Source: Tribonema minus (lineage: Eukaryota; Sar; Xanthophyceae; Tribonematales; Tribonemataceae). Taken from it: 64,000 nucleotides of DNA. The translations under genes were made by a program, and so were the position numbers. The stretch spans positions 1 through 64,000 of the forward strand of contig JAFCMP010000205.1 of the NCBI GenBank assembly GCA_017506865.1. The letters are read 5' to 3'. Under the pieces are notes generated by a model. The model saw only the letters and a program-made list of their open reading frames with translations, searched no databases and had not been told where the DNA came from. Shown here piece by piece: positions 1-64,000 of the stretch (positions within the stretch are counted from its first letter, which is position 1; every line of letters begins with the position of its first letter).

Positions 1-507
1 CTTCCCGCACAGCTTGCAGCCTGCCGTGTGCTCCCTCTCCCGATGGCGCGTTTGACGGTCAGCTCCAGGATAGGCCATCGAACCGTTCGTTCGAATTGCA
101 AAAAAACGGAACCTGTTTTCAAACGGGACCCACAGGGGTGAACTCTGCAAATGGACTTCTCTCAATTGTGATGACATGGGTGTAATAGTCACGCCTAGAA
201 ATAAATAAATGGAAGAATATTTTTTTTTTGTGCTCAGGATCTTGAGATATACCATGTTGAAACTTGGACTTTAACTTTAACTCAATTGTGAAGTTTTGGC
301 TCAGTACGGAAGTTCAACTCCATATTGAAGTTTGAAAAGTGCTCAGTGCTCATCATGGTATTTTCACGCAACTTCAACACTCCTCCACCTAATAACTTCA
401 ACATCATGTTGAAATTCAGCAGCGAACGCGGGCAGGGTTCAATCACACTTCGCCAAAGTGGTTTGATTCTGGGTCCCGTTTTCCAATTCAGGTCCCTTTT
501 TCGCAAT
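1..507. other. intergenic, rich in TTCAAC/GTTGAA motifs
   Basis: No convincing coding sequence. Between about 257 and 415 the hexamer TTCAAC and its complement GTTGAA recur in imperfect form. The same motif recurs near 31.4, 41.3, 46.6, 52.9 and 53.6 kb, so it looks like a genome-wide simple repeat. The two short open frames here overlap on opposite strands and are made of this repeat. Confidence 0.5.
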
Positions 508-1687
508 TCAATCCTCGAAAGCCGTTGTGGAGTACATTAGCTCGTTGAGGAATGCCATGCGATCGAGTGCATGTGAAGCTGCGACCGGATCGAGCAAGTG
601 CCACAGTGCTTGCGTGCGTTGCGTGCCCTGCGGCAGCTGTTGGAGGTCCGCCTCCACTTTATCTGCAAGCTCGGTAGCGACGGCATCTGCAAGCGCACTC
701 TGATTGGGGCGCTTCAGACTAGTAGTACACTGCAACTACAGAGCACTGACTCAGTCGGCGTCAAGTACGCGTGAGCAGCATCCGCACCGTGCCAACCACC
801 TGCTGCAGCCATGGCGGCGGTTGCTGCTGCATACGTGGCTGCTGCTGCAGTGGCATTAGCGTGGTGGCCAGCATATGTTCCAGCTTGTCACCTGTTGCTG
901 CATGCAGGGATGCGGCAGCTGTGGCAATCGTCCGTGAGGGGCAGGTGCGCCACTCTGCTGCTGCTGCGCCTTGTAGCATTGCTGGTGTGGAACGCCCAGC
1001 GCCTGCATTGACGGCTGCCGCTGCTGCGTGCGCTGGTGCTGCAGCTGCGCCGCCTGCCTTTGCTGCTGCTGCCAGTGGTGTTGCTGCTGCCGCAGGTGTT
1101 GGTGCAGCACCTGCCACATTGGCCGCTGCCACCGCCACTGCCGCTGTCGCAGCCGGCACGGTTGCGGCGCCGCCTGCCGCCGCCGCGCTCCTGTCGCAGG
1201 TGCTGCAGCAGCCCTCAGGCTAGTAGGGCCTGGAGCAGCTGTGTTGCCTATGCCCGCAGCAGCTGCTGTTGATGCTGCAGCTAGTGATGCCGCCGAGGCC
1301 GCTTGAGGTGCAACACGTGCTGCCGCTAGCGCTGCTGCTGTCTCTGATGCTTGAGCAGCTGCTGCTGCCGCCGCTGCTGCTGCCGCCGCTGCTGCTGCCG
1401 TCGGAGTAGTTGCGCCGTACGCCGCCGCTGCTGCTGCCGCTGGTGCCGCCTGTGCTGCCGCCGCGACCCCTGATCCAGCGGCAGATGCGCCGTGTGTTGC
1501 CGGAATGGCTGCGCCATTAGCGCGGCCTGCCGCTGATGCAGTTGCCGCTGCCGGAGCGGTCGCGCCTCCACTGGCAACCGCCCGAACCCCATATTTGGGC
1601 CAGCCTGGCCCAAATATCTCGTGGGCCAGGTAGGCCACGTCATCCGCTGAGAACTGCGCTGCTGCCGCACCCCGAAGAGACACTCAT
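508..1687 (-). CDS. alanine/glutamine-rich protein of unknown function, left inverted copy
   Basis: A leftward gene with ATG at 1687-1685. It shares the block AQFSADDVAYLAHEIFGPGW with the right copy at 10.6 kb. A long alanine then glutamine-rich low-complexity region follows. The next part (DKLEHMLATTLMPLQQ, about 800-900) and a last exon at 508-729 look like real protein. The last exon follows a TTGCAG acceptor, has phase 0, contains NQSALADAVATELADKV and ends ...STTAFED. A donor at 799 would give a 70-base intron with matching phase. The conserved block is in a different frame from the ATG because of one extra G compared with the right copy, and the frame changes back inside the alanine tract. 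The copy may therefore be damaged or use an unseen intron. I do not recognise the family. Confidence 0.4.
1591..1617. repeat. 27-bp perfect palindrome, left copy
   Basis: Two 13-base arms, ATATTTGGGCCAG and CTGGCCCAAATAT, separated by one base. It lies inside the shared coding block (residues EIFGPGWPKY). It is identical in sequence and symmetry to 10683-10709. Confidence 0.9.
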
Positions 1688-1782
1688 TGTGCCCCAGCAA
1701 AGCGCCCCTGGTGGCGTACGACAGCTACTACACTAGCTGTTGCACCAGCAGAGCGTTGGCGGATGGGGCGAAGCCTACAGAG
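1591..1782 (-). repeat. inverted-repeat arm (left) flanking the MULE
   Basis: Read on the minus strand, this segment matches 10537-10709 on the plus strand almost base for base, apart from a short insert in the TGGTG...TAGTAGCTGTCG stretch and a few substitutions. The match begins near GCTCTG(T/C)AGGC on the transposon side and fades into alanine-coding sequence on the outside. The arms face each other across the MULE transposase, as MULE terminal inverted repeats do. They could instead be two inverted gene copies. Confidence 0.7.
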
Positions 1783-2832
1783 CACGTTGGAGTCATCAGG
1801 TGATGCCTGGCAGTCGCTGCAGCTCTCCAGTTGCGTATCCTTCCCGTGCATCATGGCATTGCCTTGCATGTCGGTCTGTATCGCCTGTGCGAGCCTGGAG
1901 CAAGTCTTGTTAATCACAGTTGCCTCAGACGCAAGTAAGATGCAGGGCGCCAGTTTTCGCTGGCAGCCGAGGAGTCGAGGGCAGCACGGGAGTTTCAGCA
2001 ACTTCAATCGTTGGTCTTTCGCGTTTCTACTGATGTTGTTTCTGCCTTTAGCGTGTCTTCTTGCTACATGACCATGAGGTTTTAACTTATATTAACACTC
2101 GTTTTTCTTACATCATCGAAAATGTATGGGCTTTGGGTGGCTTGGGGCCTCTAATTCCTTAATGGCGACTGCTGCAGGACGCTTCCATAAGCATCATGAT
2201 GGCGCTTATCCTGCGTGTGATGTGATTCATTGAGCATCTTGTTGGCAGTTGAAGGTGAAGCACTCAGCATTGTATACTGGTGCAGAAACTAGTTCGGGCT
2301 TACTACCAAGAAACCGCCAAAATACTTTGCTACTGCCCCCCTGCTAGTTTGATGTGCCTCAAGTATCTAGACGTTGAACAATTTCCTCGTGCCATGCAGT
2401 GTTAGATTACGACTGCCTGGAAAAATCAGTGGTGTCCTTTGCCCACGCCTGAACGCATGGCGCCTTCATGTCTGAAGCCATCTGAATACCAACCCCTGAC
2501 AGCGCCGGTGCCTCTATGCACGCATGCATGCGGCGATGCACCTGCCAACGACGCATGGCAGCCGCATTTTCAGCGCGCTGTGCGAGAGGGACGACAGGGA
2601 CGTGCGCGACAACAGCAGCAGCTCAGCCGTGCTCTCAACGCTTAATGTGGCGGCGCTTTCAGGCGCGCATGAGTCGGCAGCAGCGACACCACGTTCATGG
2701 TCTCAGCGCCAGCAGTGGCGGCGGTGCGCGCACGCGATGGGAGTGTGCATAACAGCCGTTGCGGTTCAGCCGCGTGCACAGCATAATGCCTTTTATGGCA
2801 CTTGTATCGCATGGCGGTACCGGCGATACGTG
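1783..2832. other. no gene recognised
   Basis: Short overlapping open frames only. 1783-2080 is open on both strands, but no family is recognisable. 2080-2440 is AT-richer and empty. 2440-2830 is GC-rich and may hold decayed downstream parts of the kinase fragment to its right. Confidence 0.4.
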
Positions 2833-3126
2833 CTTAGAAGGCAGCGGCGCCAGTGCAGCAAGCGCGGTGCGTCGCTCCAGCTCCTCCACGCACTCGCCGA
2901 GCAGCGCCATGCCTGAAAGGCGTCGGCGTCGGCGGCGTGCGGCGCGCTGCCGCCGCCGCCGCGCGCGAGCGCGTGCCAACGCCGCAGCATGCGCCACAGC
3001 TGCGGCGTGGCGTCGAGGCCCGGCGGGCGCAGTGCCGTGCAGCGCGGCGACCTTGCGCGCGATGGCGGCGCTCGTGCGCGGCTCGCGCATCTGCGCCGGC
3101 GTCAGCGTCTGCGCCTCCAGGAACTC
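2833..3126 (-). pseudogene. choline/ethanolamine kinase fragment
   Basis: On the minus strand a GCCAG acceptor (3127-3129) is followed by EFLEAQTLTPAQMREP and then TSAAIARKVAALHG. This matches the choline/ethanolamine kinase stretch that in plants reads roughly EFI.ARTL...LRDPEIS.L.A.KL.EFH. The next expected part, TPQLWRMLRRWHALARG, is present but one frame away. The part after that, MALLGECVEELERR, is back in the first frame. The catalytic HNDLQxGN block should come next and is absent. Two internal frame changes and the missing kinase core argue for a decayed or captured fragment rather than a working gene. The family call rests on this one stretch, recognised by eye. Confidence 0.55.
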
Positions 3127-4422
3127 CTGGCGTCGAGCAGGCGGGCCGGGGGGGCGGGTGCTCTCGACGGCAGCAGAAGAGGCGGGGGCGCATACGCCTA
3201 AGGAGCAGCAGCGCCTGGCACGGCACAAGGTGCTGCTCACTTGATGTAATCAAGCGCGGACGGGCGTGGCAATGGCACGCAGCCGCCAGACACTTCAGCA
3301 GCAGGTGTTCCAAAGCTGCGCAACACTAGCGCAGCTGTTGTGACTCCCACCAGCGATCTGGCTGTGTGCAGCACATAGCAATGTGCATGAGGGGCATGCT
3401 GCAGCAGGTTTTGTCCGACAGGTGCATCATGAGCAGCTTGGCTCATGATGCACCCTCAGCTGCGTCAGTTGCAGATGGAAGCGCGTAGCATGCTGGACGC
3501 TTTCAACAATTGTGAGCATGCCTTGGTAAATGGTGGCACGTCAGCTGTGGCTGTGGCGACGTTTAATAAATGTTCGAGGCTTTACTACCAACACCTACGC
3601 TATACTATGAAGTATAGTTGTCCAACATGTTTCGTCATCCACGTGTGACTCTGTCTTGTAGGCTCTTTTGACTGTTGACGCTTGATGCATGATCATGATG
3701 CTTACACATGAGGTTTCTTGTGCATGATCATACCTTCCCTGTTGATGCTTGATGCATCATGCTTACACATTAGATTTCTTGTGCATGCTGCACACCTTCC
3801 TGTTGGTTGCTTCATTTGAAACTCGAAAGGTTGGCGATATATATATGTATCACGCAAACATCATGAACTTGTGTGTTTCGCTTTGCAATGTACATGAATC
3901 AATGCAAATGGCCAACTCGGGTGCTGGTACACGGGTGTGTGTGCTCCCATCGCACATTGGGCAAGCATCAAATTGAATGATCGCACATTGCTGCCCGTTT
4001 GATTGTGGCTGCTGGATTATTGAGCATACATGTGGTCTTGTTGCGCCAGCATCCATCCACACAACCTTACCCTAAATCTTGACACAATCATCACCTGTGC
4101 TTTGGCGTGCAATGTCCCAAACAGCTGACGTGAACCACTTCATGCTACATGCATGTATACGAATGCCTCAGAGGGTCTCCAATGAGAGTGTAAAATGTGT
4201 GCACGCACACATTTGCAGAGCGAGCTCATATTCCTATCACATGCATCACATGCACACCCATGCATCTGATGGAAAAAGCCGAGCGCAGCATTGACAAAGC
4301 TGTCTGCAAGACAGTTCAGATCATGCATGATCATCTTAAGGGCAAAAACACAATCTTGCAAGAAAGATGAATGCATCAGAGATGGAATGCCAATGCAAGG
4401 AATATATTGCACATGCAAGCGT
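3127..4422. other. intergenic, AT-richer, no gene seen
   Basis: Only short frames on both strands. It contains the local duplication at 3673-3801 and many TGCATG/CATGCA words. It lies downstream of the transposase stop and may be transposon 3' sequence. Confidence 0.5.
3673..3801 (+). repeat. imperfect tandem duplication, about 65 bp per unit
   Basis: Unit one (3673-3740) and unit two (3741-3801) share GTTGA(C/T)GCTTGATGCAT, CATGCTTACACAT and TTTCTTGTGCATG in the same order. Unit two lacks an internal ATGATC. Confidence 0.7.
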
Positions 4423-7400
4423 TTAGGTTTTCTTCTTCTTACTGGGGCCAGCTGTGCTGCTCCGTGCCCGTTTCCCCAATACTTTCTGTGTACGCCTCTG
4501 CCTGATGAGTGGGTCATGGACATTGCCTGCTACTCTATCACGTGCTACTTGGCTAAGGTACTTCATCAGTTCCACCGCCTCCTGAGGTGGCAATGACTTA
4601 ACATCCGCAATGAGATTCTTGGCAAGTCCCCAGATTTGGGCATGCGCTATGTCAACGCTCAGCTGCTGAGGCTCATCCACCCCCATTGCATCCCAGTCAT
4701 CGCATGCTGCAGCCCCCACACCAGATGCGGCAGCTGCAAATTGCCTTGCAGCAAGCGCCACCACTTTTGCTAGTACTATCTCTTTACCTTCACCAGTGAG
4801 AATGCAGGCTGCCGCCTTCACACGGGAGGGGTGGAGCCACCTCGAGTGCGTGTTGCGGAAGATACACTCTGCAGCTGAGCGCTGCACGCGTGAGCATTGT
4901 GCGACAGTCGCCGTGGTCAGCACTGGGCTTGCCGCAGTCGCTGATGCTGCCGCCCGCCGCCGTCGCTGGTGCTGTCGGCGGCGCCGCTGTCGCCGGCGCT
5001 GCGTCCATGCTGTGCACAAGCGGCGCTGCTGCCGCTGCTGCCGCTGCCGCTGTCGCCGGCGCTGCCGCCGCTGCTGTCGCCGGCGCTGCGTCCAAGCTGC
5101 GCACAAGCGGCGCTGCTGCCGCTGCCGCTGTCGCCGGCGCTGCCGCCGCTGCTGCTGCCGCCGCTGTCGCCGGCGCTGCGTCCAAGCTGCGCACAAGCGG
5201 CGCTGCTGCCGCTGCTGCCGCTGCCGCTGTCGCCGGCGCTGCCGCCGCTGCTGCCGCCGCCGCTGTCGCCGGCACTGCGTACATGCTGCGCACAAGCGGC
5301 GCTGCCGCCGCTACTGCCAGCGCTGCTGTCGCCGGCGCCGCGTCTATGGTGCGCCCAATGGCAGGCGGCGCCGTAGCAGCTCGCACCACTGATGCCGCCA
5401 GCGCCGGCGTCGAAGTCCGTCGCGAGCACACAGTCAAGATGTTTGTGCTGGGGCTTGCTTTGCGTGCACTGCTGAGCACCAGCTTTGCGTCCGCCGCCAT
5501 GAGCCCTTGAAGCCTGCGCCATTCCATTGCGGTGACAGAGTCACCTACATGAATGCGCCGGCTCTCCTCCGCTGGCAGCAGAGCCCCTGTTGATTTGTTG
5601 CGAGTGAAGCTGAGCACTGTGACCGTGTTGTCCGTGAAGCCGAGCTCAACTCCAAGACTCTCTCCCACCATCATGCGCAGTGATACATCATGCGTAGTGT
5701 ACGCTTGAAGTTGAGTAGCACCGCCTGTGGCTGCCGCTGCGCTGGATGCTGCTGTTCTGCTGCCGCTGCTGCTGCTGCTGCGCTGCCGCTCCTCCGCGCC
5801 GCTGCTGCATTGCTCATCTTCCTCGCCGCCGCTGCTGCCATCGTCCGCGCCGCCGCTGCGCTGCCCCTCCTCCTCACCACTTCCGTTGCCCCCTTCACCA
5901 GGCAAAACTGTCACTCGCGGCAAGCACGCGAGGACATGGCGGCACAGCATGCCTGTCCGCATAGTCTCCAGGCAAGTGCACAGCGCAGCTCCTGAGGCAG
6001 TTATCACCACAGAATGGCACGAGCGGCCAAGAGTGGAAGCTACAGAAAACCATTCCTGTGCGCCAAACGCTGTGTAGTTGTCTGCGATGGCTTGCAGCAT
6101 GCTGATGCTTGCTCTGTGATGATCATTCTCGTCCAGTGCTGCATCGGGCTCAGCCTCCACGGCCCACTCTGCAAGCAAAGAGCACATGCCATCATGCTTA
6201 GTCAGTGTGAAGTGGAACACAGTAACCCGTTGTGCTTGCTCCACTTTCACCACTTGGTGCGCGATAGTCGTCACTTAGTGTCTATTGAGCAGCAAGGATG
6301 CTGCTGTTGCCTGCCAGTAACAATAGTTTTAAACGACAGTGTCAGAAGTACGGCCAATGTAAATGTGATGATATCAGAGATGACCACACATGTAACACAT
6401 GCCTAAACTAGTTGCTAAGCTGGTCGCTGACACCAACAAATTGTGTTGTGCAGCCTTTCGTTTGACCACACACAAAAAGCATAGCAATCTAATTGAGCAC
6501 TGATGTGGTGATGATCACTGGGGTCGATATATGCGCTCAAGCCGCTCTGGACACGTTGCTCCTTGTATGCAATGAGGTTGCGAGACTGCCACTATTGAAG
6601 TGAAAAACTTTCTAGCTAGCCTAATGACCCGAACCGTTGATGTTGAAGTTAGGAGTTCATGTTACCTACTTGAACAGAAACTCAATTGGCACTTTTTGAA
6701 GCAAAAACAAGCTGCTGAACATCAATTCTTGGTAATTGTACAACTCCTGTTTGCATGTACCTGAGGTGTCGCAGTGATCCTGCCTTGCCAGCTCAACATG
6801 ATAGCGCGCAGCAGCTCCAACTTCCTGAACGAGACACGTGAAGCAGTGCAGCGTCCCGTCCTGCTGAGCGACGTCCAGAAGCGGCTGATAGATGTTGCGA
6901 AGCGCTGCATCCACGCCTTTGAGCGCTACGCCATATGCCCGATTTGTGGCCTTGTTGTAGAGCTGGTCTTCGGCGCTGTATCTGCTGGTGATGCGGTCAA
7001 TGGTGGTCTTAAGGACGCAGAGGGTGCTGAGCTTGTGAAGCTCAGATTTGATCTTGGCGAAATATCCCTCACACCGCTGGGTAGAGTTGATCCCCAAGGT
7101 GAGGACGCCGATGCGGAAGTAGAATGCCCACCGCTGCCGTATGGGGTAGATGGTCGTGTTCAGGTACTTGACAACATCGGCATCGGCTTTGCCAGCACTC
7201 GCAAGTGCACGGTGAAGTGCGGTCCAGGCGCGCTCAAAGCAAACCTCCGTGGGTGCCCTGGATGCTCGATGCAGACACTTCTTGAAGACCTGCCAATGGC
7301 ATCGAGGTGTAAGTGAACTTCAAGTTGATGAACACTGCAGCATTGAAGCTGTATCAGCCAGTGCGGCAGATGCAAAGATAAGGCCTGCATGGGTGCATAC

Positions 7401-10247
7401 AATACTATTTTGTACATTATCGTGGCACAGCAGCAAAGGACAATCATGATGGTGGCGCCACACGCACATTCATTTTGTGACATGTTATTTGACCGATGAT
7501 GTTGCGCTGGCAATATCGCAACATGCGTGTTACTTGAATGGCCATTGCCATATTGGGTTCTGTGAATTGCTGCTGCAGCGGTCTGCTTGGTGTGGACCGA
7601 ACATGCATGAGTGAATGAGCCTCCATAGCATTGCAATGTGTCCATGATGGCTTTCTGCTTTGCAGCACGCTCCAACCCAATGCTGTTGATGGTACTACCG
7701 CTGGCAGCAATTTAGAGCCGTGGATGTCAGGTTCATTCACGCTATATCATTTAAAACATTTGAGTATGATATTTTACATACAGATAGCATGCGCGCAATT
7801 TGCAAAAAATTTCTCTACGCCACGTTCACCAAGGTCAAATACCTCAATGCGCGCATCACCATTCCGGATTGGCAACTTCAGAGTAAACATTTGCCATACA
7901 TTTGAGTATGTTAATTTTACATACAGATAGCATGAGCGTAGTTTTCAACGTGTTTCCCTACGTCACGTTCACCAAGGTGAAACACTTCAATGCGTGCATC
8001 ACTTCCGGATCGGCAACTTCACCTTCAATTTGAACATTTGCCATACGTCACACGGTTTTCAGCAGTATGTAGAAGAATAACCCCTCCCACGCAGTCAAAG
8101 ACGGGGAAAATGAATATTATGAGCCCATGTTGCAATGCCTACGTGAACTTAAAATCATGCCCCAGCTATGCAGTAATGCAACATCAAGTCAAGCGGGCAA
8201 GCAAAATTTGCACTTGCCTGCCATGTTGAATCGCCCAGCTTCCCCTTGAGCTTCTCCTTCACATTCTTGACGAAGTGCCACTCGCAGATGAGGTGCACTG
8301 TTCCTGGCCAGGAAAGCCCCATGGCAGCTTCCGCAGCAAAATCCCTGCAATGGAGGTGAAAAGCAGATGTTGCATGCGCATGTGAGACGGCTGTGCGCAA
8401 GGCGGGCTACTGGGCACACTGACAATGATATCATTGACATCCCCACCATAATTCGCACACCTGTCTGTGAAGCACACACGAGGGTGCTTGCCGTCCACCA
8501 TTTTCACGTAGTGGTCAAAGAACCACATGAATGCCTCTGTGTCCTCCTTGTCCAAGACTGCCTGGCAGAAGAGTCGTGTCCTGAACACCAAGAGCGCCGC
8601 AGTGAGTCGCAGTGAGAAAATGAATGCATCGCTCAGCAACATGCAGTCAATTGTTAAGAACAGTGAAAAAGCAGTGTAGTCCATCAGCATTTGGCAGCTA
8701 TACAGTATCGCTGACTGCCATGTCAATCACTGCAGTTTGGTGACGGCATGCATTCAGCATTATTACATACTGCTCACTTGCTCTCGCCGTTCACTCCAAC
8801 GATCACGCTCAGTGGCAGGCCATACTTGGTGGTGCCAAAAGTGCAGTCCTGCACAGGCGGCACAAAAGCATAGAAGTTGAGCGGAACATGATGTGTTGTC
8901 ATTTCGTCATACAGCGATAATTTCCTATGAGCCGTTGATGACCACCTCCATCATGGTGTGCGAATGTAGCTGAGCCAAATCATTTGGGCAAATATGAGTT
9001 TCAGTATGCACACTGTGACCGCATTGGTGCTGGGTTTTCCAGAGGCAGCTGCTGATCAAGTAGTAAGCGATGACAATGACACGGTGACACCAGTCAATTG
9101 CAGCGCACTGGCAATTACATACAGTACATCGTCAAAATATTCAGACCATGGGGTGGCAAGAGGGACAAAGTATACTGCCTTAAGACTAGGTACGTCATGA
9201 TGCTGCATGAGTTGAGTGCAGCAGCCAATGAAGCATCACCGGTGCAGTAACAGCAGCATACCTGTTGGACTACATCTAGGCCAAAGTCCTTAGCGGCTCG
9301 ACCTGCTCCTGAGTAGCCCAAAAAGCGAGCCTGAACGTGCAGTCCTCCTGAAGGTCGTATGATGCGTATCCTCCGTTGGCCTTCACCTCGCAGAGCGCTG
9401 CGATGAACTCTTTGCTATCACCCTTGGTGAATGCAATGCGTGCTCTGACGTCAGCTTCTGTGTTGTTCAGCAGGGCGAGAGCTGATTGATCAAAAACCGC
9501 TGTGAAGTCACCGCCGAAATGATGAAGTCACGACAGTCTGCTGAAGCACCTTGCCACTCATAGTTGGTGCGGCACTCCAGTTCCTGACGTTCTGGATGAT
9601 GTCATCTGTGAGGTCTTCCCTGGTGATGATGCGACCTGTATTACCAGGTGGCGCCACCGGTTCAGTCATGGCACTCAGCGCGTGATTGTGGCCCTCGTGG
9701 AATGATGTGAGTTGGGAAATTGCCCATGGTGGCTCGTGGCTGGCATTCTGGCATGAGTTCTCATCTGGTGCTATGTGCTGCTCCTTTGACACTGACTGTT
9801 GTCTGAGCTTTACAAGCCACTTGCACTCGCACTTGATGCATGTGCTTGCGACTGCACGACGCTGCGCTTCTGGGTGCGTCTCTGAGCGCTTGCGAGGTGG
9901 TTTGTCAGCACAATGGCAGATAATCCAGAACAGAGGAGGGCTGCGTTGTTTGCTCTTGCAGTATACCTTGAAGCCAGCACTGGCAGCATACGTCTGCACC
10001 GCATCGATGGCATGCTGCCGGGTTGCAAACAGCCTGCTGTTGAGGTCAGCACAGACCTGAAAATGGCGAGGCAGAAAACAGCAAAGCTATCAGGCAGGGA
10101 TGCTGTACAGATCAAGGCAAGTATTGCATTACAGACAGGTATATACACTCCTTAACAGAGGAACCAGACACGTACCTCAGCGTCTGTCACGTTGTGGACC
10201 GCAGCAGTCTGTAACGAAGGCGCTGACAGCTCCTGGAGCTGTTCCAT
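4423..10247 (-). CDS. Mutator-like transposase with FAR1 DNA-binding and SWIM domains
   Basis: Multi-exon gene; exons read: 10176-10247 (MEQLQELS...), about 9530-10059 (FAR1-type finger, with YAASAGFKVYCKSKQR and the histidines of FHEGHNHAL), 9262-about 9520, 8778-8848 (first catalytic Asp, DCTFGTTKYGLPLSVIVGVN), 8461-8580 (KEDTEAFMWFF, ending FTD), 8218-8344 (RDFAAEAAM, then HLICEWHFVKNV), 6761-7289 (catalytic Glu in STQRCEGYFAKIK) and 6273 to the end (SWIM finger, CTC...LCRHV). Splice phases agree between most exons, and one donor is GC (CAG|GCAAGT at 8217). The frame changes inside the 9.3-9.5 kb stretch, near 9515 and near 9295. It changes again in the alanine-coding minisatellite, after which a basic tail ends ...PSKKKKT at 4423. 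All DDE residues are present, but these breaks suggest ageing or sequence error. Confidence 0.85.
4965..5345 (-). repeat. GC-rich minisatellite inside the transposase tail
   Basis: Four to five diverged units of roughly 70-100 bases built from CTGCCGCTGCTGTCGCCGGCGCTG and GCGCACAAGCGGCGCTGCTG. On the minus strand they encode APLVRSLDAAPATAAAAA-like units. All three frames stay open through the array, so unit gain or loss can change the reading frame without making a stop. Confidence 0.8.
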
Positions 10248-10536
10248 CTCAGGATCTGTGGCGCCACAACAGGAACTGAATTCAGCAAAAGCGAATACGT
10301 TTTGTGCTCACGCAGGATTCAAGCGCATACTTATAAATGTACGTAACCTGATGCGTTGCTTGGTGCTGTGTGCTCCACTCAATGGTGCACAAGCAACTCG
10401 TCCAACGTGAACACACAGACAAGCAGTAGTGCGGCAACGACAGTTGGCGCAGTGAGAGGTGCATTTCGCGTGACGCCGCACCTGGAGAGCTGTGGCGGTC
10501 GCCAAGGCCTCAAAAGTTGTCAGTGTATCAAGCTCT

Positions 10537-10709
10537 GCAAGCCTCGCCCCATCCGCCAACGCTCTGCTGGTGTAGTAGCTGTCGTACGCCACCAGGGCGC
10601 TTTGCTGGGCACAATGAGTGTCTCTTCGGGTGCGACAGCAGCGCAGTTCTCAGCGGATGACGTGGCCTACCTGGCCCACGAGATATTTGGGCCAGGCTGG
10701 CCCAAATAT
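10537..10709 (+). repeat. inverted-repeat arm (right) flanking the MULE
   Basis: Plus-strand partner of 1591-1782. It contains the start of the outward ORF at 10614 and the same 27-bp palindrome at 10683-10709. Confidence 0.7.
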
Positions 10710-10841
10710 GGGCTTCGGGCAACCGCCGCTGCCGCTGTGACAGTTGCCGCTGCTGGCGCTGCTGGTGCTGGTGCTGCTGCCGCTGCAGCTGCCGCCGCTT
10801 GTGTTGCCGCATCCTCAGCAGCGTTGTCTGCAGCAGCTTGA
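10614..10841 (+). CDS. alanine-rich protein of unknown function, right inverted copy
   Basis: Open frame of 75 residues starting MSVSSGATAAQFSADD. It continues through the shared AYLAHEIFGPGWPKYG block into a polyalanine tail ending ALSAAA. Unlike the left copy, the ATG and conserved block share a frame here. The true protein may be longer through splicing, since the left copy has a downstream exon. The reading direction is outward from the MULE. The function is unknown. Confidence 0.45.
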   Translation: MSVSSGATAAQFSADDVAYLAHEIFGPGWPKYGLRATAAAAVTVAAAGAAGAGAAAAAAAAACVAASSAALSAAA

Positions 10842-11220
10842 GGAGCCGCCTGCTGCAGCACCCCCGCAGATCCATCCAGAGAGTGCTGGTTGCAGCGCTT
10901 GCAACGTGCCCGCCACATACGCAGCATCAGCGATGTCGCAGGCGCTGGTAATGCCAAGGCCGCCATGCCGTGTTGGGAGTCGCGCTTGCTGTAAGGCTGG
11001 GCCGTGTGCTGCCAGATGGAAGTGGGCCCCACTTTGCGCAAACTGGCGCCAGGTCTGGCCTGGTGGCTGCAGGCCCATTGAGTGTTCAAGCACCCACTGC
11101 GTGCCGATCCCACTCCTTGGCGGCTGGCGCTGTCTGTGTAGTGGGAATGATGCGCAGGCAGTACGTCATGTGGGGCACCACGCAGTAGCGCAGTAACCTG
11201 AACATAGCCCTCGGAGGCAT
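10815..11220 (-). pseudogene. non-LTR retrotransposon relic (RT carboxy-terminal region)
   Basis: The minus strand reads MFRLLRYCVVPHMTYCLR then IIPTTQTAPAAKEWD, a pattern typical of the region after the RT domain in algal non-LTR polyproteins. One frame change near 11110 leads to GQTWRQFAQSGAHFHLAA and LPTRHGGLGITSACDIADAA, the conserved arginine/GGLG box also seen in the ORF at 13.0-16.1 kb (LPERRGGLGMP). No RT catalytic core is present. This is a short, broken 3' fragment. Confidence 0.6.
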
Positions 11221-11465
11221 TCTTGAGGTCCAGCATGAACTGTCAGTGACCAAGCTCATACGCGAGTTTGCCAGCCATGGCCGCTTTCATTGTCATTGTA
11301 CATAAGCCCCCCTCCCTGGAAATGCGTAGTTTGTAGACACATCACGGCCGCAAGGCCACACTGCACCAGGCACACAAGGCTCTGCGACAACAATGTTCAG
11401 CAGCAGCAGTGCTCTGTTCTGACAGGCAGCACTCGTTTTCAACAGCCACTGTGTCCTGAAGTGCA

Positions 11466-11633
11466 ATGGACCGGCTCACCAACACAACGCACATGGCTGC
11501 AAGGCTCACAACAGAGGAGGCCGCTCTTGTGCCCAATAGTGGCGTTGATGACGCCTTTGTGCCGTTTGATCCAGGGATCTGCAGCAAGGCATATGACAAG
11601 GTCCCTGCTGGCATGAACGCCTCTAAGAAATAG
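11466..11633 (+). CDS. small ORF or terminal exon, unknown
   Basis: Encodes 55 residues, MDRLTNTTHMAARLTTEE then AALVPNSGVDDAFVPFDPG, ending MNASKK. The composition looks like real protein (no runs, balanced residues), and an in-frame TGA lies just upstream. CTGAAG before the ATG could also be a splice acceptor, making this the last exon of the rightward gene that begins at 10614. I do not recognise the family. Confidence 0.35.
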   Translation: MDRLTNTTHMAARLTTEEAALVPNSGVDDAFVPFDPGICSKAYDKVPAGMNASKK

Positions 11634-12984
11634 AGTGTGATAACGAATTAGAAGTATAAAACAGCGCGTTGTTTACATTAGTTTAAGTTGTTCCTGGGTA
11701 CGTTAGTACTCAGGTCTCCCTGAGATTAAATCACCAGACGCTCACCTTTTCACTTTTTACCTACTGCACGCGCGAGTGAACTGGCAGCTGGCATCAGGTC
11801 GGTCTGCCCTAGAAATCTTATGATGCGACCGGCATCAAGCGCCGTGCTGTAGCCATGGCGCTGTCCAAGGAGGTGCACAAGAACCCTACATGGCCTGTGA
11901 GAACAAAGTGCAAACTACATCACGCTGTCGGTCGGGACGCTTACCAGCTGCAGCAACGCTGATGATCGATTTGCGCTCTGATGTTGTCACTCCTGACTGA
12001 TGCAGCGCTGCAGCCGCTATTGTGGAGAGACTCTGGCGCTGCTCATGGGTCTCCAAGAAAATTTGAGATAGCCGGAAAAAAAACGCCCTCTTTCGCAGGA
12101 ACAGGGGGTTGCGTCGTATTGCTGCACGGGCGACTGCATCCTTCTGGCAATTCATGCAGCAGCGGTGAAACCTCCCTGCTGCACCATCACGCGTCTCATC
12201 TCAGTGTGTGTCAGGCGCAGTCTGTGCAAGTGGGGGCTGCGCCTAGCGAGAGAGACAGAGGAGGGGCCCCCCCGGATCGGGGGATGTTGGCCACCTTTGT
12301 GCAAGGGCTGATCGCTGGTTGGCCAACGTTTGCGCTGCAATCATGCATTACTTTGAGTGAATGTTTGTGGACGACAGCAGGTGCTGCTTTTTGTACATCG
12401 CCTTTGGGGATATCCCCCAGAACTCCCCAGAACTTGTTCCTTTAGCGCGACACATGGCTGGACGGTCAGGTTTTAGATGTACAGCGCGCGGGGGGGGTGT
12501 AATCGGCAGGTGCTGCTCACCACGCATTTTCCGGTGTCCATGCTCATAGACGAATGAAATGGCTGTTTGAATATACATTAGCAAACAACACAATGGTAAA
12601 CTGATTAATTCCGAGGTAATTTCACCAGTACACGAATCATGTTCCCTGCTGCACCATGACCGTCAGGAGTCTCCTCTGAGACATCTACGAGGTGCAGACC
12701 TGGTTGTCAGGCGCAGTCTGTGAGACTATGTCAGCGTGCGACCCCCCCCCCCCCCCGTCCTGGAGGGGGGGGAAGCGGGGGGCAAACCTAGTCGGCAGGC
12801 CCCCATACAGCACATACGACTTCACCGTGGCTAACCTTTTGAGCGGTCAAGCACACATTCATTTGAAATCTGTGTTTGTGGACAAGAGCAGGTGCTGCTG
12901 TTGTACGTATGGACTTGTATTTATAAAGGCCCAAGGGAGGCCGGGTTGCCTATGCAATCGAAAAGCTTGCGTCAACGCAGCAGC
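11634..12984. other. 3' flank of the RT element with internal duplications
   Basis: No credible gene. Two diverged blocks, about 12160-12400 and 12640-12910, share the order CACCAT(C/G)AC, TCAGGCGCAGTCTGTG, TTTGTGGAC(G/A)A and AGGTGCTGCT...TTGTAC. A third AGGTGCTGCT occurs near 12507 and a fourth near 16342. This looks like repeated 3' or 5' untranslated sequence of the retroelement. Confidence 0.55.
12742..12772. repeat. C-run/G-run hairpin (left of RT element)
   Basis: About 15 C, then GTCCTGGA, then about 9 G. It is nearly self-complementary and matches 16247-16274, beyond the other end of the RT ORF. Confidence 0.7.
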
Positions 12985-15900
12985 CTAGTCTGCGCTGTGC
13001 CCTAGGAGTTTGGATACCGGCGCCGCAACACAGCCCAGCATTCGCGCTCCACGTGTGTATGCCATGACGCGCTCCGCCAACTCCCGCGCCAGCGATATGC
13101 TCAGCTCAATGTGGATCTGACGCTTAGCTAACCCGGCCTTGCGTAACACATCTGCCTTCCCCCCCCCTGAGCACAGTGCTGAGTGCATTGCCAACTCCTT
13201 AACAAAAAGGCTTGTCTGCTTGCCCAGCCGTCCGTACGACTCCTGCACGAATGGCACAAAAGCCCAAGATGACGTCAAGGTGCCGGTGTGGTGCTTGACC
13301 TTCGCGTCCTCCCCCACCCCAGCAGCATAGCCGTCCGTGTTCGAGGCATTTGTTTTGCCTGTCAGGTACGAGCTCGCTGTGGGTGCGCGCACACTTGTGT
13401 CTAGCACTATTCCCTTGTTACGGTATGCACTGCTAAAGTGCAGACACCCTGGGTCAATGACTGTGTCCGCCCGATACCCCGGTACCTTGAAGACGCTAGC
13501 GTCCTCATTGCGGACAATAGAGACATGGTGCTGTCTCAAGATGCGCTGTAGGCACCGCTTTTGGGCAGTGTGTGTCGCGTTGTGCCCCCGTATGTGCTGG
13601 CTGGGGCAGCTGATCGCATGCGTGGAGGTGGGGCTCACGTCACTGCACCGCCATGGGCACACCTCGCCCTGTATGCCCCACCCGTCTATAAAGATCGCAA
13701 CCATAATCATCGTGGCTGCTGCCATACTGGACATGGGCGCCGCACCCGGGCGGTCATTGGCAGCGGGTGGCACGCTCATCCACGCCATTGCCCCGGACGC
13801 ACGCTGGCTGCGCAGCTGCGCCAGGACCCGCGCGCTAGCCTGTTGGCGGCGGCGGCTGGTGTCACGCAAGTCACCAATAAGTGTAGCCTGCGTCGGCTTG
13901 CCCACGGCACCAGCCGAGGCAGCCTCTAGGTCCTCCACCAGGCAGTCCTCGTATTGACGTCGAAGAACATTTGAAAGGCCGGCTTGTAGTCCGTGCGTGA
14001 AGTGACCGCGCCGGCGGCGGGGCACTACCTTTCTGCAGATCTCGTCAGCATAGGCCTCCCAGTCGTCGTCGTCGTCCTCCTGCCCGCCGCTGCAGCTGCT
14101 TTCTTCCGCGCTAGTTTGTGTTTTAGCGGGCGTGGAAGAGGCAGCCGCGGCAGCGGCTTGAGGGCCAGGTACGGTCGCCGCCGCAGCGGCCGCCTCGGCG
14201 CCAGGCACAATGCCGTGGGTGTGTGGGGCTGGCTCAGTGGTCCCCGTCTCCGTGACGGCAGTTGCGGCGTAGATCGCTTGCACCGCAGTGGGGAGCGTCG
14301 ACGCTGCGGCCGTTGTATCCGCTGCCCACCGTAGCAACGATGCTGGGAGCTGCTCGGCCACAGCTGTGCGTGATTTTTCGCCGCCATCAGCTGTCAGCGC
14401 TCGCGTAGAGCGTCGCACGGCCTCGATGATTGGCGGCAGTCCCTGGTCCTCGCGTATTGCGCATGAGTGCTGCGCGAACCAGGTGACTGCGCCGTGTTCG
14501 TCAGTGCCGAGCCTCAGGGCCCCTGCTGCCACAGTGGCATGAATTATTGCAGGCCGCAGTGTTGTGCATGCCTGGGCCGTGTATGCGGCTGGTGCCAGTA
14601 GCCCCAAAAGCGGCATGCCCAGACCGCCTCGTCGCTCCGGCAACCGTGACGCCCGCAGTGGCACTGCGATGTCCGTGAGTTCTGGCGGGCCCAAGCGCGG
14701 CAATACCAGCACGCTGCCACTGCTGGCTACCTCATTGTCACCAGCAGTGCAGGCGGCCAGCAGGTGTGACTTCATGACTGCCGCGGTAGCGCAGCCGTGC
14801 AGGTGCAGCATGCGTTCAAGCGTCCATGCACAGAACCCGTCAAATGCGTGCAGCCATGTCTCACTCAAAGCCGTGTCAACGACCCGAGCTAAGAAGCCCA
14901 TGCGCTTTGTCAGTGACCTGCGCAGAATGAATTGTGCTGCCTGTAGGTGATGCCGCGCCATCCCAGCTAGCTGCCACGACAATCGCCATGTCCCTGCGTC
15001 AACAAGATGCTTGCTCATGGCAGCATGCACATAGGCTGGGTGCCCTACCGGTACCCCGACCGACGTAAAGCCCTGACTGGATTCTGGCATGGTGGCGTCC
15101 ACAAACGGTATGTCAAGGGCGCGCAGGCGTGCTCTGGCCGCTTCATCAAACACTGTGCCGCGCATGGCAATGGCCAGCGACTTGTCTGGTCGAACGCGTA
15201 GGCCCCCTGCCGCAAGCCGACGGATCACCTCTGCCACCCCAGCGGCCGCTGCATCGTCGAAGTAGGCAGCTTGCAGCACGTTGAGGTCATCCAGGAAAGC
15301 GCAGTGCGGGGCTGGCGGTTCCGCTGTGCTGTGGCCGTAGGCCGGCATACTGCCGGGCGTCGCACTCACTCCATCAGGGTAGAAGAGTAGGAATGCCGCT
15401 GCCACTGCAAAGTACAGCGGCCCTAGAGGGTCCCCTTGCTGGCACCCTAGGTGGGAGCAGATAATGCGAGCTTCACCGTTCACCTCCACTCGCATCTCTG
15501 GGGCAGTGTCACCACAGTATACGGACTCAAAGTGCGGGAGCAGCTCCGGACAGAAGAGCATAAGTCCCCGCACAATGGCGGCGCGATCCACACTGTTAAA
15601 TGCGTTCTCACAGTCCAGCTGGATTGTGGTGCCATACAGCTCGTGCCACACGCGCGCGCGCGCTGCCACATGCTCGACGCCAGACCGGTATCCTACGCCA
15701 AACTGCGACATGGAGGCCAGCAGCCCCGATATTTTGCCCTTGACACCCCGTGCCGCTGTGGACCCGAGGAGTCTGCGCCAGACACTGGAGCAGGCGATCG
15801 GACGCCGCTTCTGTCCTATGCCTGAGAGGGCCGCGGCGCGGAGAAGCCGTTGCGATTGCTCCGGCAGCAGTTCGGGCTCAACAAGCAGCGTCGTGAACAC

Positions 15901-16149
15901 CTTGGCCAGGTGATGGGCGAATGCCGGTTCCATCACATCCGATTCTGAATCACCAGCTAGTCCTGGCGAGGCACTGCCCACGGGGCGGGTGGCTGCTTTC
16001 ACTGGTGCACCAGGCCCAGCGGCCATCAAGAGGTGTTCATAGCGTAGGCCGTCCAGCCCTCCTGCCTTCCCCGCCCCTGCTGCGGACAAGGTCGACAGGC
16101 CGTGGCTGTGCGCGAAGCGGGATGCCCCCCCGGGAAGGGGGGGGGGCAT
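12985..16149 (-). CDS. non-LTR retrotransposon protein: RT plus restriction-like endonuclease
   Basis: One open frame; the first ATG is at 16149. RT motifs in order: GGLDGLRYEHLL, RPIACSSVWRRLLGS, IQLDCENAFNSVDR (first Asp), CQQGDPLGPLYFAVA and AFLDDLNVL, the FxDD form of the catalytic box. After the thumb come LPERRGGLGMP, acidic low-complexity DNA, a CPWRC...H...C zinc knuckle and a C-terminal domain with GYRADTVIDPG and GIVLDTSVRAP. The latter fits the PD-(D/E)xK-like endonuclease of R2/NeSL-type elements. The ORF ends LGHSAD. The RT domain starts within 40 residues of the ATG, so the usual N-terminal fingers are missing: either a 5'-truncated copy or an N-terminal part encoded elsewhere. 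No internal stops, so it looks fairly young. Confidence 0.85.
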   Translation of the reverse strand: MPPPLPGGASRFAHSHGLSTLSAAGAGKAGGLDGLRYEHLLMAAGPGAPVKAATRPVGSASPGLAGDSESDVMEPAFAHHLAKVFTTLLVEPELLPEQSQRLLRAAALSGIGQKRRPIACSSVWRRLLGSTAARGVKGKISGLLASMSQFGVGYRSGVEHVAARARVWHELYGTTIQLDCENAFNSVDRAAIVRGLMLFCPELLPHFESVYCGDTAPEMRVEVNGEARIICSHLGCQQGDPLGPLYFAVAAAFLLFYPDGVSATPGSMPAYGHSTAEPPAPHCAFLDDLNVLQAAYFDDAAAAGVAEVIRRLAAGGLRVRPDKSLAIAMRGTVFDEAARARLRALDIPFVDATMPESSQGFTSVGVPVGHPAYVHAAMSKHLVDAGTWRLSWQLAGMARHHLQAAQFILRRSLTKRMGFLARVVDTALSETWLHAFDGFCAWTLERMLHLHGCATAAVMKSHLLAACTAGDNEVASSGSVLVLPRLGPPELTDIAVPLRASRLPERRGGLGMPLLGLLAPAAYTAQACTTLRPAIIHATVAAGALRLGTDEHGAVTWFAQHSCAIREDQGLPPIIEAVRRSTRALTADGGEKSRTAVAEQLPASLLRWAADTTAAASTLPTAVQAIYAATAVTETGTTEPAPHTHGIVPGAEAAAAAATVPGPQAAAAAASSTPAKTQTSAEESSCSGGQEDDDDDWEAYADEICRKVVPRRRRGHFTHGLQAGLSNVLRRQYEDCLVEDLEAASAGAVGKPTQATLIGDLRDTSRRRQQASARVLAQLRSQRASGAMAWMSVPPAANDRPGAAPMSSMAAATMIMVAIFIDGWGIQGEVCPWRCSDVSPTSTHAISCPSQHIRGHNATHTAQKRCLQRILRQHHVSIVRNEDASVFKVPGYRADTVIDPGCLHFSSAYRNKGIVLDTSVRAPTASSYLTGKTNASNTDGYAAGVGEDAKVKHHTGTLTSSWAFVPFVQESYGRLGKQTSLFVKELAMHSALCSGGGKADVLRKAGLAKRQIHIELSISLARELAERVMAYTRGARMLGCVAAPVSKLLGHSAD

Positions 16150-16246
16150 TTTAGGCGGGCACGGCAAATCCGATTCTTGTCAGCTCATTGGTGGACAACA
16201 TATTTTTAGTTTCAGTAAAGCGCATGCGAGCTAAGTTAACGCCCGT

Positions 16247-16274
16247 CCCCCCCCATCCTGGAGGGGGGGGGGGG
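16247..16274. repeat. C-run/G-run hairpin (right of RT element)
   Basis: Eight C, ATCCTGGA, then about 12 G. It is followed 65 bases later by AGGTGCTGCTTCGTAC. The same pair of marks occurs in the same order and orientation at 12742-12910, so the RT ORF is flanked by short direct repeats. Confidence 0.65.
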
Positions 16275-18448
16275 TGCATCAGCGGTGCAGACGCTGCAGA
16301 TCACAAGTTTACGGTGAATCAATTACGTGAACGATGAAGGTGCTGCTTCGTACATCACTCAAGTGTTTACAATTCACATCAAGTAGGTGTTTGTGAAGAC
16401 TGTTTCAATCTCGCACGTTCACGTCCGTTCACGTACCCAGGACTCGACCCACTCGCAGTGGGTCCTCTCCCGCAATTCGTTACATGATGAACAACTAACG
16501 AGAGCGCTCGACGCGAATTCGTCGTTTCACATATTTGTGTAAATGCCCTGCAGCTCGTTTGCACGAGCTCTGCTGCACCGTGTCACAGCGATGGCGGCAC
16601 GTATGAAATGAAATGCGCTGGTGTGCCAAACAGCGTACCGCCACCGCTGCCTAGCCCTTTCACGAGTTGTGCTATGCTTGCACAAGGCATGGCTAACAGC
16701 ATGAAGACAAGATCTGAATGGGGCACGAAAGCCGAATGTTTGCACGGAGGCACACGTCGAGTGCTGATTCAAGTGCTTGCTTTAATAGTAGTCGGCGGCC
16801 CACTCTGAGCTCCTCAGCTTGACAAAAGCACACCTGCACACTGTTTTCTCCAAGTTCAAGTTCCGCAGTTAACATGAAATTGTGTTGTGAACTGAAAAAG
16901 AGACCTCTGGGGTAATAATTTTGTGCAAACCTTAGCATTGTGACAACTGCTTTAGAGCCAGAGCAACTCGAAACAGGGCGACTGAGATGCTTGCAAGTCC
17001 GAGAGGGGAAAGTAGCTCCTCTCCAACGCCACCTCATCTAAGGATAGTAGGCATTACTGCTAGAATACAGCAGCAACGATAAAATAACGAATACATATTA
17101 AATAACGAATAACTAACGAATGGTTGAGGAACAATACCGAAAAAGCAACTATAGCAATAGTTGTCACACTCTACTAAGAAACCGCCTGCCGCAACGCTCG
17201 TCGATCACAGCCTCTCAGGAGATACCTCAACGGCGAGGTACAGCTGGCCCTATTGCCTCTGGCAGGCCAACGCTGCACGCAATACACCACTGTTACGTTG
17301 CTCAGCAGCACCAACAGCCTGAACAACACAGGGACGGGTGTTGCATCATGCCACAGCAGTGAAGGCTCTGCATCGTTTGGAGAGGTTGGAGGCAGCTGTG
17401 GCATCTTAGCACCCTTGATGACAGCGCCCAACAGCCATGAACTCATCACGGCCATCAGTATCATGTGGATGCCACGGTTTTCTCCAGACCTGTGCGCAGC
17501 AGCGATGGTGGCACAGCAGTGGCCATCGTAACAGCAGCATGCAATGCTCAATTGCTGGGAATCCTTTGGCAGTTGAGTGCAACATGCGAGCGATTGCGCA
17601 AATCATATTTTGATCAAGAGACCCTGACCCTAAAATTCCGGGGCAAAACCCTGCCAGCGCGGCCGCTTAGGGTTAGGCGCTAACCCTAACCAGCGAGCAT
17701 GTGGTTCATGGCGCTGGACATGCGCAGTACTCCAAAGCAGGAGACAGCGAGACGCCTTCCAGTCGCCTCAGATACATTTGTGCTTCCTACCGAGCGCTTC
17801 ACTCCGCCGTGGGCGCTAGCGGGTTGGGACCTCTCGGGTGTTGACAGCAGCGTTGATGCACACCACTCCTGCTAGAGGCGGTGCGCTGCGTTGCTGCCAC
17901 TATGGTGCCGACAATAGACATTCATGCTAGGTACCACCTGGCCCACGTCGCCGCTGTGTCTTACAGCGCGCGCCATGATCACTTTTTCATGAAAACTAAA
18001 AAAAATGCGCACGCAGAAAACTTATCAACTCCACTGCAACACCATGTTTTGCGGCGCTGATGGGCGTGATGGATAGCTTCTACTGCACTTAATGGACATA
18101 TGTATGGGTTTGGCCTGAAGCCATTGCCATCCTGGTGCTACCTTAGGAAAAACTGATTTCAGATTTCTGTTTTTAACCCGTTCCCGAGGTGGTGAGCTCG
18201 TTAGCCCGAACGGATACATACTTTTGTAGCCCTGTGTGCATATGCTACACCAGCTACCATGCTACCGCAACATCCCCCCCCCCCCTGTTGCTAGGCGACC
18301 CCCCCTGTCACAAGTGCCGCTGCCACCATCGGCAGGCAGCAGCCGCTGGCGCTGCCCTGCAGGGCAAGCCAGCCCCCCCCCCCCACACACCATCTCTCCC
18401 CCCCCCTGCCCCCCCCTACCCCCCAGGCTCATCACCCTCACGCGTCAT
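16275..18448. other. gene-poor interval
   Basis: No gene recognised on either strand. Contents are short frames, the telomere-like palindrome at 17667-17689, and C-runs at 18271-18425. ORFs near 17.2-17.6 kb overlap on both strands with no family resemblance. Confidence 0.45.
17667..17689. repeat. head-to-head telomere-like palindrome
   Basis: TTAGGGTTAG, a GCG spacer, then CTAACCCTAA: a perfect inverted repeat of telomere-type units. Degenerate CCCTAA words also lie at 17626-17640, 19755-19770, 21160-21185 and 55470-55550. Confidence 0.6.
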
Positions 18449-19740
18449 TCAAGGGTACCCCCCGGGATGATGTCCTCCATGCCGCGGACCGTGCACACGC
18501 CACGCATGCCAATGTTGGTGGCGCCGCTGCAGTCGCAGTTGAACATCACCAGCCCCTGTCCTCCGGCCTGAATGAGCAGACGCGCTGCGGCAGATTGGAG
18601 TTGAACACACGAACACACCTAGTGGCCGAGCTGCGCGCCGCCTGGCTGAGTGCGCTGGCCACACCCCGGGCAGCAGATGGTGGTGAAAGCCTCCGGCACC
18701 ATAATGATGGGTGCATGGCACGCCAGCTGCCACACCGCCTTGGTGGGAATGGGAGGACGGCCGCACGCCGCCACCCGTGCGGCAACACCGAAGAACACAA
18801 CATGCCATCCCGCCCGGCGGTTGGTCCGCCAGCTGCAGTGCAGTGCTTCTGATTCCGCTGCCGTGTGGGTTCCATTCAGGCGGCATTTGCTGCCGTTGCA
18901 TTGGCGCCATCACTTCCGACACCCCGGCAACCGCCCTCAGCTGCGCGCTTAAACGATTGAACCGCTGAACGTTCCGCGCAGGGTGTAGCATTTCATTGTA
19001 CATGCCGACCTCATGCTCAGCCCAGGTGGTGCAGTAGTCAGTGAGGACCAAGACGAGGGCAGCGCAAAGCAGCAAACATGCAATACACAGGGTCAGTGCT
19101 GAGCACACAATGCACTCTTTGACCGCCAAGCACATCTGTACCGATGTGGCCATGTTGGTGCATGCTGGCACATGCTGCAGGCCACACGCAGACGGACAGC
19201 CTGTCAGTGACATTGCACACGCAGGAGACTCTGAGCTGGAGCAGGTGTCCGGGTGAGATTTGCACTCGGTCTAGGCTACTCCTTGCCCCAGCTCACCTCA
19301 ATGTCACAGGTGCGCGTGTGCTCCCCCGCCAGCGCCGTGCACGCAACTCTGTACTTGTCGTTGACGGTGCGGCGGGCCGCCTCTTTCTGCTCGTTGAGGA
19401 TGGCCAGCACCCATGTGCGGTACAACGCGCCAAACACCTCGAACACCTCTACATGCCGACCGCTCGGGTCGCGCATAAAGTCTTAAGACTTCTTCAATTT
19501 CACGTCGTTAGTGCTTGCCCAGGGGAACAGCTCCAATAACCGCAAGCACTGGCCCGGAGTCGCCGTCAGTCACCTCGACATCGCTCAGAGCCTTCAGGTG
19601 CTCCCGGGCGTCGGCAGGGCCATGGCCCACAGGGTCAGCTCTCACCTCTCTGTGTACTCTGTCCAGGCGGAAGTTTCCGTTGCCTCCCTGCAACACACCT
19701 CCAGCTCCATGTCCTCGGGCAGGGGGCAGTCAGTCAGACT
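18449..19740 (-). CDS. possible multi-exon gene fragment with a membrane segment
   Basis: Several minus-strand frames look protein-like. They are HLKALSDVEVTDGDSGPVLA (about 19.5-19.7 kb), YRTWVLAILNEQKEAARR (19.3-19.5 kb), a hydrophobic stretch with ALTLCIACLLLCAALVLVL followed by a soluble part (18.9-19.2 kb), VWQLACHAPIIMVPEAF (18.7 kb) and VMFNCDCSGATNIGMRG (18.5 kb). They lie in different frames. I could not close a consistent splice model, and I recognise no family. Telomere-like repeats lie just upstream at 19755. Confidence 0.25.
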
Positions 19741-21415
19741 TTGTACTGCCCAATCTTAACCCTAACCCTGAAATCATCTGCTGCTACTGAGTACCAGCAC
19801 ATGCAACATTTTTGAATGCACCTGGCACTCAAACGGCAAGCAGCAGATGAGCAATCACATTCACCAGACAGTGCAAGCATTCATCAGACAGTGCAAGCAG
19901 AGCCGAAAACTGGGAACCAGCCAAGACGGACCACTGAGAAGGGAAGCGAGGGAAGCGAGGTCAATGGAGAGTGCCAGTTAATCTTTACGTCTCCCTCAAA
20001 TATGTTCGCATCTAAAGTATGTATGACAACAAGCCTGGCATGGTGTTGAAAGCTGAAGCTCATGGCGCATGCACTGGAAGCGTGGGTGCAAACATCATTG
20101 CATGTTGTTTCATTGTGCCCAAAGTTGAACAACTTGCGATGCTGCTGATTGCCAGGTACGGAATGCTTGCACTCTCTTGAAGATAGACACTCTTGTGCGC
20201 AAAGAAAAGGCAAATTAAGCGGAGGTTGCCTTCACATTTGGGCTAATTGACATACGTTGCTATACGCAGTATACTTGGTAGATTATATATGTTGACTTTA
20301 TACGTAATATGACATGTAGGAAATCTCATTATACGCTGGTCGGCATGAAGGTTAGTGTCGCAATCACTGCTGGTGCTGCAATACAGATGGCCACGGCACA
20401 GGTGGCAGTACATGACTCCAGTCTTACACTAGCCAGCAGAATACTTTAATACTTTTACAACAGGACAGTGCATGAATCATACTGCAGCTGCGCAGGCCAG
20501 ACAGACTCATGTCTTTGAGCCTAACAGACCACCGCAAAGTACCAAGCAACACAACAGACACCTTGCCTGATAGCCAGCGCGGGGGAGGTTGGTGAGGCTG
20601 TGGGGGCCCAGGTGCGAGATGGTGCTGGTGACGAGTTGCAGCTTGAGCTGGTAGCTGCCCGTCTCAAAGGAGGGGCCCAAGACCCATGGGGCCTTCCTCA
20701 CGCCACCGGCGAGGCAAATGGCCTTTGCAATGCCCTTCTCGCTGCGGGTTTAATGGCTGGTGCGCCGCAGCATGGTAGTGACATGCGCGTCTTCAGCCCA
20801 GGGCTTCATGAATTCACGGTACCACCAAAAATGCCAAGTCGGCCCATACCTTCCTCGAGCTCTGGAAACAGGATGCACACCGCCGTGCGGGTCAAGGGCA
20901 GCAGCCAACGAGCGCTGCGGAGCGGATGATGAATGGCGGCCAGGCGGCATGCCCACTGCAGTGCGCATGACATGACATGAAGAATGAAAAGCCCAGCGCT
21001 CCCTTGATTGCTTGCATGCTACATGTATATTGCACGTGCATGAAGTGCATGCATTCTTGTGTTTGAAACTGATTATGGAAGCGGGCCTGCAGCAGCCCCA
21101 TTCTCTTGACCAAGACCGGCCCTTCATCGTCCCCGACATGAGTAGAGTTGGGGCAAACCCTAGGCCAGCCCTAACCCTAGACCTAGGTTTTGCAGCAACT
21201 AAAAGGGTTGTGTGCCGAACTTTCAAGTTTGGCTTCAAATTGAATCTGCGACCGCACAGCACTGTGGTCGCGGCACCATGTGCAATACTATACTGCTGTG
21301 TGATGCGCTTGAGCGGCAATGGGTATACTTTGAAGTACCACAATTCTCTATTTTGAATGCCGTGGCCATTCATGCACCAATCGTAAAGTCGCAAGCGGTA
21401 GGCAGACCAGATGTC
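19741..21415. other. intergenic with isolated exon-like pieces
   Basis: A minus-strand stretch from 20900 to 20567 reads GRYGPTWHFWWYREFMKPWA and then, past an in-frame stop, KAPWVLGPSFETGSYQLKLQ, ending at a GC-type donor after AGYQ. It may be a captured or decayed exon. 19.8-20.5 kb is otherwise empty, and 20.9-21.4 kb holds only CCCTAGG-type words and short frames. Confidence 0.3.
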
Positions 21416-21504
21416 AGAGCGGTCAGCCTGAGCAGCACCAAACCGCCCCGACACCAACCATTTCCGTGTCCAGCTGTCGGACATCTGTGTACTGTGACCG
21501 CTCT
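21416..21504. mobile_element. small inverted-repeat element (MITE-like), 89 bp
   Basis: Ends AGAGCGGTCA and TGACCGCTCT are exact inverted repeats. The subterminal GCC(T)GAGCAGCACC matches DNA beside the same motif at 55285-55305. No coding capacity. Related motifs cluster at 55190-55640. Confidence 0.55.
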
Positions 21505-21944
21505 TGTATTGAGCGCTGCAACTTTCTGAACCCCCTGGAACTTCATTTGCGCGTGTCAGAAGGATCTGAAATTGCTGGCTTGCCACAGGCGGCACTCGTC
21601 ACCATACTCGTTGATGTGCTAACCGCTGCCGCCATCTGTATCGACACGCGCTTGAACGGAACAAATGCAAGTGTTCCATGCCTTGGTTCTTCGAGCCCAG
21701 GCAACTTTAACCCAACCCTAATACCAGGCAGCTGCCAGTGGGTGCTGCAAGGCGTTGCAAAACTCTCACCAGCACGCACTTAGTGTGCAGCAGCACTCCA
21801 GCATGATCGCATCCAGAAGCAGTACACACAGCTTCAAAAACATGTGTGGTCTGACTGCCAACTTTAGCGTGTGCTCACTTGGCCCCACGTGGCTCCCTGC
21901 ACAAAGCACGCCAGGCATGTTTCAGTGAATTTCTCGTTGGCCCT

Positions 21945-22425
21945 GGGGAAGGGCTGCAGCTGGACCTGCGCCTGGGTCATATGCAGTTGCAAATGTAGCT
22001 GGAGAACAGGGACGCCAGGTGGCGCACCTTGCCGACGTATGCGCTGACCTTCTGCATAGTGTCCTGAATATTTTGCGTGCCATGGCGGTGAAGCACTTTT
22101 CCCAAGGAGCAGGTGATGATCCTGTGCCTCAGCCGGACATCCTGGCCTGGGGGCAGCCGCCCTGCCTCGTTCTCATACGTTCTGAGCACAGTCTTCAGTA
22201 CGCCGCGGGTCGTCTTGGGGAACTCGCCGCTGGGGAAGCATGGACTGCTGGAACTCCCACCAGAGTTCCTCCGCAAATGACTCCTGGAACTCCACTATAG
22301 CTGGGGGGCGCGAAGGGGGGGGGGGGGGGGCAAAGTGTACGGAGGGACGTCAGTACAATCGACCCTACTGCAGCATCAACACACAACAACAGGCATTTGC
22401 CTTTGCCTGATGTGAGACAACAGGA
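21945..22425 (-). repeat. dispersed repeat family A, copy 1
   Basis: About 480 bp, nearly identical to 29772-30283, including the G-run and the tail GGCATTTGCCTTTRCCTGATG. The minus strand holds an open frame with NIQDTMQKVSAYVGKVRHLA and SLFSSYICNCI at its end. I do not recognise the family. Conservation of this frame in both copies suggests an element-encoded protein. Confidence 0.8.
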
Positions 22426-22529
22426 AGCAGCGGCAGCAAGCGGTCAGCTGTGCCAGCAATTACAGTCACTGGGACTGGTATACTGCTGAGCAGAGGGATT
22501 GTCAGAGCGGTTCCGCGTACCATCCATTC
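22407..22529 (-). pseudogene. alpha/beta-hydrolase-like exon
   Basis: After a TTGTAG acceptor the minus strand reads EWMVRGTALTIPLLSSIP then VPVTVIAGTADRLLP. This fits the late alpha/beta-hydrolase pattern in which a strand (PVxVIxGxxDxLLP) carries the catalytic Asp, as in plant phytyl-ester-synthase-like esterases. No nucleophile or catalytic His exon was found nearby. The 3' side runs directly into repeat copy 1, which overlaps the last bases. It is probably an isolated, captured or decayed exon. Confidence 0.35.
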
Positions 22530-22720
22530 CTACAATCTCCAGTCCAGAGTTCCTTGTGGTAAGTCTGCTGCCACCTCCGATGTTTGCCTGAAGAGCCCGT
22601 AGACCCGCCTTGCTAACTTCAGTGGGCGCTGGCTTTGAGGCGTGGCTCTGCCAGGGTCCAACAGCTCGTTTTATGTGACGATTCGGTTGGCGCCCATGCC
22701 TCCTTACCCTGCATCTTCAC

Positions 22721-22757
22721 CGTGCTTGAGCTCCGCCTTACGGTACTTCTGCAGCTC
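22721..22757 (-). pseudogene. light-harvesting-protein-like mini exon
   Basis: Between a GGACAG acceptor and a G|GTGAAG donor the minus strand reads ELQKYRKAELKHG. This resembles the first-helix signature of chlorophyll-binding proteins (E..RYRE.EL.HGR.AM), cut exactly where the following Arg would begin. Thirteen residues are weak evidence, and no partner exon was found. Confidence 0.22.
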
Positions 22758-23904
22758 CTGTCCATCAACCAGTTGGCCTCAAATACATTACAGCACCACT
22801 TGGTCAGCAAATTCTGCAAATGTTACAGCACACACGCCTCCTGCTGGCATCAGTAGCGGCAGGACACCTCTCCGTATGCTGCTCTGTGAGTTGCGAGGTG
22901 CATTTTTGCTGCTTCAGATGAATGATTTGAGTGAGAAATTTGTGCCTGAGATTGGCTCGGTGTGACAGCAACACGGGCAGACCACAGCAATTCTAAAAAA
23001 ATAGCACAGCAACGTTACACAAACAATGACTGTCATTCCGGGTGGACGTGCAACACATATGGCAGCGGAAATGTGATCTTTACCTGACAAACACTTGGCT
23101 GGTCTGCTCAACATGCGCTACAAGCATATGACACAAGCCAGCACAGCTCTGCCCGACTTGATCAGTGCGACTGCTGATGTACAAAACACATTATTAGTGA
23201 ACTGCCGCACATGGGGCTGCAAAGGGGACATGTACAAATTGCCAGTATGTAAGCGTCATACATGGATGCAAAAATGGCCGCAACACGAAATTGCGCATGG
23301 CCACAAACACCAAAAGCATTCTATTCATACAAGCTTGCATGCGCAGACATGTGAGGGCATGCTTTACCTGACACGCACTTACATGCACCGGGAAATTTGC
23401 ATCTGAATGCCATCAAGAGAGCCAGGGCTGCTTGAAACGCTTAGCATCATGGCGTATGCCATGTACTCTACAAGCACGCAGGTCATATTAGTCTGCCAAA
23501 GGCTGTTGCATGCAACACCACAATATGCATGGCTGCCGGCTACTACAATGATGCATACAAGACAACCAGACATCTGCAAACAACAGGAATCAGACATCAG
23601 ACCCCAGACCTCATGGTTGCAGAAACAAAGACCATCACATTGTCAAGGCCGAAGCGCAATGATAGCAACCCGTGACAACGAACATCAGCTGCTGAGGCTG
23701 AGAAGAAGGTGGGTCTAGCCCTGGCCGTGCCCCAGGTGGTCAGTCACCACTGCTCACACACGTGGGCAGAGAGGGGGGGGTTGCACCCACGTTGGCAAGG
23801 GCAATGCTGCCTGTCCTTCCAAGTACCTTGTCAACGGGTGACCTGGGGCATAACTTATCGTCCCCCAGGAGGTGGGGGTTCTGGAAGGGAAGGGGTGTGC
23901 ACCG

Positions 23905-23990
23905 TGCAGAAGGGGGGGACCGTTGCAGCGGGCACCGTTGCAGAAGGGAGGACCGTTGCAGAAGGCACCATCGCACAGACGTTGACAACG
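23905..23990 (+). repeat. short direct repeats around (A/G)CCGTTGCAG
   Basis: The core ACCGTTGCAG occurs three times with GAAGG(G) linkers, spaced about 22-23 bases. Confidence 0.6.
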
Positions 23991-24280
23991 CGCTGTGCAA
24001 CAAACTGCATTCTATAAGGCGCCGAGCACAAGGTGGTGCAGATGCTGCACGCGGGGGTCGCAGAAGGTGTGCAACATGGACGGTGGGGCATTCTGCAACG
24101 TCCACAAGAGCGGGATGCCGGTGCGACGGTGCACATCGCAACGAAGCAATACAGACGCACACACGCAGAGCAAGTGGCACAAATATGCACGCAAGATGAA
24201 TCAGAAACACAAGTGTAACATGCTGTTCAATGCTAAAATGTATTTGAACCACGCCTGCTCTCAGTGCTGCTGCATGCTGC

Positions 24281-24318
24281 ACCGCGAACGGCACCGCGAA
24301 CGACACCGCGAACGGCAC
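24281..24318 (+). repeat. 12-bp tandem repeat CACCGCGAACGG
   Basis: Three units (CACCGCGAACGG, CACCGCGAACGA, CACCGCGAACGG) plus a partial one. Confidence 0.75.
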
Positions 24319-25059
24319 CCTATGTCACCACGCACGCGAACTAAGTGTGCAGCTCTGTAGCTGCGCGGCTTACGTATACGGACAGCGACGTGACTTGCGC
24401 GGATATGCCAGCAGGATTGCCTGGAGCCTCTCAATGTGCACAGACGTGCAGCTAAGCCACAAGCTCCGCTTGATAGTTGAGAGGGGTTGGGGAGGGGGAG
24501 GCAGGGGGCGGAGGGGGGGGGCAGTCAGCGCCTCATGAACTTCAACACGGCGACCGTGCTTTGAAGTATACCATACTGGGCGGATGTTCATGATGACAGG
24601 CACAATGCATATGGATGTAGCAGGAAAAGGAGGGTGTGGGGGGCGGGGGGGCATGTAAAGCACCAGGAGCTGCAACCCTTCAAGTGCTCAATGAGACTCA
24701 TCATGAGGCACACCAGCACCATTGCGCGCAGCGCCAGAGAGTTCACAGCCGCAACATTGTGGGCTGTGAGCTGCAAAGAGTGTACTGCAAGTATGGCGTG
24801 CTTCAGGTATAATCAAATGACAAGGCGGAATTGAATTTCCTCATGAAATGAAGGGTTTGCAATAAGTGCATCTTTGCGCTTCGTGCAGGAACAACCCATA
24901 CATTGCCATTGCCACATTGCTGGTACTTTCAAAAGAGTGTGCTAGGTCAATTGCCAGCAAACTGACCGGGAAAACTATACAGAAGCTGGCATATTATCTG
25001 ACATGTCTGCAGTCAAACACCAAGCCCTCACCCTCGATGTTACTAAAAACTGCCATATG

Positions 25060-25480
25060 TTGAGCACTGACACCATGTGCACACGACTCTGCATATATTC
25101 CTTATTGAGTGCTGACATTATTGCAGAGCGCTGACTAAGCGCGTTTCTTACTAAGCACTGACGTAAGAGCAGAGCGCCGACTCAGTATTGACCCGCCGTT
25201 TGCTGAGCACAGATAACGTAGGTGTGTGCTGCACCTGTGGATATCAACCAGCGTCAACTCTGTTACAGACTGTTCTGCACACATTCCTTACTGATCACTG
25301 CTGTTTACAAGTGCAGTGTGCCGATTGTGCTACAGACAGTTGCTGAACGTTATGTACGTGTGTGATGTGCTCTGCCTGCGTTAAGCGCTGACATCCACTA
25401 TATCTTTCCTGAGCACTGTGGTACTCACATCTAAGTGAGCACTGGCGTTAATCTTGAGCACTGACGCAAGCCCTAAACTC
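25060..25480 (+). repeat. irregular field of GAGCACTGAC-like motifs
   Basis: About ten variants, such as GAGCACTGAC, GAGTGCTGAC, GAGCGCTGAC, AAGCACTGAC and AAGCGCTGAC, occur on the same strand with irregular 20-70-base spacing. Scattered copies lie elsewhere (near 741, 6500, 26200 and 53375). No coding capacity. Confidence 0.6.
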
Positions 25481-26915
25481 TAACATTACACAACTGCAGT
25501 GTCGCGCGACATATCCTGCCGTGCTCAGGCGGCAGCGGTTATTGTCCGTCCTCTAGTTCAAGTGCACCATGTTCGCGCGCCCCATGTGAGGCCTGCGGAT
25601 TGCCATCCCTGATACGAACGACACGTGCGAGAGCTGCCGTGACTCACCTGCTGTGCCTGCACCTGCACCCATGAAGCACGGCTCGTGGGCACACCAACAG
25701 CAGCACCAAAGCGTGTTGGCTGCCCTCCAGCAATTAGCCCCGTTGAGCATTGCAAATAGGTCCCTGCTGTCGCTGCCGCCGCTGCCGCTGCAGAAGTCGC
25801 TTGCTGCTGAGCAGCGTTGTGGCACATGCACGGATGCTGCTGCTGACCTGCATGCGCGCGTGCAAAGACCTGCGTTGCACGGGAGGTAGGCCAAAGGGGA
25901 TTGCAGCAGAGCACTGAGTCAACAAAGGGCTGCTATGTATGCACATGTTGAGGTATTTGAAGACTTGCGAGCGGCGAAGGAGGGAACGGGGGGGGGCGGG
26001 GATCGAGGGGCGTGCACTGCACGGACTCAAAGGGTTGCTACGGGCGAAATGTGCGCTGTTGTCATGTCCATGTGATTTAGCAATCAGGGTTGCATCCAGA
26101 ATGGGTGCAAATTTGGCCAGATCGCGTGCACGCGGCACAAGGGGCAATCAGCGCATAGGCTGCGCGGCGCCACTCACTACGTACATCTCTCTCTGGCTGA
26201 GCACTGACAGGAGCTAAGCATGCACAACACCATAGCGTGCATGGCGATTACAGCACTGCCAGTGAACCTACTTGAGGCTAGTGCAACGCAGGACAGCAAC
26301 ATGCATGCGCACTAGCTGTGTCAGCGTGGAGAGACTTGAGCGCTGCTGCCGTGGTCGAGCGCCAGATGCCGCTGGTGGCAGGATCTGGCGGTCGATGGTA
26401 CGGCAGCGCGCGCCGGTGCGGTAACGATCGTCTCCTGCTTGTGGCTTGTACTTGATGGCATATAATGTATGTGCGTGGTGCTGTGCCTTAGACAGATGCT
26501 GCCACAGTGATTATCGCTGCACTGGCGCGGCGTCGCCAATGCGAGCTCGATGTGGACGCACAAGCAGCCGCGGTGTCAAGTGCAAATTGACGATGTGCAC
26601 ACACAGACACAGCTGCGGCTTCAGATGCCATGACGTGTGCCAGTGCAGGTGCAACTGCAGTCAGGGCACCTTCCGGTGCTTGCGTGGGCAGCGCCCGCCA
26701 AGCGAGGGCACGCAAGAGGCAGAAACGTTGTTTACTGCCACGCAGAGTATGACAGATTCAAAGGGAACAGCAGCCGCAGGCTGCACTACAAAGTGCATCA
26801 GTCCGTTGCACTCTCCCCCCCCTGTCCCCCCTTGTGCACGTGCCCCTCCCTGCTACACTTCCGCCCTCCACACCGACTATAAGCACTTGCAGCAGCAGTA
26901 CCAGTAGCAGCTCAC
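25481..26915. other. no gene recognised
   Basis: Overlapping frames on both strands with low-complexity Ala/Gln content near 25.8 kb, but no splice-bounded exon or family motif seen. Confidence 0.4.
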
Positions 26916-27635
26916 CTGCTTGCCATCCGCGGTGCTGTGGTCAGAACACAGGAACACGGGCCCAGCTGCGCTCGCAACGTGCTTGAAGTAGAAAATGACA
27001 CACTCTAGCGCATGAGCTGCGTCTGATCGTCCGAAGTCCGTGTGTCCGCGCTGCTTCTGGGGGGACGCACACCCCAAGATGATTGACATCAGATGGGCCT
27101 GACTTGGCGCTGTGTTGACCGATTAGGGATTTTCATTACGTGATGAGGCAATGTGGTCTATATCAGATATGCCCTCTGCTTCTGAGGCGCAGGCGCAATG
27201 CACAACAACAGCATATCATGCAGTAATACTGACAGCGGGTCATTGAGCTGCTGCACAACAGCGCATTGACCGCTGCTTGTGTGACATGATGCACAGCGAA
27301 GCATGCGGATGTGGATGTTATATTTGTGAAGATTACATGTACATGCCGCTTTTGTGAGTTCAAACTGCAACTCTACATTTTAACATGATCACAAAACATA
27401 GGAGGTTGTTCAACAGATGTTGAGCAGTAATGCTGCACAAACACGAGCAGCCATGCATCAGCTGAAGAGTGGCTGCACTGAGCATCACCGCCTGCAGAAG
27501 CTGGCTTGCAAGAGAGATGACCATGCTGTGACTTACCTGTGATCCAGCAGGTTCTGCCAGCAAGGCATATTCAATGCATTTAGGGCAACACCTCAAGCGC
27601 CGTATGCACAGGTACGTTCCAATCTCAGACACTGA
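26916..27635 (-). CDS. two splice-bounded exons of an unknown gene
   Basis: Exon-like pieces with good splice sites. 26916-27056 is exactly 47 codons in phase 0 between CCCCAG and CAG|GTGAGC, starting KQRGHTDFGRSDAAHALE and containing AGPVFLCSDHSTADGK. The second piece, about 27537-27635, ends ...CIEYALLAEPAGSQ before CAG|GTAAGT. Both read leftward. No family recognised and no start or stop found. They may belong to a host gene or a transposon. Confidence 0.28.
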
Positions 27636-29518
27636 GCTTGCAAGCCCCACGACTGGTTACGCACCTGCGCAGGCGGTGACAAAGCGTTGAGCAGTCACGC
27701 CTAGCCACCTGGTGAAGTGCTTGTGATTTCACGAGGTAAAAGGGGCCACTTTTGGAGTAGGACCGGCGTCTGCCAGAATCTCTCATCTCCCGCTCACCTC
27801 CGCTGAGCGGATCAAGCAGCAGCGCAGATGTTCAGCTGCTGCTAGCAGCGCAGATTTTGCGTTGCTGCTAGCAGCGCAGAGTTTGCGCTGCTGCTGGGCT
27901 GCGCCGCCTGCAGAGTCGTCATTTTGGCAGTTCTAGATCAACATTTGCGGCAGGGCCTGCCACTGCAGCGAGAGGCAAATCATTGCCTCGTGCCTCGCGA
28001 ATTAAGTACAGCAGCTTCCAGCGCCATGGCTGCGTGTTGCAGCTTCTGTCTCGAGCTCCTGTACCGGAATCCAACCTGCACTTCAATTGCTGCTTTGCAA
28101 ACGAACCCTGACTTTAGAGTATCCGTTGTCCACAAACCCTGGCATTGTGGCTGGTGTGTGTTTTGCATGTCGTCACATGGGTGCTCGTTTTTCACATGCT
28201 GTTGGTAAACGGAGAACAACACATGTAAGACACTGTGCAATGCCTGAAGTTTGCAACTGTCACGTGCAGCAACACAATCACCTTGTTGCATCTATGCTAC
28301 CGGTGACCTTGTGCCATCTGAGCGTGCAGCATTGCCCTAGGGCCGACACGGTTTATGCGCAGTGCGCACACACATGCATATGCATACGTAAGGTATATGC
28401 ACAATGCAAGTACAGTGTATGCACACCGTGGCATACGCACATGCAGTATGTTGTGGGTAATTTGGAGCTCGTTGCAACAGCACATGCAATGCCATCATTT
28501 TACTACGATAGGGAACGGCAGGCAGAGTGGCACAAAAGCTCCTGTAGAAACATAGAAATGATGTATTGTCGTTGCGCTGGTATGGGGGGGGAGTGGTCAA
28601 AGCCGCTGACAGTGTTACCACCTGGGGGAACCCCAGCATCTCCCAAATGACCCCCCCCCTCTCCGGTCACCGAACCCTACCCCCTCAAAGCAACGAAGAG
28701 CAGGGTGGTTGGGCTTTCTCTGCTAGCCTACCAGCTAGTGCTCTGCTGCAGCCATGTGCCTATCCTTGCTGGTCGGTGCCATGTAAGGGGTGCCCTTGCT
28801 GGTCGGGCCATGCAAGAAGTGCTGCATATGCTGCTGCCGCTCCCAGACTCTTTGCAAAAACTTCACACTCTTTATGGCCTGTTCCCCTTGACACACACGC
28901 GCCACACGTCCTTGCGCACATGTATGTCTGGTCCCGTGTTCATATTTTAGCTCCATACAGAGTGTTCCTGGGCTTGACCACCTTGTGCAAGGGTCTCCTC
29001 TTCGTACCCTGCCAAAAAACATACCTTTCGGCAGTGTTGCTAGGTCCGTGCGTTGGAAAAGGGGAGTGTCGTTGGCATGGTTGTGCACAGAATTCGTGTG
29101 GCGGGCCTCGTGCAAGGGGGATGGGTAACGGAACGGAGCAGGTGCGGGGACGTTCCAGGGCACTGAGAGGTGGCACCCTTGAGCTAAGCGGCGCCCGCTA
29201 ATTGTTTCAAACATGCCTTGCATGCAATATTTTCCTAACCTTGCCTGCTCTCGCACACTTGTGCTGTGGGATGCCCCACATGTTCTGTGCCATTAATGAC
29301 CTGAGTTGCGCGCATAGCATGAAGTACCGAAATCCCCCCTTCTGCTATCTCCTGCAAGGGTATAGGGGGGCATTCTACAAGGTCAAAATAGACCTTGCAC
29401 AGAGGGGAACCCGTTGCAGAACGTCCCTGGAACCCCCCCCCCCTGCCCACGTGTGCATCGAGCTCCCCCCCCCCCCCCCCCGCTGCCCCCCCCCACCCAC
29501 CTGCTTCAACCAACTTGA
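27636..29518. other. no gene recognised
   Basis: Short frames on both strands. A GCAGCGCAGA(T/G)TTTGCG(C/T)TGCTGCTAG duplication lies at 27810-27895 and C-runs near 28650 and 29430-29500. The 28.7-29.25 kb frames overlap on opposite strands without family resemblance. Confidence 0.4.
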
Positions 29519-29757
29519 CGAAAATCAGTGTAGAGAGAGACGTTGCATAGTCGATAGAAAAACCAATCTAGCATACTGATCAATCAAATTCAGGCAAGAG
29601 ACCTGAGTGCTGTAAGTTGCAGATCGCATCAAAGCGTGCAACACGGCGACTCAGATGTTTCAAGTGTCCATCACGTGCACACCACTGACCAAAAGGTTCA
29701 AAGTGTTGTTCTACGGCAATAGTACTCCATGCTCTTTGCTGGACAGTCACAGTGGCA
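29519..29757 (-). repeat. dispersed repeat family B, copy 1
   Basis: About 240 bp, nearly identical to 30294-30545. On the minus strand both end an open frame with FGQWCARDGHLKHLSRRVAR then FDAICNLQHSGLLPEFD and a stop. The two copies bracket family A copy 2. Confidence 0.8.
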
Positions 29758-29771
29758 CGGCATGAGCTGTT

Positions 29772-30283
29772 GCCTCGAGGAAGGGCTGCAGCACGACCTG
29801 CGCCTGGGTCATATGCAGTCGCAGATGTAGCTGGAGAACAGGGACGCCAGGTGGCGCACCTTGCCGACGTATGCGCTGATCTTCTGCATGGTGTCCTGAA
29901 TATTTCGCGTGCCATGGCGGTGAAACACTAGTGCTTTCTCCAAAGAGCAGGTGATGGTCCTGTGCCTCAGCCGGATATCCTGGCCTGGGGGCAAGCCCCG
30001 TTCTCATACGTCCTGAGCACCGTCTTCAGTACGCCGCGGGTCATGTTGGGGAACTCGCCGCTGGGGCAGCGCCGACTGCCGGAACTCCCACCAGAGTTAT
30101 TCCGCAAATGACTCCTGGAACTCCATCATGGCTGGGGGGCGCGCGCCGCGGGGGGGGCGGGGGGGGGGGGGGCAAAGTGTACGGAGAGACGTCAGTACAA
30201 TCGACCCCACTGTAGCTGTAAAGTACAGCATCAACAGACAACGACAGGCATTTGCCTTTACCTGATGTGAGACAACAAGATGC
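29772..30283 (-). repeat. dispersed repeat family A, copy 2
   Basis: Near-identical to 21945-22425. It carries the same minus-strand frame with NIQDTMQKISAYVGKVRHLA, and a G-run near 30150-30172. It is flanked on both sides by family B repeats in the same orientation. Confidence 0.8.
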
Positions 30284-30293
30284 AGCTGTACAA

Positions 30294-30545
30294 GAAAATC
30301 ATTGTAAAGAGAGACGTTGCGTAGGCGATAAAAAAAAAAGAATCCAGTTGTTTGTGAAAAGCATACTGATCAATCAAATTCAGGCAAGAGACCTGAATGT
30401 TGTAAGTTGCAGATCGCATCAAAGCGTGCAACACGGCGACTCAGATGTTTCAAGTGTCCATCACGTGCACACCACTGACCAAAAGATTTGAAATGTTGGT
30501 CGACGGCAGTAGTACTATCCATGCTCTTTGCTGGACAGTCATGAT
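30294..30545 (-). repeat. dispersed repeat family B, copy 2
   Basis: Direct repeat of 29519-29757, offset about 780 bases, with a few indels (a longer A-run near 30330). Confidence 0.8.
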
Positions 30546-32639
30546 GTGCACAGTGGCACGGCAAGAGTTGCTGCTGTACTTGATGCGGCAACTGTTGATG
30601 CTCCAAAAAAAGGACTCTTAGACTCGTGGACAGCTCTGCTGTGCCATTTTCCTTGGGCGCGCTGCCAAAGCCGGTGTCTGCAAAATTGCCAAGTTGATGT
30701 CAGGAGATGAGAGCCCGCACAGCGCAGAGCCTGCTGCTGCTGCTAGTGGCTGGTCTAGGAGCTGCAGGCGGTAGATGCGGCGGCGGCAGCACAAGCGACC
30801 ACCTGATGCATGTGCGCATGATGTGTGTTGACAGCATGGGCGAGAGTAGCACAAGTGTCCCGCCAGCACACATCGATGAGCAATTCATGCCTGCAGACGA
30901 TTGCACCAACAAATGAACATGCCAGCTATAGCATTAATTAAGGCTCTGCGTAGCACTACGCCCGCTACTTGCGCGCAGGCAGGCAATGGCTGAGAGGCAA
31001 TCAGGGGATGCGGGTCATGATTGCTGACAGATTGCTGACCCCACCGTAGCAGGCTATGTCCTTGGCCCATTCATCAGACATTAGGGGGCACTGAGAACAC
31101 TATGTAGAGAAACAGGCGCACATTGGGCAGACACCCGCAGCCTGAGCGCTTTGTAAGTACTCCGGTCACCAAATATGGCGTTGGGCTCAAGAAGGGTGCT
31201 GTGAAGTCATGACAGCGATCCAAGCAAGCTCCGTGGCTGAACAAGAAGAAAGTCTTCAATCCATGATGTTGAGTGTTCAGCGAGTATTAACCAGATAGAC
31301 ATGCATGCAGCATTGCTCAGCGCGGCCCGCTGAGCATCCACTGCAGATCAATCTCAACCTCAACTGGGAGTTCGTTGAACACAACCTCCACTCCAAAACT
31401 TGTCAAACTACAACTTCAACTTCAACTTAAAGTTTAACTTCAACTGTTGCCGCAGTGCTCAACATGCATTTTTGCACACTTCAGCCTACCACTACCACAT
31501 ACCCCCCTGCATGGTGCTCTCTGCATCCATGCACAACCTGCAGCGGTACGAGCAACCTGCATGTGCTGTGCCATCACTGGATGTCCTCACATCACGTGCA
31601 AACAATCCGTTACACCTACTACCATGCTGCAAAACAGACGCAGAAAGCGCATACAGCACGATGGACGGTGCCAATGCACTGCGCTTGCGCAAATGCGCAC
31701 AAACAACACCCCCCCCGCCCCCATGTCCTAGGCGACCAACCTCTTGGTACCTACCCCCAAACCCCGGTCTCGTTCCAGACGCTGAATAGTCAGCAGCCAG
31801 AGAATCCAGGCATTAACTGCATGATGACGACATCCTCCTGCACTAGGCCCCGTGGTGCCCCACAACCACTACGGGTAAGCAGTCAGAGAATCTACAGCAC
31901 TCCGTATCGTGTAACGACAACTTCCTCCACCAGACGCCGTGCCGCCTGCACTAACGCGAGCTCTGACATCCGATTGCCCCACCACCAAGCCAGATAGCCG
32001 GTGAAAACAACAATATGCTCCTGCTACCCGCAAATATAGTTGGAATGCGTGAGACATCATGCAGCATGATGTGGTATCTGCCTCCATGCATAAAGCCAGC
32101 AGCGGTCAATGGCTCCCATTATTTTCGTGAGCGTGCATGTGCAGAACAACTGCATGTGTGCAAAATGCTCTGTGGCTCGCTAGCAAACATTACTGTGCAC
32201 ACCAAGAGCAGGCATCACATGCCGCAGCCAACCTTGTATTGTGGCATGGACGTGCACAATGTTTATTGTGTAGTATCTGTGACACTGAGCCGTAAAAGGT
32301 CCGGCCGCTACTAGTTTTCTGCACGTGGTCCCACAAAAGCACGGCCACCTCGGATTGCTGATTGCACGACACCAAGAAATCCAAGCACAGAAAATCAGCA
32401 GATGCCAGAAATGCTAGAAGGACGATATCATTGCTTGTCCTATTGCCAAACATGCTGCCACATTTTACATGCATGGCTGTGCATGATCCAGAAAATCATC
32501 GTTCCTGCAATTGTAGATGAACATGCAGCACACTTGGCAAGCGCCTAGCTGTGTCTGTGGCATGAGCTAGATCAACATGACGCAGGCTTTGCGAGCTGAG
32601 ATCTGCCCCTGCTGCCCTGCAACAGTCGAAAAGTGCAAG
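30546..32639. other. no gene recognised
   Basis: Short frames only. TTCAAC repeats lie at 31395-31448. Two GTGTAACGACA/CAGCAGTCAGAGAATC-type repeats occur near 31.8-31.9 kb. No family motif. Confidence 0.4.
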
Positions 32640-33059
32640 TCACTGCTTGCGCTGGCTAGCCGTTTGAAGCCCTTGCTGCACACAGTCAAAGATGTCTACC
32701 CCGTCACATTCAATCATGATGCTACTCGAGCCCGTCTGCAATACAACAGAGCAAACGCCAAGCAGTGCTGATGCGCATGCAGACAGGCATGCGGCAAGAG
32801 CTGCTGCGCCTTCCAGATATTCCCGCCTGAAGTCTGCCCCTGTATCATCGGCTGCAACTGTTTCTTGTGTCAGCTTCTTGATTGCAGACACGGTTGTCAC
32901 TGATGGTGCCCTGTGGCTTCCGTGCCTGACTTTTGTCGATGCTGCTGTAGATTGTGTGGTGCACAAGGACCATTGCTCCTGCAGCTGTCTGAACTGCTGA
33001 CGGACTACCTGTATGTCGGCCGCGAGGACTTTGTAAGCCTTTGAAGAAGCAGCCGCCAT
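32640..33059 (-). CDS. unknown helical protein or last exon
   Basis: ATG at 33059-33057 opens a 139-residue frame, MAAASSKAYKVLAADIQVVR, continuing QQFRQLQEQW (likely coiled coil) and ADDTGADFRREYLEGAAAL, and ending ASQRKQ. The frame is also open upstream of the ATG, so this could be a terminal exon of a longer leftward gene. Amino-acid usage is protein-like. I do not recognise it. Confidence 0.4.
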   Translation of the reverse strand: MAAASSKAYKVLAADIQVVRQQFRQLQEQWSLCTTQSTAASTKVRHGSHRAPSVTTVSAIKKLTQETVAADDTGADFRREYLEGAAALAACLSACASALLGVCSVVLQTGSSSIMIECDGVDIFDCVQQGLQTASQRKQ

Positions 33060-34429
33060 TGCCCCTGCCTCCTCCCAATTCTGCACATTCGCGTACGTAC
33101 AGATGACACCAGCAGGGATATGTGGGCACAACAACAAGGGTGGACAGAGTACTGCATTACTGGATGGAAGTGGTAAATTGTTCAAACACCCTGCAATCCT
33201 TGAGGGTCTCTTCATTCTGGCGCCTCATTGATAAGCAGCAGATTCTGATGAGGTCACTCTGACCAACCACATAGCAGGGATGATACAGCCTTGACGGCTT
33301 CAAATTTTAATGATTTGTAGATTCAAGTAAATCTAAGAAACTTCATGCCAGCGACATACAAACACAGCAGCAAATTATGTTTGTTGGCGCTGCAGCGTGG
33401 GGTGTGGGTGGCTGCCAGCTAGAGTCAATAGTAGGGGAAGGGACATTCGGTGAGCACTTGCTTCTGGAAATCATTAGGTGTCCAGCAGCATGCTTGCCAC
33501 AATGTTACGGTGCGGTCATTCATTCATACGCTATGCTGAAAACCATGAGCGCTGAAGGCAAAACGTTAAATGAGCCAGCCTGTTGATTGAGTGAAGCTGC
33601 TTCCGAAACACGTTATGCAACGATGCATCAGCGATTTGCCTTGCTATGATCAGCACCGTCAGGTTCAAGATGATGCAGCTGACGCACATTGACCTGCATG
33701 TATTCAGGGGTCAACAAATATACTGACATCAATCACGAAATGACTGCTCTCTGTTGTCTAGCAGGTGATCGTTCAATACAATAATTGAAGGCAGATTGGT
33801 CTGCCGCTACTGGTGAAATCCGGAGTACTAACCTGCCATTTGAAGCAGGATGGAACAAATTGCATTGCCCGAGCATTTCCACCAAAGGCTTGAATAATTG
33901 AAGGGCACCGCAGGACCCATTTCATATTCTGCATCAGCACAGCAACAGCACCATGCAGCGCGTCAGTTCAAGGCACTTAACGGTGATTGCAGCCTGCACT
34001 AGGTACTGTAATCTGTACAGCATGCTGTGTGCAGAACATGTTCAATGCCATCCACTCATGGTCATGTGCTCAAAAGTTTGGTGTGACATGCTTCTTTGAT
34101 AAACAGCAGCGAAGTGCGCACAACATCACCGTGAGGTATGTATACACCGCTTGGTGAGCTAGAGGTCCAGCTCACACACATGTCTCAGTGAACTACGGTT
34201 GGAAAACATCAGCACAGTCGGCACAGCATGTGTGCTGCAGTGACTGCTGCCATGCGTTGGTCGCAATCGTGTGACACTATGTCCCAAGCATACACGGTGT
34301 CCGTAATAACATGACCAAGCTATTAGCTCTCAGGAGTCCACGAGTTTTGGAACCAGTTGTCTCACCCCATGCAGCCTTCGGCTCGTTGTATGAACGTGTG
34401 TGGTGAGTGCGCTTGTGTGGGCAGACGGG
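33060..34429. other. intergenic or intron, nothing seen
   Basis: AT-richer, short frames only. It could be 5' sequence of the 32.6-kb gene or introns. Confidence 0.4.
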
Positions 34430-35466
34430 TCATTTTGCCTCAAAGATGTCCTGCTTCAGCAGGCATTGCTTCGGGTGGGAAGGAATGGAAACACAAGAAA
34501 ATGCTATCATGTAGCACATGGGTTTCTTTTTTAAAATTACGACGGACGACCCGCGGCGGAGAGGAAACTGGGCAGCTGGAGCTAGAGAAAGAGGCTTACC
34601 TTCTAGCGCGACGAAGCTAGGGGGACAGACAAGACTCCTGACCCGTGCTCCGCCTGCTACGCTACTGCTCGTAGGTGAGGAAATGAGAACGCTACGGATA
34701 GCTCGTGCTAAACAACCTGGAGCCTTCGTGTTCCCCGCACGTATGTTCGAAACCCGCTCACCACCATCATCTGCACTACGCACATTTTCAAGAGTGCTGT
34801 CAGTAGCTGCTGAACCTCCTGTATTTGGGCTGCCAGCTGGAGCTGGCCTACCGAACACGTGAGACCTTTGCATACTGAACTCCCAAGCCTCGAACGCTAT
34901 AAAAAACCCTGCACACAGAAGCTTTTTGACCACTGTGGATATGATGGCACTGGTTTCCTCGTGGCCAATGACTGTAGCAGCGGCGACCACGTTGATTGGT
35001 GGAAGGCACTTGCGGCTAACCACCCCTTGTCAGGTAGAGCTCTACGATTTTTTTATTCGTTTCCATGACCACAGACGTGATATCTTTCACCCACCAACGC
35101 TCAAGAATGTGACCACTGTGAATTTAATGACTGGCGACTGCAAACACTCACCGATGAGCCTTTCAACATATTCACAAGTCTTGTGCACCACCACGGGCTC
35201 GCCGTAGGCCTTGGAGCAGTGGCCAGATGGCCAGCTGAGTTCACAACCTGGAGAAGGAAAGAAGAGATTTGACATTGAATCACCCCTATTTCGTGTAAAT
35301 ATGCATGGTGCTTCATGATGTGTTGCGCCTGGTCCAAACACGAATTGCCTGCATCTGTCTGTCGTACCTCCAATATGTGGGCAAGCACAGCTCGGGCGAA
35401 GCAACAGTCAATCCCCAATGTTCCAGTGAGCTGCGCTGCTAGCAGGCCAGTCTGCGACTCCAGCAG
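34430..35466 (-). CDS. unknown leftward exons
   Basis: Exon 35371-35466, between TGATGCAG and GAG|GTACGA, encodes ELLESQTGLLAAQLTGTLGI then DCCFARAVLAHILE. A phase-matched exon follows at about 35154-35250 (VVNSAGHLATAPRPTASP), with donor GTGAGT. Further left, 34430-34890 has a long open minus frame with GNTKAPGCLARAIRSVLISS, ending DIFEAK. These may be 3' parts of the gene starting at 39931 or a separate gene. No family recognised. Confidence 0.3.
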
Positions 35467-36889
35467 TTCTGCATCAATACACAACAAACGGTTGCAGCAA
35501 CAGAGTCAGCCTGAATGCTTGCATCATCTACTTCAAGGCAGTCCAGTCACGACGATGCCAACAGCACCCACCAGTCAATTACTGAGCTTTGGCCTGCTGC
35601 CCTTGTTTGTTGGCCTTTCGTAAACTAAGTAAGCCCATAACTATGATAGACTTGGAGGGTGTGTCGGACTTGGATCCAGTAGAGCAGTGCCCCCTTGCTG
35701 TTTAGTGAGTGAGAGCGTAAAGCTCACCACCGTGCCAGGAATGGATAACCAAGGGACCCAAACAGACACAAGACTCGCGGCTAGTGCATGTGTTGCTAGA
35801 AAGAGGTCATCATTGAGAACCCAGGAGGCAAACATGAACAGCCACGTCAGTGCTCAACAGGACCCAACCTCAACATGAGCTGAGCTGTGCGCTGTCAGTG
35901 AGTACTGTGAGAGTAGAGGTTGGAGCACCCTCCAGGCAAAAGGTCTTAACTCTTGAAGAATTGCCTTGGCAGCTTGTGGTCTTCAGTGGCTCAAAAAGTG
36001 GGGCTTGTGTAATCGTGTTCAGCGCACCTATCCTAACATCACAATGCCGCTGACGTTTAAAAAGAGACATGGGCAATACATGGCTCAACTCGTAATTGAA
36101 GTTGCTAGGGTTGGGCCAGGGCTCAACCTAGCTCGTTTTGATTGAAACGCTGCAGTCCCAGGACTCAACAACTGATGCCTGACACATCTGCAATAAGGAA
36201 ACAGCGACCATAAGATAGTCTCAATTTGAGGCTCTCAAAAGCAGGCAAGCCGCTGCGAGCCTGCAATGACGGTCAGCTACTGCAGCCTAAGCAGCTGCTG
36301 CTGCATCGCCCAGCCCATGCAGGCCTGTTGAGGGCCTCGTCAGAATATAGAGGGACTGTATGTAGAACACGTAGCACCCACAGCTTTGCCGCAAGTTTGT
36401 GTTCGCCACCGCAAGCGCAGTAGCAGGCGTGAAGTGTTGCCGTTCGCACTATGATGCACATAACGAGCAGTGAAGTGATGGCAGCTGTCCACGCTACGCA
36501 GGGACTCGCAGAATAGCCTGCTGACTGCCCCTGAAGTCGATCACATGCTCTAAGACCAACTTTCATTATCTTGCACGGTTATAGCAAATGATTTTCAGCA
36601 TTTGTCAACTTGGAGCGGTCAAAAACGATCATCTGCAACCAACTGTCACCAGAGCCGTCTTGTCTGACGTGGTCATTTGCCTGCTCTTCAATGCGGGGGT
36701 TCTGGTCATGTGGTTTTGATTGCACTCCCTCCCCATAACATGAATGTCTCGTATCAAAGCCCATCCCCCTAGTCACTGCTTCCACTGCGCCAAATCGATG
36801 TTGTACACTGTTAGCAGAGTGCTTCGTGCCTGCTGCAGGTTTTGCGGAAAATGTATCCTGTGTACCGAGCCGGCGATCAACCCTGAATC

Positions 36890-39800
36890 ACCAGAGATCG
36901 CAGTCTCGCCAGCCTCAATTGCTTACCGGCTAGAGAGCAGCGCAGAGCCATGTCGATGCTGAGCTCAGGAATAATGTCGGCGAGACGGCACCCGATCCCC
37001 AAGCGACGCAGTACATCATCCAAATGTGCATTCTTGTTGAATATTGCGCGTATGCGCACCGTCCGGATTCCTCCAGCACCAGGCGGTGATAGCGTCACTG
37101 AGACAACACAGAGTACACACGGCCAGACGTGAGCATTGGGCGTCAATAGTAAGTTGCGGGCAATGGGCAAGGTCAAAAATTAGCAGTAACAATGACATTT
37201 GCGTAGTGTATCATTCTATGTTGGTGATGTCACATACAGTGTAATGGCAGGGCAACTCACCTTCGGTATGCTGAAAGTGTGGCAATCGTTGGAGCTCCGG
37301 CACAAGAAACACTGTCAGGACTTTGTCCAAGCTGTCTGTGGCCGTTTGCAGCGCCTGCTCTGTAGACACAGCAAGAACAAGATTCCAGGCAGCAGTCAAA
37401 ATCATGACATGACAAACAATACATAGTGCTGAAAGCATGTGAACATCAACTGCATGGATCAGCCGTCTACTTACTCAGCTGTGTGAGACGCGTACCTTCA
37501 GCATCATGTCTGGCCTCAAACTCAATAGTCACAGCTGCTCCACAGTCCTGTCTGACTGGATCCGAGCAAGGACCTGGCAATTCATCAAAGTTAAACAGCC
37601 ATTTATCAGGTCAGCCAGATGTGAACTGGGCATTGTTCATGTGAGCAAGGCACTGTCTGCTGGTGAGCAAACCCCAACAGCAAGCACCGCTGCAGCCTGA
37701 AGCATACGATTACTCGAAGTGGTGAGTGTCTTACCGCCTTGGCCATGCAACAACTGGGCAAACACTGACAGCCCAGCTGCATGACTGCCGGAGCTTTCAT
37801 TGCCCACCACCAGTTGCACTGCAGCACGCCCTTCCGCATGTCTCAGCGGTCCCAGCATTTGCGCTGCATCCAAAGCCACAAGGGAAATGTACAGGATGAT
37901 GTCTGGTGAGGTGACGATTGTTGACAGTTTGCTAGGCATTGGTCCAATACGTTCAAATGCGTAAGAGTTGACTGACGTAGGTGCTTGGTTACTGACACAT
38001 CCACCACAAAGGCCTCTAGCTGCAGTAAACGTTAGGTGTGTAGTGGCGAGAGAGCACCTTCAACTGGCACACATGAGCATCGCCAGCCTAAGTTGAGTTG
38101 TGTCAAACAGGACCGGATAGTGGCGCATTCTAACATGATGAACATCGATCAAGCAGACAAACTGGGTGTGCCGTGCTCCTGAAATCTCGCACCAGCGAGC
38201 GACGGCATCAGGTAGGGAACAAGTACACAACAGTCTGTACGCAGCCAACGGTGAGTGGACACTCAATGGGTTATGTGGACCAAATGAGGAGACAAAGTGA
38301 TGTTCATACCTGACAGCAGGCCATCCTGGCTCAAGAGCGCTAGCATGGCCGCGATATTGCTGGTGGTGTTCCTCACACAACGCTGGTATGCTGTTTTCGC
38401 CTGCACGCACACTCTGTCCATCACCTGTGAGCTCACAAGTTTCAAGCACACTTACATACGTGAGCACCAGCCAACATTACGAATTGCATTCTGCAGCTCA
38501 GCGACACCGTTGCCGCCCACGTGTAACTTACCAAGTCATTGAGCGCACTTCGAGCGAGTATGCACGGTGCAGCCGAAGGCAAAGGCACTCACCAGCTGTG
38601 CAGGTGCTGTCCGGCCAGAGAACATCCACCCCAGAATCATCCGGCCTCGTAGAACTTGAGGCTGCTTTTGCTTTGCATGCGACGAAGTAGATTGTCTATC
38701 CTGCAGCGCTGCTCCAGTTTGACGGCCATCTACATTCTGCAGTATTGATGTCACCAACTGATCCACTTGAAGCATGTGCTGCAATGCCGCGTGGGCCTGA
38801 TGAGCAGAGAGAATTTGTGGTACAACAGTCAGATCATGAAGTAGCCGCTGTCATCTTTCAGATACTCATGGTATTTTACTTGGAAGATTTGAATACTCAA
38901 AAGCTACATGTGGCATGAAACTGGCAAGTCAGATTGCAATCACACATACAGCTGCAGGAAATGTATACAAATTGCATGCATGCAGCTGCAATCTGATTGA
39001 GTCTGCTGCGCGCAAGTAGCGTATGGTTTCTGGCACGTAAGTGCAGGTCCCGAGGGGATGCTGGCTTTTATGCATAACCCCGATGGAAGTAGGATGCAGC
39101 CTACTAGAAGAATGAGGGTGTATCTCAGCAGCTGGGAACTTCCATGCCAGCATCCCCGCATTTGCATAGTTACCAGATGTGCATAATTACTGATTTGCAG
39201 CAATCCACCGACTTTTCGCTAGGCTCAACTGGCAGACTACAGCTTCGGGTTGACAAGTACTCACATGAAACGCAGTCAAGTAGATGCCGCAGTCACCCAA
39301 GAGCTGCTGCAGCTCACTGGCGGTCATGCATCCTGTACACCAAAAGGGCAAAGGGCAAAAGTGAGCCATAACCCTGTTGTTGTCGATCTCCACCTTCTGC
39401 AACAGATACATAGAAGTAGCTTTTTGGACGGGTGAGGGGCCACAGAGCATTGAGCTGCATTTCAATTAACGCGTTGACGCGCCGCCGAAGGCTGGGGGCC
39501 AGACAGGGCGCGGCCATGTGCTTACACCAAACACTATACCACCAAGGTATGTCTTGTCATCTGTGTGGCTTGACTGCTGCGACCTTTTCGGCAGACATAG
39601 TGAAACATGGCTGATTGGCTCTTGATGGAGGTCTTGAAGTACCATATTCAGGGATGTATCTTTGATCACCTGTGTGCTGCTGCTCTGTCTCTGCCAGACG
39701 TATGAAGTGTTTGCACGTGGCCCATGAATATGTAGCTACCTTATGGTGCTCGCTGGCTTCGTCCTGTACCGCGTTGACTGAACTACAAGGCGCTTCGAGC

Positions 39801-39931
39801 GCAGGCAGCGCAGGCTGAGAGATACTGGTATCCTCAGTGTAGCTGATGGATCTGGCAAGCCGTGCCAGATGATGGGCTAAATCAGTTCGACGCGTCTGCA
39901 GTCGTAGCACCTTTACCGTCTGCTCGTCCAT
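36890..39931 (-). CDS. unidentified multi-exon gene, head-to-head with RAB28
   Basis: Proposed start ATG at 39931 (MDEQTVKVLRLQTRRTDLAH). Exons with good splice sites: 39740-39931 (64 codons), 39265-39332 (MTASELQQLLGDCGIYLTAF), 38593-38796 (68 codons, AHAALQHMLQVDQLVTSILQ), 38310-38424 (VMDRVCVQAKTAYQRCVRN), about 37730-37960 (SKLSTIVTSPDIILYISLVA), about 37490-37545, about 37265-37370 (LQTATDSLDKVLTVFLVPEL) and about 36930-37100 (VRIRAIFNKNAHLDDVLRRL). The protein is largely helical, with some beta-like segments late. Several intermediate exons are missing from my model, and the C-terminus may continue to 34.4 kb. I do not recognise the family. The 5' end is 122 bases from the RAB28 ATG. 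Confidence 0.5.
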
Positions 39932-40053
39932 GGCCACGGTGGGGAGATGAACAACGCATTTGGCATCTTCAACATCGTAACGGAAAAGTGCAACTAGAAG
40001 TAGTGATTTTTTTTGCTGTGTTTTCACGAAAGATTCTCCCTGCCTGCCTTGTC
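39932..40053. promoter_or_regulatory. probable bidirectional promoter
   Basis: Only 122 bases separate the divergent start codons of the unknown gene and RAB28. It includes an A/T-run (TTTTTTTTGCTGTGTTTTC). No TATA box is obvious. The role is inferred from geometry alone. Confidence 0.45.
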
Positions 40054-41701
40054 ATGAGCAACCAAGCAGAGCATGAGTCAGATGACGAGCCAGAACAGCA
40101 GCAATTCAAGGTGAGCTGAATAGCGTGGCATTGTCAACATGCCCTGGCGTGATGTCTGCAACCCATGTGCTGGTTCACCTAACTACACATCGCGTTCCCG
40201 ATGCTATATGCTACAAACTCGCAGATCATCCTGCTGGGAGATGGTGCGGTCGGGAAGACGAGCATCGCCAATCGCTTTGCAAAAGAAAGCTTCAGCCAGA
40301 GCTACAAACAGACAATCGGGCTTGACTTCTTCATCAAGCGCATCGTGCTGCCTGGGGACATCAGTGTAGCGCTGCAGCTCTGGGATATTGGGGGACAAAG
40401 CATAGGCTCAAAGGTAATTTCCAGTCAACTGTTTGTTGCGGAATTGTTGATGCCGGAAGTATTACCTCATTGACACCCTTGTGACACATACGTCCCATCT
40501 GATGTCAAGTTGATGGCTACAATGTGTTTGATCGGTCGACGCTGCTCTTTCATTTTATGTTTCTCTTTGTGATGCAGATGCTCGGCAACTACATACATGG
40601 ATCGCATGCTGTGATCTTCTGCTACGACGTCACAAATGCCGACAGCTTTCTGGATCTGGAGGACTGGCGCAGTCTGGTGATGAAGTCAGCTGCCGACGAC
40701 AAGCCAGTCATGGCGCTGGCGGGCAACAAGTGCGACCTAAGTCACATCAGAGCTGTGAGATCAGAAGCCATCAACACGTTTGCAGACAAGGTCAGTGTTC
40801 ATGCTTCACTACTGCTTGAGGCCCACTGCCTTTATTCTGCCATCCTTGCGTCTTGGTTGTTGGTTTCACCTTATAGCGAGACGATGATACGTGTGTGTGC
40901 GCTTCAAAGTCCTTTGAGGATTGCTCTCGATGGTTTTAGTGTTTGTAGGGGACGAATGCCCGCACCTCATGTTTGGGTACTGGACGGCAGTCTCATACTG
41001 TGCTTTTCCAACAGGCATATAAGGCACCAGCACAGGCCGACAATATGTCATACATGCAGGACTGCTGCAGCAGCTTCGTGAACCTGGTACCCTGAGCATG
41101 CGTCAGCACCTCTCGTCGCATCGCATCTCAGGCTGATGCAGCATGACATGCTCTGGCTGTTTCACTAGGAGTGGCATCTTGAAGGCAATGATGCAACATA
41201 ATGTTTGAGGTAATGAAGCGATTGGAGCAGTAACGCATGTAGAGGTAATTCGCTGGTACCCGCACTCTGATCAGAGCACTCAACAACCCTTCCAGCTTTT
41301 GTTGCAACTTCGCTGTCGCATTAATAACTTCAACTTCAACCTACAGCTCATTGGCCATGTCCGCAGAGCTGCTGCTGATGGTTATGATTGATGCAGTGGG
41401 CGCAATCTGCTACTTCGGAATACTCAGACTGCACACGCACGCCATCTGTTCTGCTGCACAGCACGACATGCAGGTGTACTTCATGAGCGCCAAGAGTGGA
41501 GACCAAGTAAATGCCTGCTTCCATCGGTTGGCCGCCCAATTGGCGGAAGTGTCTTTGTCAAAGGCGGACTTGCAGCGGCTGGATGGAGCCGAGAACGTAG
41601 TCACCGCAGAAATTGTCAACCACCCAAGACACGACCCAAATGTAAACAAAGGCGAGGTACCGGAATTCACCAAGACAGGGCGGTCCTGCTCAGTATCATA
41701 G
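40054..41701 (+). CDS. RAB28: RAB28-family small GTPase
   Basis: Four exons, all phase 0: 40054-40110, 40225-40413, 40578-40790 and 41462-41701, giving 232 residues (human RAB28 has 221). G motifs: GDGAVGKT (residues 24-31), the RAB28-typical switch I QTIGLDFFIKR, WDIGGQ (72-77, Gly-Gln in place of the usual Ala-Gly-Gln), NKCD (132-135) and SAK (162-164). The spacing YKQTIGLDFF...LPG...LQ(L)WDIGGQ matches animal RAB28 closely. The protein ends CSVS, a CaaX box expected to be farnesylated. RAB28 is prenylated this way rather than by the double-cysteine tail of most Rabs. In ciliated eukaryotes RAB28 associates with IFT/BBSome traffic and cilium-derived vesicles; that role here is inference. 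Exon 4 was chosen because it restores a gap-free alignment with human RAB28. Confidence 0.93.
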
Positions 41702-42652
41702 CTACATGCAATTTGAGAAACAAAAACAAAATGGAGCTGTAGCGCCAGTGGCACAATCCAGCACTGCCGGTAGTGTCCCCATCAAACAAGATCCTGCCAA
41801 CAATGATGACAACAAAGGAAGATGATTTTTCCCCGAAAAAAAGGTGATTTTCAAAGCTGACTGCTGCATGCATTTTGTGTCGTTGACACCATCACCCAAC
41901 GCTTGCGTAGCAGCACCAACACCTGCGTGTATAAGCCACCTGACACTAAAGCTTCCTTTGCTCTCTTGTGTGCATCTACAAGTGCATGTCACGTGACGAA
42001 TCAAGCTGGACATGCTGAATTTTGTATTGTGCTCTTTGCTGGCGAGTTATGCAGCACTGCAGTCCAGGACACGGGATCTTGCACTTGTATGCTGAACTGA
42101 TTACACTGCTGTCATCCTCTCGCCATGAAGGGAAATTGAGCACATCAGCATCAGCAACAGCATTCACACACAATGGCAAGCGACAAGGTGCCTGATGTAC
42201 AGCAAATTGCCGTTGGAAAACTCAACAACCTGCGCAGCTAGTGAAGCTGCTGCCATACCGCCGCCGACCAGTGGATGCACATCACACCCTGGTGCACTCC
42301 TCAAGTACAGGTTGCAAATTTATCATAACTGAGTTGTCCACTCCTGGTCATTGCGGTGTCCCTGCTCTATTTGAAAGTGGCTTGGTGCATCATCAGTTTG
42401 GAAAATGGAACATGTAGCGCTCTGATGTATATTTGTGAGCTCTGTTTTGACCTGCCAAGCCACTCTGTAGTGTGCGCTGAACGCGCTACCGGCCTGAGCT
42501 TGAGCAGCACACACTAGGCTGCCAGAACAGGCCCTATGTTGCACATAAGATGATCATTGCCCTTCAGGTCTTGAGAACATCTGTATATCACACATACAGA
42601 GAACGCCAAGGCAAGCTCTGCCGCTCATAAACTTTGCTGAGCATTCCTTGCT
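41702..42652. other. intergenic between convergent genes
   Basis: RAB28 and the minus gene at 42653 converge here. A minus frame at 42323-42544 is open and protein-like (VKTELTNIHQSATCSIFQTD) but has no acceptor or family I can support. 41.8-42.3 kb is otherwise empty. Confidence 0.4.
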
Positions 42653-44942
42653 CTAAAGCTGATCTGGATCTGGATCAAACTGTCCTCCATAGCCTTCTTT
42701 CGGGGTAGCGAAGTCTGAGCAACCACTGCGTACCTGCAGCAAGAAGAGCAAACAATCAGGGCACAGCTCAATTCAGTGATTGCACCATCTGCTCATCAAT
42801 GATTATTTGTATGGCAGCACGCACATCAAGAATTTACCCCCATGTTGCCTTTGGGACTATGTTTTGTCAACGCGAGCGGCAAAAAGCACAAAAGTACCCG
42901 AGCTTACAAGGCTTCCCTCTCTTAATATTTTGTCAAGGTCTGCGATAACGTGACACCTTTTGCCTTGCAAGATTGTCAGGCATCTCCTTCACATTATTGG
43001 TGCAGCGCCCCATACCCGGAGCACAACATGCTTCAACTCACAGCCTGAGCTGCTGGTGAATCTGGTGATATTTTGACTGACACCAGGACATCGGTGTCAA
43101 GACATATACACTGACACTGGGCAGCATGCCTCTGGCTTCACCGGCTTGGGGAACATGTAACTCAATTTCACACAGCAAGTGCGTAGCACACAGGTGCGCA
43201 CTACACAAGACTAAAGCTGTGTAAAACGCTCACTTGCCGCTGAAGTTGCATGCACACTGTGGCGTTAGGCCGTCAGTGGGGTCACAGTGCAATGCGAGAG
43301 GAGAAGAAAGCGTCAGGTAAACAAAGGCGTGGGGCTGGGTGCAGATGCCGTTACTGATTGCGCCAAGAGGTGCGAGTCATTTGCACCAGCTTTTGAAACG
43401 GGAGAGCTACACCAATTGCCCCCTGCCCAAACGTACACTAGCCATACACCACAACGGGGGTTGAGTTGCTGAACAATGTGTTCATACAACACATAATTGT
43501 ACAAAACACACACAGCAGAGATGGTTGCCCAGGTTAAGCATAGCTTGATGCGCGGCTGCATCATCAGCTGATGCCTCCATCAACTCCATTGACTTGATCA
43601 ACAGTGACAAGGGTTCGCTGGCGTCACCTCTTGCGCATCAGAACATGCTGACTGAAATCAGCATGCGCAATACCTTGTTGCAGTAGTAGCTTTCATATTC
43701 AGCATTACCTGCAAGCAGCATGTGCAAGTAGTGATGCGGACAGAAAATGGAATATAACTTTCCAATCTGCAAGCACTTTGACACCTCAGAAGCATCAAGA
43801 ACGTGGCTTCATACAGTGGCTGACATGGGTGGGTCAAAGCGGCTAAACAGGTGTTTCACTGAAGTATGACTGACGAACTTCGTGCTCACTCACATGATTG
43901 AGCTGACAATTGTGGCGCTGACCCAGGCGTATCTCTCCACATCGTAACCGCTGCAGCGCCAGCCAGAGAGAGATGGAGCTGAGCGTAATAAGATGCTGAG
44001 TGGCATTGCAGTAGGGCATACATGACATCTGCATAGAAGTACTCTGCAGCATCATGCGTTAAGTCGTTGAACAACAGCTCTTATGCAGTATACTTCAACC
44101 ACCGTATGCACACAGGCTTATATATCACAAGGCAAGGGGTTCATTGCTGACCAGTTGGCATGGCGATTTCTGCGATGTGGCCAACAGACATGATGATCGC
44201 AGACGTCCCAGGCATATTCAATTATGATGGACTGGCAATATGATGTAGTCAGTGTCGGAATGCATTCCTTCAAGGGGATGCCACCAAATACATTGCTGCT
44301 CGCGCATTTCAGCAGCTAGTCAATCACCCCATGGGCTCCTCCTGAAATGCTGGCTTTCAAAGAGATGTACACGCTGACTTCATTTGCAGAAGGTGCACGT
44401 GTCTGACGAAGTCTTCAATTTCACCACAATGTCTGCCTTCGATCTCAGCGTAAGCTCTCATCCTCATTTCACGGTACACTCGCTACCAAAATACTTCAGA
44501 TTCCTGCTCAGGTGCGAGTGAAGCCTTGGAGCAGACCTGTAACGCCTCAGTGTTCGCCAGCAGCATGTGCTGTGGCACACAGGCTGCAAGAATGCAGCGC
44601 CCCCTTCTTTCATGCCCCCATGCTCAAGAGGCACGCAGTGCTCATACATCGCATGGCTTTTCTTCATGTCACCACACTGCCATGTGATGCACTGCCCTGC
44701 TCAAGGAGCATGTTGCGTTGACACAGCCTGGCCGACGACCATGACCAATAGAGGGGATGCCCGTGACACCAGAACAGCGAAGTACAAGTAACTTTGTATA
44801 GGCATGCAGTACAACAATTCACTATTATCTTGCTTACCTGCGCGTCACTGTTGAGAACCGGTACACATTCTGCACGTAATCCTGCCCATTCCTGCAAACG
44901 GATGCAGCGTGTGTTTAGGCGATCGAATGATTTTAAAAGGGT
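42653..44942 (-). CDS. unidentified multi-exon gene
   Basis: Exons supported by splice sites and phase: 44838-44942 (35 codons, TLLKSFDRLNTRCIRLQEW), a piece near 44390-44460 (LRSKADIVVKLKTSSDTC), 43894-about 44083 (LFNDLTHDAAEYFYADVMYA then LLQCHSASYYAQLHLSLAG, donor T|GTGAGT), and the last exon 42653-42733 (27 codons including stop) encoding VRSGCSDFATPKEGYGGQFD and ending PDPDQL. The start codon was not found, and other small exons are likely in between. Helical throughout. I do not recognise the family. Confidence 0.4.
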
Positions 44943-45094
44943 CTGCAGCAGCAATCACACACACCGGTTGTGTGGCAATGATACGCATGGCGTCGCAAAC
45001 GTGGGGTTCAACAATGCTCTGCGGTGTCAATGAAAAGGTCAATACTGCTTTGCATGCATGCCATACTTCAAAGTAGTATTTTCAAAGCCATTAT

Positions 45095-46536
45095 TGAGAC
45101 CAGATATCGACGTGTTGCACATTGCTGAATGCTTGAGTCGCTGTTGCAATGGCAACAGCAGCCAAGGTACCCAGGTTTGTGTGCAAGATGTAGCCTTTGT
45201 AGGTCAGCGCATTTAGCGCAGTCCCCAACACCTTCAACAGCCGCAGTTGCAAAATGCCTGCACCACACGACTTATGACTGGCCCAGTTGAAGGTTCACAA
45301 AAAAAAAAGGTTTGGTGGCAATCGTTGATGGACTGAAGTTTTGAATGACCGAGCAAAAGACCCTGTACAAGCCTCAACTAACAGATACAGTGTGCACCAC
45401 AATAGCCTCTCCCAGTGTGACTGTGTAGATATGCTGGTCACCGTGCACACAGTCAATATTGCTCAGCCCTGCTTGAAAGTCTCAATCATGCTTCTGAGAG
45501 CGCCAATAAGATCAGACATGCATTACTGGTTGGCTGTAGTTTGATCGCCGTAGTGACTTGTGGCTATTGTGCACCTGCAATACGGAGGCCTGCTGGTACA
45601 CTATTTGCTCACCTCGCAACCACCTTGTGCTTGACTAGCATATATTCCGGGGCAGCCCGTTGACTGTCACCAGGCAGGGTGGCTGTTGCAATAAAGTCGT
45701 CACTGAGTTCTGCTGTTGTCTCTGCAGGAGCGGGCTTGATAACCACCCTGCCACCATTATGGAATGCACGGTCTTGTGTCAGTAAACAGCACCAGCTGCA
45801 GGCACAGCTCACAACATGAAATTATTTGGAGTGTACTGATTTGAGTTGGATTGCTTTAAGCAGCACCAGTAATGCTTCTCTTCTTCGCCGAACAAAGCTT
45901 GCGTCTGGACAAGTCAATAAATCAGGTGCTGGTAGTGCTGATGCTGATGCATATGCCTGCATCATTTCAATGTGAATGCAAGTTGATGAAACGCACACAT
46001 TGTATGTACGATCAAGTCGCACAAGAAACCAACTTGACAGAAGCAGCGCCACTGATGGTGCCAACTCGCAACGCCGCAGGACGGCAGTCCATCATGCCTG
46101 AACATGGCAGCAGTGGCTTTGCGCGCCGCACACTGCACCTGCAGCCATCACCATTTTGATAGTCAGCAGCTCCAACATCCTTGCCAGCGCCGCTCTCAAC
46201 CCATGCCTTCGGGTATGCCAGGGAAATAAGCACCTTGCTCCTGCCTGCAGCGGCCGCCTGTTCGCTCTCAAACAGCACAGCTTTAAAGCCTGGCGTGGGA
46301 TCTAATGTTGGCAGTCCATAGCCGCCAAGAATGCTGTTGACGACAGTCGTGGAAGTGGTCGCGTAGGCAGGCGTTGCAATGATAGCAGCCGCAACAGCAA
46401 CTGCCGCAGGCGCCTTAGCCAAATATGCTCGCCTGCCACAAGACGAAGGCAGCTTCACCGCGTCAGCGATCCAGCAAGCAGGAGCGGTTGCGACAGCTGC
46501 TAGTGCCAGGCATTGGCTCGCAGTGGCGATCTTCAT
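45095..46536 (-). CDS. thylakoid-lumen protein with Tat-type transit peptide
   Basis: Exon 1 (46152-46536 or slightly longer) starts MKIATASQCLALAAVA. It carries a twin arginine (SCGRRAYLAKAPA), a hydrophobic alanine core and an AYA cleavage site near residue 59, a classic lumen-targeting peptide. The mature part begins SILGGYGLPTLDPTPGF, then LISLAYPKAWVE and DYQNGD. This resembles the plant lumen family with a YGLP...GF...L..F.YP..W pattern (MPH2/TL16-like, PsbP-related by my recollection). Exon 2 ends at 45613 (GRVVIKPAPAETTAELSDDF, donor AG|GTGAGC). A third exon near 45100-45240 (GTLAAVAIATATQAFSNVQ) is plausible, but its splice phase is unresolved. The lumen location is well supported; the exact family is tentative. 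Inferred role: photosystem maintenance. Confidence 0.6.
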
Positions 46537-46685
46537 CGCTTTCTACAGTAGCTAGGCGCGATGGTTTTTCAGATCCACACAAAGCTGTACTATAGTCACT
46601 CTGTTTTTTCAGATCCACACAAACTTCAACTTCTGGTTCAACTCTGTGTGAGAACAGAAAATTTGGTCGTGGTGTGTGCGAATGC
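46537..46685. promoter_or_regulatory. probable bidirectional promoter
   Basis: About 150 bases separate two divergent starts. It contains the direct repeat TTTTTCAGATCCACACAAA (46566-46584 and 46604-46622) and a TTCAACTTC element. Function inferred from position. Confidence 0.45.
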
Positions 46686-49600
46686 ATGCAAGGTGGGATG
46701 GAGCAGACCTTAGGTGTCATCCAAGACCTGAACCGTCCTGCACGAGATCGGATCGAGAGCGGCTACGTCCCACTGGCAGACATGCTGTTCTGCACTCACC
46801 GAAATGGGAGCGACGGCGTGGATGCTGAGGTGCTTCGCCTTCTGCCTAGCCTCTGGAAGGTCATGACAAGAGAACTGGTCCCTGAGTCAACACCGGATAT
46901 CGCGTTTTATGCTGCTCAAATTGCGGGCTACCTCGTCTACGACACGCAAATCCCGAAGACTCAGACTGACCTTCGCAGCTTGTGGGAGGGAGCTGCTGCG
47001 CTTATGGTGGCGAATGCGGACCAGCCCAAGTGGCGGCATACCTGCATGATGGTCATGTTTACACTGGAACAGGCGTCGCTGTCGGCTGCGGATCTGTCGG
47101 GTACGGAGCATTTGCTTGCAGATCTGTTGGCAGCGGGGCTGGGGTCTTCCTTCGCTTCTATCCGCCAGTACACAGCCAGGTATGGAGCGCACCACGCACG
47201 CGCGCGTGTGTGTCGGATTTTTTTTTTCTGTCGGAATTGTGTCCTTTCTGTCAGTCACATTTTCAAAGTTTTCTAGGATGCACGGCATTTGTCTGCCATC
47301 ATTGAAAGCTTACTCAAGTGCTTGCTGAAGAAGCGGAAATGAGACCAGGACTCATCGACAACAGCGCTGCTGCTGCATCAGCACCTGATGATGTGATGAG
47401 GACCACTGACGGTTTAACACCCTTGCCTACTTTCTGTAATGGTATGCTCAGGGCCACGCACTCGCTGCTGAGGGTCATGCCAGCGCGCCTGGCGGATTGC
47501 GGTGCTAGAGACCCCGCCTGCACCACCACCTGGGACACACTACTACTGCGCGCATGCCTGGATCCTGACCCCAGAGCAGGCGACAAAATCAGGGCCGAGG
47601 CTGTTGAAGCTGCGCTCCTTGCAGTGCCAGCACTCGTTGCCAACATCGCCACGCGGAAATGGGTGCTTCGCCACATACACGGCGGCGCTGAACCACTGCA
47701 GGCGATTGGCCTGCCATGGCTATCGCAGGACACCGAGTTCAAGCAGCTGGCGGTGGCTGTGCGGGCGTGGGGCATTTATATGGCGCTGGCGCCACCCTCA
47801 CTTCTGGAGTCCAGTGCTGGGCGCAAGGCGTGTCAGCAGCAGACAGGGGTGTTGCTCAAGGCGACGGGCAGCTTCAAGTGCCAGAACCTGGAGGTGCGCA
47901 GCGCATGCGCGCAGGCGCTGGGCCTGTTTTGTCATCACTGCGTCGCTGGCGTCAGGCCCAAGTACCGCTGGGCAGTGGTCCGCATGGCCCTTGCATGCTG
48001 CAGGTGCGCTCAGTGCTGCATGCACTACATATATATTGATTGGCTTAGGTGTCATTGTTTTAACTCAAAGCTTGCTGTCACTTTAGTCAGCTTTGGTGAT
48101 AGTGCTATCTATCCTCACCATCTGTATCAATCGTGAAGCGCCTGACATTGATGAAATGGCGTGTCATGTCAGTGCGCCAGGTTTTTGGTGTCTGAGCGGT
48201 TGTGTTGTTTTTCCTGCAGTAGTGCGCATTGATCAAATTGCATGATGCAATGTCCTTCAGCTGATCATCAAGCTTTGCTGATTTTGTTCTGGGTTTCTAT
48301 GCTTCACATGATTCAAGGCAACAACAAATGATGTCACGTGGAGTGTAAACTGTCTTCCAACCTCATCAGCAGTGTTTACGCAAATTGCGGCACCCATTTG
48401 TCTGCTGATTTTTCATGCAGCTGGCTGACAACGGAAGAGAACGCAGTGCTCAGGAGGACGCTGCTCAACACAATGCACACACTGCTCCGCGATATGGCGC
48501 CTGCGCTGCCCAAGCTCTGGGGAGGTACAGAAAATCTCTGCCTGACGCTGCAGGCCATGGCAGGTGCAGTCGGCACTGCCAAGCAGGACCTGCACGAGGC
48601 GGCTGCACAGATGCTGTCTGCTCTGCTGCGTCCGCCCCCTTCTGCTGAGGCTGCAGACGTGAGTGATGACATGCTGCCTATGATGCGAAGCCACGGCGTG
48701 AAGTGGGAGAGAGCGATGGTGAGCGAGGGTGGCAAGGAAAAGGAGTTTCTGGGAGCCAGGGATGCGCTTGTGCCGCTTCAAAAGCTCACACTTGCCGTGC
48801 CAGCACCATCCACAGATGCAGCCGCTCGCGCCGCAGCTGCCGCCACCAGTGCATTGGAGCCATCGGGTGATGAGCCGCCGCAGGTTTCTGCTGGTGCTGC
48901 GGGCACGGCGCTGCATGTTGTTCGCGCATTCAGTGGACTGCTGGCATGGGCGGCGTCCACTGATGGCAGCACTGGTGTTTGCATGGGTGCCAGCAGCAGC
49001 GGGGACAGCGGCTTAGCAGTGACCAGCGCCTGTGACAGGGTGGGGGTGATGGTCACCTGGGTGGAGGGCCTAGGGTGTAGCATGTGGCGAAGAGCGCTGC
49101 TGGCTGCACTGCTGCAGACGGCACGTGAGAATGGGGCTGTACGCACCACTGCCACTGCACTGGACGCTGAGTGCACACATCACGGGCAGCACCTGGTGGG
49201 TGTCTGCATCAGTGCCATACAAGAGAGCGCGGACAACGCGTCGGCCGGGCAGTGTGGACCAATCTGCGAGGGCATGGCCGAGGTGCGTGCAAGACGCAAT
49301 GTGTACAGCGTGGCTAGACCTCATATTTGGACCAGCTGTGAGCAAAACGCTGCAGTGCTTCATGGTCAGCTCACCAAGAAGCACCACTGTGTGCAAGCAG
49401 TTTCCTCATGTAGCATTGTTTTGTCGCATTCACTCAGTATTGGCAGCTGTGAACAGCGCAAGCAGTGTCTCGAGTAAGAGAGTCAGTGTGTGTGTGTCAT
49501 TATAACCCCGCATATATGCAAAGCAAGTACCAGCGTGGACTGAAGTCAGTTGATGTGTGCAAAGCAGCCAAACGTACAACCTGCAGCATGTGTTGGTGTT

Positions 49601-51694
49601 GTGTCGGCGAGTCTTTTTAGACTACAAGAAGTGGGCGTACTGCTGACTAAAAAAGGCAATGGCAGGCATTACATCAACCAAGCAATTGTCATGAAGGTGC
49701 TACAAGAGACGACTACACATGCTTTTGCAGATGAAGCATGGGCCAATACTAATCTCCCAACTTGCCGATGTTGTTGGGTGGAGCACCATCAACAGAATGT
49801 TCACGTCATGGCTACCGGCACCAAATTGGGCAATTGGGATACCGATGCGTCTTGCTGTCTTGAACATGCGCACATCTCATCAGCAATCATGCCGCAGCCA
49901 CAATCGATGATATCTGCCGCTAAATGTCTGGAGCTCTGCCTTAATGTATGCCATCATTTGCTGTATAATGCTCAATGGCAGCCGCACTGCTTGTATCCGA
50001 ATGCTTGGGCAGGCAGATAGATGGTCATCTTCAAGCAGCATACATCTGAAGCATTCCATATATGTCAAGTGACACAATATTGGCTTTGATGTATCCAACC
50101 GCTATTGCTGATACAACGTTTCCTGTGTTGTGCCATGGTGATGCGCAGGTTCTGCCACTGCAGCTGGCACTGGCGCTGCAGACGGTCTCACCGACTGCCA
50201 CAAAGGAACGGCTCTTGTCTGCTGCCATCCAGGCATGCATGCGACAGTGCACACAGTTGGCAACTTGCGTCGGTGAGAGTGTGACACTGGCAACCGTTAA
50301 CAAGGCGGGCAGGCTGGTGCAATGCTTACAACAGCTCAACCTGCTGTGCAGCAGTCCACAAGCAGACTCCACGTCATCGCGATTGCGGCAGCTGGTCACC
50401 AGGGCGTGTGATCTATTCAAGGTTTGCCAACACCTGCGGCATCTCGAAGGGGGCCAATGTGAAGCCGTACTGGAGCGGCTGGCTCAGCTGGGCGCGCAGC
50501 TGATGAGTCAGTGCCGCAGCAGCGCTGGCAATGGCGCCGAGTTGGCGGAGCAGCTCAAGATGTGGCTGACGTCCGGCAAGGTGTGTCATATTGAGGTTGC
50601 TCATGGTGCACAACATTTTAGACCTCGTGGCACTCAATCGGAGATGCAAGCTACTGCTGACGACAGCATGTGGGTATTATTGTCTGACGGCAAGTACACG
50701 CTGCCATTGCTGGCGGTTCATGTGCACAGCAGCACACAAAGTTGCAGTTGAGCCAGCATGTTTCTAATGGACTCGAAGTATGTATATATAATTGATTGTG
50801 TAAAAGAGGGACACTTCGTGTTCAGCCAAGTCCTCACAATAAGGTGCACATGATTCACTGCTTTAGCGTTAACCTTGCTTGCACCGTCAGAGACCTCGGC
50901 ATGCAGCTAACTGTTAACAGTGACAAGTGCTCTTTCGTTGTTGCTCACCCAGCAATCTGCCTGCGGGTGACACATCAGCTAGGCCGCAGTTCAAATAATG
51001 TAAATACTTACCCTCCAAGTCGCTAATGTTGTTGGTACTGTGAATGCTAATGCTGTCAAACCCTTTTGGCGTGCGTTCCAAACCCACCCTTATCTTGAAG
51101 CTCTGCACTGACCATGAACAATAGTCTATGTAGAAGTAGAAGTACTTTCAAAGCATGCATTTCAGCAGCTCTATGGTGCGCCCCGCCACAGTGCCCTACT
51201 GTGGTGAACAAGCAAATACTTGATTATGGTTTGGAGAGTTGAACTGTTAGCCCCATGCACGCCTGCCTGAGACGAGTAGTTTGCAGCGGAACGTATCTGA
51301 AATCTTTTCAAGCCGTCGTATTGCGTTGCGTGATGTTGACGGTGTGCGCCAGGCATATCATGGACTGAAGTATGCCTCTGTCCACAGGTATTTGTGCGCC
51401 ACATTGATGCTGATTACTCTTGCCTACTGTTGTCTGCATTACGATCTGCAGGACGGCCCGGGACGGGCAGCATCACCGACACAGGCATCTGGTTCAGCAA
51501 ATGGCTCACATTCCCTGTCACTAGGTACGAGTGATGTACACCAGCAAATGACGACTACAGCAGGACAAAACGGATCACCTCAGGCTAGCGAGCAGCGCAA
51601 TGGCAGCCCTGCTGCTAGCGGCCGGCAAAAGCGGAGTGCAATGGACAGCGGACGCAGTGAACAGCAGCACAGCAGCACCAGGCCTCGGCTTTGA
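46686..51694 (+). CDS. large helical (possibly HEAT-repeat-like) protein, unidentified
   Basis: Exons: 46686-47179, about 47307-48003, 48421-49282, 50149-50580 and 51452-51694; roughly 900 residues. The junctions after 48003, 49282 and 50580 close in phase. The first does not: exon 1 ends in phase 2, while the frame that continues (VLAEEAEMRPGLIDNSA) needs phase 0. A short competing frame, ARHLSAIIESLLKCLLKKR, lies just before it. A sequence error or missed mini-exon is likely. Leu/Ala-rich helices alternate regularly (LADLLAAGLGSSFASIRQY, VRSACAQALGLFCHH, TLLNTMHTLLRDMAPALPKL), as in HEAT/ARM proteins. The last exon is a disordered Ser/Gln/Gly tail with QKRSAMDSGR, possibly a nuclear signal. 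I considered Rif1, TTI-type and ATR-type scaffolds and could confirm none. The start could also be 46698. Confidence 0.6.
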
Positions 51695-52401
51695 CGAATG
51701 CACGCTCAGGGCTGAGGCAGCCCTTGGGCAGCTTGTGTTTTGTGTGAAGCGACCATAGCAGCTACAGCCAGCTTCAATTGTACAGTCCCCGCTTGGTGGT
51801 ATTTGAGAGATTGACGTCATGTGACGGCAACACCGTAGATGCCAGCTAGTGTGACCTGTGATCATCCAAATTGTTGTACAACTGGCCACATGTTGTTTCT
51901 GACTTCCCTCGTGCTCTTGGCTGTTGAACCATGCACGCATACTGTCATGTTGTTTGATTTTGTTTGTCTGTGTCAATGCGAACTCACCTGAGCGTATGTA
52001 TGTTGCTCAGGTGCGTTGATAGTGGGCACCTAGGTACCCAGGTTTCGTCGTGTACATATCAAATACGTGCGGTTAAAAAATCAAATGTATGCGCATATGG
52101 CAATGCAATGCATGCATATGCATGCGCATTATTACTCGTAGCCACAGCTACACGGCGGAGCGCTTGCACCAAGGCGCCAATAGCTCTTTCCCTGGCCCGC
52201 AGCCTCTAACTCACAGGTGTGTGCTGGGTGAATACCCACAGCACAGCGGCTTGACTCGTGAGAATGCACCTACGGTCCAGCTTCACAAACAAAGCTTGCT
52301 CGCAACGCTGGCGAGTGAGCCCGCGACAAGCTCATCTGATCCACTGTTTTCACCCGTGCAGGCTCATTTGAGTGGGATCCGGCGAGGCGAAAACAGGAGC
52401 C

Positions 52402-55400
52402 ATGGAGGCCGAAATGCCACCAGCTGGAGCTGCCGCTGGGGAAGCTGCCGCTGATGCAGCAGCAGGCGCCAGCACGGGTACCGGCAGCGTATTCGAGGAT
52501 ATCAAGACCAGCCTGCCTCGGTTAGGTGAGACATAAGGACGATCAAACATGAGACGACCAAAACATCTGCTTTCGTGATAAATCATGGAGCCGAAATCGT
52601 GTCGTGCGCAGAGGTCACTGACGATGTTGATGCCGTGTTTCTTTGCTTGCATGTGTCAGATATATTTGACCCATCGGTGTTCGACATGCGCATGGTGCTG
52701 GGAGCCTTGACGCTATTCGGCCTCCTGTCGTACTTCGCGTACCGTTTGTACATGAATAAGGTGAGTTACTGTGCTTGTTGAATGTTTGCCAGCAACTGTT
52801 GCAGGGCATTACAATAATGATTTCATCCTCAAATGCCTGCCTCTTGCTTGTTTTCAGCAACTAGCAAATGTCACTAACTGTTAAGTTACCTCAAGTTGAT
52901 CTAAGTTACATGAACTTAGTTGCACTTCAACTTTGTGAGGTGAGAGCAACACCCCATGTCTGGCATGAACATTGCGTAAGCTTCAAAGACCGTTGCTTAG
53001 ATTATCTCAAATAATGACTTTGATGGTACGCTTGCCACCACATGTGCTTATGGCGTGCGGGCATGTTGCAGATCGTCATGCTTTTGTGCTGCCTAGGGGG
53101 GAAGTGTGTGTAACATGCAGTCTGCAACAATGCTCTGTCTTGTCCTCTCACATCTCATACTCTTGATGCACAATGTCCAAACACCTTATTTATAGATCCC
53201 ACTACGGCTCCACTATTGAGTTGTGCACAGCACTGCTCTAGGAGCGTGTTGCTTTGACAGGCGCTGTCATTGCAGCTCAGGGGAACGCATGTAAAGTTTG
53301 CTTTGACGAGTGCCTTCATGCATCTGCAGTTAGTGCCCACAAAACCACAGGAAACCTACTCTGGTAAAGGCCTACTGAGCACTGATTCTGACGTTGCAAA
53401 CGCATGCATTGCAGGTTGTGGCTGGCGATGACTTCATTGCTGACCTGGGCATCAGCTACGCGGACTTTGAGCTGCCGGATGAGATTGAGGAGTATTATGA
53501 AGCAAAGGAGGCTGCTGGTGATGACGCGTGAGTAGACAACAAATGCAAAGATCTATTCTTGTCATTGACCTGCTAGGTGGAGTATTTCGTTTGCCAACTT
53601 CAACTTCAACCTCTAGGTATCATTTGAATGCTGAATGCCAACATTCATATTGTAGTATGCACTTCATGTTATATTTGGCAAGAGGCTCCACTTGTCATCT
53701 GTGGTGGAAGCTGTGGGTGTTCTGTGGTTGCTCTCAAACCATCGTTTTGCTGCCAAAAAGATGCTTTCATGTGGTAGGCAAAGCTTGTCTCGCTATGCGG
53801 CTTTTTCACGTGGCTGATAGCAGCAATCGTCATTGCAGCATGGCTTGGCCAGTCCTTGCAGGCAAGGCACTAGCCTTTTGAGAAAATGTGTGTAAGAGCT
53901 GGTGTCGGTTTGTTGCGCGGTCATAGCTTCCCCCGCAATCACAACACTGCCGTTCGCATCACCCAAGCACACGTGAGCACCATCAGCTCAGATGCTAACG
54001 TGGCTGACTGCGCATCATGTCTATTCTCGCAGCACGGCGCTACGCAACCCTCTGCTGAAGCGTGCCATTGCGGACATCCCCATCATCATGCGGTTGCAGA
54101 AAGAGGGGCCTGGCATGCAGAACTTGTACCAGCAGGCCATGATTGGGGACAGGGAGTGGCAGGCGTATCAAGCGTAAGTGCCGTGCATTGTTTGTCAAAC
54201 GATGCAGGTGTATGACCAGGCGCATCAAGTGCAGACTTTTTGATAGGCACGCACTCCTGTTGGGCCTACAGTAGACTCAGGGTTAGACAGTGCAGCAGCT
54301 GCCAGTGGCCTTTGACAATGCCCAGCTAAAGAGCCTGTCCCCATTGGTAGTGTTGCTCTTGGCTTGAATACCTGGCGATGTACACTATTCAAACGTGTTT
54401 TTGTCATATGCACGTCCGCCAATGCACGCGTGTTGCATTTCAAGGCGAAATTTGTGTGCCGCAAATTACGTTGACAAAATTGCAGCATTATGGTCGCTGA
54501 TCTAAATGCTCACTCGCTGCCATTGCTCAATGTCGCTTGCTGTACAGGGCGGAGGCTTTGATAGGCGAGGAGATTGAGCAGGTTCAGGCAGAGGCAGAGG
54601 AGATTGAGCCTGGTTGGGGGCAGCAGATATGGCGCATGGCGAGCGAGCTTCGCCAGGTATGGCTGGAGGACTGTTTTGAAGCTGTTGCTGTTGCACGCAC
54701 TCCCCAGTGTCAAGTGCGTCGTTCCAGAGTAAACCATCAACGTTATGTTTGAGTTATCGTTTACGCTTCGTTTACGCTTACAAGCAACAACACGAAAGCA
54801 CTGAAAACTGTCTGCACAACAATGCACCAGCAAAGTCCCCAACCAACCACAACGAATCGGTGATGCTGCTGACTCGCAGTGAACACGTGCATCCAAGACT
54901 CAACACAGGCACTTGATCCGCAAATGGCTGATGCACTTACTGTATACTGACATTATGCACTGATCAGTGTTAAGAGTGCATATTTTCCTTGAGAACCCAA
55001 ACTGCGAGCGTCGCAGGTCGAAATGTGTCATGTGTGCTAGAAATGGGTGACCCTGCTTCTGTACGTATCCTGTGATATGTATGCAGCTTCACCTAATCGT
55101 AGGAAATGCGGTTGCTGCACTTACATATTGTTACCATTTGTGTGCAAGCATCACAAAGTCTTCTCATGGAAGTAACTACATCGATGGCTACGATACAAGA
55201 GCGCTCGATACAAGAATGGTCACAGTATAAGAGCGGTCTGGCGGCTGAACACGGATCTGGTCGGTATAAGAGCAGTTGGGTGCTGCTCGGGGCTGACCGC
55301 TCTTGTATCGTGTCCACCTATCACCAGCCGCTTCACGATCGATTCATGACGGTAGAGATGTGTGCCAAAATCATGAGAAGCAATCTCCTTATAACAACAT

Positions 55401-56121
55401 CGTGCGCTTGGCACCGCAACAGCGCTGCTGTGCGATAACTTTGGTTCAAAGCCAACTTCAACTCTTGGTGCTCTAACCCTACTGAGTTACTTCAAATCCT
55501 AAGGACTAGGAATGGGACGAACCTAGGGTTTGCCCTGACTCTAGGTAAGCCCAAGGACGCTATTTACTTGTAAGAGCGGTCACAGTATTAGAGCGGTGAG
55601 ACTGGCGGGACGAACCCGCTCTTATATCGTGGCCGTCGCCGTCTAGGTAGCCTGAATGAGAGTCATAGACATCAGACCCACCGAGGGCCACATGTAGCCA
55701 CATATGTTGATTTTGACGCCAGCTGCAACCTGCGCAACATTGTCGTGCAAGCAATTTCAAACGGAGCGTTGATTGCAACTATAGCAGTTCTACCATCCAC
55801 TTGCCACTTGCTTGCCAACCTGACATGAGTAATGTCATCATGGCTGGTGGGCACGGCATTGCTGCCGCTCAGCATTAGGCTGCAAACAGCCAGCTGTTGT
55901 TTCCTGACACATAACAATGCTGTTGTTGTGCACACACGTGTTTGCAGGCTCTTCTTCAGCGGCAGCAGCAGGCTGCATTCATGCAGGCACAGCAGGCCGC
56001 TGCTGCACGGGCTCAGGCGCAAAGGGCGGCTGCTGGGGATGACAGTGATGAGGCGGATGAGGTAAAGCAGCTTGCACGCTTTGCTGCAGCTACAGCATAT
56101 ATGAAGATGTCACAATGGTAG
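52402..56121 (+). CDS. SEC66: SEC66/SEC71-type subunit of the ER translocation complex
   Basis: Six exons with fully consistent phase: 52402-52525, 52660-52760, 53415-53527, 54033-54173, 54548-54656 and 55948-56121, giving 253 residues. An acidic/alanine-rich N-terminus is followed by one transmembrane helix (about residues 53-73, MVLGALTLFGLLSYFAYRLY), as in single-pass Sec66. The cytosolic part has NPLLKRAIADIPIIMRLQKE, MIGDREWQAYQA and EEIEQVQAEAEEIEPGWGQQ (PGW at 181-183). These match the yeast order LLNRGAESVRR...LYKNGSIGEDYW...ELEF...AERLQPGW. The C-terminus is a Gln/Ala-rich helix with an acidic patch. In yeast, Sec66 joins Sec62/63/72 on the Sec61 channel for post-translational import. 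The final exon could instead splice at GAG|GTAAAG (56060); reading through gives ...MKMSQW and a stop. Confidence 0.85.
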
Positions 56122-57811
56122 AAGTCAGATTTATATCTAAGTATGTACGTACCACCTATGTCATGGCACATGTTACTTAGGTCCTGCAAGCCATGAAACT
56201 CAAACACTTCCAGTCATGTGCAATCGAAATGTTATCATGTGCAAGCTAGGCACATGCATCCCTGCTCCAATGGCCGCATCGGTAGTGACAGCCTTGGTTA
56301 AATGTACAGAAGTGTTCTCATTGGCGTATTTGCGAGCAGTGGCATGAAGCTCCTGCGTGCATTGTCAAGCTTGTAAGCATAGGCAGCACGATACATCTTA
56401 ACCCGTCGTACAAAGAAACCCTGGGTCAAATGGTGAGATTTTGGTGGTGGCCATGCAATTTTCACACCTGAGCATATCTCAAGTGAAGCGATAGTTCGTA
56501 GGATCAGCCTTGATGTCAGTGTTTTGGGTACATGTGTGCAATTGAACACTTCATTAATATGAGACTGGTACTTGAACCATGAACTTAACGAATAAAAAAA
56601 AAAGGTGCTCGAAGTATCTATTTAGTGCGCTAAAAGATTTCAGTGAAGGCAGTGGCACTATGTCAATGACTGTCAGCACCACATGCCATGCTCTTTTGTC
56701 TTTTTCTGCATCATGCTTCCTTCGCCGATTGCAACACTATGCTCCGAAGTGCTTGTTGTTCATGACATACAGTGATGAATCACGCTTCATGAGAAGGGTC
56801 CGCGAACAGGCCACTGCTGTCAAGCGCATGTGTACTACCACTATACAGCCAGCAACAAGTACATAAACACGTGTACGTGGGCTTTTTCGCGCCCTGAGCG
56901 AGAATTAATAAAAAGTACATAAACACCAAGTCAGTGCAGGCAGTAAGCCAATAAGTGCTATACATCTGCCCGCACTGCACCAATGTCCCGAATGTCAACA
57001 AATATAGTCGCAGCTCTTTGAGCCGTCTTACACAACTTGACCACAGCCCACACATTCATCACACAACGCTTTGGTTCTCCTTGAATGGCCAGGTTGCGGA
57101 CAAGACCAGTGGTGCTGCAGTCCCACCCCCAGCAATCGACTAAAGCGAACAAGCAACTCTAAGGCAACCACTTGTGGTGCATCTGAGCACACACGGTATC
57201 TTTGTAGTGGCTAGGCTGCACAGGCTACAAGTGTATCTGGCATACATCTACCAATACAAACACAAGATGGTGAAGCACTGTGTCCTCAATTTCGCACTGC
57301 ATGTGCCTCACTTGTGCATGTGCCTCGTTTGTTAGCTGGGTCCAGACTTGCACCCAGACTTACACTTCGAGGTTGCGCATCCTACATATGTGACACCAGA
57401 TTCTAATTGCATGCTTTGTGAGTAGCAGACAACGTGGACCAGGTCTGTGCAAGAATGTGAGGTTCTGGTGGCTGTAAGCACCTGCGCTTTGCTATTAGTG
57501 AGGACATTGCATGGAGCTTGTTCACGGTTTGCTGTGAGGAAATGCCAACAGGATAGGAAAGGCTGCGATGACACCAACATGAAAGGTGCATCCTGACGAT
57601 CCCCAATGTTCATGGCATTTTGGACCATGTAGGGCTTGCAAATGCTGGTCTGCACATACTTTACTTCAAGTACTCACATCATTTGGTTGTCACTTGTCAG
57701 CCAGTGTTTAGCTCCTCATTACATAGCTCAGTGCTGTTGCACACTTCAGAAGCACTTGAGTCCTTCTTTGGAATCGTGCATGGTGAAAGCACACTGATAC
57801 TGATGCTTTTC
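56122..57811. other. intergenic, no gene seen
   Basis: AT-richer sequence with short frames on both strands and no splice-bounded exon. It contains an A-run at 56589-56602 and a GTACATAAACAC duplication at 56857-56925. Confidence 0.45.
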
Positions 57812-58212
57812 AAGTATCCCTGCTAGTGTGTGGGGGACAGTCGCTTGCGGATGCTTTGTTGGGGGTGATATGGGGGGCCCGGTGAACCACCGTCTCGCCC
57901 ATCAAGGAGGCGATGCTTTGCTTAGTTATATAGCCTTTCTTTCTAGCGTCAGCGCCTGGCGCCCAGTGACTCCCTCTGCTTATCTTTATGATATCGGGGT
58001 TCACGTAGATAGCCACAATCTCCAGTTCAGGGCCCATTATGGTGACCTTGGCCTGCATGAAAACTTTGAGATGGAGTCTGCGTGGAGCTGGGTGGCCCTA
58101 AGACGGGTCTGTCTGTGGGGGGAGAGTTTTGTAGCTTTGTTCAGTATCCCTGCTAGTATGTGGGGGACAGTCGCTTGCGGGTGCTTTGTTGGGGGTGATG
58201 TGGGGGGCGGGG
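57812..58212 (+). repeat. pair of ~70-bp direct repeats 330 bp apart
   Basis: 57812-57881 and 58142-58212 share GTATCCCTGCTAGT(G/A)TGTGG and CAGTCGCTTGCGG, then TGCTTTGTTGGGGGTGAT. Between them the minus strand is open (MQAKVTIMGPELEIVAIYVN...). The arrangement resembles a small element with short terminal direct repeats or a local duplication. Confidence 0.6.
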
Positions 58213-59167
58213 TGCGGCGTGCAAGCTTTGCATGCTACACCCAAGAGTGAAAACAAGGCGACACACCTACAACATGGCATTTCCACAGCCACAAGTGGAA
58301 TGTAATAAAAGTACAACACAACAGCACGTAGATGTCGTCTCAATGCAACGAGACGCGGTCCAGCACCCATTTGGGTCCACAAGCCATGCAAGACATGCGG
58401 TATTGGAGTGTGATGGCATTGCTGTTGCCACTGCCATGACATCAACCTATGCAATGGGAACGCTGTACACCGTGCTTAGCGCCCTGCTGCTCGGGCGAGC
58501 GGCAGGAGGAGGCAGCGAAGGAGGAGCCGCTGGCGGAGCGGCGGCGCGGAAGGCGAGGATGCACAGGGGACACTGAGGGCACAGCAGCACCGCACGCTCA
58601 ACCTGTCGGCCTGGCTACAGCCGAGGACTAGAGAGCGGATTTTCGCTCCACCGCGGGCCTGACCGAACAAGGCCAGACACGCAGCGTGGGTCGCCGGTGT
58701 AAGCAAGTAAGCCTCGCATTGATATTGCTAAAGCTACCTACGCACACAGCGACATCGGCCGAAGCACAAGAAGGGCAAACTAAAAAAAAACAAACAAAAA
58801 AAAACAAAACATCAGACGATATCGCCGTCGACGGATCGGGAAGGGGGAACCTAGGGCACACTGGATCGCAGGGCAGTAGATAGCAGTTCACCAGATTAAG
58901 GTTTGAACGCTTGCTGACCAGCTTGATTTGCAGCCGCACAAGGGACCTCGCCTGGCAGAGACTGACTGCATTCAGCACACGCACAGACACGACAGGACCA
59001 CGACACTGCAGCGGCAAGGACACGAATTGCACAGCATTGCATTCAGCCCAGCTGCCTTGTGTTGGTCAGAGGCAGAGAGCTTGAGCACACCGACTCGTTC
59101 CACCACCGCTCGTTTCACGACGGCGGGAGAAGCACCTCAACAGATACACCAGAGCAGGACGGGATCT
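58213..59167. other. 5' flank of the OTU-containing ORF
   Basis: No gene recognised. GC-rich from 58490 to 58720. An A-rich stretch at 58781-58809 (A-runs broken by C) could be an old poly(A) tail. The region may be the 5' untranslated part of the retroelement that starts near 59.3 kb. Confidence 0.35.
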
Positions 59168-59264
59168 TGAACTGAAAGTGGTATAGTTGTGCAGGGGAGT
59201 ATTCGCGGTTGGCAGCCGCGCATTCGAGACCGAACCTGGGCTTTTTTTTTTTTTTTTTTTTTTT
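59168..59264 (+). other. tRNA-like sequence with T23 tail (SINE-like head?)
   Basis: AGTGGTATAGTTG resembles a tRNA A-box/D-arm (Gly/Asp/His type). CGCGG-TTGGCAG-CCGCG forms an anticodon-like stem with a 7-base loop (GGC in the anticodon position). ATTCGAGAC approximates a B-box, but its stem does not pair. T23 follows at 59242-59264 and would stop Pol III. It is not a functional tRNA. A tRNA-derived SINE or pseudogene is possible. Confidence 0.35.
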
Positions 59265-59293
59265 CTCGCGCCTCAAAGTCGCCTTTCAAAGCT

Positions 59294-62200
59294 ATGGCTC
59301 TCCACTGGCTTACCAGCCCTGCCTCACGTGGGGAGGGGTCACCTCTGAAACGCAAACGGGAACAGCGCAACCACGGGCTGAATACTGGCTTGTGGTGGTG
59401 GCAGGTCAAAGCTGCACGCCAATCTGACACACGCCGCAGACGCCGCCATGGTGTTGGCCGTTGGGTACGCCTAGTGATACCGCCGCCGCCACCGATCCCG
59501 GGCCCGCCGCCAATCCCGGGCCCGCCGCCGATCCCGGGCCCGCCGCCGATCCCGGGCCCGCCGCCGATACCGGGCCCCCCGCCGATACCGGGCCCGCCGC
59601 CGATACCGGGCCCACCGCCGATACCGGGCCCGCCGCCGATACCGGACCCGCCACCGATACCCGGCCCGCCACCACCTCAGCTGATGGCCCAGAGCTCTAG
59701 ACCGCGGCCGATGCCAGAGGTGCCAGTGTGCAGTCAGGTTGCAGAGCTGTGCAGAAGCATGCGCAGACTACACTTGTCGTCAGCCGACTCGGACGAGCCT
59801 CAGGGCAGTGGCAGCCACGCGCACGTCAAGAAGCGCCGCCGCCATCTGTCTAGCCCAGGTGCCGCTAATCACTGTGACAGGGGATGCTCACAGACGAAGC
59901 GCCCGCGGCATCAGCCTGCCAGTGACTCGGAGTCTCAAGCGGCGAGTTTACGGGAGGCACTGCCGCCAGCAGCGATGATTGTACTGAGCTTGGTGGTACT
60001 ACCGCCACCAGCGGCAAATAAACGCCGTCGGGCGACACTGCCGCCGGATTCACCAGTAGCGACAACGCCAATGCCAAAACGACGTTCGCGGCGGAAAACG
60101 CCTTTAGTGACGGCTGCCACTGCCGCACCAGCGGCGGGGCCCGCACCGGCCAACCCGGTGGTTGCACAGCCACGGACGACTGTCACAGCCGCCGCTGCAT
60201 GCGGTCGCAAGGTTACCTCCGACTTAACGGCGGCGGCAACGCCACGTGCGGCAGACATGGTGCCAAAACCGCCGGCAGGCGCTGCCGCATCAGATGGCCA
60301 ACGCGGGGCAGCTGCATCCCGGCGGGGTCGGCGTCGCGGCGCCAGCGCCGGGCCGCCCCTGGGACGCCTCGGAAGCATTGGCAGCATCAACCGCCCAGAG
60401 TCGCCGTCTGGCAAACTGAGTGCGCTGGCAAAGGCGGTCACCACGACCGTGCCCGTACCGATGGAAGTTGGCGAACCTACCAGTGGGCCAGCGGGTCACC
60501 AGAGACGGATCACGTCGCGGCCTTCGCAGCCAGCTAGCAGCGGCGCCTCTCCCCAGTGGCATCCCGGTCCTCAGCCGATGGAGGTCACCGCAGCGGAAAC
60601 CCCATGTACTGCAGACATGGTGACAACAGCACCAGCGGCCGCAGCGGCTGCTGCACCGGGCGGCGAACGTGGGGCGGCTGCACCCCGGCGGGGTCGGCGC
60701 CGCGCCAGCGCCCAAAGCACTGGCAGCGTCACCCGTCCAGAGCCACAGTCTGGCGGTGCGCTGGCAAAGCCGGTCACCGTGACCATGCCTGTACCGATGG
60801 AAGTTGGCGAACCTGGGCCGGCGGGTCACCAGAGACGAATCACGTCCCGGTCTTTGCAGCCAGCTGGCAGCGGCGCCTCTCTGTCAGGCGGCAGCGTCAC
60901 CTCTGACGGTAACAGTCGCAACGGGCACCCAATATCCGGCATCACCGCTATGACAGTTTTGGCGCCCGCCAAGACACCCGCTGCCAACCGGAAGGTCAAT
61001 ATCCCGGGGCTGGACTGCCGCATGTGCGACAAGTTCATAGTGCGAGCAAATCCTCGGGCCCCGGGAAAGAATTGCCCAGCGGCACACGCATGTGCACACC
61101 AGCGCACGCGCCACACAGGGAAAGGGAAGCAATTTGCAGAACTGCATGTTCAGCTTTTCCTAGACCACCGACCAATATACGGCGGCCTAGAGCAGGTCTG
61201 CGACGGGTGCGGCAACCTCTTCATCAGACGCACAGCAGCAAGCGCCACGACACCATCTGGTGATCTAGGGGCCCTGGACCAGTGCGACGTGTGGCGCTGC
61301 GCCGACTGCCTCGCAGGCCCGGTCGCCGCGACAGCATGCACACTGTCAGGCTGTGACCGTGCATCAGGCCATGATCACATTGCTGACATACACACCCGAC
61401 CAACGACATGCGCGGCGGCAGCGGGTGGTGCAGCTGTTGGTGGGGGGAATAGCCTGAAGCCAACAGCCGCGCTGCTCGCCGCCGCTAGCAAATGTGGTCC
61501 CATACGCAAATTCCTCGGATGCGAGCACCTGGGGGTAGACCCCAGGCAAGCCCATGCATCTACGTTGGACGGTGTGGCAGATGCGCCGCTGCCGAGACTG
61601 ACCCGGAGCAGCACAATGGGTGTGCTGCCTGGCGAAAGTCGTGCTAGCGATAGCGGCGCAACGATGTCAAGCAACGATCGTGTGCCCAGCACACCTGGCA
61701 GTGCCGCAGCTGCTGTCGCAGCGGGCGCTCAGTCTAGCGAATGCCCCAGGGACCCGACGGGATCACACTGGCAAGGCCTGCTGGGGGCGGCTGGCGCACT
61801 CGCGCGCAGGGTACGTGCACTGGCCCTTGCCCCCAATCGGGCACGCGTCACGGTGCTTTGCGCTTGGCCGACGGGTACCAAGCTTGGACCCTGCCGCACG
61901 TCACGCCGACTGCATATGCGGCCGGCGCCCAGCGACGCGCCAGCAACACAGACCCTGCTGGGCCGGACTTCCTGCGCACCGCTGGTGAGTCAGATGCATG
62001 ACCTGACGGTCACGTTCAGCTTGCTCTCCCTCCGAGAAGAAGGTAATGACCTGGCAACGGTGTTTGACCAACTCTCCCTTAGGGAACCGGTCGTTGCCAG
62101 GTCGCCTCGCCAGCCAGCCGGGAAACGTGGTGAGTCAGACGTAACGCAGGCTGGTGATAACAGCACCCACGCAACAATGACCGAGACAGCACCTGTCACG

Positions 62201-64000
62201 GCTATGGTTGCCAGTGGAAAGCGCAGTCGACGCAGAGGTAAACACAGACGGCGGACGCAGGAGCGACAGGCCCAGTGCGACAATTCTCGTGCACCCCTGG
62301 CACCAGCCACCACACCGCCGAGGGGCGGTGCCTCTGCCCCCTCAGCACCAATATCCGGGCCGGCGAAGGTCACCACCGTGACGGTGGCGACCCGGATACC
62401 CTCAACCGTGTGCCATACAGTCACCGTGGAGGAGCAGCAAGACGCGCTGGCAAAAGCCACCAACTATGGTTTTTCCACTTGGCACACGGGCCTGCAGGCA
62501 CTCCACAAACAGGCGCTTGGGGAAAACACAGCGACGCTAGCACGTGGTGGGGAGCTTCGCCCCGTGAGCAACGTGGGCAACGGCAACTGCCTGATTCATA
62601 CAGCTCTACACGGCATAGACAGCGTCGCAGTTGAGCACGGACTGCCGGCCCCAGCACTGGTGATTGCCATGCGAGAGGCACTGCTGGACGGGATGGTGGC
62701 ATACGTCACGCAGGGGGCGGGCAAACAAGGGGCCAGCATGTCATCGATGCGTCAACTGACCGCGCATGCAGCAGCCCAACCTGCGTGTACACGTGAACAA
62801 TTCGACACGTACGGGACACGCGCTCGCTGCCTCGCAATCGAGTACGGCACAAATGAAACGGACAGCGCGGACAGCGGGCACACGCTCCTGCTGCAACGCC
62901 TACAGGAAGAGGGCGTGTGGGGACGGCCCCTCGGTTTGTCTGTGTGGGCCATTGTTGCAGCGGTCTACGCGGTCTCGGTGACGGTGTGGCAGGCCGAGCC
63001 TCAGGCCACTGGCAGCACGCAAAAATCAACAGGGCTGGTGCTGGCACAACTGATGGGGCTGCCAGCGGTATTCGCACCGGCAACTCCAGCTCAGCCTGAC
63101 TGCCATCTGGATGTGCTGTGGACGCCGCCTGGGCTATATACAAATGTGGGACACTTTGAACTGCTTGTCGCCCCTGCGGCAGCTCCGCCCTTGCCAACCA
63201 CTATGACAGCGTCGGCGACCACTCAAGCTAACAGCACCCACATCACGGCTCCGAGTCGGACACAGCCCCGTACTGCGCTGCAGTTGCCACAGCAGCCTGA
63301 GCCACTGAGGTGTCCTTTATGCACACTGGCATTTTGGCAGCTTGGTCAGAAAGAGGACAGCAAACAGCGAGGCAAACTGTCAGCTGCGAGCCGCATGGCA
63401 CCGGTAGTGGCCCACTTCAACGGTGGTAGCTGCACGAGGTCGATGCTGAACCCTGAGGCGAGCACATCACACTGTCAGCAAAATCTGGCGGCAGCATACG
63501 CCAAGGGCATCCGGCAGCAGGTTGATCACGACCCATCCGGTGACCGTGCCCCTTCAGGCAGCAGTACCTGCAACACTGGGGCACACCATGCCAAGCGTGT
63601 GCAGGAGATGAGCACCATGTATGGTTGCACGGCAGAAGACTTCCTACGGGCGGTAAGGAAGCTGAGTGCATGCACAGGTGCCTGCGGTCTGGTCCATATG
63701 TCAGCCAGCGCGGGGCAGAGGCAATGCGCGCTGACCTCGCCATGCCACACGTGTCGACGGAATGGAAGCGCCCCCACGCGCGCACGCCCGGCAGTACCCC
63801 CGGGCCAGTCCGAGGGCGGGGGTGCGGGTAGCGACGGCGCGGCCGCGGCGGCGGGGGCTGCCGCAGCGACACCTCCAAAGCCACCGGCGGTGCCGGCTAG
63901 TGGCGCTGCCAACTCAAAGTCCAGCAAGAAACGCCCGGCGGCCACGGCAACCGGCGCGCAACGCCGGCGCCGAACGGCAGCTGCTGCAGCACCGCCTGGC
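59294..64000 (+). CDS. giant ORF with OTU-like protease and zinc clusters (runs off window), probable retroelement polyprotein
   Basis: One uninterrupted frame from ATG 59294 to the window edge, at least 1569 codons; the frame is open from 59171. Order: basic N-terminus; ten IPGPPP repeats (residues ~67-126); basic/Pro/Ala-rich linker with an internal duplication (~320-530); CRMCDKF...C...H cluster (~576); ZZ-like cluster CDGCGNLF...CDVWRCADC...C (~636-690); an OTU-like domain with VSNVGNGNCLIHTAL (Cys 1099) and a matching NVGHFELLV (His 1287); a further zinc pattern CPLCTLAFW...HF...C (~1340-1375); and an Ala-rich basic tail. OTU or Ulp1 protease domains occur beside RT in some algal non-LTR elements. 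That parallel and the 13.0-16.1 kb element suggest an N-terminal polyprotein half, with RT expected beyond the edge. A host deubiquitinase is the alternative. Confidence 0.75.
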   Translation, partial: MALHWLTSPASRGEGSPLKRKREQRNHGLNTGLWWWQVKAARQSDTRRRRRHGVGRWVRLVIPPPPPIPGPPPIPGPPPIPGPPPIPGPPPIPGPPPIPGPPPIPGPPPIPGPPPIPDPPPIPGPPPPQLMAQSSRPRPMPEVPVCSQVAELCRSMRRLHLSSADSDEPQGSGSHAHVKKRRRHLSSPGAANHCDRGCSQTKRPRHQPASDSESQAASLREALPPAAMIVLSLVVLPPPAANKRRRATLPPDSPVATTPMPKRRSRRKTPLVTAATAAPAAGPAPANPVVAQPRTTVTAAAACGRKVTSDLTAAATPRAADMVPKPPAGAAASDGQRGAAASRRGRRRGASAGPPLGRLGSIGSINRPESPSGKLSALAKAVTTTVPVPMEVGEPTSGPAGHQRRITSRPSQPASSGASPQWHPGPQPMEVTAAETPCTADMVTTAPAAAAAAAPGGERGAAAPRRGRRRASAQSTGSVTRPEPQSGGALAKPVTVTMPVPMEVGEPGPAGHQRRITSRSLQPAGSGASLSGGSVTSDGNSRNGHPISGITAMTVLAPAKTPAANRKVNIPGLDCRMCDKFIVRANPRAPGKNCPAAHACAHQRTRHTGKGKQFAELHVQLFLDHRPIYGGLEQVCDGCGNLFIRRTAASATTPSGDLGALDQCDVWRCADCLAGPVAATACTLSGCDRASGHDHIADIHTRPTTCAAAAGGAAVGGGNSLKPTAALLAAASKCGPIRKFLGCEHLGVDPRQAHASTLDGVADAPLPRLTRSSTMGVLPGESRASDSGATMSSNDRVPSTPGSAAAAVAAGAQSSECPRDPTGSHWQGLLGAAGALARRVRALALAPNRARVTVLCAWPTGTKLGPCRTSRRLHMRPAPSDAPATQTLLGRTSCAPLVSQMHDLTVTFSLLSLREEGNDLATVFDQLSLREPVVARSPRQPAGKRGESDVTQAGDNSTHATMTETAPVTAMVASGKRSRRRGKHRRRTQERQAQCDNSRAPLAPATTPPRGGASAPSAPISGPAKVTTVTVATRIPSTVCHTVTVEEQQDALAKATNYGFSTWHTGLQALHKQALGENTATLARGGELRPVSNVGNGNCLIHTALHGIDSVAVEHGLPAPALVIAMREALLDGMVAYVTQGAGKQGASMSSMRQLTAHAAAQPACTREQFDTYGTRARCLAIEYGTNETDSADSGHTLLLQRLQEEGVWGRPLGLSVWAIVAAVYAVSVTVWQAEPQATGSTQKSTGLVLAQLMGLPAVFAPATPAQPDCHLDVLWTPPGLYTNVGHFELLVAPAAAPPLPTTMTASATTQANSTHITAPSRTQPRTALQLPQQPEPLRCPLCTLAFWQLGQKEDSKQRGKLSAASRMAPVVAHFNGGSCTRSMLNPEASTSHCQQNLAAAYAKGIRQQVDHDPSGDRAPSGSSTCNTGAHHAKRVQEMSTMYGCTAEDFLRAVRKLSACTGACGLVHMSASAGQRQCALTSPCHTCRRNGSAPTRARPAVPPGQSEGGGAGSDGAAAAAGAAAATPPKPPAVPASGAANSKSSKKRPAATATGAQRRRRTAAAAAPPG
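59494..59673 (+). repeat. ten 18-bp units encoding IPGPPP
   Basis: Units of AT(C/A)CCGGGCCCGCCGCC(G/A) in perfect 18-base register, encoding Ile-Pro-Gly-Pro-Pro-Pro. The first four carry ATC and the later ones ATA, so expansion happened in two blocks. Confidence 0.9.
60251..60890 (+). repeat. internal tandem duplication within the OTU ORF
   Basis: Two in-frame units, about 60251-60560 and 60611-60890, share GCAGACATGGTG, the GRRR basic block, ALAK(A/P)VT, PVPMEVGEP, GPAGHQRRITSR and QPA(S/G)SGAS, at an offset of about 337-360 bases. Confidence 0.85.

Follow-up and report, generated by a model that had tools for sequence, protein, structure and literature searches.

The 3' part of the window, by which we mean the whole stretch of 64,000 nucleotides analysed here (positions 1 to 64,000 of contig JAFCMP010000205.1 of Tribonema minus), is occupied by what is probably a recently amplified non-LTR retrotransposon (LINE) with a single open reading frame (ORF), most likely of the kind that uses a restriction-like endonuclease, and whose polyprotein appears to include an OTU-like cysteine protease. 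The first-pass annotation had proposed a retroelement polyprotein rather than a host deubiquitinase, and this proposal is borne out by a reverse transcriptase (RT) in the same frame and by about 1,000 copies of the element in the genome; an early stop without an RT and a single copy, which had been named as observations that would count against it, are not what was found. The whole element measures about 9.76 kb, from about 58,469 to about 68,224 of the contig, the 5' end being uncertain by a few bases. A second copy in the window matches the 3'-most third of this one at 99.9% identity over 3,197 bases. The features of the window are the following:

58469..64000, + strand: non-LTR retrotransposon, window part (5' end common to other copies; 3' end at one and the same position in all 20 copies fetched)
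58469..59293, + strand: 5' untranslated leader (the region 5' of the ATG common to the 13 other copies read, including a T tract of variable length)
59294..64000, + strand: the portion inside the window of a single polyprotein ORF (which ends at 67,930 of the contig and has 2,878 codons counted from its ATG)
59495..59674, + strand: proline-rich IPGPPP repeat array
61016..61129, + strand: Cys/His cluster 1, a possible N-terminal DNA-binding zinc finger (by eye)
61199..61411, + strand: Cys/His cluster 2, the 'ZZ-like' finger of the first-pass annotation
62564..63187, + strand: probable OTU-like cysteine-protease domain (Cys box 62,579-62,608, Trp-Gly box near 62,915, His box 63,149-63,166)
63311..63760, + strand: Cys/His-rich stretch 3' of the OTU-like domain
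12902..16098, - strand: second copy of the element, 5'-truncated, at a GTAC of a dispersed repeat of which unoccupied sites were read

The ORF had been described as a giant stop-free frame cut by the window edge, and it is both: the frame has no stop between 59,171 and the end of the window (1,610 codons) and goes on to 67,930 of the contig (C205, 72,734 bases), for a stop-to-stop length of 2,919 codons. At the ORF's own base composition an open run this long would be expected with a probability of about 4e-34, and the longest frame obtained in 200 shuffles of the ORF, read in three frames, had 422 codons. The T23 tract noticed upstream lies in the leader at 59,242-59,264 (+). Among the leaders of 13 other copies that were read, the T run takes lengths of 19 to 30, and the stop-free stretch 5' of the ATG at 59,294 varies with it, from 35 to 44 codons; since both vary between copies, the T tract is read as untranslated leader, and the ATG at 59,294 is likely to be the start codon. 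The tRNA-like sequence thought to sit directly upstream was not recovered by ARAGORN, which at its relaxed ps80 setting only gave three long-intron tRNA candidates, and none of the three Rfam matches at E≤10 is a tRNA. Within the ORF, the IPGPPP repeats that had been pointed out amount to nine units. Of the 'ZZ-like finger', the Cys/His-rich stretch is real, but the ZZ assignment is backed by neither Pfam nor NCBIfam at E values up to 10, and Cys/His cluster 1 and the Cys/His-rich stretch that follows the OTU-like domain similarly have no match in these two collections. The window copy is frameshifted within its endonuclease-like part and ends 72 codons early; 11 of 13 other copies have the intact length of 2,950 codons from the ATG (obtained by subtraction), the other two having 2,902 and 2,865. 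Copy L090, which was read whole, is an intact single ORF of 2,950 codons that carries both the RT and the C-terminal part.

Extension of the contig, with a search for RT and endonuclease domains in the same frame, had been suggested as a check. The RT was found in frame: RVT_1 matches a stretch of an intact copy with an E of 3.5e-8 and 33.8 bits (cut-off 29.6), a first cut of the region having given 1.2e-6 and 28.8 bits, slightly below that cut-off, and the conserved RT blocks LDCENAFNSVDR, GCQQGDPLGPLYFA and FLDDLN are present. A comparison of the RT plus the C-terminal half with PDB sequences gave no RT match. On the 3' side of the RT, a CX3CX8HX3C knuckle is seen by eye in intact copies, followed by GYRAD...VLDTSV...ESYGR, a motif that we take to resemble the restriction-like endonuclease of R2-type LINEs and in which the usual PD reads AD. 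For the endonuclease, then, the motif is there to be read, but no Pfam family matches this part above its cut-off, the best line being ClpB_D2-small at E 0.15; an AlphaFold model of the same part has a pLDDT of 34. Four pieces upstream of the RT gave no Pfam match to an apurinic endonuclease at E≤1, and no integrase was matched in the pieces scanned with Pfam. It might be argued that the frame is simply a single-copy host gene for an OTU-domain deubiquitinase, as the motif alone would permit; however, this explanation has a negligible probability, since the number of copies and the presence of an RT in the same frame rule it out, and the copies moreover share ends at which the flanking sequence breaks.

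The junctions of the copies are informative about the mode of insertion. The 3' end falls at an identical position, with no poly(A) tail, in all 20 fetched copies, while the 5' starts differ; the sequence after the 3' end is ACGTAC in 18 of them and ACGTGC in two, and genome-wide AC follows the exact 3' end in 839 of 1,000 cases. Fifteen copies with both flanks were available, that is, the 20 fetched 5' stretches minus seven (L069, L070, L079 and L080, which had no usable junction, and L075, L076 and L077, which had no fetched 3' partner) plus the two window copies. Target duplications of 8-12 nt, all starting with GTAC, were seen in six of the 15, a length of 8 nt being reached by 1 of 210 mismatched flank pairs taken as a control. 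Duplications of 4-5 nt in three further copies are at chance level (4-6 nt in 135 of the 210 mismatched pairs), and the remaining six copies have none. In five of the six copies with a long duplication, the duplication is followed by 2-8 additional bases before the aligned 5' end is reached, so the exact position of that end is uncertain by a few bases. The dispersed repeat at 12,702-12,901 (-) of the window, which has 41 matches in the genome, was entered at the same point by the copy at 12,902 and by a copy on contig C507, with different 5' truncations. Eight unoccupied copies of the repeat, fetched out of 40 scored among the 41 matches, read GTAC (seven) or GCAC (one) at the entry point, which indicates that GTAC was present in that target before insertion. 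The fixed 3' end, the differing 5' ends, the duplications and the unoccupied sites fit target-primed insertion at GTAC.

These observations also bear on the class of the element. An RT, a fixed 3' end with differing 5' ends, duplications of variable length and no terminal repeats, the features by which a LINE is recognised, were all found, the self-comparison at E 1e-10 having shown no repeats other than those of the IPGPPP array. Another class of retroelement, be it an LTR retrotransposon or a Penelope-like or DIRS-like element, could be suspected in a genome in which Gypsy-like RTs are abundant and for an endonuclease known by its motif only; yet the missing terminal repeats in that self-comparison, the lack of an integrase match in the scanned pieces, the fixed 3' end, the differing 5' ends and the unequal length of the duplications make it very improbable, and the element is treated here as a LINE. 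As a separate observation on the insertion sites, TTAGGG/CCCTAA-like repeats adjoin the 5' flank of L078 and the 3' flank of L048, far from contig ends.

The copy number of the element, whose determination had also been suggested as a check, is high. A 25-base piece at the 3' end has 1,000 exact matches in the genome, with none for reversed-pattern controls, and a 28-base piece of the same end has 1,260 matches at one mismatch or fewer. The 5' end of the window copy has 30 matches at two mismatches or fewer, a count that may miss the 5' ends of other subfamilies. In a search with the RT (399 residues), all 104 scored copies were 100% identical in protein, and 36 of these lie in open frames of at least 2,900 codons; the scored copies are 104 of 1,438 first-look candidates for the RT and 147 of 395 for the OTU-like stretch, and the unscored ones may include more diverged copies. 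A second subfamily is represented by L090, at 97.3% DNA identity. Between the window copy and L090, which belong to different subfamilies, pN/pS is 0.31 over 2,821 codons, and the polyprotein as a whole has thus been under purifying selection. The value differs along the protein: between L083 and L090 it is 0.15 for the RT and 0.16 for the knuckle plus the endonuclease-like part, and the window copy and L090 give 0.66 for the first Cys/His region and 0.77 for the stretch that follows the OTU-like part. The OTU-like part itself gives 0.36 for the latter pair, on 8 differences, which are too few to judge this part alone. A recent amplification of the element is probable as part of the overall explanation. 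Relatives were sought in viral contigs, by the RT, the OTU-like and the endonuclease parts, and in other genome contigs, by the RT and by the RT plus C-terminal part, and none were found. Of the 151 RVT_1 matches of the genome, the six that were examined as possible relatives look by eye like Gypsy-type LTR elements.

Other features of the window and of the genome are recorded here in their own right. On the - strand of the window, frames at 4,400-10,090 show a SWIM-like zinc finger together with a FAR1/MULE-like part; judged by eye, they may belong to a DNA transposon of the Mutator type. Elsewhere in the genome, L084-L089 appear by eye to be LTR retrotransposons of a Gypsy-like kind, each with a single frame of between 3,104 and 3,455 codons. 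Short rbcL-like fragments with one in-frame stop each occur in two nuclear contigs (L041 and L042), as expected of transferred chloroplast DNA.

The most unusual part of the polyprotein is the OTU-like stretch. The OTU-type Cys/His pair that had been noticed is present, as a Cys box (NGNCLIHTAL) and a His box (GHFELL), and a VWG (Trp-Gly) box lies in between; the three boxes follow one another in the order known from OTU proteases, although the Asp that usually precedes GNC is an Asn in the element. The Trp-Gly and His boxes were matched by eye, the automatic OTU alignment having misplaced the Trp-Gly box. The stretch has no internal stop in any of the 147 scored copies, all of them at least 98% identical, and the three boxes are unchanged in the second subfamily. 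With a profile made of four OTU domains of the same genome, hhalign placed the region above 100 of 100 shuffles and gave it as the sole well-scoring place among the tiles of the polyprotein; the match covers 12 columns of the Cys box only, with a probability of 6%. In HMMER the top three tiles of the polyprotein all fall in this region, and scores as high were reached by 4 of 1,000 shuffles of the whole region, by 22 of 1,000 in which the Cys box was kept and by 18 of 1,000 shuffles of the rest alone, the program having reported 849 of the 1,000 whole shuffles, 849 of the 1,000 tail shuffles and 92 of the 134 tiles. A profile search for OTU, proposed earlier, gave no match to the Pfam OTU family (PF02338) up to E 10, and the element is not among the 13 Pfam OTU matches of the genome. 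The only Pfam line for the region is DUF6861, at E 0.034 and 14 bits against a cut-off of 28, and neither NCBIfam nor PDB sequences were matched; a single-sequence AlphaFold model had a pLDDT of 40 and was unusable. The deubiquitinase attributed to the polyprotein is a putative one: its assignment is based on the ordered OTU boxes and on weak profile scores, and family, PDB or NCBIfam matches are absent. Our assessment, which gives the ordered boxes more weight than the scores, is that the region probably has an OTU fold and that the stretch is a probable OTU cysteine protease.

Two other readings of this stretch, both of which leave the retrotransposon as described, have to be weighed. In the first, the stretch would be some other domain in which GNCL and GHF motifs occur by chance, with no protease function. 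The lack of a family or PDB match, the sub-threshold DUF6861 line in their place, the failed structure prediction, the hhalign alignment of the Cys box alone and the shuffles that score as high once the Cys box is left out all speak in its favour, whereas the canonical order of the three boxes (two of them read by eye), the position of the region as the best-scoring place of the polyprotein, and the persistence of the boxes in the second subfamily and of the open stretch in every scored copy speak against it, and we regard it as unlikely, though to be taken seriously. In the second, the domain would be a processing protease, acting on the polyprotein of the element itself rather than on ubiquitin. 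Such a role could suit a protein of 2,950 residues in which the domain lies between the Cys/His clusters and the RT. However, OTU enzymes are known for ubiquitin cleavage, the default activity of the family, and no such processing is generally assumed for the single-ORF proteins of R2-type elements, so that self-processing seems distinctly unlikely. Relatives of the OTU-like part were looked for among the genome's 13 Pfam OTU matches, and the three whose frames were listed were rejected, L004 and L006 appearing Helitron-like and L008 showing no RT. As an observation apart, L004 and L006 are large frames with OTU domains, Helitron-like by eye, and, unlike the LINE, they are recognised by the Pfam OTU model.

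With the stretch read as an OTU-like protease, a working mechanism can be outlined. The N-terminal Cys/His clusters would bind DNA, and the C-terminal endonuclease would nick one strand at GTAC, leaving a primer that ends in GTAC and that could pair with the 3' end of the RNA (...ACGT or ACGTAC). Target-primed reverse transcription by the RT would follow, with the RNA as template, and the target duplication would result from a second cut at a distance of up to 12 bp. In the least certain step, the OTU-like domain, which sits where some NeSL and Utopia LINEs have a Ulp1-type protease, may act as a cysteine protease that deubiquitinates the protein of the element itself, or else chromatin and repair factors at the target. 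It is tentatively proposed, as a possibility short of our preferred expectation, that an active OTU deubiquitinase was acquired by a new lineage of LINEs of the endonuclease type; the retrotransposon would then free its own protein, or the chromatin at which it arrives, of ubiquitin, and would do so while inserting at the palindrome GTAC.

Among known systems, the Dualen/RandI LINEs are hosted by Chlamydomonas. These are likewise non-LTR elements, with a restriction-like endonuclease such as is likely here (PMC3636483 and PMC4640811), and they differ in having an additional apurinic endonuclease, an enzyme to which the present element has no Pfam match. Closer parallels are found in the R2-group LINEs (CRE, NeSL, R2, R4 and Hero). 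According to PMC3636483 these carry on one ORF an RT, then an endonuclease of the PD-(D/E)XK-like type, and a CCHC motif, similarly to what is seen here with a putative endonuclease motif read by eye, and target duplications are reported for all known CRE and R4 elements; their targets are rRNA, spliced-leader or telomere sequences, in contrast to the dispersed GTAC sites of the element. The 2,950-codon ORF and the OTU-like domain set the element further apart from this group. Ulp1-type proteases have been described in nematode NeSL elements and in Utopia-1_TSP (PMC4640811), LINEs of the endonuclease type in which, as is probable here, a cysteine protease of the ubiquitin/SUMO kind precedes the RT on its N-terminal side; a protease in such a LINE is therefore not new in principle, but theirs is Ulp1-like whereas the boxes here are OTU-like, and Utopia targets U2 snRNA genes and not GTAC. 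OTU domains have also been described in mobile elements of another kind, the Ginger1 and Helitron DNA transposons, for which a role in transposition or repair has been suggested (PMC2836005). They share an OTU-type domain with the element and differ in being DNA transposons, and the Helitron-like OTU proteins L004 and L006 of the same genome, identified by eye, are not its relatives. The ubiquitin-removal role suggested above would be in keeping with the default activity of the OTU family, and a similar proposal has been made for OTU-bearing transposons (PMC2836005). No description of an endonuclease-type LINE with an OTU domain was found in searches of the CC-licensed literature of PMC, and an OTU-like protease domain in such a LINE seems not to have been reported there.

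Proteases of the ubiquitin/SUMO type recur in mobile elements, Ulp1 in NeSL and Utopia (PMC4640811) and OTU in Ginger1 and Helitron (PMC2836005). A young, high-copy LINE with intact and nearly identical copies would allow the role of such a protease to be tested, and the preference for GTAC, together with the unoccupied sites that were read, offers a simple substrate for studying how these endonucleases choose a short target. If the proposal is true, the capture of an OTU domain and the insertion at GTAC may have aided the recent burst of this element to about 1,000 copies in a genome of 158 Mb.
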